Shown here one piece after another: positions 1 to 64,000 of a DNA stretch of 64,000 bases. Source of the DNA: Polymorphobacter multimanifer (GTDB lineage Bacteria > Pseudomonadota > Alphaproteobacteria > Sphingomonadales > Sphingomonadaceae); the NCBI RefSeq assembly GCF_014205635.1, contig NZ_JACIIV010000009.1, positions 1-64,000 of the forward strand, read 5' to 3'. Under the pieces are notes generated by a model that did no database searches, was not told the origin of the DNA, and saw nothing but the letters and a program-made list of their open reading frames with translations. Positions within the stretch are counted from its first letter, which is position 1, and every line of letters starts with the position of its first letter. The position numbers were made by a program, and so were the translations under genes.

Positions 1-65
1 GCTCTGCCCGCACCCAGGCGTTCACGCACTGGGCCGAGGTGACCGGCGTCGCAATGGCCGCATGA
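1..65 (+). CDS. 3' end of an unidentified gene (cut by window edge)
   Basis: Frame 3 is open from the left edge and ends at a TGA at 63-65 after about 20 codons (SARTQAFTHWAEVTGVAMAA). The stop overlaps the next ATG in an ATGA arrangement, as expected for a translationally coupled operon. The tail is too short to identify. Because sigma-like and FecR genes follow, it may belong to the same signalling operon, but that is only context. Confidence 0.4.
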   Translation, partial: SARTQAFTHWAEVTGVAMAA

Positions 66-283
66 TTACGCCCAATTCCGGCATCGCGTCTTTCCTCGCA
101 CCCGACCGCAGCAAGTTGACGGTGCCGCCCGAGGCCGTCCGCATCGTGTTCAGCCATTATCATTTCGATGGCGTGGCGCAGGTCGAGATCTCGCGGCGCA
201 TGGGCCTGTCGTTGAGCACGGTCGAAAAGCACATGGCCAAGGCCAATGCCCACCTCCTCCACCGCCTGCGGAACGTCCGATGA
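62..283 (+). CDS. Sigma-70 region 4-only (ECF/FecI-like) protein
   Basis: A 73-residue protein whose second half resembles region 4 of FecI-type ECF sigma factors: a helix-turn-helix with FDGVAQVEISRRMGLSLSTVEKHMAKA at about residues 36-58, which would contact the -35 element. Region 2, needed for -10 recognition and core binding, is absent, and a normal FecI is about 160-180 residues. Its ATG overlaps the upstream stop and its stop overlaps the fecR start (ATGA at both ends), so the short form looks like a complete coupled gene rather than an edge artefact. It could be a remnant sigma factor or a DNA-binding partner of another sigma subunit. Confidence 0.65.
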   Translation: MITPNSGIASFLAPDRSKLTVPPEAVRIVFSHYHFDGVAQVEISRRMGLSLSTVEKHMAKANAHLLHRLRNVR

Positions 284-1296
284 GCTGGCTTGGCGACAAT
301 CCCGATGAGGCCGCCGCCGCCTGGGATGCCCGGCTGCGCGGTGCCCGCACCACCGACGCCGATCACAAGGCATTCCAGGCATGGCTGCAGCAGGATTCCG
401 AGCATCAGCGCGCCTATGATCGGCTGCAATCCGCCCTACGCACGCTTCGTGCCCATGCCGATCTGCCCGAACTGAGCGCACTGCGCGATGAAGCACGGAA
501 CACCGTTCATGCAAGCAGGCGGCGCCGGATGGCGGGCGCGCTGGCGCTGGCGGCAGGCATTGCCGCGATCGTCACTGTTGGCGCGCTTCCGAAGCAGGAG
601 GCGGGGCTGGCTGTCGTTGCCGAACAGGTCGACGAGCAGATCTACGCCACCAGGCCGCACGAATGGACGCGGGTGACACTGGCCGACGGCTCGCTGGTGA
701 CGCTCGATGGCAACACGCGAATGGCAGTGCGGCTTGGTGAACATCGCCGGGATATCCGGCTGGTCGGCGGCCGTGCGCTGTTCAAGGTGGCGAAGGATCA
801 AGGTCGTCCGTTCGTGGTCAAGGCCGGCAACCGGACAATCACTGCCCTTGGCACGCTGTTCGACGTGCGCGTGACCCCCCGGGAACTGCGCGTGACGCTG
901 GCGGAAGGTTCGGTGGCCGTGCGCCCCGCGGCGGGCGGCCCGCGGCTGCCGCAACAGATACTGAAGCCGAGCCAGCAGCTCGTGGCGGTTGCCGGCAGCG
1001 CGACGCCGTTGCTGCGCAGTGTCGACATCCAGAACGCCCTTGCCTGGGCCGAGCGCCAGTTCTTCTTCGAGGATGAGCCGCTGGCAACTGCCGTCGAGGA
1101 GATCAACCGCAACGCCGACCTGCAGATCATCGTCGATCCGTCGGTTGCCGATCTGCGGATCAACGGCATGTTCCGGGTGAGCGACGAAACCGCCTTCATC
1201 GAAGCGCTCAAGCTGACCTTGCCGATCGAGGTTCGCCCCGATCGGCAGGGCCGGTTGATCATCACCCGCGCCGGCGCCAGGGTGGCCGCCATGTAG
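280..1296 (+). CDS. FecR-family anti-sigma factor / sensor
   Basis: A 338-residue inner-membrane regulator. The N-terminus has the DUF4880-type cytoplasmic segment (Trp and Arg-Leu pattern near residues 13-18) that contacts the sigma factor. A membrane segment follows a basic RRRR stretch at about residues 83-105. The periplasmic FecR domain lies at about 125-215 (EWTRVTLADGSLVTLDG start, then GGRALFKVAKD and TALGTLFDVR) and a C-terminal STN-like segment follows. In this family the periplasmic part receives a signal from the N-terminal domain of a TonB receptor; a receptor with an STN domain lies at 2763-5963. The ATG overlaps the stop of the sigma-like gene. Confidence 0.85.
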   Translation: MSWLGDNPDEAAAAWDARLRGARTTDADHKAFQAWLQQDSEHQRAYDRLQSALRTLRAHADLPELSALRDEARNTVHASRRRRMAGALALAAGIAAIVTVGALPKQEAGLAVVAEQVDEQIYATRPHEWTRVTLADGSLVTLDGNTRMAVRLGEHRRDIRLVGGRALFKVAKDQGRPFVVKAGNRTITALGTLFDVRVTPRELRVTLAEGSVAVRPAAGGPRLPQQILKPSQQLVAVAGSATPLLRSVDIQNALAWAERQFFFEDEPLATAVEEINRNADLQIIVDPSVADLRINGMFRVSDETAFIEALKLTLPIEVRPDRQGRLIITRAGARVAAM

Positions 1297-1357
1297 GCAA
1301 GGGGTATGCCGGCACCGCCATCCATCGATTTCACGCGCAAGACAAAGAGATGATTCC

Positions 1358-2668
1358 ATGCAGAAAACCCTGACCTATCTGGCACTCGCAGAGTGCATGC
1401 TGCCCGCCCCGCTAGCCGCACAGGCCGCCCCCGATGCCGGCCGGCTCAAGGCCGATGTCGAGAAGCTGGTGAGCTTCGGCACCCGCCATACGCTTTCGGA
1501 TGCGGAGCACCCCACCCGCGGCATCGGGGCAGCCCGCCGCTGGTACGCGAGCGAGATGCAGCGGATCGGTTCGGGCTGCGGCGGCTGCATCACCACCGAA
1601 TCGATCGAGCGGGTGTTCACCAACGATCGCACGCCCAAGGGTGCAAAGGTCGTCGATGTGCTCGGCATCCAGCGCGGCCGCGATCCGAACCGCGTCGTCA
1701 TCGTGCAAGGGCATATCGACAGCCGCGTGTCGGACGTGATGAACGCCACCGCCGATGCACCGGGTGCGAATGACGATGCGTCCGGTGTGGCGCTGGTGAT
1801 CGAAGCCGCACGGCTGCTGTCGAAGGAAAAGTTCGACGCGACGATCATCTACGCCGCCCTTTCCGGCGAGGAGCAGGGGCTGCTCGGCGGCACGCTGCTC
1901 GCCGAGACTGCCAAGGAGCGCGGCTGGGTGGTGAGTGCCGTGCTCAACAACGATATCGTCGGTGGCACGCGCGGCATGGCCGGGCAGCGCGTCACCGACC
2001 GGGTGCGGGTGTTCTCGGAAGGGCTGCGCACCTCGGAGACGCCGCAGGAGCAGCTGCTGCGCCGCGCCAATGGCGCCGAGGATGATGGCCCCAGCCGCGC
2101 CCTCGCCAAGGCAATCGACCATGTCGCCGGAGACATTCGCGGCGGCCTCGACGTGGTCATCGTCCGCCGGCCCGATCGCTTCGGCCGCGGTGGTGACCAT
2201 GAGCCTTTCCTGCGCCTCGGCTATCCGGCGGTGCGCTTCTCGGTCGGCATCGAGAATTACAACGAACAGCACCAGGACCTGCGCACCGAAAACGGCATCG
2301 AGTTCGGCGACACCGTCGACAAGATGGACTTTGCCTATCTGGCCAAGGTGACCGCGATCAACGTGGCCAGCATCCGCCGCCTGGCTGCCGCCCCGGCGGC
2401 ACCCGAGTCCGTAGCCCTGCAGGGCGCGCTCGGCAGCGACATCAAGGTGGTCTGGGCCCCGGTCGCCGGTGCCGCCGGCTACCGCGTGCATTGGCGGCGC
2501 AACGACACGCAGGACTGGCAGCAGAGCCGCGACGTGCCGGCGTCGGCCACCGAGACCGTGCTCAAGGACATGATCGTCGACGATACCTTTGTCGGCGTAT
2601 CGGCCCTGTCGGCGAGCGGTGCCGCCAGCATCGCCACCTTCGGTGGACGCGCCGTGCGTCGGCCCTGA
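1358..2668 (+). CDS. Exported M28-family metallopeptidase with C-terminal Fn3-like domain
   Basis: A 436-residue protein with a signal peptide ending near residue 21 (LAAQA). It carries the zinc-peptidase pattern of M28: QGHIDSR (His119), GANDDASG (Asp139/140), SGEEQG (Glu171/172), NNDIVGG (Asp199) and GGDHEPF (His281). The first zinc motif reads HID rather than the common HYD. The last 85 residues or so look like a fibronectin type III fold (VVWAPVAGAAGYRVHWR). It lies 61 bp after fecR and converges on an STN-type TonB receptor, which suggests a peptide-scavenging locus: the peptidase releases peptides and the receptor imports a product. The substrate is unknown. Confidence 0.85.
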   Translation: MQKTLTYLALAECMLPAPLAAQAAPDAGRLKADVEKLVSFGTRHTLSDAEHPTRGIGAARRWYASEMQRIGSGCGGCITTESIERVFTNDRTPKGAKVVDVLGIQRGRDPNRVVIVQGHIDSRVSDVMNATADAPGANDDASGVALVIEAARLLSKEKFDATIIYAALSGEEQGLLGGTLLAETAKERGWVVSAVLNNDIVGGTRGMAGQRVTDRVRVFSEGLRTSETPQEQLLRRANGAEDDGPSRALAKAIDHVAGDIRGGLDVVIVRRPDRFGRGGDHEPFLRLGYPAVRFSVGIENYNEQHQDLRTENGIEFGDTVDKMDFAYLAKVTAINVASIRRLAAAPAAPESVALQGALGSDIKVVWAPVAGAAGYRVHWRRNDTQDWQQSRDVPASATETVLKDMIVDDTFVGVSALSASGAASIATFGGRAVRRP

Positions 2669-2689
2669 CCCCGGCACATTGCCGACAGC

Positions 2690-2727
2690 AAAAAGGCCCG
2701 TGCCGGATATCCGGCACGGGCCTTTTT
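2690..2727. terminator. Bidirectional intrinsic terminator
   Basis: A perfect 38-bp palindrome: A5 then GGCCCGTGCCGGA, its inverse, and T5, centred on GATATC. It sits between the convergent peptidase (ends 2668) and TonB receptor (ends 2763), with a T-tract on either strand, so it can stop both transcripts. Confidence 0.9.
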
Positions 2728-2762
2728 CGCGGGATGGCCGGGCCTTGCACCCCGGCACATCG

Positions 2763-5700
2763 TCAGATCTTGAAGCGGAAACCCAGTCGGAAGCTGCGGC
2801 CGAGCAGGTCATAGATCGGCGAGGTGCCGAACGATGTGCCGCTCGAAGGGATCGGCGGCGGATCGCGATCGAACAAATTCTCCACCACCCCGAACACCGT
2901 GACCGTGCGCCCGGCAATCTTCACATCATAGTTCTGCGCCAGCTCGAAATACCAGACTGCAGGCACGCGGTTCGCCGTGGCCGGAATGCCGGTCCGGCTG
3001 GTTTCGGGCTGGTTGGTGATCGTGCCGCTGCCCAGATACCGCGTCGTCACCGTCGTGCGGCTGGCGCCCACCGAATAGGTGGTCGTCAGGAAGCCGCGCC
3101 ATTTCAGGCTGTTGAAGGTGCCCAGCGTCGGCGGCTGGCTGTCGCCCGGCAGGTTGGTCTCATCCCGAAGTCGCTGCGACACCAGCAGGCGCATGTTGAG
3201 CGCACCCGGCAGCTTGTCGGCAATGTCGCTCAGCTGCGCACGGTAGCTCAGCTCATAGTCGATCCCTTCCACGGCAACATTCTGCGCGTTGATGCCGCTC
3301 GTGAAGAGCGTCGCGCCGGCAAGACCGACCGCCCCCGGAACCGGCACGATCGACTGGCACGCCGCCGGATTGACCGGCCGGTTGAAGCCATAGCAAAGGT
3401 CGATCAGCAACTGGCCACCCACGCCGAAGATCGCATCCTGAATGTCGATCTTGTACCAGTCCACCGAGGCACTCAGGCCCGGCAACCAGCTCGGCTGATA
3501 GACGCCGCCCACAGTCCATGTGTCGGCGATTTCCGGCGTCAGGTTCGGGTTGCCGCCCGATAGCGTCACATTGGCAACCTGTGGACTGTTCGGCTGGCTG
3601 CGATCCTGGAACGCGTTGACGAACTGGCTGGCCGGCGCGAACAGGTCGTTGAGATTGGGCGCCCGGATATCGCGCGACCGGGTCCCGCGGAGCCGCAGGT
3701 CGCCGATGCCATAGGTTGCCCCCAGCTTCCAGGTCGTCACCGCACCGCTCGTCGAATAGTCGGTACGGCGGACGGCGCCATTGGCTTCGAGGCTGCCCAC
3801 CGGCGAATCATCGAGCAGCGGCACCAGCACTTCGCCGAAGAGTTCCTTCACATTGTAACCGGCACCACCGGGCTTGGGATTGCCCACGAACCAGCGCGAT
3901 GCCAGCGAGATATCGTCCGAGGTCGCAGTAAAGGATTCGGTGCGATACTCGAAGCCCGCCGCCACCGACACAGGCCCTGCCCAGGTCGAGAAGGGGTTGT
4001 ACTGGGCATCGATCAGCCAGACGTCCTGGTTGATGTCGAGGTCCTGCCGGGTGCGGAAACCGCTGTCCTCGCCGGTCACATAGGCGATCGAGCCCGCACT
4101 CGGCGATCCTTCACCGAACACGTTCATCGGCACGCAGCCATTGGTCGGGCTGGTGAGCGACGACCGGCAGATGGGCGTTCCGGCAGCAACGCCCGCCACG
4201 CCGCCGACCGCCGGGTTGCTGGTCACATCGGTGGCCTGGTTGAAGCGATCGATGATGATGTTGTTGTCGCGGGTGTACCAAACCTTGCTGTGCCCGCGCT
4301 GGTAATAGGCGCGCCACCGGCCGCTATCGAGGAACTTGCCCTCGAGTGCCAGCAGGATGCGGTCTTGCCGCCGGTTGTAGCCGGCCTCGCCGATATGCTC
4401 GCCGGGACGGTTGATCACATCGTAGAACAGCCGGTTCAGGCGGAAGGAGGTGACGCCATTGGCATCCATCGCCGCCTGGGTCTGCAGCGGGATGAAGGGG
4501 TTGTCCCGGGTGATGTTCACCCCCGCCGTGCCCTGCCTGTTGTAGACGGCGGACCAGTTGATGGTGTCGTTGCCGGCGTAGCTTGCCTCGAGAATGGCGG
4601 TGATATTGTCGGTCAGTTCATAGCTCAGCCGGCCATAGACGCTCCAATGGGTGTCGTCGGGCAGCAGCGCGCCGCGGATCGAGGCGGGCTCCACCGTGCC
4701 CCCGGCCTGGTTCTGCCCCTGCTGGATCGGGCCGAAGATGAACGACTGGATCGAGCCGCCCGGGCCGAAGGCGGTGCCCCGCAGCGGTCCGGCGTTGATG
4801 ACGCCCCCCGGCGTGCTGTTGAGCCCGGCATCGGTGCGCACGATCTGCCCGGCCTGGCCATTGGTTGCCGTCCAGGTCGGGTTGTCGAGCAGGCGCAAGC
4901 CCGGCTGGAACCAGTCGCGCGGCGCATCGAAGAAGTCGATCCGGTCGCCCTTGTAGTAGTTGCCGCTCAGCAGCACATGGCCACGGCCACCCGAGAAGGC
5001 CTTGCCATAGGCGAGGTCGCCACTGACAACCTGCCCGTCACCCCGGCTGGTGATGCCATAGTTGACCGTGCCCTTGAGCCCGGTGAACTTGGTATCGAGG
5101 ATGAAGTTGACGACACCGGCCACGGCGTCCGAGCCATAGGCCGCCGAAGCGCCTCCGGTGACGACATCGACCCGCTGGACAAGATTCTGCGGCAGCAGGT
5201 TGATGTCCACCGCGGGGAGCAACCCCGAGCCGACAACGCGGCGGCCATCGAGCAGCACCAGTGTGCGGTTCACGCCGAGCCCGCGGGCGCTGATCTGGTT
5301 GGCACCGCCGGTGGCATTGGCGAACAAGGTGGTCGATCGCGGCGAGTTGCCCTGCCCGATCGAGGGCAACTGGTTGATGTAATCGGCGATATTGGTCGGG
5401 TTGCGCTCGAGAATGTCCTGAGCCGATACGACCGTGGTCGGCACCGGCGCATTCGTCCCATCCCGAATGATTCGGGACCCGGTCACCACCATCTCCTGCA
5501 CCTCGGGGGCCGCCTCGGCCTCCGCCACCGGCGCAGCAACAGGCGGGCGGGCAGCAGGCGCCGGGGCAGCCTCGGCCGGCTGATAGGCGGCAGGCCGCAA
5601 GCCGACACGCTGGGGCTCGACCGGCCGCAGGGTGATGATCGAATCCCCCTCGGCCCGCAGTCCCGTACCCTGCAGCAGCAGGTCCAGCGCCGCGCCGGGG

Positions 5701-5963
5701 GCCATGTTGCCCTGCACCCCGCGCGAGCGCTTGCCCGCCACCAGAGCGCTCGAGAAGATGATCTCCTGGTTGGCCTGCCGGGCATAGGCGTTGAGGGCAT
5801 TTGCAAGCTCGTTGCTCGCGATGTCGAACTTGCGCACCTGCTGTGCCGCAACCGCCGGCGTGGCCACCAGTGCGACGGCCATCACCGCCAGCGAACTCAT
5901 CCCCAACGACTTGATCGCAACGGACTTCAACCCAAGCCCGTACAACCGACCCCCAATGCTCAT
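2763..5963 (-). CDS. TonB-dependent receptor with N-terminal STN signalling domain
   Basis: A 1066-residue outer-membrane receptor. The start at 5963 is chosen over in-frame codons up to 6047 because a GAGAGGGG ribosome site lies 7 nt upstream and a signal peptide begins there (to about ATPAVAA). The mature N-terminus is an STN domain at about residues 43-110 (VRKFDIASNELANALNAYARQ), then a Pro/Ala-rich linker, a plug (TGSRI...DILERNPTNIADYINQLPSIG) and a barrel of about 850 residues ending LGFRFKI. STN domains pass occupancy signals to FecR, fitting the fecR gene at 280-1296. The substrate is unknown; peptide or siderophore uptake is inference from the M28 neighbour. Confidence 0.88.
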   Translation of the reverse strand: MSIGGRLYGLGLKSVAIKSLGMSSLAVMAVALVATPAVAAQQVRKFDIASNELANALNAYARQANQEIIFSSALVAGKRSRGVQGNMAPGAALDLLLQGTGLRAEGDSIITLRPVEPQRVGLRPAAYQPAEAAPAPAARPPVAAPVAEAEAAPEVQEMVVTGSRIIRDGTNAPVPTTVVSAQDILERNPTNIADYINQLPSIGQGNSPRSTTLFANATGGANQISARGLGVNRTLVLLDGRRVVGSGLLPAVDINLLPQNLVQRVDVVTGGASAAYGSDAVAGVVNFILDTKFTGLKGTVNYGITSRGDGQVVSGDLAYGKAFSGGRGHVLLSGNYYKGDRIDFFDAPRDWFQPGLRLLDNPTWTATNGQAGQIVRTDAGLNSTPGGVINAGPLRGTAFGPGGSIQSFIFGPIQQGQNQAGGTVEPASIRGALLPDDTHWSVYGRLSYELTDNITAILEASYAGNDTINWSAVYNRQGTAGVNITRDNPFIPLQTQAAMDANGVTSFRLNRLFYDVINRPGEHIGEAGYNRRQDRILLALEGKFLDSGRWRAYYQRGHSKVWYTRDNNIIIDRFNQATDVTSNPAVGGVAGVAAGTPICRSSLTSPTNGCVPMNVFGEGSPSAGSIAYVTGEDSGFRTRQDLDINQDVWLIDAQYNPFSTWAGPVSVAAGFEYRTESFTATSDDISLASRWFVGNPKPGGAGYNVKELFGEVLVPLLDDSPVGSLEANGAVRRTDYSTSGAVTTWKLGATYGIGDLRLRGTRSRDIRAPNLNDLFAPASQFVNAFQDRSQPNSPQVANVTLSGGNPNLTPEIADTWTVGGVYQPSWLPGLSASVDWYKIDIQDAIFGVGGQLLIDLCYGFNRPVNPAACQSIVPVPGAVGLAGATLFTSGINAQNVAVEGIDYELSYRAQLSDIADKLPGALNMRLLVSQRLRDETNLPGDSQPPTLGTFNSLKWRGFLTTTYSVGASRTTVTTRYLGSGTITNQPETSRTGIPATANRVPAVWYFELAQNYDVKIAGRTVTVFGVVENLFDRDPPPIPSSGTSFGTSPIYDLLGRSFRLGFRFKI

Positions 5964-6153
5964 CAATTGCCCCTCTCTGCCGGCAAAATGCCGTACCCGC
6001 CCTTTCAGACGCAGATCATTTCCGATCCCGCCAAAAAAACGTAACAAAGTGCGGCAGGGCCGATATCAGCGGTGCGTGCTGCGCCCTGGCGATCGCAGGA
6101 AAATCATCCAGTCCCATCGTGGAAAAGAGCCGCGGGAACACAGTCGCAGAAAC

Positions 6154-6180
6154 AGCGCCGGCGACCGGGTCGCCAGCGCT
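6154..6180 (-). terminator. Probable terminator of the photosynthesis superoperon
   Basis: A GC-rich hairpin (AGCGCTGGCGAC, loop, GTCGCCGGCGCT on the minus strand, one bulge) begins 26 nt after the hemA stop and is followed by TGTTTCTG. It is the first good stem-loop after the long minus-strand operon. The rest of 5964-6206 holds no gene I can support; it should contain the receptor promoter, but no convincing -35/-10 pair was seen. Confidence 0.5.
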
Positions 6181-6206
6181 TGAGCTTCGCCTGCTGAGGG
6201 TCCGTG

Positions 6207-7427
6207 CTAGGCGGCGGCTTCGACCCTGTGGAGCGCGCACTGGCCCCAGATGTCCGACAGCGCCTTCACCAGCCGATCGATGTCATCGTCCGAATGCACC
6301 GGCGACGGCGTGATCCGCAGCCGCTCGGTGCCCACCGGCACGGTCGGATAATTGATCGGCTGCACGTAGATGCCGTGATGCTCCATCAGCCAGTCGGAGA
6401 TCATCTTGGCCTTCTTGGCGTCTCCCACCATCACCGGAATGATGTGGCTCGGGTTTTCCAGCTGCGGGATACCCATGGCGCGAAGCGCTGCACGGACCTT
6501 GGCCACCCGCTCCTGCTGGCGCTTGCGCTCGAACGGGCTCGCCTTCAGGTGCCGGACACTGGCCAGGGCACCGGCAGCGATCGCCGGCGGCAGTGCAGTG
6601 GTGAAGATGAAGCCGCTGGCGAAGCTGCGCACGAAATCGCACAGCGCCTTGGAGGCAGCGATATAACCGCCCACCACGCCATAGGCCTTGGCCAGCGTGC
6701 CCTCGATCACCGTCAGCCGGTCCATCAACCCTTCGCGCTCGGCGACGCCGCCGCCGCGCGGGCCATACATGCCCACGGCATGGACTTCATCGATATAGGT
6801 CATGGCGCCATGCTTCTCGGCAACTTCGATGATCTCCTTGATCGGCGCAATGTCGCCGTCCATCGAATAGACGCTCTCGAAGGCCACCAGCTTCGGCCGG
6901 CCCGGCTCGATACCGCTGAGCAGCCGGTCGAGATCCGCGGCGTCATTGTGCTTGAAGCGCAGGCATTCGGCGCGGCTGTGGCGAATGCCTTCGATCATCG
7001 AGGCATGGTTGAGCGAATCGGAAAGCACCACGCAATTGGGGAGCTTCGAGGCGAGCGTGGAAAGCGCTGCCCAATTGGACACATAGCCCGAGGTGAACAG
7101 CAGCGCATCTTCCTTGCCGTGCAGGTCGGCGAGCTCGCGCTCCAGCTGACGGTGCACATGCATGGTGCCTGAAATATTTCGTGTGCCGCCGGCACCCGCA
7201 CCGGAACGATCAAGTTCCTCATGAATTGCGCTGATGACATCGGGGTGCTGCCCCATGCCGAGATAATCGTTCGAGCACCAGACGGTCACCTCCTGGGTGC
7301 CCTCGTCGGTAAAGCGGGTCGCGCGCGGATAAGCGCCCTTCTGCCGCTGCAGCTCCGCGAACACGCGGTAGTTGCCTTTTTCCTTCAAGCCATCGAGCGC
7401 GGCCTGGAAGTGCGCTTCATAGTCCAT
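6207..7427 (-). CDS. hemA: 5-aminolevulinate synthase
   Basis: A 406-residue cytosolic PLP enzyme condensing glycine with succinyl-CoA to 5-aminolevulinate, the first step of tetrapyrrole synthesis in Alphaproteobacteria (C4 route). It opens [23 protein letters not shown], typical of ALAS. The start at 7427 has a GGGGAG site just upstream; the longer open frame before it reads out of puhE. It shows the active-site blocks [21 protein letters not shown] and GTLAKAYG with the PLP lysine near residue 247. It is the last gene of the bchF-hemA superoperon, 17 bp after puhE, so precursor supply would be co-expressed with bacteriochlorophyll enzymes. A second housekeeping copy elsewhere is possible. 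Confidence 0.95.
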
Positions 7428-7444
7428 CAGAATCTCCCCGAGAC

Positions 7445-8275
7445 TTATTGCCGCACCGTATCCAAGGCCGCAAGTGTCGATTGTTGATGTTTTGTTGTCT
7501 GTTGTGCTGAAAGTTTCGCTCCGTGTCGATTGCGCATCGCCCAACGGAACAGCGAGGTATCCTGCCAGGGCACCACCAGAAAGCCATGCTCGATGAACGC
7601 CAGAACCACCAGCGCGAAGGCCAGCGCATAGCCTGTGGCAAGCCCCGAGGGCGCCGTAAGTGCTGCATTCCCCAGCCATGCCGCCACAACGGCGATCGCC
7701 ACGAGGCTGGCAACAAAGAACCAGCTGGCCGGCGCCACCCGGAAGTAGCTCGCCATGTATCGCATCCTATCGGGCATCATTTCGAGGCTCAGATGGGGCA
7801 CGCCGGCAAAGATGTTAAGCTTGGCAGATAGTCGCATGACGAAGAGCAGGAGAAAAGTGAGCGTTGCCGTCTGGTTCGGCTGGCCCCAGGTGGCCCCCGC
7901 CATCACCAGCACAGTGGCGAACATCGCCACCTCATGATGGATCAGCGTGCCGGCGGCCAGCCGGAAGCGCCGCCAGCCCCGCGCATCGGGCGGACATGGC
8001 GCGCGGTTGGGACCCGTCACGAAACCCATCAGGAAGCTCATCTCGTGCCAGCCCCACAGCACCAGCGCCGAGGCAAAGGCGACATAGGCCGCACCATCGC
8101 CCACCATCGGTGCGGTCATGATGATGGCGCCCATCGCAAAGCCGCTCACCACCGTCGCCGCGACAATGCTCACCGGCCAGGTCGTGCTCGGCAGCCGGTC
8201 GAGCCACAGCACGAGCCCGGTCGAGGTAAACCACAACAGGGTCGCAAAAAGCAAAGGCAACAGGAGCGCCGTCAT
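7445..8275 (-). CDS. puhE: Photosynthetic complex assembly protein PuhE
   Basis: A 276-residue integral membrane protein with about seven or eight hydrophobic helices. The family ('putative photosynthetic complex assembly protein 2') is found only in phototrophic purple bacteria and sits between acsF and hemA, as here. Recognisable stretches are [21 protein letters not shown] and [16 protein letters not shown]. The start at 8275 (MTALLLP) is 16 nt past the acsF stop; the in-frame extension back to 8365 lies inside acsF and is not hydrophobic. PuhE affects reaction-centre and bacteriochlorophyll accumulation in Rhodobacter; its mechanism is not known. Confidence 0.92.
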
Positions 8276-8291
8276 CGGACCAGCCGGCGCG

Positions 8292-9371
8292 TTACCAGGC
8301 CGGCTGCAGGCGAATGGTGGCCGGCAGTTCGGATGTTTGCGTCGGCTGCAGATAGAGCTTTGCAAAGGTGAGTGCCGCGCGGGCGGAGAGCATGCCCCGC
8401 TTCAGCTTGGCGCCAAGGCCGGACTCTTCGCGGGTGGCGTCGATCGCGGCAGAAATCGTCCGCATCTCCTCGAGCAATTCGCGGAACCGCGGCGCATCGG
8501 CATCGATGCTCACCGGAAAGACCTGCCTGGTGATCTCGGTGGTGATGCGGAACACGGTGAAATCATACTCGCTGATGTCGATGCCCAGCGCCTCGTGCAG
8601 CACCGGCCGGTTGTGGTCGCGCACATACATCGTCGCGTACACCGCCACCAGGAAGAAACGGATCCACAGCTTGTTGAGCCCGGTCAACAGCTTGGGGTCG
8701 GCGCGCATCAGCAGCGCAAAGCCCTCGCCATGGCGAAACTCGTCGTTGCACCATTGCTCGAACCATTTGAAGATCGGGTGGAAGCGCTTGTCCGGATTGC
8801 GTGCCAGATGGCGGTAGATGGTGATGTAGCGTGCATAGCCGATTTTCTCGGACAGATAGGTCGCGTAGAAAATGAACTTCGGCTTGAAGTAGGTGTATTT
8901 CTTGGCCTTCGTCAGGAACGCCAGGTCGATACCGATGCCGGCATCCTTCAGGCTGTCGTTGATGAAGCCGGCATGACGCGATTCGTCGCGCGCCAGCAGC
9001 TTGAACAGCTGCTTGGCGTCGGGGTTCTTCACCCGCTTGGCGATCTCGGCATAAAGGATGCAGCCCGAGAACTCGGACGTCATCGACGAGACGAGGAAGT
9101 CGGTGAACTCGCGGCGCAGCTCAGGCTCGAGATTCTCGATCACCCCGTCGAATTCCGGCGTGCGCTTGAAGTGCCGCTTGTTGCCATCGGCCTTCATCTC
9201 GTCGATCAGCGCGTCCCATTCGGCACGCACCGGCGTCACGTCGATCCGGTCCATCGCCTCGAAATCGGTCGTGTAGAATCGCGGCGACAGCACCGTGTCC
9301 TGCGTCGCCATCGCGACCGCATCTTCCTGCGTCACCGGACCGGACGGGCTGATCTTCGTGTGTGCGTTCAT
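8292..9371 (-). CDS. acsF: Aerobic Mg-protoporphyrin IX monomethyl ester cyclase
   Basis: A 359-residue diiron oxygenase that closes the isocyclic (E) ring of Mg-protoporphyrin IX monomethyl ester to give divinyl protochlorophyllide, using O2. Two carboxylate/histidine iron-ligand motifs are visible: [10 protein letters not shown] and [10 protein letters not shown], plus [12 protein letters not shown] for the first ligand helix. Using AcsF rather than the anaerobic radical-SAM BchE marks an organism that makes bacteriochlorophyll in air. The start at 9371 (MNAHTKIS) overlaps the preceding small gene's stop (ATGA), so it is translationally coupled. Confidence 0.96.
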
Positions 9372-9664
9372 CGGGGCTTCTCCGACGTGAAGGTTATCTC
9401 GTAAAGCTCGGTGATGTCGAACTGGGCGCGCAACTTCGTCCACATGCGCTCCAGCGTGCCGGCCCTGCGCACCGTCGCCGTGCGGCGCAGCGTCAGTTCG
9501 CCGCCGAAGGGCAGGGTCACCGGCGCGCCATGCACGAGCACCCGGTCCCCCGGCCCGATCGGCACATTGCCATCGAGCTCGACATGCGCGTGCAACTCAT
9601 ACGCCGTGTGCGCCACCGAAATCGTGCAACCCGTCTCGAAGCTCTGGCCACCGAACAGCGCCAT
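9368..9664 (-). CDS. Small protein of unknown function between puhC and acsF
   Basis: A 98-residue soluble protein starting [12 protein letters not shown]. It overlaps puhC upstream and acsF downstream, each by ATGA, so it is a real member of the superoperon. The middle ([25 protein letters not shown]) reads as a small beta-fold and the C-terminus ([21 protein letters not shown]) as a helix followed by a strand. No signal peptide, membrane helix or cofactor motif is seen. Many sphingomonad photosynthesis clusters have a hypothetical gene in this slot. Position suggests a part in PuhC-dependent assembly or in AcsF function; that is inference. Confidence 0.8.
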
Positions 9665-10212
9665 CACGCCGGGCCCTTTTCCGAAGCCGCCGCCGTTGCC
9701 GGCAGGCTGGCCCGCAAATTGGGCAGGTTGTTCGGGATCGGCGGCTGCTCGCCGGCCAGGATGGCAGCAAAGGCACGGCGATTGTCCGGCCCGAAGCTGC
9801 CCAGCTCGATGATCCGACCGGTGCCGAGATCGGTCAGCGTCAGGGCGCCATCGGCCCATTCGGTGACACGCACCGGCGAAGCGCGGTCGGCCTCCCGAAG
9901 CACCCGCTCGCGCATCAGCCCGCGCATCACGCCGCGGATGAAGCCGGTGTTCGAGCCAGGCTCGAGAATCACGACCGGCGCATCGGTTGCCGCATCGGCG
10001 ATCACCAGCGCGCCATCCTCGCGGTCCGAGAAGCGAAATTCGCGCTCGGTGACCACTGCCACATTGTTGGCGGTGCGGACTTCGGGCGCCGTGGGCCGGC
10101 CTTCGATCAGCCCGCCGCGCACGCTGAAAACGGCGATCAGCGAGATACCGATCAGGCCAGCGGCCGCATAAAGCGCACCAACCGGAAACTTCTCGTTGTG
10201 GAAGTCGCTCAC
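9664..10212 (-). CDS. puhC: Photosynthetic complex assembly protein PuhC
   Basis: A 182-residue membrane-anchored protein: a short cytoplasmic N-terminus, one transmembrane helix at about residues 11-30 (VGALYAAAGLIGISLIAVF), and a periplasmic domain of about 150 residues. PuhC is needed for normal reaction-centre and LH1 assembly in Rhodobacter. It starts within the puhB stop (ATGA) and its own stop overlaps the next small gene. The stretch SNTGFIRGVMRGLMRERVLRE is characteristic of the family. No catalytic motif. Confidence 0.92.
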   Translation of the reverse strand: MSDFHNEKFPVGALYAAAGLIGISLIAVFSVRGGLIEGRPTAPEVRTANNVAVVTEREFRFSDREDGALVIADAATDAPVVILEPGSNTGFIRGVMRGLMRERVLREADRASPVRVTEWADGALTLTDLGTGRIIELGSFGPDNRRAFAAILAGEQPPIPNNLPNLRASLPATAAASEKGPA

Positions 10213-10820
10213 GCAGCCGCCTCCATGCCACCACGCCGCGTCGCATCGGGCTCGGCGTGCACGGTGGCGGCAGGGTCGGCGCTGCGCAGGGCGTCGGCAA
10301 GCATCGGCACGAAGCTCTCCGACACGGCGCGCAGCATCGGCTGCGGATCAGCCACCTTCCAGGGGCGGACATGCGGCCATGCTTGCAGCCAGCCGAGCGG
10401 GAAGCGCTCGGTCGGTACCAGCACGATATCGACATAGCCGCCGCCGAGCGGCTTCACATCAGCCGATCCGATCTTGCCCAGGGGCAGGTTGACCGCCTTT
10501 GGCACCGCAGCGCCAAAGCGCATCACCAGCCGACGGTTGGTGAGCGTGTAGATCGTCGCCCGCGCCCCCGTCCAGGCCAGCAGGCCGAGCACGCCGAGAC
10601 CGAGCACCGCCACCGCCAGCGTGGTGATGGCGCCGACAATGCCGGTGCCACCCCCCACGAAGGCCAGGCTGGCCACGAACACGAACCATGCAATCACCAG
10701 CCGGGTGTGGAACACCGCCCGGGCAAAGGCCTGCCAGTTCGGCGAGCCCTGCCAGACGATGAACTCGCCCTTCGGCAGGTTCCCCGGCAACCCGCGGATC
10801 GGCTCGATCTCATACTCCAT
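10209..10820 (-). CDS. puhB: Photosynthetic complex assembly protein PuhB
   Basis: A 203-residue membrane protein with a bacterial PH-like (YdbT-type) domain. The start at 10820 (MEYEIEPIRGLPGNLPKGEFIVWQG) follows the puhA stop by 2 nt and matches the family N-terminus; the in-frame extension lies inside puhA. Two or three hydrophobic helices lie at about residues 35-90, followed by RATIYTLTNRRLVMRFG, the usual PH-like strand. PuhB assists reaction-centre assembly, probably by helping PuhA or cofactor insertion. Its stop overlaps puhC. Confidence 0.92.
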   Translation of the reverse strand: MEYEIEPIRGLPGNLPKGEFIVWQGSPNWQAFARAVFHTRLVIAWFVFVASLAFVGGGTGIVGAITTLAVAVLGLGVLGLLAWTGARATIYTLTNRRLVMRFGAAVPKAVNLPLGKIGSADVKPLGGGYVDIVLVPTERFPLGWLQAWPHVRPWKVADPQPMLRAVSESFVPMLADALRSADPAATVHAEPDATRRGGMEAAA

Positions 10821-10822
10821 CG

Positions 10823-11596
10823 TCACAGAATGGGTTCCGCCCTTTCTTCGGTCGCCCACAGATATCCGGCGCCGAAATAGGCCTGGACCTTTTCCTCTTC
10901 CAGAAGCGTAATCTGGTCAGCCGACTTCAGCTGCGGGGCACCCGCGAACTGCGCTGCGAGGATCGCATCGCAATGCACATGCCGAGCCTTCACCCGCGCC
11001 ACCGCCTGCGGCATCGTCACCGTGCCACCACCGGTCAGCGCCACTTCATAATAGCGGATGATATGCTCGGCGCGATCGACCCAAAGGTCGCTGATCGTGC
11101 CCGCCACTTCGCCATCAAGGCCGATCACCGGCAACCCGCGCGGATCGGTGTCGCGTCCCTCGACGGTCATATGACCGTCAACGCGCATCGGCACGATCCG
11201 CGGCCGACCGAACATGTCCATGTCCGGACGATCGGCGCGCATCACATACGACGCGGGACCGACCCCCGAAGACAGCTTGTCCCCGACCACATCGAGCGGC
11301 TCGCCCGACCAGCCACGCGGCAGCACATTCGTCGGCATCGGATCGCGAAGCTCGGCGGGCTGATAGACCGTGCCCTGGCCGTGCGGGAGCTGGAACGCCT
11401 TGAGCTTCTGCACATCGTCTCCGATCCGCCACAGCTCCTGCCGCACTTCACCCGAAAGATCGTCTTCCAGCGGATAGCCTTCGCGACGGCTCTCGCGGTT
11501 GAGATACCAGACGAGACACAGGAAGAAGCCGAAGAACAGGTAAAGCGTCAGCTCGGCAATATCGAGGCCGCCTACCAGATGCACGTTGGACAACAT
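10823..11596 (-). CDS. puhA: Photosynthetic reaction centre H subunit
   Basis: A 257-residue H subunit of the type II reaction centre. It has a single N-terminal membrane helix (about residues 12-32, DIAELTLYLFFGFFLCLVWYL), the RRESRREGYPLEDD cytoplasmic transition and a PRC-barrel domain (about 140-230, LPVIGLDGEVAGTISDLWVDR). PuhA caps the L/M core on the cytoplasmic side and tunes proton delivery to QB. The L and M genes (pufLM) are not in this window. A GGGGAGAGAG site precedes the ATG, 13 nt after lhaA, so puhA can start translation independently inside the superoperon. Confidence 0.97.
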   Translation of the reverse strand: MLSNVHLVGGLDIAELTLYLFFGFFLCLVWYLNRESRREGYPLEDDLSGEVRQELWRIGDDVQKLKAFQLPHGQGTVYQPAELRDPMPTNVLPRGWSGEPLDVVGDKLSSGVGPASYVMRADRPDMDMFGRPRIVPMRVDGHMTVEGRDTDPRGLPVIGLDGEVAGTISDLWVDRAEHIIRYYEVALTGGGTVTMPQAVARVKARHVHCDAILAAQFAGAPQLKSADQITLLEEEKVQAYFGAGYLWATEERAEPIL

Positions 11597-11609
11597 TTTC
11601 TCTCTCCCC

Positions 11610-13069
11610 TCAGGTTGGGAATTCGGTCAGGCCGAAACGGGCGCGGGACAGATTCTCCGAGGACCGCCGCGCCAGCGGGCCAAGTGCAACAAGACACATG
11701 AACAATAAACCGATTTCGATGTGCCAGACCATAGAATATCCGGTCGCCGGATCATTCAATCCCGGCCCCAGCGCACCGCGCACTGCCAGCGCGCCCACAC
11801 CGTCGCGGATCACCCCTGCCAGCAATATGCCAAACCCCGCTGCCGACGCCTGAACCGCGCCCCAGGCGCCCAGCGCCAAGCCCGATTTGCTGCCGGCATC
11901 GCTCAGCGCCATCGCTGCCGTCAGCGTGCACACCGCAAACAGGCCGTTGCCGAAGCCGATCAGGGTGGCACCCGTCGCAAACAGCCCCACCGAGTCGATG
12001 GGAGCCGAGAAGATGACCATCGCAAAGGCGAACACGCCGACAACCGCGCCCAGCCCCGCCATCCGCGCCGGATCGCCGCCGCGCCCCAGATGCCGCGCCG
12101 CCCAGGCCAGCCCGACCAGCGTGCCCGCCGACGACAGCGCCGTCAGCCCGGTGGTCGCCGCAACACTCATGCCCAGCACCTGCCCGCCGAACGGCTCGAG
12201 CAAAATGTCCTGCATCCCGAAGCCGGCCGCACCGAGCCCAACCGCCGTGAGCAGCCGCTTGGTGGGCCCCGCTGCCATCAGATCGGCCCAGCGCGCGCTG
12301 AAATCCGGCGCATCGGGATCGGGCCGCACGCCGCCGGGCACCCGTGCCTCCTGCTTCCACAGCGCAATCACGTTGAGCACCACGGTGACCACTGCCGTGC
12401 CCTGCACCACGCCGACCAGCCGTGTTTCCGAAAAATCGACCAGCAGCCGCCCCAGCACAACCGACGAGACGAACATGCCGACCAGCAGCATCACATAGAG
12501 CAGCGAAACCACACGCGGCCGCACATCCCTCGGCGCCAGGTCATTCGCCAGTGCCAACCCTGCAGTCTGGGTGATCGCCACCCCGGCGCCCACCATCAGA
12601 AAGGCGAGGGCGGCAAACACTTCGCCCACCTTGCGCCCGGCAAACTCGCCTTCACCGGTCATCACCAGCATCGCGAACGGCATGATCGCCAGCCCGGCAA
12701 ACTGGATCATCGTGCCCGCCCAGATATACGGCACCCGCTTCCAGCCCAGAAACGAGGCATGATTGTCCGACTTGTGGCCGATCATCGCGCGCACCGGCGC
12801 AAACAGCAGCGGCAATGCGACGACGATGGCAACCGCCGTGGCCGAGATGCCCAGCTCGACGATCATCACCCGGTTGAGCGTCGCGTTGAGCAGCACCATC
12901 GCCATGCCGACCGAAACCTGAAACAACGACAGCCGCAGCAGCCGGCTGAGCGGCAGCTCCACCGAAGCCGCATCGGCGAAGGGCAGGAAATTCGTGCCCA
13001 TCCGCGCCCAGAAGCGCGCACCGCCCTTGATGCCGCCGGTGATCCCGGTGGAAGAGGAAGACACGGTGT

Positions 13070-13073
<4 letters not shown>
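11610..13073 (-). CDS. lhaA: LH1 assembly protein LhaA (PucC-type BCD-family MFS)
   Basis: A 487-residue inner-membrane protein with about 12 helices of the bacteriochlorophyll-delivery branch of the major facilitator superfamily. Diagnostic stretches are LNRVMIVELGISATAVAIVVALP, RAMIGHKSDNH, GWKRVPYIWAG and GMQDILLEPFGGQVLGMSV. In Rhodobacter LhaA is needed for LH1 antenna assembly and is thought to deliver bacteriochlorophyll to the complex. The start overlaps the bchM stop (ATGA). A second PucC-type protein lies at 23668-24990; the pair is typical of phototrophic Alphaproteobacteria. Confidence 0.94.
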
Positions 13074-18380
<5,307 letters not shown>

Positions 18381-18391
<11 letters not shown>

Positions 18392-19930
18392 AATGTGCCT
18401 TGGCTTCGTAAAGGGTCTCGACGGTAATGGCTTTGATGCCGTGCTCGGCGGCAAAACGCTCGGTGTTGCGCCGGGCCTTGCCGCGCACGAAGAAGGGAAT
18501 CTTGTTCAGTTCGCGCTCGGCATCGGGCAACCAGCCTTCCGGCTTGGCTTCGAGCACGGCGACATCGGCTTCCGGCACTTCCGCCAGCGCAACCGCGCCA
18601 TGCCCGCCGCCATGCCCGAGATGGCTCGGCCCGGCGGCGTCGGAAAACTCGAAATCCTCGCGGAACATGGTGAGCAGATGCTCCTCCAGCCCCATCACCA
18701 AGGGGTGCACCCAGGTGTCGAAGATCACCTGCGCGCCCTCGAAGCCCATCTGCGGCGAATAGCGCGCCGGAAAATCCTGCACATGCACCGGTGCCGAGAT
18801 CACCGCGCACGGCAGCCGCAGCCGCTTGGCGATGTGCCGCTCCATCTGCGTGCCGAGCACCAGCTCGGGCGTGGCGGCAGCGATCGCCTCCTCCACTTCC
18901 AGATAATCGTCGGTGATCAGCGGCTCGACCCCGAGCTCCTTCGCCATATCCCTGATCTCGCGCGCGAATTCGCGGTTGTAGCAGCCGAGCCCCACCACCT
19001 CGAAGCCCAGCTCGTCACGCGCGATCCGTGCCGCCGCCACGGCATGGGTGGCATCGCCGAAGATGAAGACGCGCTTGCCGGTGAGGTAGGTCGAATCGAT
19101 CGAGCGCGACCACCAGGACATTCGCCCTGCATCGAGATCCTCCGGCACCGCAACGCCGGCAATCTCCGCCACTTCCGCCACGAAACGCCGCGTCGCCGCC
19201 ATGCCGATCGGCACTGTCTTCGTGCACTTCTGGCCGAAGGTCTTCTCCAGCCAGCGCGCCGCTTCCAGCCCGATCTCGGGGTAGAGCAGCACGTTGAAAT
19301 TGGCCTCGCCCATCGTCACGATATCGGTCGGCCGCGATCCCATCGGCGCCGTCACATGCACGTCGATGCCCAGAGCCGCCAGCAGCCGGGTGATCTCCAC
19401 CACATCGTCACGGTGGCGGAAACCCAGTGCCGTCGGCCCCAGCAGATTGGCGCGCGGCCGCCGGCCTTCGCGCGGTGCCGGACGACGCTCCTTGTCCGCA
19501 AGCTGGCGCACGATCTGGTAGAACGTCTCCGAAGCGCCCCAATTTTCCTTGCGGCTGTAGCTCGGCAGCTCCAGCGCAATCACCGGGCACGGCAACCCCA
19601 TCGTCTCGGCCAGCCCGGCCGGATCGTCCTGGATCAACTCGGCGGTGCAACTCGCCCCCACGATCATCGCCTCGGGCGTGTAGCGCGCATAGGCGTCGCG
19701 TGCCGCCTTCTGAAACAGCTCGGCAGTGTCCTTGCCAAGGTCGCGCGCCTGGAAGGTCGTGTAGGTCACCGGCGGACGATGGTCCCGCCGCTCGATCATC
19801 GTGAACAGCAGGTCGGCATAGGTGTCGCCCTGCGGCGCGTGGAGCACATAGTGCAGCCCCTTCATGCCCGTCGCGACCCGCATCGCCCCCACATGCGGAG
19901 GCCCTTCATAGGTCCAGACGGTAAGCTGCA

Positions 19931-19931
<1 letters not shown>
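18381..19931 (-). CDS. bchB: Dark-operative protochlorophyllide reductase subunit B
   Basis: A 516-residue partner of BchN in the catalytic heterotetramer. Asp36 ([11 protein letters not shown]), the unusual aspartate ligand of the NB [4Fe-4S] cluster, and Cys95 ([10 protein letters not shown]) are present at the numbering known from Rhodobacter. The C-terminal small domain ([22 protein letters not shown]) matches the protochlorophyllide-binding tail common to BchB/ChlB. It starts at the last base of the bchN stop (TGATG) and its 3' end overlaps bchH by 11 nt. Confidence 0.97.
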
Positions 19932-21765
<1,834 letters not shown>

Positions 21766-21810
21766 GCCGTTTCTCCTTGCTGCGACAAAAACTACCACCC
21801 GACGAGAAAG

Positions 21811-21844
21811 TGTCAACCTGCCTTTACGTCAAAATGATTTGACA
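21811..21844. promoter_or_regulatory. Paired PpsR/CrtJ-type operator upstream of bchF
   Basis: Two abutting near-consensus sites, sharing 2 bases: TGT-N12-ACG at 21811-21828 and CGT-N12-ACA at 21827-21844, each one base off TGT-N12-ACA. The second contains the inverted repeat GTCAAA-ATGA-TTTGAC. Closely spaced tandem sites bound cooperatively are usual for PpsR/CrtJ at bch promoters. On the minus strand TTGACA overlaps the first site and could be a -35, with TAGTTT about 16 nt downstream as a weak -10. The remainder of 21766-22070 shows the bchF ribosome site, a 36-codon frame (21961-22071), and otherwise nothing I recognise. Confidence 0.7.
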
Positions 21845-21960
21845 GCGACCGACTACAGGGCTCAAGCTGCATATAGGACAATAAGCCGCACTTGTTTTAT
21901 CTTATTGCCGGTCAGGTTGGGAATAGGCCTTGTATCAGCAAGGAAAATCATTCCCGGCCG

Positions 21961-22071
21961 ATGGAGTCGGCACGACCGGGTGAGCGGCAGGACTGGGCGG
22001 AACCGATGCTGCAAATCGTCACAGAATCGCTGGAGTTGCCCGCATTTCCTTTCCTCCAGAGCCTGAGCTGA
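21961..22071 (+). other. Possible 36-codon leader ORF upstream of ppsR
   Basis: An ATG at 21961 opens a 36-codon frame (MESARPGERQDWAEPMLQIV..., ending FLQSLS) whose TGA overlaps the ppsR ATG in a TGATG arrangement like other coupled genes here. No clear ribosome site precedes it and the peptide resembles nothing I know. It may be chance or a translational-coupling leader. Confidence 0.25.
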
Positions 22072-22700
22072 TGGCCGGACCAATGGACCAGTTCAACCAT
22101 CAGAAACCCGAGCCCCTCACAGGGTCCGAAGCGCAGGCGCTGGCACTCGAAGCGATGCCCGAAGCGCTGGTGCTCACCAATCCTGCCATGCATATCCTGG
22201 CGGCCAACCGGCTTTTCCTCGATCTTGTCGGCCTGCCCGATTCGAGCGGCATCATCGGCAAGCCGCTCGGCAGCTTCCTGCCCCCGGTCGGCCTCGGCCC
22301 CGCCGACATCGACGATCGCGGCACGCTGAAGTCCTTCGTCACGACGCTGCACACCGATGAAGGCGATATCGATGTCGATGTTTCTGCCGTCGCCACCGTG
22401 CGCGAAGAAGGCGCATGGTTCGGCTTCTGTGTCCGCCGGCTCGAAGGCTCGTCCGATCCCGCCCGGCTGCCGCTGGTCCGCTCGGTGGAGCATCTCACAG
22501 AGCTCGTCGGCCGCGTGCCGCTCAAGGAGATCGTCCGCGAATCGACCGATCTGATCGAGCGCCATTGCATCAAGGCAGCGCTCAGGTTCACCGCCGACAA
22601 CCGCGCCTCCGCTGCCGAAATCCTCGGTCTTTCGCGCCAGAGCCTTTATTCCAAGCTGCATCGCCACGGCCTCGGCAATCTGGTCACCGACAACGATTGA
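22071..22700 (+). CDS. ppsR: Short PpsR/CrtJ-like photosynthesis regulator
   Basis: A 209-residue protein with one PAS domain (about residues 24-125, ALVLTNPAMHILAANRLFLDLVG) and a C-terminal Fis-type helix-turn-helix (about 142-205, RVPLKEIVRESTDLIERHCIKAAL and SAAEILGLSRQSLYSKLHRHGLGNL) very close to the PpsR/CrtJ DNA-binding domain. Classical PpsR is about 460-470 residues with an N-domain, two PAS domains and a Q-linker, so the first half is missing. Cys166 lies in the HTH, near where CrtJ has a redox-active cysteine. It is next to bchG, the usual ppsR site, and TGT-N12-ACA operators lie at bchF and bchG. The start could also be the ATG at 22083. Confidence 0.85.
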   Translation: MAGPMDQFNHQKPEPLTGSEAQALALEAMPEALVLTNPAMHILAANRLFLDLVGLPDSSGIIGKPLGSFLPPVGLGPADIDDRGTLKSFVTTLHTDEGDIDVDVSAVATVREEGAWFGFCVRRLEGSSDPARLPLVRSVEHLTELVGRVPLKEIVRESTDLIERHCIKAALRFTADNRASAAEILGLSRQSLYSKLHRHGLGNLVTDND

Positions 22701-22728
22701 AGCGCTGGACAATCTGCCGCAGATTTCG

Positions 22729-22757
22729 TTGACGCCCCGCACTGTCAAGTTTAGCTT
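22729..22757 (+). promoter_or_regulatory. Candidate sigma-70-like promoter of bchG
   Basis: TTGACG at 22729 and TAGCTT at 22752 are separated by 17 bp. Transcription would begin about at 22764, two bases before the bchG ATG, so the message may be leaderless. No Shine-Dalgarno sequence is present between 22745 and the start, which agrees. The -10 match is weak, so this is a candidate only. Confidence 0.45.
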
Positions 22758-22760
22758 ACA
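22743..22760 (+). promoter_or_regulatory. Perfect PpsR/CrtJ operator TGT-N12-ACA
   Basis: TGTCAAGTTTAGCTTACA is an exact TGT-N12-ACA with the TGTCA half typical of the family. It ends 5 bp before the bchG ATG and covers the candidate -10, so a bound repressor would block transcription of bchG-bch2-bchP-tspO. It lies just past the 3' end of ppsR itself. Confidence 0.8.
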
Positions 22761-22765
22761 CCGTG

Positions 22766-23668
22766 ATGGACGCCACCGCCTTCCCCACTCCCGTCCGCGC
22801 GGTGCCGCGCCCCAAAGACGTTCTCGAACTGCTGAAGCCGGTCACCTGGTTTCCGCCGATGTGGGCCTTCATGTGCGGTGTCGTCTCCTCGGGCGTGCCG
22901 CTCACCGACCGGATCGGCTTTCTCGTCGCCGGCATGATGCTCGCCGGGCCGCTCGTGTGCGGCAACAGCCAGGCCGTGAACGACTGGTTCGATCGCCATG
23001 TCGACGCCATCAACGAGCCGCAGCGCCCCATCCCCTCGGGCCGCATCCCCGGGCGCTGGGGGCTCGGCATCGCCATCGCCGGCAGCATCATCTCGCTCGG
23101 CGTCGGCTTCGCGATCAACACCGTCGTCGGCTATGCCACCATCCTCGGGGTGTTCCTCGCCTGGATCTATTCCGCCCCCCCCATTCGCGCCAAGGCGAAT
23201 GGCTGGTGGGGGCCACTGGTCTGCGCCTCGGCCTATGAAGGCCTCACCTGGTTCACAGGGGCCGCGGTGATGGTCGGCGGCATGCCCGATTCGCGCATCA
23301 TCGCCGTGCTCTGCCTCTATGCCCTTGGCGCGCACGGCATCATGGTCCTCAACGATTTCAAGGCCGTGGAAGGAGACCGCGTCTCGGGCGTTCGGTCGCT
23401 GCCGGTGATGCTGGGGGAACGCCCCGCCGCGCTGCTGGCATGCTGGACGATGGCGGTGCCGCAGCTCGTCGTGGCCTGGCTGCTCAACAGCTGGGGGCTG
23501 GTCTTCCCGGCAGCCCTTGTCGCCTTCTCGGTCGCGAGCCAATATATCTTCATGCAGAAGCTCGTCGCCAACCCGGCCAAGGAAGCACCCTTCTACAACG
23601 CCACCGGCGTCAGCCTTTATGTGCTCGGCATGCTCACCGCCGCCATCGGCATGCGGGGGCTTGCCTGA
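22766..23668 (+). CDS. bchG: Bacteriochlorophyll a synthase
   Basis: A 300-residue UbiA-family prenyltransferase with about eight or nine membrane helices. It attaches the geranylgeranyl or phytyl chain to bacteriochlorophyllide a. The prenyl-diphosphate motif NSQAVNDWFDRHVDAINEP (D-x3-D) and the second motif NDFKAVEGDRVSG are present. An ATG at 22766 follows a possible GTG at 22763; neither has a ribosome site, and the promoter context suggests a leaderless start. The stop shares a base with the next ATG (TGATG). Confidence 0.95.
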   Translation: MDATAFPTPVRAVPRPKDVLELLKPVTWFPPMWAFMCGVVSSGVPLTDRIGFLVAGMMLAGPLVCGNSQAVNDWFDRHVDAINEPQRPIPSGRIPGRWGLGIAIAGSIISLGVGFAINTVVGYATILGVFLAWIYSAPPIRAKANGWWGPLVCASAYEGLTWFTGAAVMVGGMPDSRIIAVLCLYALGAHGIMVLNDFKAVEGDRVSGVRSLPVMLGERPAALLACWTMAVPQLVVAWLLNSWGLVFPAALVAFSVASQYIFMQKLVANPAKEAPFYNATGVSLYVLGMLTAAIGMRGLA

Positions 23669-24990
23669 TGCAGCCAGCACAGTCGCAAGCTCCGCTCAGC
23701 TGGTTCGGCATCGCCCGGCTGGGGCTCGTCCAAAGCTCGATCGGTGCCGTGGTCATGCTCGCGAGCTCGCTGCTCAACCGCATCATGGTGGTCGAATATG
23801 CCACCGCTGCCGCCCTTCCCGCCGGCCTCGTCGCCTTTCACTATGCCGTCCAGCTCAGCCGCCCCAAATGGGGCCATGGGTCGGACCAGGGCTGGCGTCG
23901 CACCCCCTGGATCATCGGCGGCATGGCAGTGCTCGGCCTTGGCGGCGTCCTCGCCACCCAGGCCACCACCATGCTGGACGGCGCCCTTGCGCCGGCACTC
24001 GCACTTGCCATCCTCGCCTATGCGCTGATCGGCATCGGCGTGGGGGCCGCCGGCACCTCGCTGCTGGCACTTCTCGCCAGCCGCACCGCCGAGGCACGCC
24101 GTCCGGCGGCAGCCTCGCTCACCTGGATCATGATGATCCTCGGAATCGTCATTGCCGCCACCACGGTCGGCAACCTCATCGATCCCTACACGCCGGAGCG
24201 CCTCCGCATCATCGCCATCGGCCTGGCGCTGGTGGCGTTCGCCATCACCACGCTCGCCGTGGCCGGCGTCGAAGGTGCTGCCATGGCCCCCGAGGCGCGC
24301 CCGGCACCGGTCAGCTTCGGCGAGGCGCTGCGCGGCATCTGGGGCGATGCGCTCACCCGGCTGTTCTCGATCTTCGTCTTCGTCTCGATGCTCGCCTATT
24401 CGATGCAGGATCTCATCCTCGAGCCCTTTGCCGGCCTTGTCTTCGGCATGAGCCCCGGCGAATCGACTCGCCTCTCGGGAATCCAGCACGGCGGCGTGCT
24501 CGTCGGCATGATCCTCGTCGGCGTCGGCGGCCATGCCTTTGGCGGCCGCATGGGGCTTCGCCTCAAGAAATGGATTGTCGGCGGCTGCCTCGCCTCGGCC
24601 GTGGCGCTCGCCGGTCTCGCCATGGCGGCGCGCGTGGGGCCCGAATGGCCGCTCGTTCCCACCGTCGTGCTGCTCGGCTTTGCCAATGGCGTCTTCGCCG
24701 TCGCCGCGATCGGCTCGATGCTGGAACTCGCCGGCCGCGGCGGGCCCGGCCATGAGGGCATTCGCATGGGGCTCTGGGGTGCTGCGCAAGCGATGGCGTT
24801 CGGCCTCGGCGGCTTTGCCGGTGCCGGCCTCGTCGATCTCGGCCGGAGCGTCCTTGGCGCCGATGCCCCTGCGTTCGAACTGGTATTCGCCGGCGAGGCG
24901 CTGCTCTTTCTTCTTGCCGCCGCCATCGCGGTGCAACTCAACGACCGACAGACGAGCGACACCCTGAAACCAACGGGAGTATTGGCATGA
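23668..24990 (+). CDS. PucC-type BCD-family MFS protein between bchG and bchP
   Basis: A 440-residue protein of about 12 helices, homologous to lhaA at 11610-13073 (shared LNRIMVVEYATAAALPAGLVA, GMxDxILEPFAGLVFGMS-like and GFANGVFAV blocks). Purple bacteria carry a PucC-like gene (orf428/bch2 type) between bchG and bchP, presumed to carry pigment to antenna complexes. It is translationally coupled to both neighbours: TGATG with bchG, ATGA with bchP. Confidence 0.92.
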   Translation: MQPAQSQAPLSWFGIARLGLVQSSIGAVVMLASSLLNRIMVVEYATAAALPAGLVAFHYAVQLSRPKWGHGSDQGWRRTPWIIGGMAVLGLGGVLATQATTMLDGALAPALALAILAYALIGIGVGAAGTSLLALLASRTAEARRPAAASLTWIMMILGIVIAATTVGNLIDPYTPERLRIIAIGLALVAFAITTLAVAGVEGAAMAPEARPAPVSFGEALRGIWGDALTRLFSIFVFVSMLAYSMQDLILEPFAGLVFGMSPGESTRLSGIQHGGVLVGMILVGVGGHAFGGRMGLRLKKWIVGGCLASAVALAGLAMAARVGPEWPLVPTVVLLGFANGVFAVAAIGSMLELAGRGGPGHEGIRMGLWGAAQAMAFGLGGFAGAGLVDLGRSVLGADAPAFELVFAGEALLFLLAAAIAVQLNDRQTSDTLKPTGVLA

Positions 24991-26216
24991 CCGAGCAATA
25001 TGACGCGATCGTGGTGGGCGGCGGCCCATCGGGAGCCACCGCCGCCAATGACCTGGCGCTCGCCGGCCACAAGGTGATGCTGCTCGACAAGGCCGGGCGC
25101 ATCAAGCCCTGCGGCGGCGCCGTGCCGCCGCGGATGCTCAAGGATTTCGACGTGCCGATCGAGCTCCTGTGCACCACCGCCAATTCGGCGCGGATGATCA
25201 GCCCGAACAACCGCAAGGTGGATATGCCGGTGGGGGAAGGCGGCTTTGTCGGCATGGTCGATCGCGACGTGTTCGATGAATGGCTGCGCGTCCGTGCCTC
25301 GCAGAACGGTGCCACCCGCATCGACGGCACCTTCGAGGCGCTCGAACGCGACTCCGATGGCACCGCCATCATCGCCTATCGCCCCAAGGGCTCGCCGCGC
25401 GGTTCCGAGCCCGTCCGCGTTCGCGCCAAGGTCGTCGTCGGCTGCGATGGCGGCAACAGCGGCGTGGCGCGCGCCACGCTCCCCGAAAGCGACAAGCCCA
25501 ATTTCGTCGCCGCCTATCACGAAGTCATCGAAAGCCCGCCCGAGGGCTTCAACGGCTTCGAAGGCAATCGCTGCGACGTCTTCTACCAGGGCAAGCACTC
25601 GCCCGATTTCTACGCCTGGGTCTTCCCGCACGGGGACAAGACGAGCGTGGGCGTCGGCTCCGCAGTCAAGGGTTTCGAGCTGCGCAAGGCCGTCGCCAAT
25701 CTCCGCGAGGAGCTGGGGATGACCGAGTTCAAGACCGTTCGCGTCGAAGGCGCGCCGATCCCGTTGAAGCCACGCAAGCGCTGGGACAATGGCAAGGATG
25801 TCGTGGTGGCAGGCGATGCCGCCGGCACGGTGGCCCCGGCCTCGGGCGAAGGCATCTATTATGCCATGTATGGTGGCCGCGCTGCTGCCGAGGCTGCCGG
25901 CGAGTTCCTCAGGACCGGCGATCCCAAGGCGCTCAAGATCGCCCGCGCGCGCTTCATGAAGGCGCATGGCCAGGTGTTCTGGGTGCTCGGGATGATGCAG
26001 TGGTTCTGGTACCGCTCGGACAACATGCGCGAGCGCTTCGTCAAGCTGTGCATGGACAAGGACATCCAGCAGCTGACCTGGGAAGCCTATATGAACAAGG
26101 AACTCGCCAAGAAAAAGCCGATGGCGCATGTGAAGATCTTCATCAAGGATACCGGCCAGCTCATCCTCGCCGCCGGCAACGCTGTGCGAAACCTCGGCAA
26201 GCAAAAGGCTGCATGA
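24987..26216 (+). CDS. bchP: Geranylgeranyl reductase
   Basis: A 409-residue FAD flavoprotein that reduces the geranylgeranyl tail of bacteriochlorophyll to phytyl in three steps. The N-terminal dinucleotide fold is intact (YDAIVVGGGPSGATAANDLA, about residues 5-24), followed by the family hallmark GRIKPCGGAVPPRML and later VVAGDAAGTVAPASGEGIYYAM. It overlaps the upstream carrier gene by ATGA. The C-terminal helix-rich tail is of normal length. Confidence 0.96.
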   Translation: MTEQYDAIVVGGGPSGATAANDLALAGHKVMLLDKAGRIKPCGGAVPPRMLKDFDVPIELLCTTANSARMISPNNRKVDMPVGEGGFVGMVDRDVFDEWLRVRASQNGATRIDGTFEALERDSDGTAIIAYRPKGSPRGSEPVRVRAKVVVGCDGGNSGVARATLPESDKPNFVAAYHEVIESPPEGFNGFEGNRCDVFYQGKHSPDFYAWVFPHGDKTSVGVGSAVKGFELRKAVANLREELGMTEFKTVRVEGAPIPLKPRKRWDNGKDVVVAGDAAGTVAPASGEGIYYAMYGGRAAAEAAGEFLRTGDPKALKIARARFMKAHGQVFWVLGMMQWFWYRSDNMRERFVKLCMDKDIQQLTWEAYMNKELAKKKPMAHVKIFIKDTGQLILAAGNAVRNLGKQKAA

Positions 26217-26220
26217 GCGA

Positions 26221-26715
26221 GTGGCAAGTGTAAACCCGGGCCGCTGGGTGCTGCCCGGCCTGATCGCCGCGATCGCTGCCACCCTCACGGCAGCCGTCGG
26301 GGCGACCATCACCCTGCTCGGCCCCTGGTATCGCAGCCTGGAACAGCCGAGCTGGGCGCCCCCCGACATCGCCTTCGGCCCGGCCTGGACCCTCATCTTC
26401 GCGCTCTGCGCCATCTCGGGCACCACCGCCTGGCGCGCCGCCCCCGACCGGGTGAGTGCGGACACCGTGATCGGCCTGTTCGCCATCAACGGCTTCCTCA
26501 ACCTGCTCTGGAGCTTCCTGTTCTTCCGCGTCCAGCGGCCGGACTGGTCGGCAGTCGAAGTCTGGTTCCTCTGGACCTCGATCCTCGTCCTCATCCTCTA
26601 TTGCTGGCGCTTCTCGCGCCTCGCGGCGCTGCTGTTCCTGCCCTATCTCGCCTGGGTGACCTTCGCCGGCGCCCTCAACATCAAGGTGGTGGAATTGAAC
26701 GGCCCATTCGGCTGA
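26221..26715 (+). CDS. tspO: TspO/MBR family tryptophan-rich sensory protein
   Basis: A 164-residue protein with five membrane helices and the conserved PSWAPPDIAFGPAWTLIF and LNLLWSFLFF blocks. TspO binds porphyrins and negatively influences photosynthesis genes in Rhodobacter. The start is a GTG at 26221, 4 nt after bchP, with AAAGG upstream; the ATG overlapping the bchP stop (26213) hits TAA after six codons and cannot be used. It closes the plus-strand photosynthesis operon. Confidence 0.93.
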   Translation: MASVNPGRWVLPGLIAAIAATLTAAVGATITLLGPWYRSLEQPSWAPPDIAFGPAWTLIFALCAISGTTAWRAAPDRVSADTVIGLFAINGFLNLLWSFLFFRVQRPDWSAVEVWFLWTSILVLILYCWRFSRLAALLFLPYLAWVTFAGALNIKVVELNGPFG

Positions 26716-26726
26716 GCCCATGAAAA

Positions 26727-26749
26727 AAGCCCCGGCAAGACCGGGGCTT
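26727..26749 (-). terminator. Intrinsic terminator of the cytochrome c gene
   Basis: A 9-bp perfect stem (AAGCCCCGG / CCGGGGCTT) with a 5-nt loop is followed on the minus strand by T6. It can also act weakly on the plus strand for tspO (CTTCCTTC tail). It separates the two convergent genes. Confidence 0.85.
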
Positions 26750-26770
26750 CCTTCATCCAGGCAGGATCGC

Positions 26771-27277
26771 TCAGGCCTGCGTCTTGAGATAGGCGATCAC
26801 ATCCGCCCGGTCCTGCGGCTTCTTCAGCCCGGCAAACGCCATATAGGTGCCCGGAATCGTCTTCTGCGGCGCTTCGAGATAGGTGAAGAGCTGCTCCTCG
26901 CTCCACACCAGTCCGCTGTTCTTGTTCGCCGGGCTGTACTTGAAGCCCTCGATGCTGCCGGCCGTCCGCCCGATCACCCCGTGCAGCGACGGTCCGACGC
27001 GGTTCACGCCCGGATCGGTCACATGGCAAGCCCGGCACTGGCCGAACACCTTTTCGCCATTGGCAGCGTCACCCGTCAGCGATGCAAAGGCCACGGTCTC
27101 GACAGCCGGCGCTTCGGCAGCAGGCGCCGCCACATCGACAGCGGGTGCCTCAGCAGCCGGTGTCGTGGTCTCGGCAGTCTCGGTCGCCGGCTTGTCGCCG
27201 CCGCCGCAGGCCGAAAGTGCGGTTGCAGCCGCAGCAAGGGCAAGGACGCGAAGCGAGGTACGGTGACTGATCATCAA
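26771..27277 (-). CDS. Lipoprotein class I cytochrome c
   Basis: A 168-residue exported lipoprotein: lipobox LSAC with Cys24, then a 40-residue Ala/Pro/Glu linker containing a repeated PAAEAPAV unit, then a cytochrome c2-like domain with heme motif CRACH (Cys81, Cys84, His85) and axial Met146 (GTYMAFAGL). A tethered cytochrome can shuttle electrons between the bc1 complex and the reaction centre like cytochrome cy; that role is inferred from its place beside the photosynthesis genes. Sphingomonad clusters often have a soluble cycA after hemA; here a lipid-anchored version lies next to tspO on the opposite strand. Confidence 0.88.
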   Translation of the reverse strand: MMISHRTSLRVLALAAAATALSACGGGDKPATETAETTTPAAEAPAVDVAAPAAEAPAVETVAFASLTGDAANGEKVFGQCRACHVTDPGVNRVGPSLHGVIGRTAGSIEGFKYSPANKNSGLVWSEEQLFTYLEAPQKTIPGTYMAFAGLKKPQDRADVIAYLKTQA

Positions 27278-27501
27278 AAAACTCCTGTCGTTTAAACGAG
27301 ATCGATCTCATCTGGTATCGCTTCAACGCTCGAAACGCAACGCGGTTGCTTCCAACGATTGGCTGGAGGGTGCGACATTGTTGCCACACCTTCGCCACGA
27401 GACACGCCATCCCGCATAATTTGTCTGGACAACTTGTCTCAAAAATCCACAATTCCTTCATATCGTCGCTCCGGGGTGGGGCTTGCAGGGGGAAACAGGC
27501 A

Positions 27502-30033
27502 ATGGTTTCGCGGCACATGATTCTGCTTGGCACGGCAGCCCTGCTGCCCTTCTCCAGCCTCCAGGCACAGGAAGTCGCGCAAGAAACGGCGCAGGCAGGG
27601 GGCGGCCTCGACGAGATCATCGTCACCGCCCGCAAGGTGGAAGAAAATCTCGCCACCGCCCCCATCGCCGTCAGCGTCGTGTCGGACAGGTCGATCGCCA
27701 ATCTCGGCCTCACGTCCATCGACGATTTCGCTCGCCAGGCCTCGGGCATCAGCTTCAGCCAGGCCTTCGGCCGCTCGTCAGATCGCCCCGTCATCCGCGG
27801 CCAGTCCAACGTGCTCGCCAACGTCCAGTTCGGCGTCGAGACCGGAGCCGCCTATTTCGTCGACGGCATCTATTATCAGGGCGATCTGCAAGCGTTCGAT
27901 CCCGAGCAGCTCGCCCGCGTCGAGATCGTCAAGGGCCCGCAATCCGCGCTCTACGGGCGCAACACCTATGCCGGCGCCATCAACTTCGTCACCAAGGACC
28001 CGACGAGCACCTGGACTGCCAACATCCGCGCCTCGGCAGCCGAATATGGCGAGTATGTCGCCTCGGGGTCGATCTCCGGACCCATCCTCGGCGATGCCCT
28101 CACCTTCCGCGCCGGCGGTCGCTACTCGGAATATGGCGGCCAGTTCACCAACCAGCTCACCGGCAAGAAAGTCGGGCAGGAGCAGACCAAGATCGGCTAT
28201 CTCACCATCGTCGCCCGCCCGTCGGACGATATCAAGATCCGCCTGCGCGGCGAATATTCGGAGCAGGAGGATGGCCCGCTCGCCCTCTTCCTCACCGGCT
28301 CGGCGCTCAACAACTGCTCGCCCGGCTTCCGCTCCAACGCCTTCCGCCAGGTCGGCGCGCCCTTCTTCAACAATGTCCCCGCCCCGTTCGGCAACACGAT
28401 CGGCGCCACCAACAACAACCAGTATCTCTGCGGTGCCATCACCCCCCAGCCGGACAACATCCGCCTCAACACCGATCCGGTACAGACTCCGTTCGGCGTG
28501 CGCGATGGCACCGCCTTCGATGGCATCCAGAACAAGCAGTTCAACGCGTCCGCCATCGTCGACTGGGATCTCGGCGGCTCGGGCTTCGTGCTCTCGTCGC
28601 TCACCGGCTACCGGAAGCTGCTCAACCGCTTCGGCACCGACTCCGATCATTCGGATGCCTTCTTCTTCTTCGCCGGCGGCCCGCCCCCGGCCGCCACGGT
28701 CGAGCCCACCTTCGCCAACACCAACAAGAAGAACTTCGAGGATTTCAGCCAGGAGCTCCGCCTCGCCACCCCGGTGAACAAGCCCGTTCGCGCCATGGTC
28801 GGCCTCTATTACTACAAGCAGGACTTCGAGACCGTCGATCTCACCTTCGCCAACCCTTTCGATGGTGAGCCGCTCGGCAGCAACCTGAGCCAGGTCGCCA
28901 CCATCGAGAACAAGGCGGTGTTCGGCCTGCTGGCATGGGATCCGCTGCCCGGCCTCACCATCCAGGGCGAGCTGCGCTACCAGGAGGAAACCAAGACGCT
29001 GCTCGACCGCGCCTCGGCCACGTCCTTCTTCTGCGCCGGCGAGCAGGCCAATGCAGCCCAGTTCGGCTTCGCGGGCACCTGCCTGCCCAAGGGCAAATGG
29101 ACCGGCACCGATCCGCGCATCACCATCAACTACACCACGCCCGGCGGCACATTGCTCTATGCCGTCTATGCCCGCGGCCGGAAGCCCGGCGGCTTCAACG
29201 GCACCGGCGGCATCACCGCCAACGAGCCTTTCTATCAGGAGGAGCTGGCCGAAGGCGGCGAAATCGGCATCAAATGGTCCTCGCAGGATCGCAAGGTGAG
29301 CGTCAACGCCACCGCCTACTACAACAAGCTCTCGGGCGTGCAGCTCACCAACTCGATCATCGGCACCACCGGTGGTGCGCTCACCTCGATCGTCACCAAC
29401 ACCGGGGACGCCAGAAACCAGGGTTTCGAGCTCGAGCTCGCCGCCGCCCCGCATCCGGATATCCGCGCCAACATCAACATCTCCTATGTCGATGCCAAAT
29501 TCACCAGCGGTTGCGATGCCGATCTGTTCATCCTCAATTCCGGCGGCCTGCGCGTCAATTTCGACACCCGCAACCCGCCCGCCGCTGCCCTGCCGCTCTG
29601 CGACATCACCGGCAAGCAGCTGCCGCTCGGCTCGAGCTATCAGGTCAACGGCTCGTTCAGCTGGGAGCCGGCGATCACCGAAACCCTCCGCCTCACCACC
29701 AACCTCAACTTCAGCCTCGAAGACAAGAAGTACATCCAGACCGACAATTTCGCTTTCGTGCCCGGCGCCTTCCTTCTCAACGCCCGTATCGGCTTCCGCA
29801 CCGCGAGCGGCATCCAGGTCGTCGCCTTCGGTCGCAACCTGACCAACGAGGACGCCGTGCCGCTCGCCACCCGCTGGTTCGATTACCGCTACGGCTTCGC
29901 CGGCCGCAACATTCCCGCCGGCCAGACCTTCAACGGCGCCCCGGCCGCCGTGGAAACCGGCGCCCCGCGCGCCTTCTTCGCCCCGCTGCGGCGTGGGCGG
30001 ACGTTCGGGGTCGAGACGATCATGCGCTTCTAG
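27502..30033 (+). CDS. TonB-dependent receptor
   Basis: An 843-residue outer-membrane receptor. The ATG at 27502 is chosen because a signal peptide follows (MILLGTAALLPFSSLQAQ) and a GGGGGA stretch precedes it; the frame open back to 27346 has no signal. The TonB box and plug start GGLDEIIVTARKVEENLATAPIAVSVV, with plug landmarks RGQSNVLANVQFGVETG and VEIVKGPQSALYGRNTYAGAINF. The barrel ends FGVETIMRF with a C-terminal Phe. The substrate is unknown. A 224-bp gap upstream, shared with the divergent cytochrome gene, has a TTGTCTGGACAA palindrome at 27421-27432. Confidence 0.9.
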   Translation: MVSRHMILLGTAALLPFSSLQAQEVAQETAQAGGGLDEIIVTARKVEENLATAPIAVSVVSDRSIANLGLTSIDDFARQASGISFSQAFGRSSDRPVIRGQSNVLANVQFGVETGAAYFVDGIYYQGDLQAFDPEQLARVEIVKGPQSALYGRNTYAGAINFVTKDPTSTWTANIRASAAEYGEYVASGSISGPILGDALTFRAGGRYSEYGGQFTNQLTGKKVGQEQTKIGYLTIVARPSDDIKIRLRGEYSEQEDGPLALFLTGSALNNCSPGFRSNAFRQVGAPFFNNVPAPFGNTIGATNNNQYLCGAITPQPDNIRLNTDPVQTPFGVRDGTAFDGIQNKQFNASAIVDWDLGGSGFVLSSLTGYRKLLNRFGTDSDHSDAFFFFAGGPPPAATVEPTFANTNKKNFEDFSQELRLATPVNKPVRAMVGLYYYKQDFETVDLTFANPFDGEPLGSNLSQVATIENKAVFGLLAWDPLPGLTIQGELRYQEETKTLLDRASATSFFCAGEQANAAQFGFAGTCLPKGKWTGTDPRITINYTTPGGTLLYAVYARGRKPGGFNGTGGITANEPFYQEELAEGGEIGIKWSSQDRKVSVNATAYYNKLSGVQLTNSIIGTTGGALTSIVTNTGDARNQGFELELAAAPHPDIRANINISYVDAKFTSGCDADLFILNSGGLRVNFDTRNPPAAALPLCDITGKQLPLGSSYQVNGSFSWEPAITETLRLTTNLNFSLEDKKYIQTDNFAFVPGAFLLNARIGFRTASGIQVVAFGRNLTNEDAVPLATRWFDYRYGFAGRNIPAGQTFNGAPAAVETGAPRAFFAPLRRGRTFGVETIMRF

Positions 30034-30157
30034 CCTCCGGCGGCCGGGGCCTGAGGCCCCGGACCCCGTTAATGGGCTTTCGCACGACTGGACGCGGCTA
30101 TGCTGGCGACGACCGACTCATGGGGTCTGGGGCCAAGGCCCCAGCCGCCGGAGGCTA
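30031..30157. repeat. REP-like inverted pair between convergent genes
   Basis: Two copies of a roughly 37-nt unit face each other across a 49-bp spacer. Each unit reads TAGCCTCCGGCGGC, then a GGGGCC/GGCCCC hairpin, then GACCCC. The left copy begins with the TAG stop of the TonB receptor and the right copy, read on the minus strand, begins with the TAG stop of the DUF1989 gene. The whole can fold into a cruciform or two hairpins and probably ends both transcripts. Confidence 0.85.
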
Positions 30158-30736
30158 GTCTACCCGGTAGTGAATCGGCTTGAAGCTGCCATTGTTCGAT
30201 TGCAGCGCCGAGCACGCCGTCAGGCCGATGATCAGGTCGGTCTCCGCCTCGAGCACGATGCGGTCGCCGGCCTTGCTCAGCGGCGGCAGCACCTTCAGCT
30301 CGCCGGTGGTGCCATCGACCGGCACGTTCATGAACACGTTGAACGCCACCGGAATCCGGTCGGGCTCGATCCCATAGGGCTCGAGCGCCGCCGCCAGATT
30401 GCCGAAGCAGCCTCGATGCGGCGTCTCATCGCCATAGATGATGCGAAACGTGTCGGCCGAGCATGGCGTCAGCAGGAAATCATGCCGCCCCACCGTGTCC
30501 TCGACGATCCGCATCAGCACATTGGAGCGATTGGAATAGAGCGGATCGGGCACGGTCAGGAAAATCCGGCTGAGATAATCGAGCGACCGCCCCGACGAGA
30601 TCACCTCCCTCGTGTCGGCGCGCGAAAAGGCGAGCAGATCGGCCACCTGTTCGCCCATCGGGTCGATCACCGTGAGCCGCTGACCCTTTTCCATCGTGAA
30701 GGCCACCCCGCTGCGAGGCGCAATCTCATGCAGCAT
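30155..30736 (-). CDS. DUF1989 / urea carboxylase-associated family protein
   Basis: A 193-residue cytosolic protein of the family found beside urea/guanidine-degrading carboxylases. Recognisable features are GQRLTVIDPMGEQVADLLAFSRAD, TPCSADTFRIIYGDETPHRGCFGNL (Cys and His pattern) and IPVAFNVFMNVPVDGTTGELKV. The start at 30736 (MLHEIAPRSG) overlaps the upstream gene by 11 nt, so the two are coupled. No urea carboxylase or allophanate hydrolase is present nearby, so the role is open. Confidence 0.82.
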   Translation of the reverse strand: MLHEIAPRSGVAFTMEKGQRLTVIDPMGEQVADLLAFSRADTREVISSGRSLDYLSRIFLTVPDPLYSNRSNVLMRIVEDTVGRHDFLLTPCSADTFRIIYGDETPHRGCFGNLAAALEPYGIEPDRIPVAFNVFMNVPVDGTTGELKVLPPLSKAGDRIVLEAETDLIIGLTACSALQSNNGSFKPIHYRVD

Positions 30737-31430
30737 CGCGCTGCCCGCGCTCGGCACCCGCACCGCGCCCGGCATAGGGGCACTCCCAGTTCGCTTCGAC
30801 CAGCCGGCCGCTGTACTGCGCCGCCTCGGACGCTTCGCCGTGCCGCGCCAGCATCGGATTGATCGAGCCGGCCAGCGCCACATCACGATCGAGAATCGCG
30901 CTGCGCAGCTTCTCGTACCGGTTCTGCGCGCGCAGTTGCTCGAACTGGTCGTGCAGGTTGAACACCAGCGCCGGCCGCGAGAACCGCCGCGCCGGCCGCG
31001 CCGCACCGGGATGCAGCCCGACGACGAAGAACGCCTCGCCGCCGAAACTCAGCGAAAAATGCGGATCGTCGGGGTCATCGCTCACCCGCTCGTCGCGTTC
31101 GGATTCGAGCCACAGCGCATCCTTGTCGGACAGCGACTGCACCCGGTCCCACAACGCCCGCTCGAATGCCGGCTCGTCGAGCACCTCGGGCCCCTCGAAG
31201 ATTACCACCAGCGTCTGGAACAGCACCGGATCGGCCTTGTACCCTTGGGCCAGCGCCACCAGCTCGGGCAGGATGCGCAGGTCGTCCCAGGCCGATGTCA
31301 GGTCGCGCGCCACCAGGATGCGCATCTGATCCTTGGCAAGGGCGGATTTCGCGCCGACACACGGAAATTCCGGCGAGCGAACAAAGCTGCGGAACGCTTC
31401 GGCGAGCGCTTCGTCATTTTCGGGATTCAT
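30726..31430 (-). CDS. YqcI/YcgG (GntA-like) family protein
   Basis: A 234-residue protein with the family signature FRSFVRSPEFPCVGAKSALA at the N-terminus and FSLSFGGEAFFVVGLHPGAARPARRF in the middle. Characterised members include GntA, a heme-dependent N-hydroxylase acting on a guanidine group. The start at 31430 (MNPENDEALAEAF) fits the family; an upstream Met would add about 27 unrelated residues. The 3' end overlaps the DUF1989 gene by 11 nt. Context suggests oxidation of a guanidino or amino compound; this is inference. Confidence 0.78.
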   Translation of the reverse strand: MNPENDEALAEAFRSFVRSPEFPCVGAKSALAKDQMRILVARDLTSAWDDLRILPELVALAQGYKADPVLFQTLVVIFEGPEVLDEPAFERALWDRVQSLSDKDALWLESERDERVSDDPDDPHFSLSFGGEAFFVVGLHPGAARPARRFSRPALVFNLHDQFEQLRAQNRYEKLRSAILDRDVALAGSINPMLARHGEASEAAQYSGRLVEANWECPYAGRGAGAERGQRDAA

Positions 31431-31512
31431 GAACGGGCTCCATTGTTCGGAAAGCCAAACACCCGAGCACCGGAAAATGTTCCCGCGCACCAACGTCGCA
31501 GTCGGGGCCATG

Positions 31513-32139
31513 CTATTCCGGCTTGAGCGCCGCCCCCGCCGCAAAGGGCGCCACCGCCAGCGACACCAGCGAGGCTGCGCCCAGCAGTTGCAGCGCGCCG
31601 GCCTGCTCGGCCCCCACCCCGAAGATCAGCACCGGCAGCGCCAGCGGCAGCACGATCAGCCCCGCCAGCGCGCCGCCGCCACGCAGCCCGGCGGTGAGCG
31701 CCGCTGCCACCACGGCAAGTGCGGCCAGCGCCGGCGTGCCGATCGCCAGCGCCAATGCCAGACGCCAGCCAGCGGCTGCATCGAGGCCGACGAGCACACC
31801 CGCCACCGGAATAGCCAGCAGCAGCGGCACGGCAAAGCCCAGCCAATGCGCCGCGATCCGCGCCGTCACCACCCATTCCATCGCGATGCCGCGCGCAGCG
31901 AGCTGGTCGAGCGTGCCATCCTCCATGTCGGGGGCCAGCAGCGTCTCCACCGGCAAAAGCGCGGCGAGCAGCGCCGACACCCAGAGGATGCCGGGCGCAA
32001 TTCGCGCCAGCAGCCGCGCATCGGGACCGACAGCGAAGGGGAACAGTGCCGCCACCAGCACGAAGAACATCACCGGCATCCACACCGCCGGCGAGCGGGC
32101 GATGAGCGACACGTCACGGCGGAACAGCGTCCAGAGCAT
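31513..32139 (-). CDS. ccmB: Heme exporter subunit CcmB
   Basis: A 208-residue membrane protein with six hydrophobic segments. It begins MLWTLFRRDVSLIARSPAVW, and the family motif MEDGTLDQLAARG follows. It is the permease partner of CcmA in the ABC unit that drives cytochrome c maturation, releasing holo-CcmE. The ATG overlaps the ccmA stop. ccmC, D and E are not adjacent. It would serve c-type cytochromes such as the one at 26771-27277. Confidence 0.92.
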   Translation of the reverse strand: MLWTLFRRDVSLIARSPAVWMPVMFFVLVAALFPFAVGPDARLLARIAPGILWVSALLAALLPVETLLAPDMEDGTLDQLAARGIAMEWVVTARIAAHWLGFAVPLLLAIPVAGVLVGLDAAAGWRLALALAIGTPALAALAVVAAALTAGLRGGGALAGLIVLPLALPVLIFGVGAEQAGALQLLGAASLVSLAVAPFAAGAALKPE

Positions 32140-32708
32140 CAGCCGAGCCGCAGCAGTTGCGGACTTGCCAGGCCGATGTCGCCATGCACCGCCGCCACCA
32201 CCATGCCACCGCCGGCGCGGTGCGCCGCCATCGCTTGCGCCAGCAGCGCCGAAGAGGCCGTGTCGAGCCCGGCGGTCGGCTCGTCGAGAAGCCAGAGCGC
32301 CGCACCGCTCGTCAGCACCCGCGCCAGCCCGGCGCGTCGCCGCTGGCCACTGGAGAGATGCCGGCACGGCACCTCGGCCAACCCGGCCACGTTCATCGCC
32401 GCCATCGCTGCCGGAAGCCGGTCCAGCCCGCCGTCGAGTCGCGCCCAATGCGACAGCTCGGCCCCCAGCGTCATCCGCGGCTTCAGCGCCACCTCATGCC
32501 CGAGGAAGCTGCGCTCCGGCCCGGTGATGCGACCCGCAAAGGGTGGCAGCAACCCGGCGAGCAGCCGCAACAGGCTCGATTTGCCGCTGCCGTTCGGCCC
32601 TTCGAGATGCAGCGCGCCGCCGGGCGCGACCATGAAGTCGACATCCTCGAACAACAGCCGGTCCCCCCGCAGGCACGCCAGCCCCTCCACATGCAATGGT
32701 TCGCTCAC
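32139..32708 (-). CDS. ccmA: Heme exporter ATP-binding protein CcmA
   Basis: A 189-residue ABC ATPase, short as usual for CcmA. Walker A GPNGSGKSS at about residues 37-45, signature LSSGQRRRAGLAR, Walker B LWLLDEPTAGLD, and a C-terminal VHGDIGL (H-loop). It starts an operon with ccmB and is divergent from ispZ across 91 bp (32709-32799), in which no site was recognised. Confidence 0.94.
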   Translation of the reverse strand: MSEPLHVEGLACLRGDRLLFEDVDFMVAPGGALHLEGPNGSGKSSLLRLLAGLLPPFAGRITGPERSFLGHEVALKPRMTLGAELSHWARLDGGLDRLPAAMAAMNVAGLAEVPCRHLSSGQRRRAGLARVLTSGAALWLLDEPTAGLDTASSALLAQAMAAHRAGGGMVVAAVHGDIGLASPQLLRLG

Positions 32709-32799
32709 GGCTCCGGCCTAGCCAAAAATGCGGGGTGTTCCCAGCGTCGTTTTGCAGCCCTTCCTTTCCGGTTCATCCAAACCCCGCTAAAGGGGTGCG

Positions 32800-33369
32800 A
32801 TGCAGAAAATGTCCGGTCCTTTGAAATTCGCCGTCGATCTCGGCCCGTTGCTGGTCTTCTTCATCGCCAACAAGATCGGCGGGCTGTTCGTGGCCACCGC
32901 GGCGGTGATGGTCGCCACCGCGATCGCCATGGCATTCTCCTGGTTCAGGGAGCGCCACATCAGCGTGATGACGATCGTCAGTGCGGTCATCATCACCGTG
33001 TTCGGCGCCCTCACCCTCTGGCTGAAGGACGAGACCTTCATCAAGATGAAGCCCACCCTCATCTACGGCCTGTTCGCAGTGGTGCTCCTCGGCGGGCTGG
33101 CGCGTGGCCGCTCTTACCTCCAGCTGGTGCTGGGCTCGGCAGTCCCCGATCTGCCCGAAGCCATGTGGCGCAAGCTCACCCTCAACTGGGGGCTGTTCTT
33201 CGTCGGCATGATGGGCGTCAACGAAGTCGCCCGCCGCGTCCTCGTCACCGATGATTGGGTCAGCCTCAAGGTCTGGGGGCTTCCGATCGCCACCATCCTG
33301 TTCGCCCTCAGCCAGGCGCGGCTGCTGACGCCGAAGGCTGAAAAAGCCCCGACGCCACCGGAGCATTGA
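32800..33369 (+). CDS. ispZ: Inner-membrane intracellular septation protein (YciB/IspZ)
   Basis: A 189-residue protein with about five or six membrane helices. Family blocks: KFAVDLGPLLVFFIANKIGG, KPTLIYGLFAVVLLGGL, and LTLNWGLFFVGMMGVNEVARR. The AAAGGGG site upstream supports the 32800 ATG (another ATG is at 32809). YciB is involved in envelope and septum integrity. Its last 62 bp overlap the 3' end of the convergent gene at 33308-34057. Confidence 0.92.
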   Translation: MQKMSGPLKFAVDLGPLLVFFIANKIGGLFVATAAVMVATAIAMAFSWFRERHISVMTIVSAVIITVFGALTLWLKDETFIKMKPTLIYGLFAVVLLGGLARGRSYLQLVLGSAVPDLPEAMWRKLTLNWGLFFVGMMGVNEVARRVLVTDDWVSLKVWGLPIATILFALSQARLLTPKAEKAPTPPEH

Positions 33370-34057
33370 CCTTCCAGTCGGTCCAGAACACCTGGTTGGC
33401 GATCACGCCATTGTAATAGAGCGTGACCGTCCGTGCCTGCGTCCAGCCATCGGCCACCACGAAATCGTCATAGGTGCGCACATGCCAGCCCGATGGGGTG
33501 GCAAATCCCGCCAGCCGGATGAAGTGCGAGGTCTTGTCGATGCCGAACAGGGTCGCGGTGCCGGCCGGGTCGGTCACTCGCACCATATAGGCGGCATGGC
33601 CACCGACCTGGTCATCGGGCAACCGCTCCAGCCCGAACCCCGGCCCGAGCGCCGAGCGGATCACACCGAAGCCGAAATTGTTCGCCCAGAAGCGGTCGGC
33701 CTCGGCCTTGGGAATGATTCCCTTCTCGTTGAAGCTCACCGAACCGTCCGACCCGACAAGGAACATCGGCTTGCCGCCCGACCGCGCCTCGATCCGCACC
33801 TTGCCGGCCTCGCCATGCGCATTGGTGCGCACATCCTCGAACTCCCGCCACATGCGGTAATCGTCCGCCACCGCACGCGGGGTCGGCCCGGCCCCATAGA
33901 AGACCGCGCGGCCCTTGAGCTCGAGCGACCGCGCCTTCGCCCAACGCTCGCCGCCGGCCGCTTCGAAAGCACGGGCAACGATGGTGCGGGCATCGATTTC
34001 AGCAGGCTGTGCAAGTGCGGGTACGGGCAGCAACAGAAACACCAGTGCCAGCCGCAT
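33308..34057 (-). CDS. Exported protein of unknown function
   Basis: A 249-residue protein with a clear signal peptide (MRLALVFLLLPVPALAQ). The mature part reads like a lipoprotein-sorting/LolA-like beta-fold protein: ARTIVARAFEAAGGERWAKARSLELKGR, then WREFEDVRTNAHGEAGKVRIEARS and TYDDFVVADGWTQARTVTLYYNG. A GTG at 34063 overlapping the pspF stop is an alternative start. It follows pspF by 2 nt on the same strand and may be part of the envelope-stress locus, though sphingomonads have many unlinked paralogues. The 3' end overlaps ispZ. Confidence 0.75.
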   Translation of the reverse strand: MRLALVFLLLPVPALAQPAEIDARTIVARAFEAAGGERWAKARSLELKGRAVFYGAGPTPRAVADDYRMWREFEDVRTNAHGEAGKVRIEARSGGKPMFLVGSDGSVSFNEKGIIPKAEADRFWANNFGFGVIRSALGPGFGLERLPDDQVGGHAAYMVRVTDPAGTATLFGIDKTSHFIRLAGFATPSGWHVRTYDDFVVADGWTQARTVTLYYNGVIANQVFWTDWKVNAPVASGLFQPSASAAAPG

Positions 34058-34059
34058 CG

Positions 34060-35112
34060 TCACTTCTCCGCCTTGGCCTCGATCTCGTTCGCCAGCAGAT
34101 TGTGCCGCTTCATGCAGTGACGCAACTGGTCATAGCTCAGCGCCAGCGCCGTGGCGGTCTTGCGCTGGTTGTGGCGGCAGCGCTCGAGCGCGGCCAGCAG
34201 CACATCGCGTTCATAGCGCATCACCGCAGCGCGCAGATCGGCGATGCTCGCATGGTCCATGGCGGGCATTGCCGAGGCTTGGCCGGTCGGATCGATCTTC
34301 ACCACTGCCTGGCCCGTCCCCGGCAGCGATGCCGGCCGCCACGGGCTTTCGAACGGATCGAGGATGATCCGCCCCACCGGCGTCTCGTCGTCCGCCCAGC
34401 GATAGAGCGAGCGCTCGATCACATTTTTCAGCTCGCGCACATTGCCCGGCCAGTCATGCCCCTCGATCAGCGCCTGCGCCGAGCGCGTGAAGCCGGGGAA
34501 GCGCCGCCAGCCCAGCTCCGCCGCCATCCGCCGCGCAAAATGTTCCGAAAGCGCTGCAATATCCTCCGCTCGCTCGCGCAGCGGCGGCAGCGTCACCACC
34601 TCGAAACTCAGCCGGTCGAGCAGATCGGCGCGGAACCGGCCCTTGTCGACCAGTCGCGGCAGATCCTCGTTGGTCGCCCCCACCAGCCGCACATCGACCC
34701 GCACCGGCTTCGACGAGCCGATCCGCGTCAGCTCGCCATACTCCACGACCCTGAGCAACCGCTCCTGCGCCGCCGCCGACAGCGTGGCGATCTCGTCGAG
34801 GAACAATGTGCCCCCATCGGCATCCTCGAAACGCCCCGAACGTGCCTTTTGTGCCCCCGTGAAGGCCCCCGATTCATAGCCGAACAGCTCGGCGTCGATC
34901 AGATTCTCCGGCAACGCCGCACAATTGAGCGAGATCAACGGCCCGCCCCAGCGCGGCGACAGCCGGTGGAGGCGCTCGGCAATCAGCTCCTTGCCCGTCC
35001 CGCGCTCGCCGATCACCAGCACCGGCCGGTTGAGCGCAGCCGCCGCCGAGGCACGCTCCACCGCATCGAGGAAACTCGAAGATGACCCGATGAGCTGTGC
35101 GGGCGCCTGCAT
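34060..35112 (-). CDS. pspF: Phage-shock sigma-54 activator PspF
   Basis: A 350-residue bacterial enhancer-binding protein. It begins directly with the AAA+ domain, with no receiver domain: Walker A GERGTGKE (about residues 36-43), the sigma-54 contact loop GAFTGA (82-87), Walker B GGTLFLDE (100-107), and a C-terminal Fis-type HTH (KTATALALSYDQLRHCMKRHNL). The start at 35112 (MQAPAQLIGSSSSFLDAVE) aligns with E. coli PspF; the frame is open further upstream only through a TTG. It is divergent from the psp operon and faces its sigma-54 promoter. PspA normally holds PspF inactive. Confidence 0.93.
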   Translation of the reverse strand: MQAPAQLIGSSSSFLDAVERASAAAALNRPVLVIGERGTGKELIAERLHRLSPRWGGPLISLNCAALPENLIDAELFGYESGAFTGAQKARSGRFEDADGGTLFLDEIATLSAAAQERLLRVVEYGELTRIGSSKPVRVDVRLVGATNEDLPRLVDKGRFRADLLDRLSFEVVTLPPLRERAEDIAALSEHFARRMAAELGWRRFPGFTRSAQALIEGHDWPGNVRELKNVIERSLYRWADDETPVGRIILDPFESPWRPASLPGTGQAVVKIDPTGQASAMPAMDHASIADLRAAVMRYERDVLLAALERCRHNQRKTATALALSYDQLRHCMKRHNLLANEIEAKAEK

Positions 35113-35221
35113 GACCGGAGTTAGTGCGATTTCCCAACTATTCGCAAGCTGCAAACCGCCCGAGTGTATTAGTGCCAAAGGATTTCCGGCTTTTCCAGTG
35201 GCTTGGATTTACAGCAAAAAC

Positions 35222-35237
35222 TGGCACGTCTCATGCA
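35222..35237 (+). promoter_or_regulatory. Sigma-54 promoter of the psp operon
   Basis: TGGCACGTCTCATGCA matches the -24/-12 consensus (TGGCAC-N5-TTGC type): GG at -24 and GC at -12 correctly spaced. It lies 53 bp before the first gene of the operon and 110 bp from pspF. The intervening 35113-35221 should hold PspF enhancer sites; none can be called by eye. Confidence 0.85.
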
Positions 35238-35289
35238 AAGCTCTTCGCATCGGGCCCACAACCCGCCTTGCAGATTACGGAGACCGACC

Positions 35290-35448
35290 ATGACCAACCG
35301 CTTCAACCCTCGCGAAATCGCCCGCACCATCGGCGCCACCCTCGCCGCTTTCGTGCTCGGCACCACCTTCATCCTCGCCGCCGCCGGCCCCGCCGAGGCG
35401 CAAATTGTGGAAATCCAGCAGGCTTCGGCTATCATCGGTGGCAAATGA
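35290..35448 (+). CDS. 52-residue exported micropeptide, first gene of the psp operon
   Basis: A small protein with GGAG 9 nt before its ATG, directly downstream of the sigma-54 promoter. Residues 13-32 form a strongly hydrophobic helix (TIGATLAAFVLGTTFILAAA) and PAEAQ offers a signal-peptidase I site, which would release a 15-residue peptide QIVEIQQASAIIGGK. Otherwise it stays as a single-pass protein with a short periplasmic tail. No family is recognised. Being first in a stress operon, it would be the most strongly made product. After it, 35449-35593 (145 bp) has no feature I can name. Confidence 0.75.
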   Translation: MTNRFNPREIARTIGATLAAFVLGTTFILAAAGPAEAQIVEIQQASAIIGGK

Positions 35449-35593
35449 CCTGGTGCCGCTTGTCGGGACCGGCCGGCTGGAACTGACGGGAACCATCCCC
35501 CGCCTTTCCCGCCGGACCGACCCCTTCGCCGGCCACAGGCCCCGGCAGAATCAGGACCGGCAAACCCCCGATCGAAACTGGAGCATCAACACC

Positions 35594-36265
35594 ATGGGCA
35601 TCTTCTCCCGCACCCGCGACATCATCGCCGCCAACGTCACCGACCTTCTCGACAAGGCCGAGGACCCGGCGAAGATGATCCGCATGATCATCATGGAGAT
35701 GGAGGAGACGCTGGTCGAAGTCCGCGCCAGCGCCGCCCGCACCATCGCCGACCAGAAGGAGATGCGCCGCGCCATCATTCGTGCCGAAAAAGCGCAGGGT
35801 GACTGGGGCGAAAAGGCCGAGCTGGCACTGAGCAAGGGCCGCGAGGATCTCGCGCGCGCCGCCCTGGTCGAAAAGTCCAAGGCCCGCTCGTTCGTCGAGC
35901 AGACCGAAGCCGAAGTGTCGGCGCTGGAAGACAGCCTGGCGCTCAACGAAGCCGATATCGCCAAATTGGAAGCCAAGCTGCGCGAAGCCCGCGCCCGCCA
36001 GAACGGCCTGCTCAACCGCATCGAGAGCGCCACCCAGCGCTCCAAGCTGCGCGAGATGATCAAGGGCCCGCGTGTCGACGATGCCTTCGCCCGCTTCGAG
36101 GTGATGGAGCGCCGTGCCGATCTCGCAGAAGGCCGCGCCGATGCGCTGGCACTCGGTGGCCCGGCCCGCACCCTCGCCGACGAATTCGCCGAGCTCTCCG
36201 CCGACGATGAAGTCTCCGCCGAACTCGCCGCCCTCAAGGCGCGCCTCACTGCCCGGGAAGGTTGA
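35594..36265 (+). CDS. pspA: Phage shock protein A
   Basis: A 223-residue coiled-coil protein of the PspA/IM30 (ESCRT-III-like) family. The N-terminal amphipathic helix MGIFSRTRDIIAANV binds stressed membrane; MIRMIIMEMEETLVEVRASAARTIADQK is the classical core. PspA inhibits PspF and polymerises on damaged inner membrane. The start at 35594 is set by the family N-terminus; the open frame upstream is not PspA-like. It lies 6 nt before pspB. Confidence 0.96.
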   Translation: MGIFSRTRDIIAANVTDLLDKAEDPAKMIRMIIMEMEETLVEVRASAARTIADQKEMRRAIIRAEKAQGDWGEKAELALSKGREDLARAALVEKSKARSFVEQTEAEVSALEDSLALNEADIAKLEAKLREARARQNGLLNRIESATQRSKLREMIKGPRVDDAFARFEVMERRADLAEGRADALALGGPARTLADEFAELSADDEVSAELAALKARLTAREG

Positions 36266-36270
36266 TCGCC

Positions 36271-36573
36271 ATGGAAGATTTCTTCACCATCGCCGTCGTT
36301 CTCGGCATCCTGTTCATCGGGCTGCCCTGGCTCGTCCTCCACTATCTCACCCGGTGGAAATCCGGCCAGGGCATAAGCCAGCAGGATGAAGTGCTGCTCG
36401 ACGATCTCCACGAGATGGCGCGCCGCCTCGACGATCGCCTCCACAGCATCGAGCGCATCATCGCCGCCGATGATCCGAACTGGAAAGATGGCCGCCTCGC
36501 CGACAGCGCGTCGAGCAACCGCTCGCGCCTGTCCCCCGCCGACGAGCCGGAAAACCTCCGCCGCCTGCGCTGA
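36271..36573 (+). CDS. pspB: Phage shock protein B-like
   Basis: A 100-residue single-pass protein: a membrane helix at about residues 4-25 (FTIAVVLGILFIGLPWLVLHY), then a cytoplasmic helix ending LHEMARRLDDRLHSIERIIAADDPNW, the hallmark of PspB (a heptad helix followed by D-x-PNW). PspB with PspC releases PspA from PspF under stress. It is longer than E. coli PspB (74 residues) by a Ser/Arg-rich tail. The SIERII segment resembles the motif in the small proteins downstream. Confidence 0.9.
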   Translation: MEDFFTIAVVLGILFIGLPWLVLHYLTRWKSGQGISQQDEVLLDDLHEMARRLDDRLHSIERIIAADDPNWKDGRLADSASSNRSRLSPADEPENLRRLR

Positions 36574-36602
36574 AAAGGCCCATGCATAGAAGGAACGCCA
36601 CC

Positions 36603-36797
36603 ATGACCGTGCCCGCCAAACGCTTCCACCTCGACAAGCCCGCCGCCAAGCTGATGGGCGTCTGCGCCGGCATCGCCAACTACACCGGCATCGATGCCAC
36701 CATCGTCCGCATCGGCTTCGTCATCGGCACCATCTTCGGCTTTGGCTCGCTGCTGCTCATCTACCTGCTGATCGGCTTCCTGGCCCCCAAAGCCTGA
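36603..36797 (+). CDS. pspC: PspC-domain protein, minimal
   Basis: A 64-residue protein that is essentially one PspC domain: FHLDKPAAKLMGVCAGIANYTGIDATIVRIGFVIGTIFG, then a second hydrophobic helix. The ATG at 36603 is preceded by GAAGGAACG; an ATG seven codons earlier is less well placed. PspC senses envelope stress with PspB. A second, longer PspC follows at 36820. Confidence 0.9.
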   Translation: MTVPAKRFHLDKPAAKLMGVCAGIANYTGIDATIVRIGFVIGTIFGFGSLLLIYLLIGFLAPKA

Positions 36798-36819
36798 ACC
36801 AAGAAAAAAGGATCACCTC

Positions 36820-37200
36820 ATGTCCGCCCGCCGCACCAAATTCTATCTCGACAAGCGCAACAAGCGCCTCGCCGGCGTCTGCTCGGGCATCGCCGACTAT
36901 TTCGGCTGGGATCCGCTCTGGGTGCGCGTCGGACTGGTCGCCGCCACGATCATGGGGGTCGGGTTCCTGCCGCTCATCTACCTCGTCATCGCCTTCATGG
37001 CCGAGCCCAAGCCGCTGGCCCTTTATGACGAGAGCGCCGATGATCGACGCTTCTGGACCGGCGTCCGCGTCGCCCCCAAGCGCACCATCCGCGATGTCAA
37101 CGCCGCCTTCCGCGATGCCGATCGCCGGCTGCGCGACATCGAGGCCTATGTCACCACCAACAACAGCAAGCTCGCTCGCGAAATCGAAGACCTGCGCTGA
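36820..37200 (+). CDS. PspC-domain protein with C-terminal coiled-coil tail
   Basis: A 126-residue protein: PspC domain at about residues 4-65 (KFYLDKRNKRLAGVCSGIADYFGWDPLWVRVGLV) followed by a charged cytoplasmic tail ending DIEAYVTTNNSKLAREIEDLR. That ending matches the [LI]-E-x2-x2-[DT]-x4-L-x2-EI-x2-L pattern at the C-terminus of the next four small proteins, which suggests a shared binding surface. It is the second PspC paralogue in the operon. Confidence 0.88.
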   Translation: MSARRTKFYLDKRNKRLAGVCSGIADYFGWDPLWVRVGLVAATIMGVGFLPLIYLVIAFMAEPKPLALYDESADDRRFWTGVRVAPKRTIRDVNAAFRDADRRLRDIEAYVTTNNSKLAREIEDLR

Positions 37201-37227
37201 GCGGTTGCCAACAGGGGAGCACAAACC

Positions 37228-37518
37228 ATGCAATTCGGCGGACCCACCTTCGTCCTTGTCATTATCGCGATGAGCTTCATCGGCTGGATCATCACCACCG
37301 CGATCCGCGCCCGCCACGGTTACCCGATCGAGAATGAATGGGGTGGCACCACCAGCAAGCTCGACAATGACCTCAAGCGCCAGAACGACCTTCTCGAAAG
37401 CGAAAACGAGATGCTGCGTTCCAAGCTCGCCCGGCTCGAAGAGCGCACTGCCGTCCTCGAGCGCATCACCATCGATCCTGCCAACCGGCTGGCCAATCAA
37501 ATCGAGGAGCTGCGCTGA
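37228..37518 (+). CDS. Small membrane coiled-coil protein, psp array member 1
   Basis: A 96-residue protein: membrane helix at about residues 7-26, a short basic/aromatic stretch (RARHGYPIENEWGG), then a heptad coiled coil (LDNDLKRQNDLLESENEMLRSKLARLEER) ending VLERITIDPANRLANQIEEL. A GGGGAG ribosome site precedes it. The build resembles an enlarged PspB. GYPIENEW recurs as GYPLESSW in member 3 (37835), so the two are closest paralogues. Function is unknown; the operon points to envelope stress. Confidence 0.85.
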   Translation: MQFGGPTFVLVIIAMSFIGWIITTAIRARHGYPIENEWGGTTSKLDNDLKRQNDLLESENEMLRSKLARLEERTAVLERITIDPANRLANQIEELR

Positions 37519-37539
37519 GCGCAGCAGGAGGAGAGCCAA

Positions 37540-37824
37540 ATGTCTGACAATATCCGTTACCTCATCCCGCTGTTCGGCATGCTGATCCCCATTGTCGCCA
37601 TCGCCGGGGGCATTTTCACCCAGGTGTTCAAGCGCTGGGCCAGTTTGAAAGAGAAGCAGCTCGAACTCACCGCGCGGCTGACGGCCGAAAACGCCGCCCA
37701 ATATGCCGCCAAGATCGAACGGCTCGAGGCCCATGTCGCGGTGCTCAACCGCATCGTCACCGACCGCAACGAGGGGCTGACAGCGCAGATCGAAAGCCTG
37801 CGCGAAACCCCGAAGATCAATTGA
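37540..37824 (+). CDS. Small membrane coiled-coil protein, psp array member 2
   Basis: A 94-residue protein: N-terminal membrane helix (LIPLFGMLIPIVAIAGGIF), FKRWASLKEKQLE, then a coiled coil (LTAENAAQYAAKIERLEAHV) ending VLNRIVTDRNEGLTAQIESL, the array signature. GGAGGAGAG lies upstream. KRWASLKEKQLELTARL resembles the WLKLRAREMELQKM stretch of member 5. No signal peptide or catalytic residue is seen. Confidence 0.85.
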   Translation: MSDNIRYLIPLFGMLIPIVAIAGGIFTQVFKRWASLKEKQLELTARLTAENAAQYAAKIERLEAHVAVLNRIVTDRNEGLTAQIESLRETPKIN

Positions 37825-37834
37825 GGACCAGACC

Positions 37835-38161
37835 ATGGCCATCGACCCCGCAGTACTCGAAGCCCTTGCCCCGGTCGGCGTCAGCGCCGTCTTCCTCGGC
37901 ACCATGGGCTGGGTGATGACGACCTGGATGCGTGTCAAGAATGGCTATCCGCTCGAATCGAGCTGGGGCAAGCCGATGCTCCCCGCCCGCAGCGCCGAGA
38001 CCGAGGAACGCGTCAAGCTCGTCGCCCAGGAAAACGCCCAGCTCCGTGCCGAGCTTTCCGGGGTGAAGGACCGGCTGGCGGTGCTCGAACGCATCGCCGT
38101 CGATCGCGGGGCCCGGCTCGCCGCCGAGATCGACGCACTCGACACCAAGGCGCTCAACTGA
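37835..38161 (+). CDS. Small membrane coiled-coil protein, psp array member 3
   Basis: A 108-residue protein: membrane helix at about residues 12-32 (PVGVSAVFLGTMGWVMTTW), RVKNGYPLESSWGKP, then a coiled coil (VKLVAQENAQLRAELSGVKDRLA) ending VLERIAVDRGARLAAEIDAL. GAGGACC precedes the ATG, only 10 nt after member 2. The post-membrane GYPxExxW block is shared with member 1. Confidence 0.85.
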   Translation: MAIDPAVLEALAPVGVSAVFLGTMGWVMTTWMRVKNGYPLESSWGKPMLPARSAETEERVKLVAQENAQLRAELSGVKDRLAVLERIAVDRGARLAAEIDALDTKALN

Positions 38162-38194
38162 GCCCATCCGATCGAGAGGGGAGGAATTTCGCCA

Positions 38195-38479
38195 ATGTCC
38201 GTCTACACCATGGTCGTCTTCATCGTGCTCATCGTCACGATCGGCCGCATCTACCAGAGCCGCCAGAAGCTCGCCCTCAAGAACCCGCCGCCCGCCCCGG
38301 ACACGGCGGAAGCCCGACGGCTGCAATCAGAGGTCGCTCGGCTGAACGAACGCATCCAGGTGCTCGAACGCCTCGCCACCGACCCGGCAAAACGCCTTTC
38401 CGACGAAATCGACGGATTGAAGTCACTCCCGCACAAGCCCGCAGCACCCGCACAGGAGACCGACAATGCTCAGCGTTGA
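38195..38479 (+). CDS. Small membrane coiled-coil protein, psp array member 4
   Basis: A 94-residue protein: very short N-terminus, membrane helix (TMVVFIVLIVTIGRIYQSR), a proline-rich hinge (NPPPAPD), then a coiled coil (ARRLQSEVARLNERIQ) ending VLERLATDPAKRLSDEIDGL and a Pro/Ala-rich tail. GGGGAGGA lies upstream. Its last 14 nt overlap the start of member 5. Confidence 0.83.
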   Translation: MSVYTMVVFIVLIVTIGRIYQSRQKLALKNPPPAPDTAEARRLQSEVARLNERIQVLERLATDPAKRLSDEIDGLKSLPHKPAAPAQETDNAQR

Positions 38480-38714
38480 AACCCTTCTCGTTCTCGGTGG
38501 CACAGCGCTCATCGGCATGCTCATCTTCGCCGGCCTTGCCGCCTGGGCCTGGGTGAGCTGGCTCAAGCTTCGGGCGCGCGAAATGGAGCTCCAGAAGATG
38601 CCGGCCAACACCAATACGGGCACCGAACCTGTCATCGGCCAGCGCATAGATCTTGCCGACCTCAAGGAGCGGGTCCGCAAGCTCGAAGCCATCGCCTCGG
38701 GCGTGGACTTCTGA
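38466..38714 (+). CDS. Small membrane protein, psp array member 5 (divergent)
   Basis: An 82-residue protein: membrane helix at about residues 7-30 (LVLGGTALIGMLIFAGLAAWAWV), WLKLRAREMELQKM, a polar linker, and a short ending DLKERVRKLEAIASGVDF. It ends before the full array signature, keeping only the KLEAI part. AGGAGA within member 4 serves as its ribosome site. It is the last gene of the array; no intrinsic terminator was seen in 38715-38771. Confidence 0.8.
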   Translation: MLSVETLLVLGGTALIGMLIFAGLAAWAWVSWLKLRAREMELQKMPANTNTGTEPVIGQRIDLADLKERVRKLEAIASGVDF

Positions 38715-38771
38715 CCCCCCGCTTCATCCCGCCAACTTGACCCTCCGGCACCGAGCCGCCATGTGCCACCA

Positions 38772-39185
38772 ATGCCGATTGCCACTTTTGATGATGTCGA
38801 GGCCGAATTCGAAGCCTTTGACGATTGGGACGACCGCTACCGCTTGCTGATCCAGCTCGGCCGCGACCTCGCGCCGATGCCCGAAGCCCTCAAGACCGAC
38901 GCAACCAAGGTGCGCGGTTGCGCCAGCCAGGTCTGGCTCCACGCCACCCGCGACGACCAGGGCCCCGGGGAAACCCTCCACTTCACCGCCGATTCCGATG
39001 CCGCCATCGTCAAGGGACTGGTGGCGCTGGTGCTGATGCTCGTCAACGATCGCCCCGCTGCCGAAATCGACCCCGCCGGCATCCGCGCCCGGCTCGACAG
39101 CCTCGGCCTCGCCCGCCACCTCAGCTCCAACCGCACCCAGGGACTTGCCTCGATGGTTGCGCGAATCGGCGACCTGTCGGCATGA
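38772..39185 (+). CDS. sufE: SufE-family sulfur acceptor
   Basis: A 137-residue protein that accepts persulfide sulfur from a cysteine desulfurase for Fe-S cluster assembly. The key motif KVRGCASQVW holds the acceptor cysteine (about residue 51), with DDRYRLLIQLGRDL before it and SSNRTQGLASMVARI at the end. The start at 38772 (MPIATFDDVEAEF) fits the family; a GTG three codons earlier is possible. The stop overlaps the next gene (ATGA). The suf operon itself is not nearby. Confidence 0.93.
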   Translation: MPIATFDDVEAEFEAFDDWDDRYRLLIQLGRDLAPMPEALKTDATKVRGCASQVWLHATRDDQGPGETLHFTADSDAAIVKGLVALVLMLVNDRPAAEIDPAGIRARLDSLGLARHLSSNRTQGLASMVARIGDLSA

Positions 39186-39679
39186 TCGATCCATCCGAGA
39201 CCGACACCCGCCAGCAACGCTTCATCCAGCGCTTCATGAACGGCGTGCCGCATCTGGCCGCCCTTGGCATCGCCTATCAGGCGCACGGCGCCGACTGGGC
39301 CGAGCTCGCCATGCCCTTCGCCGAGCAGCAGCTGGCCGATCCCGATTATGGCATCATCGCGTCAGGGGCGATCTTCACGTTGATGGACTCCGCCGCCGGC
39401 TTTTCCGTGTTCGTCCGCCGCAACACCCTCGAGCCGCACGCCACGCTCGACCTCAGGCTCGATTACCTCCGAGCACCGAAGCCGCGCGCCACCATCATCG
39501 GCCGCGGCGAATGCTACCGCCTCACCCGCCAGATCGCCTTCGTCCGCGGGCTCGCCCATGACGGCGACCCGGCAGACCCGATCGCCAACATGGCCGGCAC
39601 GTTCATGTTTTCGGCCAAGCCGGCCGAGGGCATGTCTTCGGCCAAGCCGGCCGAGGGCATGTTAGCAGGCCCCAAATGA
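39182..39679 (+). CDS. PaaI-type hotdog thioesterase
   Basis: A 166-residue single-hotdog acyl-CoA thioesterase-like protein. The hotdog helix is GIIASGAIFTLMDSAAGFSVFVRR, followed by ATLDLRLDYLRAPKPRATIIGRGECYRLTRQIAFVRG. It is coupled to sufE upstream and to another hotdog gene downstream (ATGA at both junctions). The C-terminus carries a 9-residue tandem duplication (SAKPAEGM twice) from a 27-bp DNA repeat. The substrate is unknown. Confidence 0.87.
   Translation: MIDPSETDTRQQRFIQRFMNGVPHLAALGIAYQAHGADWAELAMPFAEQQLADPDYGIIASGAIFTLMDSAAGFSVFVRRNTLEPHATLDLRLDYLRAPKPRATIIGRGECYRLTRQIAFVRGLAHDGDPADPIANMAGTFMFSAKPAEGMSSAKPAEGMLAGPK
39610..39663 (+). repeat. 27-bp tandem duplication in a coding region
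   Basis: Two adjacent 27-bp units (39610-39636 and 39637-39663) starting TTCGGCCAAGCCGGCCGAGG, 26 of 27 bases identical. The unit is a multiple of three, so it adds nine residues to the C-terminal tail of the thioesterase without shifting the frame. It looks like a recent slippage duplication. Confidence 0.95.
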
Positions 39680-40140
39680 CCAGCGCCGGTCTCGCTGCAC
39701 TGTTGCGCACCCAGCCGCACGGCCGGCTCGACGCGCTGCCCTATGGCAAGCTGCTCGACCTCGCCTTCGAGCGGGTGGCGGACGAATTCCACCTGACGAT
39801 GCCTTTCGCCATCGGGCTGGTCGGCGCCCCCGGCCGGCTGCACGGCGGCGCCATTGCCGGCCTGCTCGAAATCGCCGCGCTGGCACGGGTGATCACCGCC
39901 CTGCCCGACGCCGACGCGGCGCCACGCATCCGCCCGGTCACCATCACCGTCGATTTCATGCGCGAGGGCGCGCCGCAGCTCACGACCGCCACCGCCGAGA
40001 TCACCCGCCTCGGCCGCCGCATCGTCAATGTGTCAGCGCGCGCCTGGCAGGCCGACCGCGCCAAGCCGATCGCCGCCGCCAACGTCAATTTCCTGGTCGA
40101 TTATCCCCGGACGGGCTCCGGGGCTGGCCCGGCCCGATAG
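39676..40140 (+). CDS. PaaI-type hotdog thioesterase, second paralogue
   Basis: A 154-residue hotdog protein. Core: GLVGAPGRLHGGAIAGLLEIAALARVI (the HGG-x-IA helix of the PaaI fold), then RPVTITVDFMREGAPQLTTATAEITRLGRRIVNVSARAW. It starts inside the preceding stop (ATGA). Paired hotdog genes of this sort are common in alphaproteobacteria and may form a heteromer; this is inference. The last 56 bp overlap the convergent glpQ-like gene. Confidence 0.85.
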   Translation: MTSAGLAALLRTQPHGRLDALPYGKLLDLAFERVADEFHLTMPFAIGLVGAPGRLHGGAIAGLLEIAALARVITALPDADAAPRIRPVTITVDFMREGAPQLTTATAEITRLGRRIVNVSARAWQADRAKPIAAANVNFLVDYPRTGSGAGPAR

Positions 40141-41197
40141 CCGCGGCGGCCGCCGCCGGGCTGTCCGAAAACACCCCGTCGATGCCCGCTTCCAGATACA
40201 GCCTGATCTCGGCCTCGGCATCGCCCCGCGCCACCGGGTTGGCCCCCTGGCGGAAGCGCGCGGCAAGGAAGAAATTCTCGGGCCGGAAGGTCCAGGGATG
40301 CACTTCGAGCCCGGCATAGTGCGCGTCCGCCACAAGCGAGGTCGGCGCGCCCAGCACGCCATCCTTGTCACGCGGGATGATCAGCCCGCGTTCGGGCCCG
40401 ATGGCATCGGCATAGTTCGCCACCTTCGCCAGCCCCGCGGCGCTGCGCATGTCCGCATAGCTGTAGCCATCCGCCGACGCCCCCTCGGGCGCCATAAGCT
40501 GCACCAGCCGCACCTCGGTCTGGCCGCGCAGTGCCTTCAGATTGTCCACTTCGAAGGACTGGATGAACACCGGGTCGTTCGCGCTGGTCCAGCCGGCACT
40601 GGCGAGGGCCGCCAGCAGCACGGGCTCGAGCGGCAACCGAATTTTCTGGAAATGCGTCGGATGCTTGGTCTCGGGGTAGATGCCGATCACCCGCCCGGTG
40701 CGTGCACTCGCCGCCTTGGCGAGGGCAATGATCTCTTCGAGCGTCGGAATCGCGGCCTGACCGTCGAAAGCCGTGTTGGCGGGACGAAGCTGCGGAAGCC
40801 GCTCCCTGGCGCGCAGCGTCTTCAGCTCGGCCAGGGTAAAATCCTCGGTGAACCAGCCGGTCACGCTTTCGCCATCGATCATCTGCGTCCGCTTGCGGCC
40901 GGCGAATTCGGGCTTGTCGGCCACATCGGTGGTGCCCGAGATCTCGTTCTCGTGCCGCGCCACCAGCCGATGATCCTTCGTCGCCACCAGGTCGGGCTCG
41001 ATGAAGTCGGCGCCCTCCTCGATCGCGCGTTCATAGGCGAGCAGCGTGTGCTCGGGCCGCTCGGCGCTGGCGCCGCGGTGCGCGATGATCACCGGCAGCC
41101 CCGGCGGCGGCCCGGCCCGCAAGCTGGGTGGCAGCGGCGCTGCATCCCCGGCATGGCTCATCAGCAAGGCTCCCGAAACGACAAGGACACGGATCAT
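40085..41197 (-). CDS. Exported glycerophosphodiester phosphodiesterase
   Basis: A 370-residue periplasmic GlpQ-type enzyme hydrolysing glycerophosphodiesters to glycerol-3-phosphate and an alcohol. It has a signal peptide (MIRVLVVSGALLMSHAGDAA), then the GDPD signature: IAHRGASAERPEHTLLAYERAIEEGADFIEPDLV (catalytic His, Glu and Asp) and LVARHENEISGTTDV. Later IGIYPETKHPTHF and a C-terminal VHPWTFRPEN support the family. GGGAGAAG sits before the 41197 ATG. The 3' end overlaps the hotdog gene. Confidence 0.93.
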   Translation of the reverse strand: MIRVLVVSGALLMSHAGDAAPLPPSLRAGPPPGLPVIIAHRGASAERPEHTLLAYERAIEEGADFIEPDLVATKDHRLVARHENEISGTTDVADKPEFAGRKRTQMIDGESVTGWFTEDFTLAELKTLRARERLPQLRPANTAFDGQAAIPTLEEIIALAKAASARTGRVIGIYPETKHPTHFQKIRLPLEPVLLAALASAGWTSANDPVFIQSFEVDNLKALRGQTEVRLVQLMAPEGASADGYSYADMRSAAGLAKVANYADAIGPERGLIIPRDKDGVLGAPTSLVADAHYAGLEVHPWTFRPENFFLAARFRQGANPVARGDAEAEIRLYLEAGIDGVFSDSPAAAAAAIGPGQPRSPSGDNRPGN

Positions 41198-41220
41198 AGC
41201 TTCTCCCGGTCGCGACTCTA

Positions 41221-41270
41221 AAGTGTGTTTCGGAAAAATGTGTTCATCGTTTTTCCGATAAAAACACTCC
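41221..41270. repeat. Dispersed palindromic repeat, copy A
   Basis: A 50-bp element with arms AAGTGTGTTTCGGAAAA and TTTTCCGATAAAAACAC around a 13-nt loop. A near-identical copy (copy B, 53103-53152) lies in the opposite orientation; the arms are conserved and the loops differ. It sits 24 bp upstream of the glpQ-like start, so it may lie in that gene's promoter or leader. Confidence 0.85.
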
Positions 41271-41345
41271 ACACCGAAGAGCTGGACCCCGTTTTGATTC
41301 TGGCGAAATGCGGGTCTAGCCGGGTAACATGACAGCGCCATGGCA

Positions 41346-41382
41346 AAGCCGGCCGCGGCCCTTCAGGGGCCACGGCCGGCTT
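41346..41382 (-). terminator. GC-rich terminator hairpin after the beta-helix gene
   Basis: A 16-bp stem with one mismatch (AAGCCGGCCGCGGCCC and its inverse) and a 4-5-nt loop lies 20 nt past the beta-helix stop on the minus strand, followed only by TTTG. It is a probable terminator with a weak U-tract. Confidence 0.65.
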
Positions 41383-41401
41383 GCATGCAGAGCCTTGTCG
41401 A

Positions 41402-42613
41402 TCAGACGAAATGCACAAGCGCCGGAAGGTCGCCCATCAGCATGCCGGAACGGCTGAGCAGCATGTCTGTCGGCGCAGCCGGCGCACCCCATGCGCCTTC
41501 GATCCGTGCGCCGGCGCCCTGGATATCGGCCATGCTGCCGGCCCGCACCATCATGCTCTCGTTGGTCATGTCGCCATAGTTGCGGTCGAAAAGCTCGGCA
41601 GCCGTCGCCTGCCCGCCGAAGCGGCGATCGACGACATCGATGTTGTTCTCCCACACCACATCGCTCAGCAGGCCGTTGCGCTTGGTGTCGATGAACATCG
41701 GTGCGATATTGTTGGCCACGGTCGCGCGGCTGACATCGTCAACGATGATCGCCGAGGCATGGGTGACCCTCTGGCTTTCAAGGACAGTGTTGCTTTCGAT
41801 CTTCACCCCATCGGCATTGCTCACGGCAATGGCGTTGCGATAGGTGCCCTCGTAGAAATTGTTCTCGATCGTGATGTTCTCGTGGCGCACGCCCTTGGCG
41901 ACATTCTCGCTCTTGATGAAGATGCCGCCGATCGACACTTCGCCGCGCTCGATCATCACATTGTCGCGAAACACCATGTTGCTGCTGCCCACGGCGGGAC
42001 CGACAGCGTGGATCTGGAAGAAGTCGGGATGATCACCCGGCATCGGCTGGAAATCGGCGAGATAGTTGCGCTCGAAGAGCCCGTTGGTCACGCCGCTCAT
42101 GTTCACGCCTTCGCGCGCCTCGATGATCGAGTTGCCGGCAATCACCACATCGCTCGACCGGCCGACGGTGATCCCGGTCGACACCTGCTGGAAAGCCGAA
42201 TTGAGCACCACCACCCGGCTGCTCTCGATGATGTTGAGCCCCTGGGCATCGTTGGACACATCGCCATCGAGCGAGCCCTGCACGGTAAAGTCCGAAATCG
42301 CGATGTCGGACGACTTGTTGATCTGCATCGCCGAAGCGCGGCCCTGACCGGGCGCAATCGGATTGGAGAGCGTGAAACCCTCCATCGTGATGTTGCTCGA
42401 ACGGATCAGTCGCATCTGGCTGAAGGTGGCACCCGCATCGGCATCGAGCGGCCTGATCGTGAGCGTGCCGGTGGGATTCACGCTGCTGATGTTCAGGGTT
42501 CCATAGGACCCGGGTGCCACGAGAATGGTGTCGACACCGCCGGCACGTACCGCCCGCAGCGCCAGCGTGAACTCTGCCGAGCTGCTGACAGTAAGAATCC
42601 GATTTGACGACAT
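41402..42613 (-). CDS. Right-handed parallel beta-helix protein
   Basis: A 403-residue protein built of about 15 coils with the N/D-rich pattern of pectate-lyase-like folds: SSNITMEGFTLSN, SSDIAISDFTVQG, SSRVVVLNSAFQQVSTGITVG, SSDVVIAGNSIIEAREGVNM, HENITIENNFYEGTYRNAIAV. The start at 42613 has GGGAGAAG upstream. No signal peptide is present, yet such folds are normally outside the cell; the hydrophobic C-terminus (MLLSRSGMLMGDLPALVHFV) could be a type I secretion signal, which is inference. It could be a polysaccharide lyase, epimerase or adhesin-like surface protein. Confidence 0.82.
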   Translation of the reverse strand: MSSNRILTVSSSAEFTLALRAVRAGGVDTILVAPGSYGTLNISSVNPTGTLTIRPLDADAGATFSQMRLIRSSNITMEGFTLSNPIAPGQGRASAMQINKSSDIAISDFTVQGSLDGDVSNDAQGLNIIESSRVVVLNSAFQQVSTGITVGRSSDVVIAGNSIIEAREGVNMSGVTNGLFERNYLADFQPMPGDHPDFFQIHAVGPAVGSSNMVFRDNVMIERGEVSIGGIFIKSENVAKGVRHENITIENNFYEGTYRNAIAVSNADGVKIESNTVLESQRVTHASAIIVDDVSRATVANNIAPMFIDTKRNGLLSDVVWENNIDVVDRRFGGQATAAELFDRNYGDMTNESMMVRAGSMADIQGAGARIEGAWGAPAAPTDMLLSRSGMLMGDLPALVHFV

Positions 42614-42736
42614 TGTGTCTTCTCCCTGATTGCCATGCGGCTTGCCGGGCGATTGTGCCCAGCTGGCCGACATCCCAATCAACGACACAAGCACCCGACC
42701 CACCTAGGCAGCATGATGGTGAAGTGCGGGTAAGGT

Positions 42737-45586
42737 TTACGCTGGCGGTGCGCCGGCGGTACCGCCACCTGGCGGCCGCGCGAAGAAAACCTTGCGAAAT
42801 TGCACGCCAATCGTGCGCCCGAGCGGATCAAGCTGGTCCGGCTGGTAACCAATCGGCACCTCTCCGAGCCGGTTGCGAACCTGCAACCGGGCATTGGCCA
42901 GATTGTCTACATTGAGGCTCAGCCGGCTGCCACGCAGGAACGGCACCGCCTCCACCAGTGTCCGCTGCTGCCCCAGATCGGCAAACAGCCGCAGCCCCAT
43001 GGTGGCCAGGCCGCCGAAACGCAGATCGCCATCGGCCTGCACCGGGCTCGAAGGGTCGGTACGAACCGTGGTGCCGGCCCGCCAGTCGAGGCTCAACCGG
43101 CCACCGAACCCGGCCTTGTTGGCACCCACGCGAAACTCGACCTCATGCCGCGGTTGGCCGCCTCGCGCGCCGGTGGCGCTGCCGCCAAGCAGATCGAGAT
43201 CGGGCACCCCTTCCCGGATGCTGATGCGGTTGATCGTGTGGAGCGTGTGGAACAGCGACACGAACACCCGCCCGCCGCCCCCGCCAGGACCCCCGAAGCC
43301 CCGTCCACCGCCACCCCCGGGACGCCCCCCGGCACCCCCCCCAGTACCCCCCCCGGCACCCCCTGGACGCCCCTCGGCAGCCGCGCCTGCCGGTCGACGG
43401 GCTGCAAATTGCGCCCGGCGCGCCTCGGCGGCCGCCTGCTCGGCTTTCGAGGGCTTGAGCGCCTGAAACAACGAGAGCCCGGTGCGGATCTCCTGCCGGT
43501 CCGCGCCGGCAAAATTGATCGGACGATTGTCGATCTGGATCAGCCGCCCATTGTCATCCCGCACAAATCGTTCGGGAAATGCCGCTTCGATCTCCGGAGT
43601 CGCCGTCGGAAACCCCGACACCTGCCCCCGCAGCCGGCTGTCGATGAAGTTGACGCTCAAGCTGAGTTCGGACGCCGCAAAGGGTTTCCAATTGCCCCCG
43701 ACCTTGATCACCCGCCGGCTGTCGCTGCTCAACCCCGCATTGCCCCCATCGAGCCGGGTGATATCCACCGTCTCGCCATTCACCAGATCGAACACCCGCA
43801 CATTCGGAGTGACGATAAGCGGATTGCCAAGCTGCTGGATGCTTGGTGCCGCCTCTTCCTCGCTCACCGACACCAGCAGTCGCAGCCTCGAAGTGGGCGC
43901 CCAGTTGAGGCCATAGCCATAGGTCACAAGCGATCCCAGATCGGAAAGCTGATCAAGGCTGGCATTGAAGTTGAGCGAAAAATCTCCAATGCCTGCAAGC
44001 ACATCGTTGCGCGTGCTCGTGAGCGGCACATCGACGCTCGTCTGGAACCGGCCCTGGTTGCGGCTGAGATCGACCTCCTGAACAAGCCCGCCGCGATCGG
44101 ATATCGACCCTTGCCGGCGTGTCTCGAAGCCGGCCTTGAAAGTGGTCGAAACCGCACCGGCCGGCAGCAGCAGCGGGCTGCCGGTCGCAACAAGCTCGGC
44201 TTCACCAAGGTCGGTGGTGGCGCGCGCCCGGTCCTGCCGCAGCGTGCCGGCGATGGCTCCGGCACTGAATGGGTTGAACGCCGGATCACCTGCATCAAGC
44301 CGCGCCTGCAGCGCGGCTGTGTCCAGCCCCCGATCGGTCAGCGTGTCGGTTTCTGCGCGGTCATAATTGACGTTGAGGCTCCAGCGCCAGGCGCCGACAT
44401 CCCCGTTGAGCGCCACGCCCACGCGGCCGGTCAGGTTTTCGGTCTGGCGCAGCAACGGACCCGTGCCTTCACCATAGCGGAACAGCGACACGGGATTGGC
44501 AAAGGGATTGAACGGGTTGGCTGCAGGAAGGGCCAGGCTCACGCCCGGCAGCCCCAGCCGCGCTTCGCTGTTGTTGCTTTCGAAGCGACCCGAGATGGTT
44601 GCCGACACGCTGCCGATGTTGCGATTGTAGGTGGCGCCAAGGCTCAGCCGCTCGGTTTGCGGCAGCAGCGTGCGGAAGGGCGTCAGGTCGGTGGTGTCGG
44701 CCGCATTGGCAATGGCGCCACCAAAGTCCGCCAGCACCTGCGCGCGCGTTGCGGCCACCCCTGGTACCCCCACCAGCCCAGTCGGCGTTCCGAGCAGCGC
44801 GGACAGCGCGGGATCGATCTCGCCAAAGGCCGCTGCGGTGGCGCCACCCTGCCCGGCCAGGCCGCCCGCATAGGAAAATGGCTGCCCCTGCGGCGGCGTC
44901 GTGATCAGCCGCTCAGCTTCGAGCAGCGGGTTCTCGCGCTCATATTCGGCCTCGAAGCTCAAGCGCGTGCCATTGGAAAGACGCAGCAGATTGCCCTCGG
45001 CTTCGAGAGTCGACCGCCCGCCATCGGTGGCAAAGCCCGGTTCCAGCTCGACCGTGACCGCATTGAAGCGCTCGCGAAGAACGAAGTTGATGACGCGCTG
45101 GTCGGCGCGAAAGCCGTACTTCAGCGCGACTTCCTCGGGCAGGATATCAACCCGCTCAAGCGCTTCGGGGGGCAGGTTGCGAATCTCGGCAAAGCCCGAC
45201 ACGCGCCTGCCATTGACGAGCACCACCGGCGGCTCGCCGCCGCGCCCCCGCCCCGAGCGTAGCTGCGGCCCCAGTTCCTGCAACAGATCGGCAAGACTAC
45301 CAGCGCCGAACGCGCTTATGTCGGCCGCATCGAGCTGCACTTCTGCCTGGATGTCTCCTAGCACGCCGCCCCGCTGGAAAGTGCCAGTCACAACGATTTC
45401 ACCTTCCTCGGGATCGATCGCGACATCGTCTTCTGCCACCGGGGGTTCGCTGCCCGTGGCGGGCGCCGGCTGCAAGATGTCGGAGGGAGCGGACACCGGT
45501 GCAGCGGCGAGGGGAACTGTCCACACGAGAGCGAGCGCCAGGGCATGGCGGCTGGTCGCCAGCGCCGGGCGGAACGGGATCGTCAT
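42737..45586 (-). CDS. TonB-dependent receptor-like protein with Gly-rich insert
   Basis: A 949-residue outer-membrane protein. The start at 45586 (MTIPFRPALATSRHALALALVWTVPLAAAP) gives a signal peptide. The plug-like N-terminus has GEIVVTGTFQRGGVLGDIQ and QLRSGRGRGGEPPVVLVNGRRVSGFAEIRNLPPEALERVDILPEEVALKYG, a variant lacking the usual VYGxxAxxGVI wording (here YGFRADQRVINFVL). A run of Gly with Arg/Pro at about residues 730-780 interrupts the barrel. The C-terminal FRKVFFARPPGG lacks the terminal Phe usual for barrels. Substrate unknown. Confidence 0.82.
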   Translation of the reverse strand: MTIPFRPALATSRHALALALVWTVPLAAAPVSAPSDILQPAPATGSEPPVAEDDVAIDPEEGEIVVTGTFQRGGVLGDIQAEVQLDAADISAFGAGSLADLLQELGPQLRSGRGRGGEPPVVLVNGRRVSGFAEIRNLPPEALERVDILPEEVALKYGFRADQRVINFVLRERFNAVTVELEPGFATDGGRSTLEAEGNLLRLSNGTRLSFEAEYERENPLLEAERLITTPPQGQPFSYAGGLAGQGGATAAAFGEIDPALSALLGTPTGLVGVPGVAATRAQVLADFGGAIANAADTTDLTPFRTLLPQTERLSLGATYNRNIGSVSATISGRFESNNSEARLGLPGVSLALPAANPFNPFANPVSLFRYGEGTGPLLRQTENLTGRVGVALNGDVGAWRWSLNVNYDRAETDTLTDRGLDTAALQARLDAGDPAFNPFSAGAIAGTLRQDRARATTDLGEAELVATGSPLLLPAGAVSTTFKAGFETRRQGSISDRGGLVQEVDLSRNQGRFQTSVDVPLTSTRNDVLAGIGDFSLNFNASLDQLSDLGSLVTYGYGLNWAPTSRLRLLVSVSEEEAAPSIQQLGNPLIVTPNVRVFDLVNGETVDITRLDGGNAGLSSDSRRVIKVGGNWKPFAASELSLSVNFIDSRLRGQVSGFPTATPEIEAAFPERFVRDDNGRLIQIDNRPINFAGADRQEIRTGLSLFQALKPSKAEQAAAEARRAQFAARRPAGAAAEGRPGGAGGGTGGGAGGRPGGGGGRGFGGPGGGGGRVFVSLFHTLHTINRISIREGVPDLDLLGGSATGARGGQPRHEVEFRVGANKAGFGGRLSLDWRAGTTVRTDPSSPVQADGDLRFGGLATMGLRLFADLGQQRTLVEAVPFLRGSRLSLNVDNLANARLQVRNRLGEVPIGYQPDQLDPLGRTIGVQFRKVFFARPPGGGTAGAPPA

Positions 45587-45766
45587 GCGGGCAACACTCG
45601 TGTGAGATTGGTGGAATTTCCGGCGACTTATCTGCACAATACGGCCAGCATGCGGCGTTCCCCCGTGAAGAAATGCTGCGACACGCTGTCACTCGGGCAG
45701 CGCATTCCCGCTGGCAGGCGCGGAAGCCGCTTGCTACGCTTCGCCTGCCACGAAAAAGGATGCCGA

Positions 45767-46291
45767 ATGCGAATTCTCATTGCCGCGATTGCTCTGGGGT
45801 TCGCCGGTGCCAGCCTGGCCCAGACCCCCGCCGTTCCCAGCAACCCGACGCCCAAGGACATTCCCGGCGCGATGGAGCGGCCCGACCCGTCGCTGCGCTA
45901 CCGGATTCTCTTCGATGTGTCCGAGCCCAACGCCGACAAAACCAAGCCACACCAGACGCTGCGCCGGGCTGCCGCCATGCTCAACGCCATGGCCGCCAAT
46001 GGCGTGCGCCCGGCCGCCGGGGACATTGCGATTGTCGTGCACGGCGCCCCCGATGTGAACCTCCTCACCGATGCCGCACACCAGAAGCGCTTCGGGACTC
46101 CGAACCCCAGCCGGCAGCTGCTCGAGGACCTGGCCAAGGCGGGTGTCTCGGTGCGAATCTGCGGTCAATCCTATCTCGGCCATGGTTATGCGCGCGACGA
46201 ACTGCACCCGGCCGTGCAACTGGACCTGATGGCGATGACCACAATCGCCAATCTGATGGCCCGCGGCTACGGTGTCGTCCGTGATGATTGA
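45767..46291 (+). CDS. Exported DsrE-family protein
   Basis: A 174-residue protein with a signal peptide (MRILIAAIALGFAGASLAQ) and a DsrE/F-like core: YRILFDVSEPNADKTKPHQTLRRAAAMLNAM, DIAIVVHGAPDVNLL, and AGVSVRICGQSYLGHGYARDEL with a single Cys at the position that carries sulfur in DsrE proteins. AAGGA precedes the ATG. Periplasmic DsrE paralogues have no settled role. It overlaps the next gene by 8 bp. The 180 bp to the divergent receptor (45587-45766) show no recognised site. Confidence 0.83.
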   Translation: MRILIAAIALGFAGASLAQTPAVPSNPTPKDIPGAMERPDPSLRYRILFDVSEPNADKTKPHQTLRRAAAMLNAMAANGVRPAAGDIAIVVHGAPDVNLLTDAAHQKRFGTPNPSRQLLEDLAKAGVSVRICGQSYLGHGYARDELHPAVQLDLMAMTTIANLMARGYGVVRDD

Positions 46292-46685
46292 TGCGCAGCC
46301 ACTGGCGCGCTGGCACGCCTACATCGAGGCGCCGGACCATGCGGTGCTGTGGGAGATGCTCGATCCGCACGCCGTGTTCGAAAGCCCTGTGGTGCACACC
46401 CCGCAGCGCGGTCGCCCGGTCGTCCATGCCTATCTCGCCAGTGCCGACAAGGTGCTCGGCGGTCCCGACTTCCGCTACACGGGCGAATGGCTGGCACCGG
46501 ACAGCGCCGTGCTTGAATTCGAGACCGAGGTCGAGGGCATCCGCATCAACGGCATCGACATGATCCGCTGGAATTCGGACGGGCGCATCGTACATTTCAA
46601 GGTCATGGTTCGGCCCCTGAAGGCCATCAACCTGCTGCACCGGCTTATGGCCGAGCAACTCGCCGCGATGAAGCCCGCCGGTTGA
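46284..46685 (+). CDS. NTF2-like (SnoaL-type) protein
   Basis: A 133-residue single-domain protein with the NTF2-like pattern: LARWHAYIEAPDHAVLWEMLDPHAVFESPVVHTPQRGR, then VLEFETEVEGIRINGIDMIRWNSDGRIVHFKVMVRPLKAINLL. The start at 46284 overlaps the DsrE stop; a GTG at 46272 is an alternative. This fold serves as isomerase, hydrolase or ligand binder; no specific function can be assigned. Its stop lies 1 bp from the end of the convergent hydrolase gene. Confidence 0.8.
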   Translation: MIDAQPLARWHAYIEAPDHAVLWEMLDPHAVFESPVVHTPQRGRPVVHAYLASADKVLGGPDFRYTGEWLAPDSAVLEFETEVEGIRINGIDMIRWNSDGRIVHFKVMVRPLKAINLLHRLMAEQLAAMKPAG

Positions 46686-46686
46686 G

Positions 46687-47997
46687 CTAGTCCAGCTTTT
46701 CCATTCGCAGCCCCACCGCCCAACGCCGCTGGAATCCTGGCCAGTAGCTCGGGGGACCGTCGGTCCGGGCGCCGGCATCGCTGCGGGCGGTGGCAGGCCA
46801 GCTGCCATCGACCGCGCGCGGCATCGGAACGTCGAGCCACCGCCGCGCAGCCGCATCGCTCTTCAGATGCCAGTCGAGAAATGCCGTGATCATGTGCGTG
46901 TTGATCGCCAGCATCCGGTCCTTGCGCCACACCGGCTCATCCTGTCGCTCGCGATATTCGAAACGGTGAGCGAGCTCGGGCGGCGTGGCGTTGCTCGCCA
47001 CATTGTGCCGGGCGTTCTCATAGGTGAGCATGTAGCGGGGGCCGCCGCTCTGCTCGAACAGCCAGCGGATGCCGCCCTTGTAGTCGGCAACGTCATCCTC
47101 GTCGCCGGCAATGAACAGGGTCGGCAGCGTGATCCGGCCTAGTCCGGCTGCCGAAAAGGCACGCAGCGGCTGCCCGCCGCCCCAGGGGGCAAAGGCGATG
47201 ACGGCCTTCAGATTGGCCGGCGGCGGCGGCGTGGCGGCAAGCAGCGCCGCAGTACCGGGCGCTGCCTGGCCGAAGAGCGGGCTGGCGGCATCATAACCGG
47301 CACCGGCAGTGGCAAGCGCGCCGAAGCCGCCCATCGAATAGCCCGCCAATGCCACGCGGCCAGCATCGACATGCGACCAGAAGCCGTCCTTGCCGGCGGC
47401 GCGGCGGGCGATCTCCGCCATCACCAGCCGTTGGTCGGCGGCGCGGTGGAAGACAGTTTTCAGGAACGCCAGCTCGCGCGACACGGCGTTGTCGGCAAGG
47501 TCTCCATGGTCGATCACCGCAACGACATAGCCCTTGCTCGCCAGTCGCTCGCCGAGGTCCGAAAACATCAGTGCCCGGTTGAGGAACCCGTGCGAGATGA
47601 CCAGCAGCGGGAAGCGCCCCGCCGCCGGCCCGGCATCGCGCGCGGCCTGCCCGGCGAGCACGACTTCGGCGGGCACACTGCCGGTCGGAACGGTTTCCAC
47701 TGGCGTTGCGGGGTAACGGTAGGTGGTTCGCTGCGACGCTGCGGCACTGGCCGCAGCGGGATACCACAGGGTTACCGGCAGCTCACGAGGTGCAGTGGCA
47801 AAGCCGCCCTTGCCATCGGGTCTGGTCGGATCCGGACGATCACCAAAGCTCAGCGTTTCGCTGCGAACCCCCACCGGCAGTGCGCCGCGTTCGCCGAGCG
47901 CCGGGACATCGCCCGTTGGGACCTGAGCATGGCCTGCAGGGGCAAGGCCAAGCAAAAGCGCAAGACCAGCCGTGCGAAATATCCCGAGCCGCCCCAT
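46687..47997 (-). CDS. Exported alpha/beta hydrolase (dienelactone/PAF-acetylhydrolase-like)
   Basis: A 436-residue protein with a signal peptide (GLALLLGLAPAGHAQ). Oxyanion/strand block LLVISHGFLN, nucleophile Ser221 in LAGYSMGGFGA, acid in LFIAGDEDDVADY and His in YENARHNVAS give a complete catalytic triad. An N-terminal beta-rich stretch (ELPVTLWYPAA) is typical of the large exported dienelactone-hydrolase-like group. It is 3 nt downstream of an SMR transporter gene on the same strand, so they are probably one operon. Ester substrate unknown. Confidence 0.87.
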   Translation of the reverse strand: MGRLGIFRTAGLALLLGLAPAGHAQVPTGDVPALGERGALPVGVRSETLSFGDRPDPTRPDGKGGFATAPRELPVTLWYPAAASAAASQRTTYRYPATPVETVPTGSVPAEVVLAGQAARDAGPAAGRFPLLVISHGFLNRALMFSDLGERLASKGYVVAVIDHGDLADNAVSRELAFLKTVFHRAADQRLVMAEIARRAAGKDGFWSHVDAGRVALAGYSMGGFGALATAGAGYDAASPLFGQAAPGTAALLAATPPPPANLKAVIAFAPWGGGQPLRAFSAAGLGRITLPTLFIAGDEDDVADYKGGIRWLFEQSGGPRYMLTYENARHNVASNATPPELAHRFEYRERQDEPVWRKDRMLAINTHMITAFLDWHLKSDAAARRWLDVPMPRAVDGSWPATARSDAGARTDGPPSYWPGFQRRWAVGLRMEKLD

Positions 47998-48000
47998 CGC

Positions 48001-48336
48001 CTATATCTCCCCGCCGGCTGGTGTGGACAGCCGCAGCCCCAGTGCGCCGACGAGCACGAGCGCAACGCAGCCCATCTGCACCAAGCTCAAGCGCTGGTCG
48101 AACAGGATGATTCCGATCACTGCCATCGCCACGATACCGACCCCACTCCACACGGCATAGGCCACGCCGACCGGGATCGATTTGAGCGCCGGCGCCAGGA
48201 CCAGAAAACACAGCGCGTAAATGCCGATCGATGCTGCTGCAAATCCCCATTTTTCCAGCCCGTTGGAGAGCTTGAGCAGCGTCGTCGCCACAATCTCAAG
48301 GCCTATCGCAAGTGTCAGATAGAGCCATCCGGTCAT
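48001..48336 (-). CDS. SMR-family small multidrug/guanidinium-type exporter
   Basis: A 111-residue protein with four membrane helices. Glu13 in GWLYLTLAIGLEIVATTLLK is the essential substrate/proton-binding glutamate of EmrE-type SMR proteins, and PVGVAYAVWSGVG is the family's third-helix hallmark. The start at 48336 follows GGGAGA. Whether it exports quaternary ammonium compounds or guanidinium cannot be told from this sequence. Confidence 0.92.
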   Translation of the reverse strand: MTGWLYLTLAIGLEIVATTLLKLSNGLEKWGFAAASIGIYALCFLVLAPALKSIPVGVAYAVWSGVGIVAMAVIGIILFDQRLSLVQMGCVALVLVGALGLRLSTPAGGEI

Positions 48337-48402
48337 CAATTTCTCCCATTCAAGCTTGCGCCGGGTCTTGCCAGCAGCCCCCCGTCCTGTCCATGAGGCG
48401 AC

Positions 48403-50415
48403 ATGGACGCGCTACCCCCATCCCCCCCCGCCATCGAAATCGTCGTCACTGGCCGGCCGCTCCCTATGGCCGCCGGGGCTGCAGCTTATTCCAGCCTGAC
48501 CCTCACGCCCGAGCGGCTGGCCGGCACTGCTTCGGGCCGACTCGAGGACGCACTACGCGACATCGCAGGGCTTTCCAGCTTCCGCCGCACCGACAGTCGA
48601 TCGGCCAACCCGACCAGCCAGGGCCTCACCCTGCGTGCCCTCGGCGGCAATGCCGCATCCCGCGCGCTCGTGCTGCTCGATGGCGTTCCGATCGCCGATC
48701 CCTTTGCCGGGTATCTGCCTTTTGCTGCGATCGACCCTGCACGCCTCGCTTCGGCACGAATCACCCGCGGCGGCGGGGGCGGTGCCTTCGGCGCGGGTGC
48801 CGTGGCGGGCACGCTCGAGCTGACGAGTGCCGGGCCGGAGTTGCTCAGCCCGGTCTCGCTCAGCGCCGCCTATGGCAGCCGCGACAGCATCGAGGCCAGC
48901 GCCGGGCTGGCGGTGCCGTTGAGCGGCGGCTTCGTCACCGCCAACCTCCGTCACGATCAGGGTGACGGCTTCTTCCTTGTGCCCGAAAGCCAGCGCGGCC
49001 CGATCGATATCGCAGCCCGCTATCGCAGCACCGGCGGCTCGCTGCGAGCCGTGGTGCCAGCCGGACCTGACACCGAAGTGCAGGCCAGCTTCCGCGCCTT
49101 TACCGACGAACGCACCCGCGGGCTCGATCTTGTCACCAGCAGCAGCGAAGGCGCTGACGCATCGTTGCGGATCATCCACCGCGGCGAATGGGCCGTCGAC
49201 GCGCTTGCCTTTGTGCAGGCGCGCAATTTTACCAGCACCTTCGCCGCTGTGGCAGCCGACCGGCGCAGTGCCACGCCGAGTCTCGACCAGTTCAAGACGC
49301 CGGCGACAGGCCTTGGCGCACGGCTCGAAGTGCGGCCACCGCTGCCATTCGACCTGCAGCTCGGAATCGACTGGCGCCGCAACACCGGCACCACCAACGA
49401 GTTCTTCCGCTTTGCCGGCGGTCGCTACGATGGCCTGCGTGAAGCCGGCGGAACCACCAGCACGGCTGGTGCCTATGCCGAAGCGAGCATCGACGTCTCG
49501 CCAGCCCTTACCCTGACCGCAGGCGGACGCGTCGACCGCTGGCACATCGCCGAAGGCCGGCTGATCGAATCGGTCATCGGCGGCGGCGCCATCACCCAGT
49601 CACTGCTCACACCGTCTCGCTCGGGCACGCGCGGCACCGCGCGCACCGGGCTGATCCTGAAGCCTGTGGACACGCTGTCGCTGCGCGCCGCCGCCTACAC
49701 CGGCTTCCGCCTGCCCACACCGAACGAGCTCTATCGTCCCTTTCGGGTGGGTGCAGACGCCACTGCCGCCAACCCCGCGCTGGGTCTGGAACGCGCGGCG
49801 GGGGTCGAAGCCGGGCTGGACTGGCAACCGATACCCGCTGCACGCCTCGCCATCACCGGGTTCGTCAACCGCCTCGATGGCGCCATAAGCAATGTCACGC
49901 TGGCACGCGGACCCGGAACCTTTCCGCAGGTCGGCTTTGTGAGCGCAGCTGGCAGTTACCGCCAGCGCACCAACCTCGACCGTGTGGACACCAGGGGCTT
50001 CGAGGCCGACGCCAGCCTGACTGCCGCCGGCTTCACGGCCACATTGTCCGCCGCCTATGCCGATGCGCGCGTGCGCGCCTCGGGCCCGGCCTTGTCGCTC
50101 GATGGCCTGCGGCCGGCACAGAGCCCCACGACCAGCGTATCGGGCACGCTTGCCTGGGCCGGCGGCCCGGTCGGCCTCTCGACCACGGTGCGCCACACGG
50201 CAGCAGCCTTCGAGGACGACCAGAACCTCCGCCGCCTGCCACCCGCCACCACACTCGATGCCGGCGCCCGGCTGGCGCTCGGCAGGCGACTGGCCCTGAC
50301 GCTGCGTGGCGAGAACCTCACCGACACCGAAGTGGTAAGCGGTATCGCCAACAACGGAATCCTGGATCTGGCACAGCCGCGCACGATCTGGGTCGGGCTG
50401 AGCTTTACCGGCTAG
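48403..50415 (+). CDS. TonB-dependent receptor without recognisable signal peptide
   Basis: A 670-residue receptor: TonB box/plug IEIVVTGRPL, RLEDALRDIAGLSSFRRTDSRSANPTSQGLTLRALGG, RALVLLDGVPIADPFAG and GGAFGAGAVAGTLEL, then a barrel with FRLPTPNELYRPFRVG and the terminal IWVGLSFTG. The first ATG starts at the plug itself; a TGA at 48394 blocks extension in frame and no signal peptide is found in the other frames. C5 and C8 runs lie just after the start. The gene may be N-terminally truncated. Its TAG stop is shared, as CTAG, with the convergent oxidoreductase gene. Confidence 0.82.
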   Translation: MDALPPSPPAIEIVVTGRPLPMAAGAAAYSSLTLTPERLAGTASGRLEDALRDIAGLSSFRRTDSRSANPTSQGLTLRALGGNAASRALVLLDGVPIADPFAGYLPFAAIDPARLASARITRGGGGGAFGAGAVAGTLELTSAGPELLSPVSLSAAYGSRDSIEASAGLAVPLSGGFVTANLRHDQGDGFFLVPESQRGPIDIAARYRSTGGSLRAVVPAGPDTEVQASFRAFTDERTRGLDLVTSSSEGADASLRIIHRGEWAVDALAFVQARNFTSTFAAVAADRRSATPSLDQFKTPATGLGARLEVRPPLPFDLQLGIDWRRNTGTTNEFFRFAGGRYDGLREAGGTTSTAGAYAEASIDVSPALTLTAGGRVDRWHIAEGRLIESVIGGGAITQSLLTPSRSGTRGTARTGLILKPVDTLSLRAAAYTGFRLPTPNELYRPFRVGADATAANPALGLERAAGVEAGLDWQPIPAARLAITGFVNRLDGAISNVTLARGPGTFPQVGFVSAAGSYRQRTNLDRVDTRGFEADASLTAAGFTATLSAAYADARVRASGPALSLDGLRPAQSPTTSVSGTLAWAGGPVGLSTTVRHTAAAFEDDQNLRRLPPATTLDAGARLALGRRLALTLRGENLTDTEVVSGIANNGILDLAQPRTIWVGLSFTG

Positions 50416-51194
50416 ATGCCGGCGTACCATTCATAACCCCGGTCAGGCCAATAGCCTCCCCTGCCGCTGCCGAAGCTGGCCAGGTCGTCGACAAGCATGA
50501 TCTCCTCGACATATTTGGCATGCTTGTATCCGAGTTGCCGCTCAACCCGCAGCCGCACCGGCGCGCCATGCGCCACATCGAGCGCCGCATTGTTGAGTCT
50601 CAACGCCAGAATGGTCTGCGGATGCCAGGCATCGACGAGATCGATGCTTTCGTAATAGCGGGTCCTTGATTTCAGCCCGCCCTCATCGGCCTTTCCGCCA
50701 TAATTGTCGGCGCACAGGAACACGACATAACGCGCTGACGCCTTCACGCCGGCAGCATTCAACAGCAATGCCAGCGGCGGCCCGGCCCAGCCGCCAATCG
50801 CGCTCCAGCCCTCCACGCAATCATGCCGCGTGATCTGGCTCCGCGCCGGCAGCGCCTGCAGTTGCGCCAGCGACAGCGACAGCGGCCGCTCGACAAGGCC
50901 GCTCACGCGTACCCGCCAGTCGACGAAGTTGGCTGCCGCATGCGCCTGATAGCCCGGCTCGACGGGCGCGATCGTGCCATTGGCCTTGAAGACCGGCGAG
51001 ATGTCGGCAGCCGAGAATTCGCGCGCCAACGCATCGCGCCCCACCAGTCGCTGCCAGCGCTGCGTCGCCTGCTCGGCCCCCTGCACCAGCGCCCGAGCTC
51101 GTGGCGCGCTCACCAGCGCATCGCAGCCTGCCAGCAGCAGCCCCGAGCCTGCCACCAGACCACCACCGAAACCACGGCGTGTCATGATGCTCAT
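50412..51194 (-). CDS. Molybdopterin-dependent (sulfite oxidase/MsrP-like) oxidoreductase
   Basis: A 260-residue protein exported by Tat: TRRGFGGGLVAGSGLLLAGC, with Cys24 in a lipobox-like context. The sulfite-oxidase fold is seen in VDWRVRVSGLVERPLSLSLAQLQALP and RHDCVEGWSAIGGWAGPPLALLL, where Cys126 is the expected Mo-ligating cysteine. The ATG at 51194 overlaps the cytochrome b stop (ATGA); a second Met at 51185 also fits. Electrons would pass to or from the membrane cytochrome b next door. Substrate unknown. Confidence 0.88.
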   Translation of the reverse strand: MSIMTRRGFGGGLVAGSGLLLAGCDALVSAPRARALVQGAEQATQRWQRLVGRDALAREFSAADISPVFKANGTIAPVEPGYQAHAAANFVDWRVRVSGLVERPLSLSLAQLQALPARSQITRHDCVEGWSAIGGWAGPPLALLLNAAGVKASARYVVFLCADNYGGKADEGGLKSRTRYYESIDLVDAWHPQTILALRLNNAALDVAHGAPVRLRVERQLGYKHAKYVEEIMLVDDLASFGSGRGGYWPDRGYEWYAGI

Positions 51195-52003
51195 TTTGCC
51201 GTCTCCACGCGCTGCCAGCCGGTGATCATGCCACGCATCAACCTGAACGGCCCTGCCAGCACCACCATCAACAGGTGGACAATAATGAACGCCACCACGA
51301 GATTGGTGGCGATGAAGTGCACCGAGCGCGCACTTTGCCGACCGCCGAAAAGGTCGACGAGCCACGGCCAGCTGGCGTCCATCCCGGGCGCCATGCCGAT
51401 GCCCGAGAACACCAGCAATGGCAGCAGCAGAAGTGCCGTGCCCGCATAGGCGATCTTCTGCAGAATCTGGTAGTCGAGCGCTTCGCGGCCCTTCGGGAAT
51501 TCGAGTTTCAGATGCTCCACCGCATCGCGCGCGATGTTGGCCGGCCGGAGTTCGGCCGGCCCGGGAACCAGTTTGCGGCGGAAATGGCCGCTGAACGCAC
51601 CATAGGCGAGATACACCACCCCGTTCAGGATCAGCAGCCAGGCGGCGGCAAAATGCCAGTTGCGCGCCAGCCCGAGGTCACGCCAGCTGGGAATCGTCGC
51701 CCAATGGGGAAAGGCGATATTCTGCACAGTGCCGTTCTTCGCCGCCGATCGGCCGAGCAGCCCGGTAGTGTCGAAAGTCGTGGTGCCGACCATCACCATG
51801 CCGCGCTCGCGCAGCGACCCGATTGCCAGCCAGCGGCCTCCGGTGTCCACCGTCGTGCCGGATGCGCCCCAATAGAGGTAGGGGTGGGCATTGAAGATGT
51901 TGAGCCCGGTGCCCAGCAGTACCAGCACCGCCACGAAATTGAACCAGTGCGTCATCCGCACCCAGGCCGAATGGCGCTTCACCAGGGTTCCATCTGCCGC
52001 CAT
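51191..52003 (-). CDS. Cytochrome b561-type membrane subunit
   Basis: A 270-residue protein with four or five membrane helices and histidines placed for two b hemes: RHSAWVRMTHWFNF, NWHFAAAWLLILNG, and VHFIATNLVVAFIIVHLLMV. A longer soluble insert after helix 1 (about residues 35-110) faces the periplasm. GAGGAACG precedes the 52003 ATG. Together with the molybdoenzyme it forms a two-gene redox unit; direction of electron flow is unknown. Confidence 0.88.
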   Translation of the reverse strand: MAADGTLVKRHSAWVRMTHWFNFVAVLVLLGTGLNIFNAHPYLYWGASGTTVDTGGRWLAIGSLRERGMVMVGTTTFDTTGLLGRSAAKNGTVQNIAFPHWATIPSWRDLGLARNWHFAAAWLLILNGVVYLAYGAFSGHFRRKLVPGPAELRPANIARDAVEHLKLEFPKGREALDYQILQKIAYAGTALLLLPLLVFSGIGMAPGMDASWPWLVDLFGGRQSARSVHFIATNLVVAFIIVHLLMVVLAGPFRLMRGMITGWQRVETAK

Positions 52004-52109
52004 GCACGTTCCTCGCTCCGGCTCTTTGCCACACGCCGGTTCGTGTCCTAGCACAAGGTGGTCACGCCGCCGATTGACCACATCGCCACCCTCGGGCACC
52101 TCGCTAGCG

Positions 52110-53096
52110 ATGATTACCGTTCACACACCCTCCGAAGGCCGCCTCGTTGCCCACCAGCCCGAAGCGGGGGCGGATTTCCCGCCGTCGATGCTCTGGGTCG
52201 ACATGGTGTCGCCCACCGTAGCCGAAGATGCCGCAATGGAAGCGGCACTCGGCCTCGAGATTCCCAGTCGTGACGACATGGCGGAAATTGAGACGTCCAG
52301 CCGACTCTACACCGAGAATGGCGCGATCTTTCTCACCATCAGCCTCGCCACCGGCATCCTGCGAAACAAGGACGAGCTGGCCGCCGAGCTGCACCCGCTG
52401 GCGCTCATCCTCACGCCGCAGGCGCTGGTCACGCTGCGCTACACCGACATCACCGTCATCGACCGGCTGGGTGCCCAATGCAGCCGCGCGGCGCCCGCCA
52501 CGCCGTCCGCCCTGCTCGTCCTGTTGCTCGACATCATCGTCGATCGACTTGCGGATTCGATCGAGCGCATCGCCGCGGAAATTGACGCGATCAATCGCCA
52601 GGCGTTTCGCCGCATAATGCCCAAAGGGCGCCAGCAACGGCTTTCCAACCTGGCGCTGCAATCGTTGCTGCAACGGCTGGGCACGGCGCAGGACGCCCTG
52701 TCCAAGGCCCGCGAATCAGCGGTCAGCCTCGCGCGGGCATCGAGCTTTCTTGTGCTGTCGCTGCGCAAGGATGCGAACCACAGCGGACAGCTGAAATCGA
52801 TGACGCGCGATCTCGCCTCGCTCACCGACCATGCGAGCTATCTCGGCAACACCATCACCTTTCTGCTCGACACAACGCTTGGGCTCATCAACATCGAGCA
52901 GAATGCGGTGCTGAAGATCTTTTCCGTCTTTGCAGTTGTCTTCCTGCCGCCGACCATGATCGCCGGCATCTATGGCATGAACTTCGAACGCATGCCGGAG
53001 CTCGGCTGGCAGCTCGGTTATCCGATGGCGCTGCTGCTCATGCTGCTCAGCGCCATCCTTCCTTATGTCATCGCGCGCTGGCGTGGCTGGCTCTAG
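52110..53096 (+). CDS. corA: CorA-family magnesium/cobalt transporter
   Basis: A 328-residue inner-membrane transporter: N-terminal cytoplasmic alpha/beta domain, long helical stalk (IERIAAEIDAINRQAF through SLARASSFLVLSLRKD), and two C-terminal helices with the YGMNFE selectivity motif before the last one. The start at 52110 (MITVHTPSEGR) is chosen by family length. Paralogue type (Mg2+ uptake or divalent efflux) cannot be decided. Confidence 0.93.
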   Translation: MITVHTPSEGRLVAHQPEAGADFPPSMLWVDMVSPTVAEDAAMEAALGLEIPSRDDMAEIETSSRLYTENGAIFLTISLATGILRNKDELAAELHPLALILTPQALVTLRYTDITVIDRLGAQCSRAAPATPSALLVLLLDIIVDRLADSIERIAAEIDAINRQAFRRIMPKGRQQRLSNLALQSLLQRLGTAQDALSKARESAVSLARASSFLVLSLRKDANHSGQLKSMTRDLASLTDHASYLGNTITFLLDTTLGLINIEQNAVLKIFSVFAVVFLPPTMIAGIYGMNFERMPELGWQLGYPMALLLMLLSAILPYVIARWRGWL

Positions 53097-53102
53097 TCTT
53101 GT

Positions 53103-53152
53103 TGTCGTGTGTTTCTATCGGAAAACCGGTGCCCGCTTTTCCGAAACACACT
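53103..53152. repeat. Dispersed palindromic repeat, copy B
   Basis: The reverse complement of copy A at 41221-41270: arms AAGTGTGTTTCGGAAAA and TTTTCCGATAGAAACAC around GCGGGCACCGG on the minus strand. It fills the gap between the convergent corA and the small membrane gene (whose TAA touches its right end), and may act as a bidirectional terminator there. Confidence 0.85.
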
Positions 53153-53517
53153 TAGCCCTCAAGCAGGGTGCATCCGAACTCCGGTTCATAGACGGCACGG
53201 CGCTTGGCGAGGAGCGGCACCGATGCCGTGATCGTCTGCCTGGCCACATCGTCCTCCACGCGCACGATCTCGGTACCGGCTTCGAAATCGGTGCGGCACG
53301 AGGCCATTTCGCGGTTGCCGACATAGCGGCAGGAGCAGACGACATGCGCGATATAGCCGGCGCCAAGTGCCGCCTGCTTCCCAGTGCTGCTGTACTTGAG
53401 GCCGAACCAGCCGCCGGCTAGGAGACACATTGCCAGCACCGGCGCCCACAGCAGCCAGCGGCGCCTGCCCGTTCTGCCGCCCGCATCGCCATTCACTGTG
53501 CTTGCGTTCACACGCAT
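53152..53517 (-). CDS. Small membrane-anchored Cys-containing protein of unknown function
   Basis: A 121-residue protein with one membrane helix at about residues 21-40 (WLLWAPVLAMCLLAGGWFGL) and a periplasmic domain containing VVCSCRYVGNREMASC and FGCTLLEG, i.e. four cysteines suited to two disulfides. The start at 53517 (MRVNASTVNG) is the second Met in the frame and gives a plausible N-terminus. It resembles the short conserved hypothetical membrane proteins of sphingomonads; no function is known. It is divergent from the serine hydrolase gene. Confidence 0.7.
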   Translation of the reverse strand: MRVNASTVNGDAGGRTGRRRWLLWAPVLAMCLLAGGWFGLKYSSTGKQAALGAGYIAHVVCSCRYVGNREMASCRTDFEAGTEIVRVEDDVARQTITASVPLLAKRRAVYEPEFGCTLLEG

Positions 53518-53556
53518 GCCCCCACTAGGTTGATCCCGATAGGGGCACGAGACGCC

Positions 53557-54654
53557 ATGCGAGTTCTGCAATCAAGCCTGTTTCTGCTTGCCGCATCGCT
53601 GGCCGTACCTGCGCATGCCCAGAATCCGGTTGCGTCCACCCCTGTGTCTGCCGGCCTCGAATCCGCCCGGCCCCTCGCCGATGCCTTCTTCACCAGTCCT
53701 GGGTTGCGGGAAACACGGGCACTCCTCATCCTGCAGGATGGCCAGCCGATCTACGAGCGCTATGCGCCCGGCTATGGGCCCGGCAACCGCTTCATCAGCT
53801 GGTCGATGGCCAAGTCGCTCACCAGCACGCTTGTGGGCGAGCTTGTCGCCGATGCCAGGCTGGAGCTCGACAGCCCGGCACCCGTGCCGCAGTGGCGTCA
53901 GACCCCCGGTGATCCCCGCGCCCGCATCACGCTGCGCCAGCTGCTCCAGATGTCGAGCGGCCTCGCGCATGTCGAGGCTGGCCCCGACCCCGAACTTTCG
54001 GACACCAACCGTGCGCTGTTCGCCGATCGATCCGGAGATATCGTCGCTGCCGCCACCATGGCACCGCTCGCCCACACACCCGGCACGGTCTTCGAATACA
54101 GCACTTTGACGACGCATATCCTCGCCGATATTGTCACTCGCACCATCGCCCCCCAAGCGCGGACGCCCGATGCCCGCCGGCGCGCGATGAATGGCTTCCT
54201 GAAGGCGCGGCTTTCAGGCCCGGCAGCGATGCCGACGCTCATCTGCGAATATGATCCGAAGGGAACGATGCTCGGCGGCTCGCTGTGCCACGCCAGCCTG
54301 CGCGACTGGGGCGCTTTCGGACAGCTCTATCTGGATAATGGCGTCGTTGCCGGCCGCCAGGTGGTGCGCCCCGACTGGGTTGCCTTCGTGCGCACTCCGA
54401 GCCCGGGTTTTGCTGGCTATGGCGGCCAGTTCTGGCTCAACCGGCCATTGCCGCCCGGCAAGGAAAGCTCTCTCTTCTCAGACCAGGGCCCAGCCGATGC
54501 CTTTGCCGCTGTCGGCCATCTCGGCCAGTACACGATCATCGTGCCGTCCAAGAAACTTGTCGTCGTGCGGCTCGGCTTCACACCCGATTCCGCGCGCGCC
54601 CCGCTCAAGGCTGCGCTCGGACGGCTGGTCAACAGCCTGCCCGACCGACCATGA
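53557..54654 (+). CDS. Exported serine hydrolase of the beta-lactamase class C family
   Basis: A 365-residue protein with a signal peptide (LFLLAASLAVPAHAQ). The S-x-x-K motif is SMAK (Ser83, Lys86) within RFISWSMAKSLTS, the Tyr motif is EYSTLTTH and the third motif is the HLG of GHLGQY, replacing KTG as in esterase-type members. Such proteins are usually esterases or D-aminopeptidases rather than true beta-lactamases. Its stop overlaps the next ATG (ATGA). Confidence 0.88.
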   Translation: MRVLQSSLFLLAASLAVPAHAQNPVASTPVSAGLESARPLADAFFTSPGLRETRALLILQDGQPIYERYAPGYGPGNRFISWSMAKSLTSTLVGELVADARLELDSPAPVPQWRQTPGDPRARITLRQLLQMSSGLAHVEAGPDPELSDTNRALFADRSGDIVAAATMAPLAHTPGTVFEYSTLTTHILADIVTRTIAPQARTPDARRRAMNGFLKARLSGPAAMPTLICEYDPKGTMLGGSLCHASLRDWGAFGQLYLDNGVVAGRQVVRPDWVAFVRTPSPGFAGYGGQFWLNRPLPPGKESSLFSDQGPADAFAAVGHLGQYTIIVPSKKLVVVRLGFTPDSARAPLKAALGRLVNSLPDRP

Positions 54655-55139
54655 ATACAGATTATCGCCTGATCGACATCAAGCTCGACGAGCGCACCAT
54701 CCTGTGGCGAAACGCCGATATCGAGCAGGAGCGGCGGGTGGCGATTTTCGATCTGCTCGAGGGCAATCTGTTCCAGCCGGTTGGCGCTGCCGAGCATGGC
54801 AATCATGGCCCTTACAAGCTGCTGCTCGGCGTGGAAGAGGGGCGGCTATCCGTAGCGATCGCGGCGGGCGACGACACACCGCTCGAGCAGTTCGTGCTGC
54901 CGCTGGCGCCGTTTCGTCGCACCATCCGCGATTATTTCGCCATTTGCGACAGCTACTATCAGGCCATCCGCCAGTCGTCCCCGCAGCAGATCGAGACAAT
55001 CGACATGGCACGACGCGGCATCCACAACGATGCCGCCGAAGCGCTCAAGGAGCGGCTAGAACCCAAGGTCATCACCGATTTCGATACAGCACGCCGACTG
55101 TTCACGCTCATCTGCGTGCTGCACATCAAGGGGCATTGA
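54651..55139 (+). CDS. UPF0262 family protein
   Basis: A 162-residue soluble protein of a family restricted to Alphaproteobacteria. Landmarks: RLIDIKLDERTILWRNADIEQERRVAIFDLLEGN, PLAPFRRTIRDYFAICDSYYQAIR and IDMARRGIHNDAAEALKERLEPK. Function is unknown. It is coupled by ATGA to the serine hydrolase gene. Confidence 0.9.
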   Translation: MNTDYRLIDIKLDERTILWRNADIEQERRVAIFDLLEGNLFQPVGAAEHGNHGPYKLLLGVEEGRLSVAIAAGDDTPLEQFVLPLAPFRRTIRDYFAICDSYYQAIRQSSPQQIETIDMARRGIHNDAAEALKERLEPKVITDFDTARRLFTLICVLHIKGH

Positions 55140-55145
55140 TCGCCT

Positions 55146-55589
55146 TCAGGCCTGGCGGCGCACAGGTCCTCCAAGACTCACAAGCCGCCGCGGCGGCAAC
55201 AAGCCTTCGGCGAGAGCTTCGACATCGGCTTCGCTCACCAGCCGTATCCGCACTTCGCCGGGAATCGTCGCGAGATCCGATGCTGATTGCGAGCGCTCGA
55301 CGCGTTCCCCGAACAACCGCACCGCTTCCTGGGCCAGTTCGGGCATGAGATCGAGCACTGGGCGGCGCACCGAGAACATCAGGCGATCCGGCAACACCAG
55401 CACGCTGAACGGCTGCCGCGCGTCGCTGTCGCGGAATTGCACTTCACGATCGGCGCCATTGGTCCGCGCGCGTGCTTCCAGCCCGCATGCGCTTGTCACC
55501 ATCATCAGCGCCAGATAGGCGTTTCGCACCAACGGCACTTCAATATGGTCGAGGTTGGTCAGATGGCCGGCGATGCCGAGATCGATCAT
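55146..55589 (-). CDS. Hypothetical protein
   Basis: A 147-residue soluble protein (start MIDLGIAGHLTNLDHIE). The start at 55589 has GGAG about 9 nt upstream; a GTG at 55601 is possible. Patterns such as VRNAYLALMMVTSACGLEARARTNGADREVQF and VRIRLVSEADVEALAEGLLPP do not point to a family I know. It lies between the UPF0262 gene (convergent) and dcd (divergent). Confidence 0.65.
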   Translation of the reverse strand: MIDLGIAGHLTNLDHIEVPLVRNAYLALMMVTSACGLEARARTNGADREVQFRDSDARQPFSVLVLPDRLMFSVRRPVLDLMPELAQEAVRLFGERVERSQSASDLATIPGEVRIRLVSEADVEALAEGLLPPRRLVSLGGPVRRQA

Positions 55590-55647
55590 CAGAGACTCCA
55601 CAGCAACGAATCGTTAACAACGCTATCACAGCAAAAGGGTTCCTTCG

Positions 55648-56202
55648 ATGACAGTCCAGTCCGATCGCTGGATCCGCGAGCAAGCAATCGCATCCGGAAT
55701 GATAGAGCCCTTCGTCGATCGTCAGCAGCGCGACGGATGTATAAGCTATGGGCTGTCGAGCTATGGCTATGATGCGCGCGTGGCTGACGAATTCAAAATT
55801 TTCACCAATGTTCACAGTGCAGTGGTAGATCCCAAGAATTTTTCGCCCGACAGCTTTGTCGATCGAAAGACCGACATATGCGTGATCCCGCCCAACAGCT
55901 TTGCGCTCGCTCGGACAGTGGAATACTTCCGTGTGCCTAGCGACGTACTGGTCATCTGCCTCGGCAAATCGACTTATGCGCGCTGCGGGATCATCGTGAA
56001 TGTGACGCCCCTGGAGCCAGGGTGGGAGGGTCATGTGACGCTCGAGTTCAGCAACACCACTCCCCTCCCGGCGCGGATTTATGCGAATGAGGGCGCGTGC
56101 CAATTCCTCTTCCTTAAAGGCAACGAGCCCTGTGAGGTGACTTATGCCGACCGTGCGGGCAAATACATGGGCCAGCGCGGCGTGACCTTGCCGAAAATCT
56201 GA
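55648..56202 (+). CDS. dcd: dCTP deaminase
   Basis: A 184-residue homotrimeric enzyme deaminating dCTP to dUTP for thymidylate synthesis. Conserved blocks: [20 protein letters not shown] (about residues 104-114, substrate phosphate binding) and [13 protein letters not shown], where Glu133 is the catalytic glutamate. The C-terminal [12 protein letters not shown] is the lid typical of the family. The length is normal. Confidence 0.97.
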
Positions 56203-56207
56203 GCGCC

Positions 56208-57089
56208 GTGCTTCCGGAAACCCGCACCGGCCTGTTTGCCGCAGCCGGCGCCTATGCCATCTGGGGCCTGCTTCCACTTTACCTCAAACTGCTCACCGGC
56301 GTCCCGGCCGCCGATGTATTGTCCCACCGCATCCTGTGGTCACTGCTGGTGGTGGGGCTGCTGCTGGCCGCCACCGGCGCCGGCCCGCGGTTGCGCGCCG
56401 CTTTCACGCAGTCACGGCTCATCGGCCTGTTGCTGCTCAGCGCAGTCGCAATTGCCATCAACTGGCTCATCTACACGGCCGCCATTCTCGAAGGCCATGT
56501 GCTCGACACATCGCTGGGCTATTTCATCAATCCGCTCATCAACGTGCTGTTTGGCGTGGCGCTTCTCGGGGAGCGACTCGGGCGGTTGCAGTGGCTTGCC
56601 GTGGGGTTCGCGCTCGCTGGCGTGGCAGTGCTGACCATCACGCGCGGAAGCCTGCCGCTCATCAGCCTCGGCATCGCCATCAGCTTCGCAATCTACGCGC
56701 TCATCCGCAAGCAGGCCGTCGTCGATGCCGCCACCGGGCTGTTCATCGAGACGCTGGTGCTGACCCCGCTGGCGATGGCCTGGCTCGCCACGCGGCCGGA
56801 AAGCCCGCTCCACTGGCCCGGCGGCACGCTGGCCCTGCTCGCCGCCGCCGGCATCATCACCGCCACGCCGCTGATGTTGTTCAGCATCGCAGCGCGCCGG
56901 TTGAAGCTGACAACGCTCGGCCTCATGCAATATGCCACCCCCACGATTGTCATGCTGGAAGCGGTTTTCATCTTTGGGGAGATACTTGATCCTGCCCGAC
57001 TTGCGGCGTTTGTGCTCATCTGGGTCGGACTGGGCATTTACAGCGTCAGCCTGTTCCGGGGCGTGCGCGCTGCTGCCGCAGCCGGTTGA
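56208..57089 (+). CDS. rarD: EamA-family transporter RarD
   Basis: A 293-residue protein with ten membrane helices and the RarD signature GLFAAAGAYAIWGLLPLYLKLL, ADVLSHRILWSLL, NWLIYTAAILEGHVLDTSLGYFINPLINVLFG. The start is a GTG, 5 nt after dcd. Substrate of RarD is not established. The two EamA repeats are about residues 9-142 and 152-285. Confidence 0.92.
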   Translation: MLPETRTGLFAAAGAYAIWGLLPLYLKLLTGVPAADVLSHRILWSLLVVGLLLAATGAGPRLRAAFTQSRLIGLLLLSAVAIAINWLIYTAAILEGHVLDTSLGYFINPLINVLFGVALLGERLGRLQWLAVGFALAGVAVLTITRGSLPLISLGIAISFAIYALIRKQAVVDAATGLFIETLVLTPLAMAWLATRPESPLHWPGGTLALLAAAGIITATPLMLFSIAARRLKLTTLGLMQYATPTIVMLEAVFIFGEILDPARLAAFVLIWVGLGIYSVSLFRGVRAAAAAG

Positions 57090-57153
57090 AACAATGTAGA
57101 AGCGTTACCACCATGGGGATGGCCGAAAGGCTTGTAACCAGTGGAGTAACCCT

Positions 57154-57936
57154 ATGAGAAAAATCCTTTTCACGTCGCTCGTTGCGGCGCTTGCCACCAC
57201 GACTGCAGCGCAAGCTGCCCCCGAGAGAGGCCAGCTCAGCGTCCGCGCCATGGGCGGCGCAGATTTTCCGGTCGCCGGCACCTTTCATGGTGGCGCCAAT
57301 GCCCCGATCGCAGATCTTGGCACACTCAACCCTGCACTGAGCGGTGTCGCCGGCACGCTCGCGGTCGAGGAGCGCGGCAACCGCCGCATCTACAACGCCG
57401 CCATCGGCGCCAATGCCGAGTTGGGCTATGGCCTGTCCGAAACGTCGGAAGTGTTCGGCAGCTTCCGCTATTTGCGCAGCAAGCCCTCGACTGTGCAGGT
57501 TGGGAACACGCTGGTGCCTGCAACCGGCGCCAGCCTTGCCACCTTCGGTGACTTCGGGCGCATCCAGTCCTACAGCGGCGAAATCGGTTATCGGCAGTAT
57601 TTCAGCCGCGGCCAGATCCAGCCCTATGCCGCGGCGCGCGCCGGCGTGACCTTCACCGACAGCATTCAGGCCAACTTCCGCGTGCCCGATGCAGGAGTCG
57701 CAATCAACAATGTGCCGTTTTACAGGAATTCGGTATCGGGGAGTGTTGGTGGAGACATCGGCGTCGCGATCCCGGTGTCGAGCGGTGTCGAGCTGAATCT
57801 CGAGACCGGCATCCGCTGGACAAGCGGGCTTCGCGGCGATGATGCCGCTCTTTCCGGCCTCGGCCTTGCAGGCATCAACGATGCAGGCGCTCGCTGGGAC
57901 ATTCCGGCACGCGCTGGACTGACCTTCCGCTTCTGA
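57154..57936 (+). CDS. Outer-membrane beta-barrel protein
   Basis: A 260-residue exported protein: signal peptide MRKILFTSLVAALATTTAAQA, then alternating strands such as NAELGYGLSETSEVFGSFRYL, YSGEIGYRQYFSRGQIQPYAAARAGVTF and a terminal ARAGLTFRF with C-terminal Phe recognised by the Bam machinery. An eight-strand OmpA/OmpX-like barrel is likely. No periplasmic peptidoglycan-binding domain. Role unknown. Confidence 0.85.
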   Translation: MRKILFTSLVAALATTTAAQAAPERGQLSVRAMGGADFPVAGTFHGGANAPIADLGTLNPALSGVAGTLAVEERGNRRIYNAAIGANAELGYGLSETSEVFGSFRYLRSKPSTVQVGNTLVPATGASLATFGDFGRIQSYSGEIGYRQYFSRGQIQPYAAARAGVTFTDSIQANFRVPDAGVAINNVPFYRNSVSGSVGGDIGVAIPVSSGVELNLETGIRWTSGLRGDDAALSGLGLAGINDAGARWDIPARAGLTFRF

Positions 57937-57941
57937 CGATC

Positions 57942-57974
57942 GACCGGCCGGCGCGACAGTAGCGCCGGCCGGTC
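57942..57974. terminator. Perfect 13-bp stem hairpin
   Basis: GACCGGCCGGCGC and its exact inverse around a 7-nt loop, 6 bp after the barrel gene stop and 20 bp before murA. No T-tract follows, so termination may be partial, or it may lie in the murA leader. Confidence 0.6.
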
Positions 57975-57994
57975 ACTCGCGCTAAGGCGGGAGC

Positions 57995-59274
<1,280 letters not shown>

Positions 59275-59278
<4 letters not shown>

Positions 59279-59670
59279 ACCTGACGCTGCTTGCCCAGAC
59301 GCCAGAGGACCTGCCCGCCCTTGCCGCGCTGCTTCAGGACGCGACGCTGCGCGCGCCCGATATCGCTTTCGATGCACGAGGCCATCGGCTCGTGCTGCTC
59401 GTCAATCGGTATCGGTGGGAGGCGGCAGCGCCGTCACGAAGCCGCGCGGCCATGCGCATCGAGACCACCACCCGCGTCCAGCAGCAGCACTGGCCACAGG
59501 GCGCCGATGCCGTGCTCAACCTGCTCACGATCGAATGGGCCGAGCCGCACCTGACCCTGAGCTTTTCCGACGGCATCACGCTGCGCGCCCATTGCGAAGC
59601 GCTCGATCTGATCCTTGAAGACCTGGGCGACCCCTGGACAACGACCCGGCTGCCGAAGCACCAGCTCTAG
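59275..59670 (+). CDS. DUF2948 family protein
   Basis: A 131-residue soluble protein. Family blocks: [40 protein letters not shown] and [27 protein letters not shown]. It is coupled to murA, its usual neighbour (hisD, often next, is absent here). Function unknown. Its TAG stop is shared as CTAG with the convergent phospholipase D-like gene. Confidence 0.92.
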
Positions 59671-61361
59671 ACGAGATCGTCCGGCACGAACCAGCTCGGT
59701 CGCCCGAAGCGCCGAACGCGGGCGAAGCGATACGGCAGCACGAAGCCCTGACGCTCTTCGGGTGGCACCAGCACATTGGCCTCGGCGATTTCGCGCCAGC
59801 GGGCGCCAGCTCCTTCAAGCGGCATCGCCTCGCCGGTGAGCTGCTGCCAGAGCCGCTCGCGAAAGGCCTGCACCGCCGCTGGCTCTTCCCAGAGCACGCC
59901 CAGTTCACTGTCCCAGCTGAAGCTGCGACCATTGATGTTGGCACTCGACACCAGTGCCGCCCGATCATCGGCGATGAGCAGCTTTGCATGCACATAGATC
60001 ATCCCGGCGCCAAACGCCGTTCCGCGCGACGCAATGAATTCACGCTCCTCCGGCTCGATCGACTTCTGGCGACCCAGTGCATACAGCCCCAAGCGGGCGC
60101 CCAGCCGCTTGCGCAGATAGCCGAGCGCCCTCGCCTGCTGCCATTCGCCATGCCGATGCGCCGGATTGCCGCCGGCGCCATCGAATGCCACCTCCTCGGG
60201 CGCTTGCGGCATGACCACGATCACCTGCAGCCCCGGCGATTTGCGCGCCGCCTGCGCCACCCAGCCCGCCGCGCGCGCCGAGCGGAAAAATTGTGCTTCG
60301 ATATAGAGCAACTTTCGTGCCGAAAGGATCAGCCGCTTGTGGCCAGCCATCAGCTCGCGCACCTCGCGTTTCGGGCCGGGTGCCAGCGGCATGCGGCTGC
60401 GGCGCGAGAGCGTGCGCAGCACTTGCATCCGACCCTCCCCAACAGCCGGCCCGGACTTGAACGGCTCGGGCATTTCGTCGAGCGGCTCTACCGTCAGCTC
60501 GCGCTCCGCGCCTGTCATCCAGAACTTGGTGATCTCGCGGTAGCGCGGCAGCGCCTCGTTCCAGAGCGTGCGGAAATGCTCGGCAAGGTCGGCGGCCGCC
60601 GGCCCCTCCACGGCGATGCTGATGTCATGCCAGCTTTCATCGGCCGGCTTGTCATAGGCCGGCGTTTCCCATCGCCGCTCGTTGACATCGATCCCGCCGA
60701 CAATCCCCCGCGCGCCATCGGCAACAGCAAACTTGTGATGAAGCGTGGCAGGCCACAGCCGCGGCGCCACGCTGCGCCGATACCGCGTCTTGCCTTCGGC
60801 ATTGCGGGAATAGCGCCAAAGCCCTGGCCGCACCGCCAGTGGATCCTTGTCATCGGTACCGGCCATCCGCACCAGTGCCCGGCGCACCGAAATGCCGGCG
60901 GGGATGCGCAACAATTGACGCAGCACCCAGCCAACCTCGCCCGGGTGCTGCACCACCATCATCTCCATTCGCTCGAGCGCAGCTTCGGACAGTGTCTCGG
61001 CCATGTCGCGCAGCACCCGGAAGGTGGTCCATGATGTGCCGTGCAGTTGGTCGGCAAAGGCCGGCTCGAAATCTGTGAGCAGCAGACGCACGGTGACCCC
61101 GCGTTCGACCGAATGGCGAATCAGCGCTGTCCAGTCCGTCAGTCCCAGGGCTTTTGCTTCCTCGCTGCGCAGCGCCGTCGTGGGATCGAACACCCGGAAG
61201 GCCAGAAACAGGACGTCGTTCGCGCCCAGCGCCAGGCGTTCGAGCGCCGGATACATCTCGCAGGCCAAAATGAGCGGCGTGGCCTGACAGCCGTCGCGCG
61301 GCGGAAAGCCGGGCGGCAGCTTGCCGCCGCGCACCCGGCCATCGGGCACCCAGATGTCCAT
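59667..61361 (-). CDS. Phospholipase D-like protein with two HKD motifs
   Basis: A 564-residue cytosolic protein (no signal peptide). The two HKD motifs are LHHKFAVADG and VHAKLLIADD, with the downstream GGIDVNERRWE and SSANINGRSFSWDSE completing each half-site. Size and layout fit the phospholipase D/transphosphatidylase superfamily rather than bacterial cardiolipin synthase, since no N-terminal membrane helices are present. The start at 61361 (MDIWVPDGRVRGG) is the first plausible Met. Substrate unassigned. Confidence 0.88.
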   Translation of the reverse strand: MDIWVPDGRVRGGKLPPGFPPRDGCQATPLILACEMYPALERLALGANDVLFLAFRVFDPTTALRSEEAKALGLTDWTALIRHSVERGVTVRLLLTDFEPAFADQLHGTSWTTFRVLRDMAETLSEAALERMEMMVVQHPGEVGWVLRQLLRIPAGISVRRALVRMAGTDDKDPLAVRPGLWRYSRNAEGKTRYRRSVAPRLWPATLHHKFAVADGARGIVGGIDVNERRWETPAYDKPADESWHDISIAVEGPAAADLAEHFRTLWNEALPRYREITKFWMTGAERELTVEPLDEMPEPFKSGPAVGEGRMQVLRTLSRRSRMPLAPGPKREVRELMAGHKRLILSARKLLYIEAQFFRSARAAGWVAQAARKSPGLQVIVVMPQAPEEVAFDGAGGNPAHRHGEWQQARALGYLRKRLGARLGLYALGRQKSIEPEEREFIASRGTAFGAGMIYVHAKLLIADDRAALVSSANINGRSFSWDSELGVLWEEPAAVQAFRERLWQQLTGEAMPLEGAGARWREIAEANVLVPPEERQGFVLPYRFARVRRFGRPSWFVPDDLV

Positions 61362-61380
61362 GACCCCTTGTCCTGTCCGC

Positions 61381-62379
61381 TCAGAGCTTGACGAGCATCT
61401 TGCCGGTATTTGCACCGGAGAAGAGCCCGATGAAGGCATCCGGTGCGCGGGCAATGCCCTCCTCCACCGTCTCCTGCCACTTGATCTCGCCGGCAGCGAT
61501 CCAGTCCATCATCTCGGAGAGGAACTGCGGGCGAAGTGCTGCAAACTCCATCACGATGAAGCCGCGAATCATCAGGCTCTTGCCGACGACCTGAATGATG
61601 TTGCGCGGTCCGGGTGCAGGAGCGGTGTCATTATAGGCCGAGATCATCCCGCATTCGACGAAGCGCGCGAACGGCCGGGCGTTCTCGATCGCCACTTCAA
61701 GATGCTCGCCGCCGACGTTGTCGAAATAGACGTTGATGCCCTTGGGGGCGGCGGCCTTGACCGCGTCGTCAAGGTTGCCGCAGGTCTTGTAGTTGATCGC
61801 ATGGTGCACGCCGACCGAGCGCAGCCATTCGCACTTCTCGTCCGTACCGGCGCTCGCCACCACGGTGCAGCCCTTCAGTCGGGCGATCTGCGCCACCACC
61901 GAGCCGACAGCCCCCGCAGCGCCACTTACGAACACCGTGTCACCTGCCTGCGGCTTGCCGATCTCGAGCAGCCCCGCCCAAGCCGTGAGCCCTGGCATGC
62001 CGAGCACGCCCATGAACGCCTGGTCCGGCACGCCACCGGCGCGGGGCAGCTTTTCGAGGGCCGAGCCTGGCGCCACGAACGCCTCGCGCCAGCCGAACAT
62101 GCTCGACACCAGGTCACCGGGCGAAAAGCCTTCGGCCCGGCTTTCGATCACTTCGCCCACGGCCCCGCCCTGCAGCGGCTCGTTGAGCACAAACGGCGGC
62201 ACATAGCTCGCACGGTCAAACATCCGGCCGCGCATATAAGGATCCACACTCATCCAGCGGTTGCGCACCAGCACATCACCGTCCGCGAGACTGCCGAGCG
62301 TAACCTCGGTCAGCTCGAAATTGTCGTGCGCCGGGGTGCCGACAGGGCGGCTTTTCAGCCTGATCTCGTGGCTCTGCAT
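61381..62379 (-). CDS. NADP-dependent MDR oxidoreductase (CurA/leukotriene-B4 dehydrogenase-like)
   Basis: A 332-residue zinc-free medium-chain reductase. The N-terminus VLVRNRWMSVDPYMRGRM, the nucleotide loop VFVSGAAGAVGSVVAQIARLKG and FDNVGGEHLEVAI are hallmarks of the prostaglandin/2-alkenal reductase group. GAGGATAA precedes the start. It lies 27 bp downstream of the KefC-like gene and 19 bp upstream of the phospholipase D-like gene on the same strand. It likely reduces alpha,beta-unsaturated carbonyls. Confidence 0.92.
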   Translation of the reverse strand: MQSHEIRLKSRPVGTPAHDNFELTEVTLGSLADGDVLVRNRWMSVDPYMRGRMFDRASYVPPFVLNEPLQGGAVGEVIESRAEGFSPGDLVSSMFGWREAFVAPGSALEKLPRAGGVPDQAFMGVLGMPGLTAWAGLLEIGKPQAGDTVFVSGAAGAVGSVVAQIARLKGCTVVASAGTDEKCEWLRSVGVHHAINYKTCGNLDDAVKAAAPKGINVYFDNVGGEHLEVAIENARPFARFVECGMISAYNDTAPAPGPRNIIQVVGKSLMIRGFIVMEFAALRPQFLSEMMDWIAAGEIKWQETVEEGIARAPDAFIGLFSGANTGKMLVKL

Positions 62380-62406
62380 TATGTTATCCTCTTGTTCATG
62401 CCAATC

Positions 62407-64000
62407 CTACGCCCGCACGGCTGCGGCGTCATCCTCTTCATCATCGACCAGCGGGATCTCGCCAAGCGCCCCGGATTCGAAGCTGATGCGCTCGCGGATC
62501 AGGCGATCGGAGCCCGACTGGTTGTCGCCCGAGCACAGCTGCAGGTCGAGACGCTCGCTATCCCGCCGCCGGTACACGTCCTCGATCTGGTCGATCATCG
62601 TCTCGGCGGTGCCGAGCGTCGCCAGTGCCTCGCGGCCCAGCGCCACGCCGCTCTCGAAGGTTTCGCGCACTGCGGTCTCCACGCCCGATCGGCGCAGCGC
62701 CAGCCAGTGCGTCCGGTCATAGGCGCGCGCCAGAATCGGCAGGTCCGGCCAGGCAGCCTGGATCGGCGCCAATGTCGTCACCGGATCCCAGGCACCATCG
62801 ACGGCAAACACCAGCAGCCCCGCCTCGTTGGCACCCGCTGCACGCAGGATATCGAGCCGACGGCCATCGCCGAAATACACCTTGTTGCCGAAGCTCTGCG
62901 ACACCTCGATCAACTGCGGATCGAGATCGATGCCCACAACTTCCACGCCGCGCGCGCGCAGCATCTGTCCCACCACCTGCCCGACGCGCCCCATGCCGAC
63001 GACGATCGCTCTGCCCTCCATGCCATCGCCATGCAGTGCCATTTCCGGCCCATCCTGAACCGGCCCGGCCACGGTGCGCGGCTGCAACCGGGACGCTGCC
63101 AGAAACAACAACGGCGTCAGCGCCATCGAAACCGTGACCACCGCGCCGAACAACTGCACCGCTGCCGGCGCCAGCAGGAGCCCACGCTGCGCTTCCGCAA
63201 ACAGCACGAAGCCGAACTCGCCGCCCTGGCTCAGCAGCAGCCCCATCTTGAATGCCGAAAGCCAATCCTTGCCGAACACCCGCGCCAGCACCATGATCAT
63301 CCCGGTCTTGACGCTCATCAGAGCGGCTACCAACCCGAGCACCAGCAACCACTGGCCCTGCACCACCGCCAGGTCGAGCGTCATCCCGATCGCGATGAAG
63401 AACAGTCCGAGCAACAGGCCGCGGAACGGCTCGATATCCGCCTCCAGCGCATGCCGATACGGGCTTTCCGCCAGCATGACGCCGGCCACAAAAGCGCCAA
63501 GCGCCATCGACAGCCCGAGCGAGGCCATGAGATAGGCGCTGCCGAGCACCGACAGCAAAGCCGCGGCCACGAACGCCTCCCGCGCGCCCAGCGATCCGAT
63601 GATGCGGAAAACCACCGGCAGCACATAGCGCCCCGCCAGCACCAGCCCGCCCAAGGCCGCAACCGTCATGGCCGCCACCTGCCACCCCGGCGGCGCGCCT
63701 GGATCAGGCACTCGGCTCAGTGCGCCGACAATGGTGAGCATCGGCACGATCGCGAGATCCTGGAACAGCAGGATCGAGAAGCTGCGCTCACCGAAGCTGG
63801 TGCCGGCAAGGCCGCGCTCGGCAAGCAGCTGCATCACCAGCGCGGTGGAAGACAGGCCGAGCGGCAACCCCACCACCAGTGCCGCCTGCCAGCTGAGCGA
63901 GGTCATGGCGAAGATCACTACCGTCAGTGCCAGCCCGCACAGCACGACCTGCGCCAAGCCCAGCCCGAAGATGTCGCGGCGCATTGCCCATAGTCGAGAC
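62407..64000 (-). CDS. KefC-like (CPA2) monovalent cation:proton antiporter, 5' end cut
   Basis: At least 530 residues; the frame stays open to the right edge (SRLWAMRRDIFGLG, matching the KefB/KefC start of helix 3 or so), so roughly 100 N-terminal residues are missing. Transmembrane part has LPLGLSSTALVMQLL, LLFQDLAIVPML and LLSQGGEFGFVLF. The C-terminal TrkA-N/RCK domain is GRAIVVGMGRVGQVVGQMLRARGVEVVGIDLDPQ. Glutathione-gated K+/H+ exchange is the known role of close relatives. The adjacent oxidoreductase is not KefF-like. Confidence 0.92.
   Translation of the reverse strand, partial: SRLWAMRRDIFGLGLAQVVLCGLALTVVIFAMTSLSWQAALVVGLPLGLSSTALVMQLLAERGLAGTSFGERSFSILLFQDLAIVPMLTIVGALSRVPDPGAPPGWQVAAMTVAALGGLVLAGRYVLPVVFRIIGSLGAREAFVAAALLSVLGSAYLMASLGLSMALGAFVAGVMLAESPYRHALEADIEPFRGLLLGLFFIAIGMTLDLAVVQGQWLLVLGLVAALMSVKTGMIMVLARVFGKDWLSAFKMGLLLSQGGEFGFVLFAEAQRGLLLAPAAVQLFGAVVTVSMALTPLLFLAASRLQPRTVAGPVQDGPEMALHGDGMEGRAIVVGMGRVGQVVGQMLRARGVEVVGIDLDPQLIEVSQSFGNKVYFGDGRRLDILRAAGANEAGLLVFAVDGAWDPVTTLAPIQAAWPDLPILARAYDRTHWLALRRSGVETAVRETFESGVALGREALATLGTAETMIDQIEDVYRRRDSERLDLQLCSGDNQSGSDRLIRERISFESGALGEIPLVDDEEDDAAAVRA

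What the first reader, a model, noticed from the sequence alone, without database searches (positions are those of the whole stretch)
35290..38714. Expanded phage-shock operon with five tandem membrane coiled-coil paralogues sharing a C-terminal signature
Downstream of pspA, pspB and two pspC genes lie five consecutive small genes (82-108 residues). Each has one N-terminal membrane helix followed by a coiled coil, and each has its own strong ribosome site. Four end with the same pattern: LERI (or LNRI/LERL), two residues, Asp, four residues, Leu, two residues, Glu/Gln-Ile, two residues, Leu. The tail of the second PspC (ending LAREIEDLR) carries it too, and PspB has a related SIERII segment. 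This is seen directly. Inference: a family of PspB-like adaptors or scaffold subunits that dock on a common partner (PspA, PspC or each other) in an extended envelope-stress complex. I know of no description of such a fivefold array.
Basis: partly seen in the sequence, partly recalled or inferred. Interest (0 to 1): 0.78.

Follow-up and report, generated by a model that had tools for sequence, protein, structure and literature searches.

The report
Membrane stress operon with paralogue array
A bacterial membrane-stress operon carries five extra small membrane genes that share one kind of tail, are kept in several copies across a whole family of bacteria, and belong to an unnamed protein family that seems to travel with this stress system.

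Summary
A complete pspF–pspA-B-C-C operon is followed by five tightly packed genes (X1–X5). X1–X4 carry the stated tail exactly; it occurs nowhere else in six frames of the window, and their profile finds nothing else in the genome at E≤10. X5 is a shorter relative. Of 140 sphingomonad loci picked for an X1-like gene, 139 could be annotated; all hold 2–7 such genes after pspC. Heads differ between paralogues (21% identity), tails less (47%).

The family is wider than the operon: one or two copies, mostly away from psp, occur in sister families and in another class (presumably Gammaproteobacteria). In 398 Pseudomonadota genomes, 46 of 46 with a strong match also have PspA, against 76 of 398 overall. 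It is homologous to PspB and the PspC tail, but PspB forms its own clade (100/99.9, seven long rows left out) and the window's genes fail the PspB cut-offs: an unnamed sister family of PspB, expanded in sphingomonads. 'PspB duplicates' in psp operons and a PspB-like PspC tail are already in print.

Likely role, inferred: different membrane heads feed one docking tail that adjusts the PspC–PspA–PspF switch. No interaction was tested.

The parts
34063..35178 (-). pspF, sigma54 enhancer-binding activator
   Evidence: TIGR02974 above cut-off
35222..35237 (+). sigma54-type promoter TGGCACGTCTCATGCA (11 of 12 informative positions; consensus recalled)
   Evidence: a site scoring 10 or more lies upstream of pspA in 115 of 139 loci (24 have none), and no array-internal site reaches 11 in 139
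35290..35448 (+). leader small ORF (52 aa, signal-anchor-like, ...ILAAAGPAEA...)
   Evidence: a similar ORF upstream of pspA in 34 of 138 loci by a strict pattern
35594..36265 (+). pspA
   Evidence: TIGR02977 above cut-off
36271..36573 (+). pspB
   Evidence: TIGR02976 and PF06667 above cut-off
36603..36797 (+). short pspC (pspC1), PspC domain without the C-terminal tail
   Evidence: PF04024 above cut-off; labelled in 13 of 139 loci
36820..37200 (+). full pspC (pspC2); tail IEAYVTTNNSKLAREIEDL is the loose form of the shared pattern
   Evidence: TIGR02978 above cut-off
37228..37518 (+). X1, 96 aa: membrane helix, HGYPIENEWGG juxtamembrane motif, helical tail LERITIDPANRLANQIEELR
37540..37824 (+). 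X2, 94 aa, tail LNRIVTDRNEGLTAQIESLR
37835..38161 (+). X3, 108 aa, closest to X1 (NGYPLESSWG motif), tail LERIAVDRGARLAAEIDALD
38195..38479 (+). X4, 94 aa, the only one of the five that touches the PspB models, tail LERLATDPAKRLSDEIDGLK
38466..38714 (+). X5, 82 aa, short-tailed member (ADLKERVRKLEAIASGVDF)
   Evidence: overlaps X4 by 14 nt
38772..39185 (+). sufE-like gene, the usual downstream boundary of the array
   Evidence: a relative of this ORF follows the array in 112 of 139 loci; named SufE family in an annotated record

Best explanation
X1-X5 are paralogues of an unnamed family of small single-span membrane proteins, sister to PspB, that is expanded inside the sphingomonad psp operon. 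Each paralogue has its own membrane/juxtamembrane head and the common helical tail that PspB and PspC also use. Shown: gene relations, conservation, gene linkage, a sigma54-type site ahead of pspA, co-occurrence with PspA, and the head/tail difference in conservation. Inferred: after PspF-sigma54 induction the proteins insert with the tail in the cytoplasm and form mixed bundles with PspB and PspC through the tail. In this way several different membrane inputs (heads) converge on one output, the PspC tail's grip on PspA and so the PspA-PspF inhibitory complex, or on the membrane anchoring of PspA.
For: Relatedness: X1 finds X3 and X4 in its own genome by single-sequence search (E 4e-14 and 5.5e-5; X2 only 0.23). 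Profile comparison gives 99.0-100% for all pairs of X1-X4, 53-96% for X5 with the others, 58-95% of X1-X4 with PspB, 90-95% with PspC2, and at most 11.2% for reversed controls. Independent check: with profile A4 (window X4 plus 20 outside members), 18 places lie between E 4.8e-5 and 9e-4; 8 are pspB genes and 2 pspC genes directly behind pspA, confirmed by PspB, PspC and PspA profiles; 2 lie at the X5 position, 2 are array genes, 2 are second orphan copies, and 2 are soluble-looking coiled-coil frames without psp neighbours in the stretch fetched. Curated models: 12 of 21 A4 members touch the PspC model and 10 of 21 the PspB model at E<=0.01; no family other than PspB/PspC models is hit by more than 2.
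Conservation: 139 of 139 annotated loci have 2-7 X genes (2:1, 3:7, 4:52, 5:49, 6:21, 7:9; loci picked for an X1-like gene). In the order sample, all 64 listed genomes of the family have 2-7 profile matches.
Transcription unit: median X-X spacing 21 nt, 502 of 526 at most 60 nt; a sigma54-type site ahead of pspA in 115 of 139.
Common tail, different heads: identity between paralogues 21% in heads and 47% in tails; within orthologues 47% and 64%.
System link: 46 of 46 genomes with a match at E<=1e-6 have PspA over its cut-off, against 76 of 398 in the sample.
[quoted passage not shown] PspB self-associates and binds PspC (abstract and passages of PMC3068692).
Against: No interaction, expression or phenotype was tested. 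In E. coli, PspB-PspC contact was reported to be independent of both leucine zippers (passage of PMC3068692), which speaks against the tail being the only contact. Orphan members are mostly not beside psp, so the family may have a wider role (some sit by rpoD-like or flagellin-like genes). X5 lacks the second half of the tail and does not match PspB or PspC2 in profile comparison (0.2% and 0.5%). X2 heads are poorly conserved even among orthologues (30%). The paralogue sets were built by best match to the window's genes and may be mixed, which would inflate X1-X4 similarity. The tail region was chosen with the pattern already known.
Confidence: 0.5

Rival explanations
1. Effector scaffold rather than signal input: the array proteins are induced membrane anchors that spread PspA (an ESCRT-III-like protein) over damaged membrane or clamp proton leaks, with little role in regulation.
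For: They lie downstream of the regulators in the operon, copy number varies 2-7 without a fixed set, and one paralogue, X2, has poorly conserved heads (30%).
Against: The tail is shared with PspB and PspC, which are described as signalling units (passages of PMC9239133); the heads of X1, X3 and X4 are conserved at 49-57% among orthologues, which a generic anchor would not need.
Confidence: 0.3
2. Plain in-operon duplication of pspB followed by drift: X1-X5 are PspB copies with no separate role.
For: Homology to PspB; a published mention of PspB duplicates in psp operons (PMC11237479); the tree does not reject PspB plus array genes as one group against the orphans (p-AU 0.46).
Against: PspB proteins are one clade of 18 rows against 81 others (100/99.9, seven long-branch rows left out); X3 and X5 are well supported clades across the family (100/100 and 100/99); the window's X genes fail the PspB cut-offs.
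Confidence: 0.12
3. Generic small membrane coiled-coil proteins linked to psp only by position (for example cell-division or secretion adaptors carried in the same operon).
For: Some members touch bZIP, ZapB, FtsL or DivIC models weakly; in Pfam, bZIP_1 ties with PspB at 4 of 41 members. Orphans lie in varied neighbourhoods.
Against: In NCBIfam the PspC and PspB models lead with 7 and 6 of 41, and with 12 and 10 of 21 for the mostly orphan set; the profile is specific in the genome; strong matches occur only in PspA-bearing genomes of the sample.
Confidence: 0.08

Closest known systems
PspB (TIGR02976 / PF06667)
   Same: N-terminal membrane helix, helical tail with R-[IL]-x-x-[LVI]-E-x-[IV], psp operon; homologous by profile
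   Different: Outside the PspB clade, window genes below PspB cut-offs, no PW-x-x-x-HY head or P-x-[WF] end of PspB (consensus sequences), and an extra C-terminal segment L-x-x-[EQ]-I-x-x-L in X1-X4
C-terminal tail of PspC (TIGR02978)
   Same: Tail pattern ...E-x-[YI]-x-T-[SD]-x4-L-x-x-E-[IF]-x-x-L
   Different: No PspC membrane domain; one membrane helix only
PspB duplicates and PspC-PspB fusions (Ravi et al. 2024, PMC11237479; section 17 read whole, other passages; tables, supplements and web app not seen)
   Same: Extra PspB-like genes in psp operons and a divergent PspB at the PspC C-terminus are already noted there
   Different: What I saw does not describe arrays of 2-7, the paralogue families, the tail, the orphan members or the PspA co-occurrence. 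The organism behind their example AOL22920.1 was not checked.
PspD / PspG accessory proteins of enterobacteria (named in PMC9239133 passages)
   Same: Lineage-limited accessories of the Psp response
   Different: No sequence relation was tested here

Membership tests
PspB | passes the curated PspB models | tested here: not met
   X4 best: 21.1 bits against 51.7 and 17.1 against 25.6; X1, X2, X3 and X5 not listed for PspB at E<=1 or E<=10 in NCBIfam. Among 41 relatives the best E-values are 2.5e-6 and 0.0027 (their bits are not shown)
PspB | groups inside the PspB clade | tested here: not met
   18 PspB rows one side of a branch against 81 others, 100/99.9 (7 long rows dropped, two of them PspB or PspB-like); in the full set of 106 rows the same split had 91/92
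PspB | homology to PspB | tested here: met
   with 81, 55, 56 (X5 only indirectly)
PspB | one N-terminal membrane helix plus cytoplasmic helix | tested here: inconclusive
   helix layout of X1 fits; topology not measured
PspB | binds PspC and modulates PspA-PspF | not testable with these tools
   no binding or expression assay
PspC | PspC membrane domain (PF04024) | tested here: not met
   no PF04024 match for X1-X5 at E<=1
Psp regulon (pspF-pspA operon) | same transcription unit under a sigma54 promoter | tested here: inconclusive
   spacing and promoter pattern fit; no transcript data

The most novel reading that the evidence does not exclude
An overlooked further component of the proteobacterial Psp system: a PspB-sister family present as orphan genes in PspA-bearing Alphaproteobacteria and another class (presumably Gammaproteobacteria), and amplified in sphingomonads into a modular array in which different membrane-sensing heads compete through one shared PspB/PspC docking tail for the PspA-PspF switch.
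Probability: 0.4. Interest if true: 0.72.

Novelty: new variant of a known kind. Interest (0 to 1): 0.55.

Why it matters
How PspB and PspC sense so many different membrane insults is, to my knowledge, an open question in the Psp field. A lineage that keeps 2-7 natural variants with different heads and one tail offers a ready-made dissection: deleting or swapping single heads in a harmless Sphingobium would show whether heads set the input. It also gives a common identity to genes that a public record labels 'hypothetical protein', and a candidate accessory to look for in other PspA-bearing proteobacteria.

Tried and rejected
Rejected: chance coiled-coil resemblance (reversed-profile controls, shuffles and the genome-wide scan all negative). 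Rejected: species-specific expansion. Weakened but not excluded: simple pspB duplication; the test of PspB plus array genes as one group against the orphans was not rejected (p-AU 0.46), so whether orphans seeded the array or the reverse is open.

Led nowhere or weak: PDB sequence search with the family profile gave only generic coiled-coil matches (best E 0.011), and the window's PspB gave none. The sigma70 scan found one weak site at 35408-35435, inside the leader ORF, and the terminator scan was near chance (5 found, 3.6 expected). Sigma54-like sites (10 or more of 12) upstream of orphan genes: 4 of 30 in the first set (21 alphaproteobacterial; random-window control 3.6%) and 9 of 30 genes in the other-class set (control 4.5%; 9 loci shared between the two sets); the control windows include coding DNA, so this is only a lead. 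Co-folding of several proteins was not tried, since the tool reports no contacts; fold comparison of the X1 model was not run because of its low pTM. Of 4 papers found for PspB paralog/PspB-like/PspB homolog/duplicate one more passage was opened and is unrelated (PMC3482391); PMC2121137 and PMC5430205 were seen in the listing only.

In one search, 31 of 149 family genomes had no single-sequence match; two of these (G040, G060) show 2 and 3 matches with the profile. In one search, 22 of 385 class genomes matched: 5 of the window's family (the window's own included), one with two true members (G329), five with psp operons whose PspB, extra PspB-like gene or PspC was hit (L180, L182, L185, L186, L192), and 11 with frames of 151-705 aa in which no psp gene was recognised. 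The tree set was a hand-picked 106 rows; 7 rows flagged as long were removed.
Full report
What is there. The window carries a complete proteobacterial psp locus: pspF on the minus strand and pspA, pspB, a short pspC and a full pspC on the plus strand, all over curated cut-offs. Five small genes follow at 37228-38714 with spacings of 27, 21, 10, 33 and -14 nt, then a sufE-like gene. A sigma54-type promoter (11 of 12 positions) lies at 35222-35237 between pspF and pspA; five gaps tested between pspB and sufE give at most 7.

The tail is real. A profile of 41 X1-X4 sequences finds only these four genes in the whole genome at E<=10. X5 keeps only the first half of the tail, but has a strongly conserved one of its own (17 aligned rows).

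They are paralogues related to PspB and PspC. Single-sequence search with X1 finds X3 and X4 significantly, X2 only weakly. Profile comparison links all pairs of X1-X4 at 99.0-100%, X5 with the others at 53-96%, X1-X4 with PspB at 58-95% and with PspC2 at 90-95%, against at most 11.2% for reversed controls; X5 with PspB or PspC2 gave nothing, and PspB with PspC2 only 23%. The sets used there were assigned by best match to the window's genes, so I looked for a test free of that. A profile of 20 outside members plus the window's X4 (A4), run over 398 Pseudomonadota genomes, gives 18 places between E 4.8e-5 and 9e-4. Eight are pspB and two are pspC genes directly behind pspA, confirmed on the fetched DNA with PspA, PspB and PspC profiles. 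Two lie at the X5 position, two are array genes, two are second orphan copies, and two are coiled-coil frames without psp neighbours. Among 21 A4 members, 12 touch the PspC model and 10 the PspB model.

They are not PspB in the strict sense. None of the window's five passes the PspB cut-offs; only X4 is listed at all. In a tree of 99 rows all 18 PspB proteins are one side of a branch with support 100/99.9; before seven long rows were removed the same split had 91/92. X3 and X5 are well supported clades across the family (100/100 and 100/99), and X1 with X3 forms a group (94/93). Whether the array came from orphans or from in-operon genes is unresolved (p-AU 0.46).

The array is a family trait. 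These loci were chosen for holding an X1-like gene and at least seven pairs are duplicates. A broader view is the order sample: 120 of 147 genomes match; the 64 listed genomes of the window's family all have 2-7 matches and the 56 matching genomes of other families 1 or 2. None of the 20 listed non-matching genomes is of the window's family; seven more are not listed. A common order elsewhere is X1-X3-X2-X4-X5; the window's nearest relatives have X1-X2-X3-X4-X5.

The family reaches beyond psp. In one sister family of the order one form sits at the end of a pspF/ABC operon behind a tail-less PspC (L228, L230, L234) and another directly behind what reads as rpoD (L227, L229, L235); in other families the genes stand alone, four of them near flagellin-like genes (neighbours named by eye). 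In another class, presumably Gammaproteobacteria, the genes are orphans, once in tandem. By coordinates, the strong places in the 27 matching genomes outside the window's family lie about 80 kb or more from PspA or on another contig. Yet in what appears to be the same set of 398 genomes all 46 with a match at E<=1e-6 have PspA over its cut-off, while only 76 of 398 genomes do. These are my counts from the two tables. Nothing here is corrected for ancestry, and 19 of the 46 are of the window's family.

How it may work. Between paralogues, heads share 21% identity and tails 47%; within orthologues 47% and 64%, with X2 heads the exception at 30% (14 loci, X1-X4). I read this as different inputs with one shared output. 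In Yersinia and E. coli PspB and PspC form the inner-membrane switch, and the PspC C-terminal domain binds PspA in the on state and frees PspF (passages of PMC5596341 and PMC3068692). The simplest reading is that X proteins are extra inputs or competitors at this tail-mediated switch. Against a simple tail-to-tail picture, PspB-PspC contact in E. coli was reported independent of their zippers. An effector-scaffold role is the main rival. The AlphaFold model of X1 supports only the layout: membrane helix, loop, long helix.

What is known. Ravi et al. 2024 (PMC11237479; section 17 whole and passages) mention PspB duplicates in the operon and PspC with a divergent C-terminal PspB; no word beginning sphingomon- occurs in its main text, and tables and supplements were not seen. 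The survey PMC9239133 (passages only) has no such word either. Searches for psp operon with Sphingomonas and PspB (0 papers), for PspB paralog/PspB-like/PspB homolog/duplicate (4 papers) and for phage shock with Sphingomonadales (10 of 109 listed, ranked by number of terms held, none with the order's name) gave no description of such an array; the library holds only open-licence papers. In one annotated public record the array genes and the leader ORF are 'hypothetical protein'.

Verdict.

Noticed in passing
window 35290-35448: A 52-aa leader ORF between the sigma54-type promoter and pspA with a signal-anchor and AxA-like end (ILAAAGPAEA); similar small ORFs (LFGSTMILSAVGPARAS...) precede pspA in 34 of 138 sphingomonad loci by a strict pattern. 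A small ORF at the same place is 'hypothetical protein' in one record.
   Followed up: partly
L227:3908-4177, L229:3896-4165, L235:3712-3981: In one sister family of the order an orphan X gene lies directly downstream of what reads as rpoD; a second copy ends the psp operon and is followed by what reads as an L,D-transpeptidase gene (neighbours named by eye).
   Followed up: no
L233, L239, L245, L246: Orphan X genes sit near flagellin-like genes in another sister family (named by eye).
   Followed up: no
L261, L272, L273, L275, L276, L283, L284, L288, L291: Sigma54-type sites (10 or more of 12) upstream of orphan X genes in 9 of 30 cases from another class against 4.5% in random windows; may mean PspF control, as for pspG in E. 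coli, but the control is crude.
   Followed up: partly
window 36603-36797: A tail-less second PspC is labelled in 13 of 139 loci, and also occurs beside X genes in a sister family.
   Followed up: no
L180:1467-1692, L182:1473-1695: In two other alphaproteobacterial genomes of one family an extra PspB-like gene lies between a short and a full pspC.
   Followed up: no
L139: A record titled Bacillus sp. 2B10 carries a sphingomonad-type psp array: probably a misnamed or contaminated assembly.
   Followed up: no
L297: In Sphingomonas parapaucimobilis YK209 the psp array and ftsY lie on an 880-kb replicon deposited as a plasmid.
   Followed up: no
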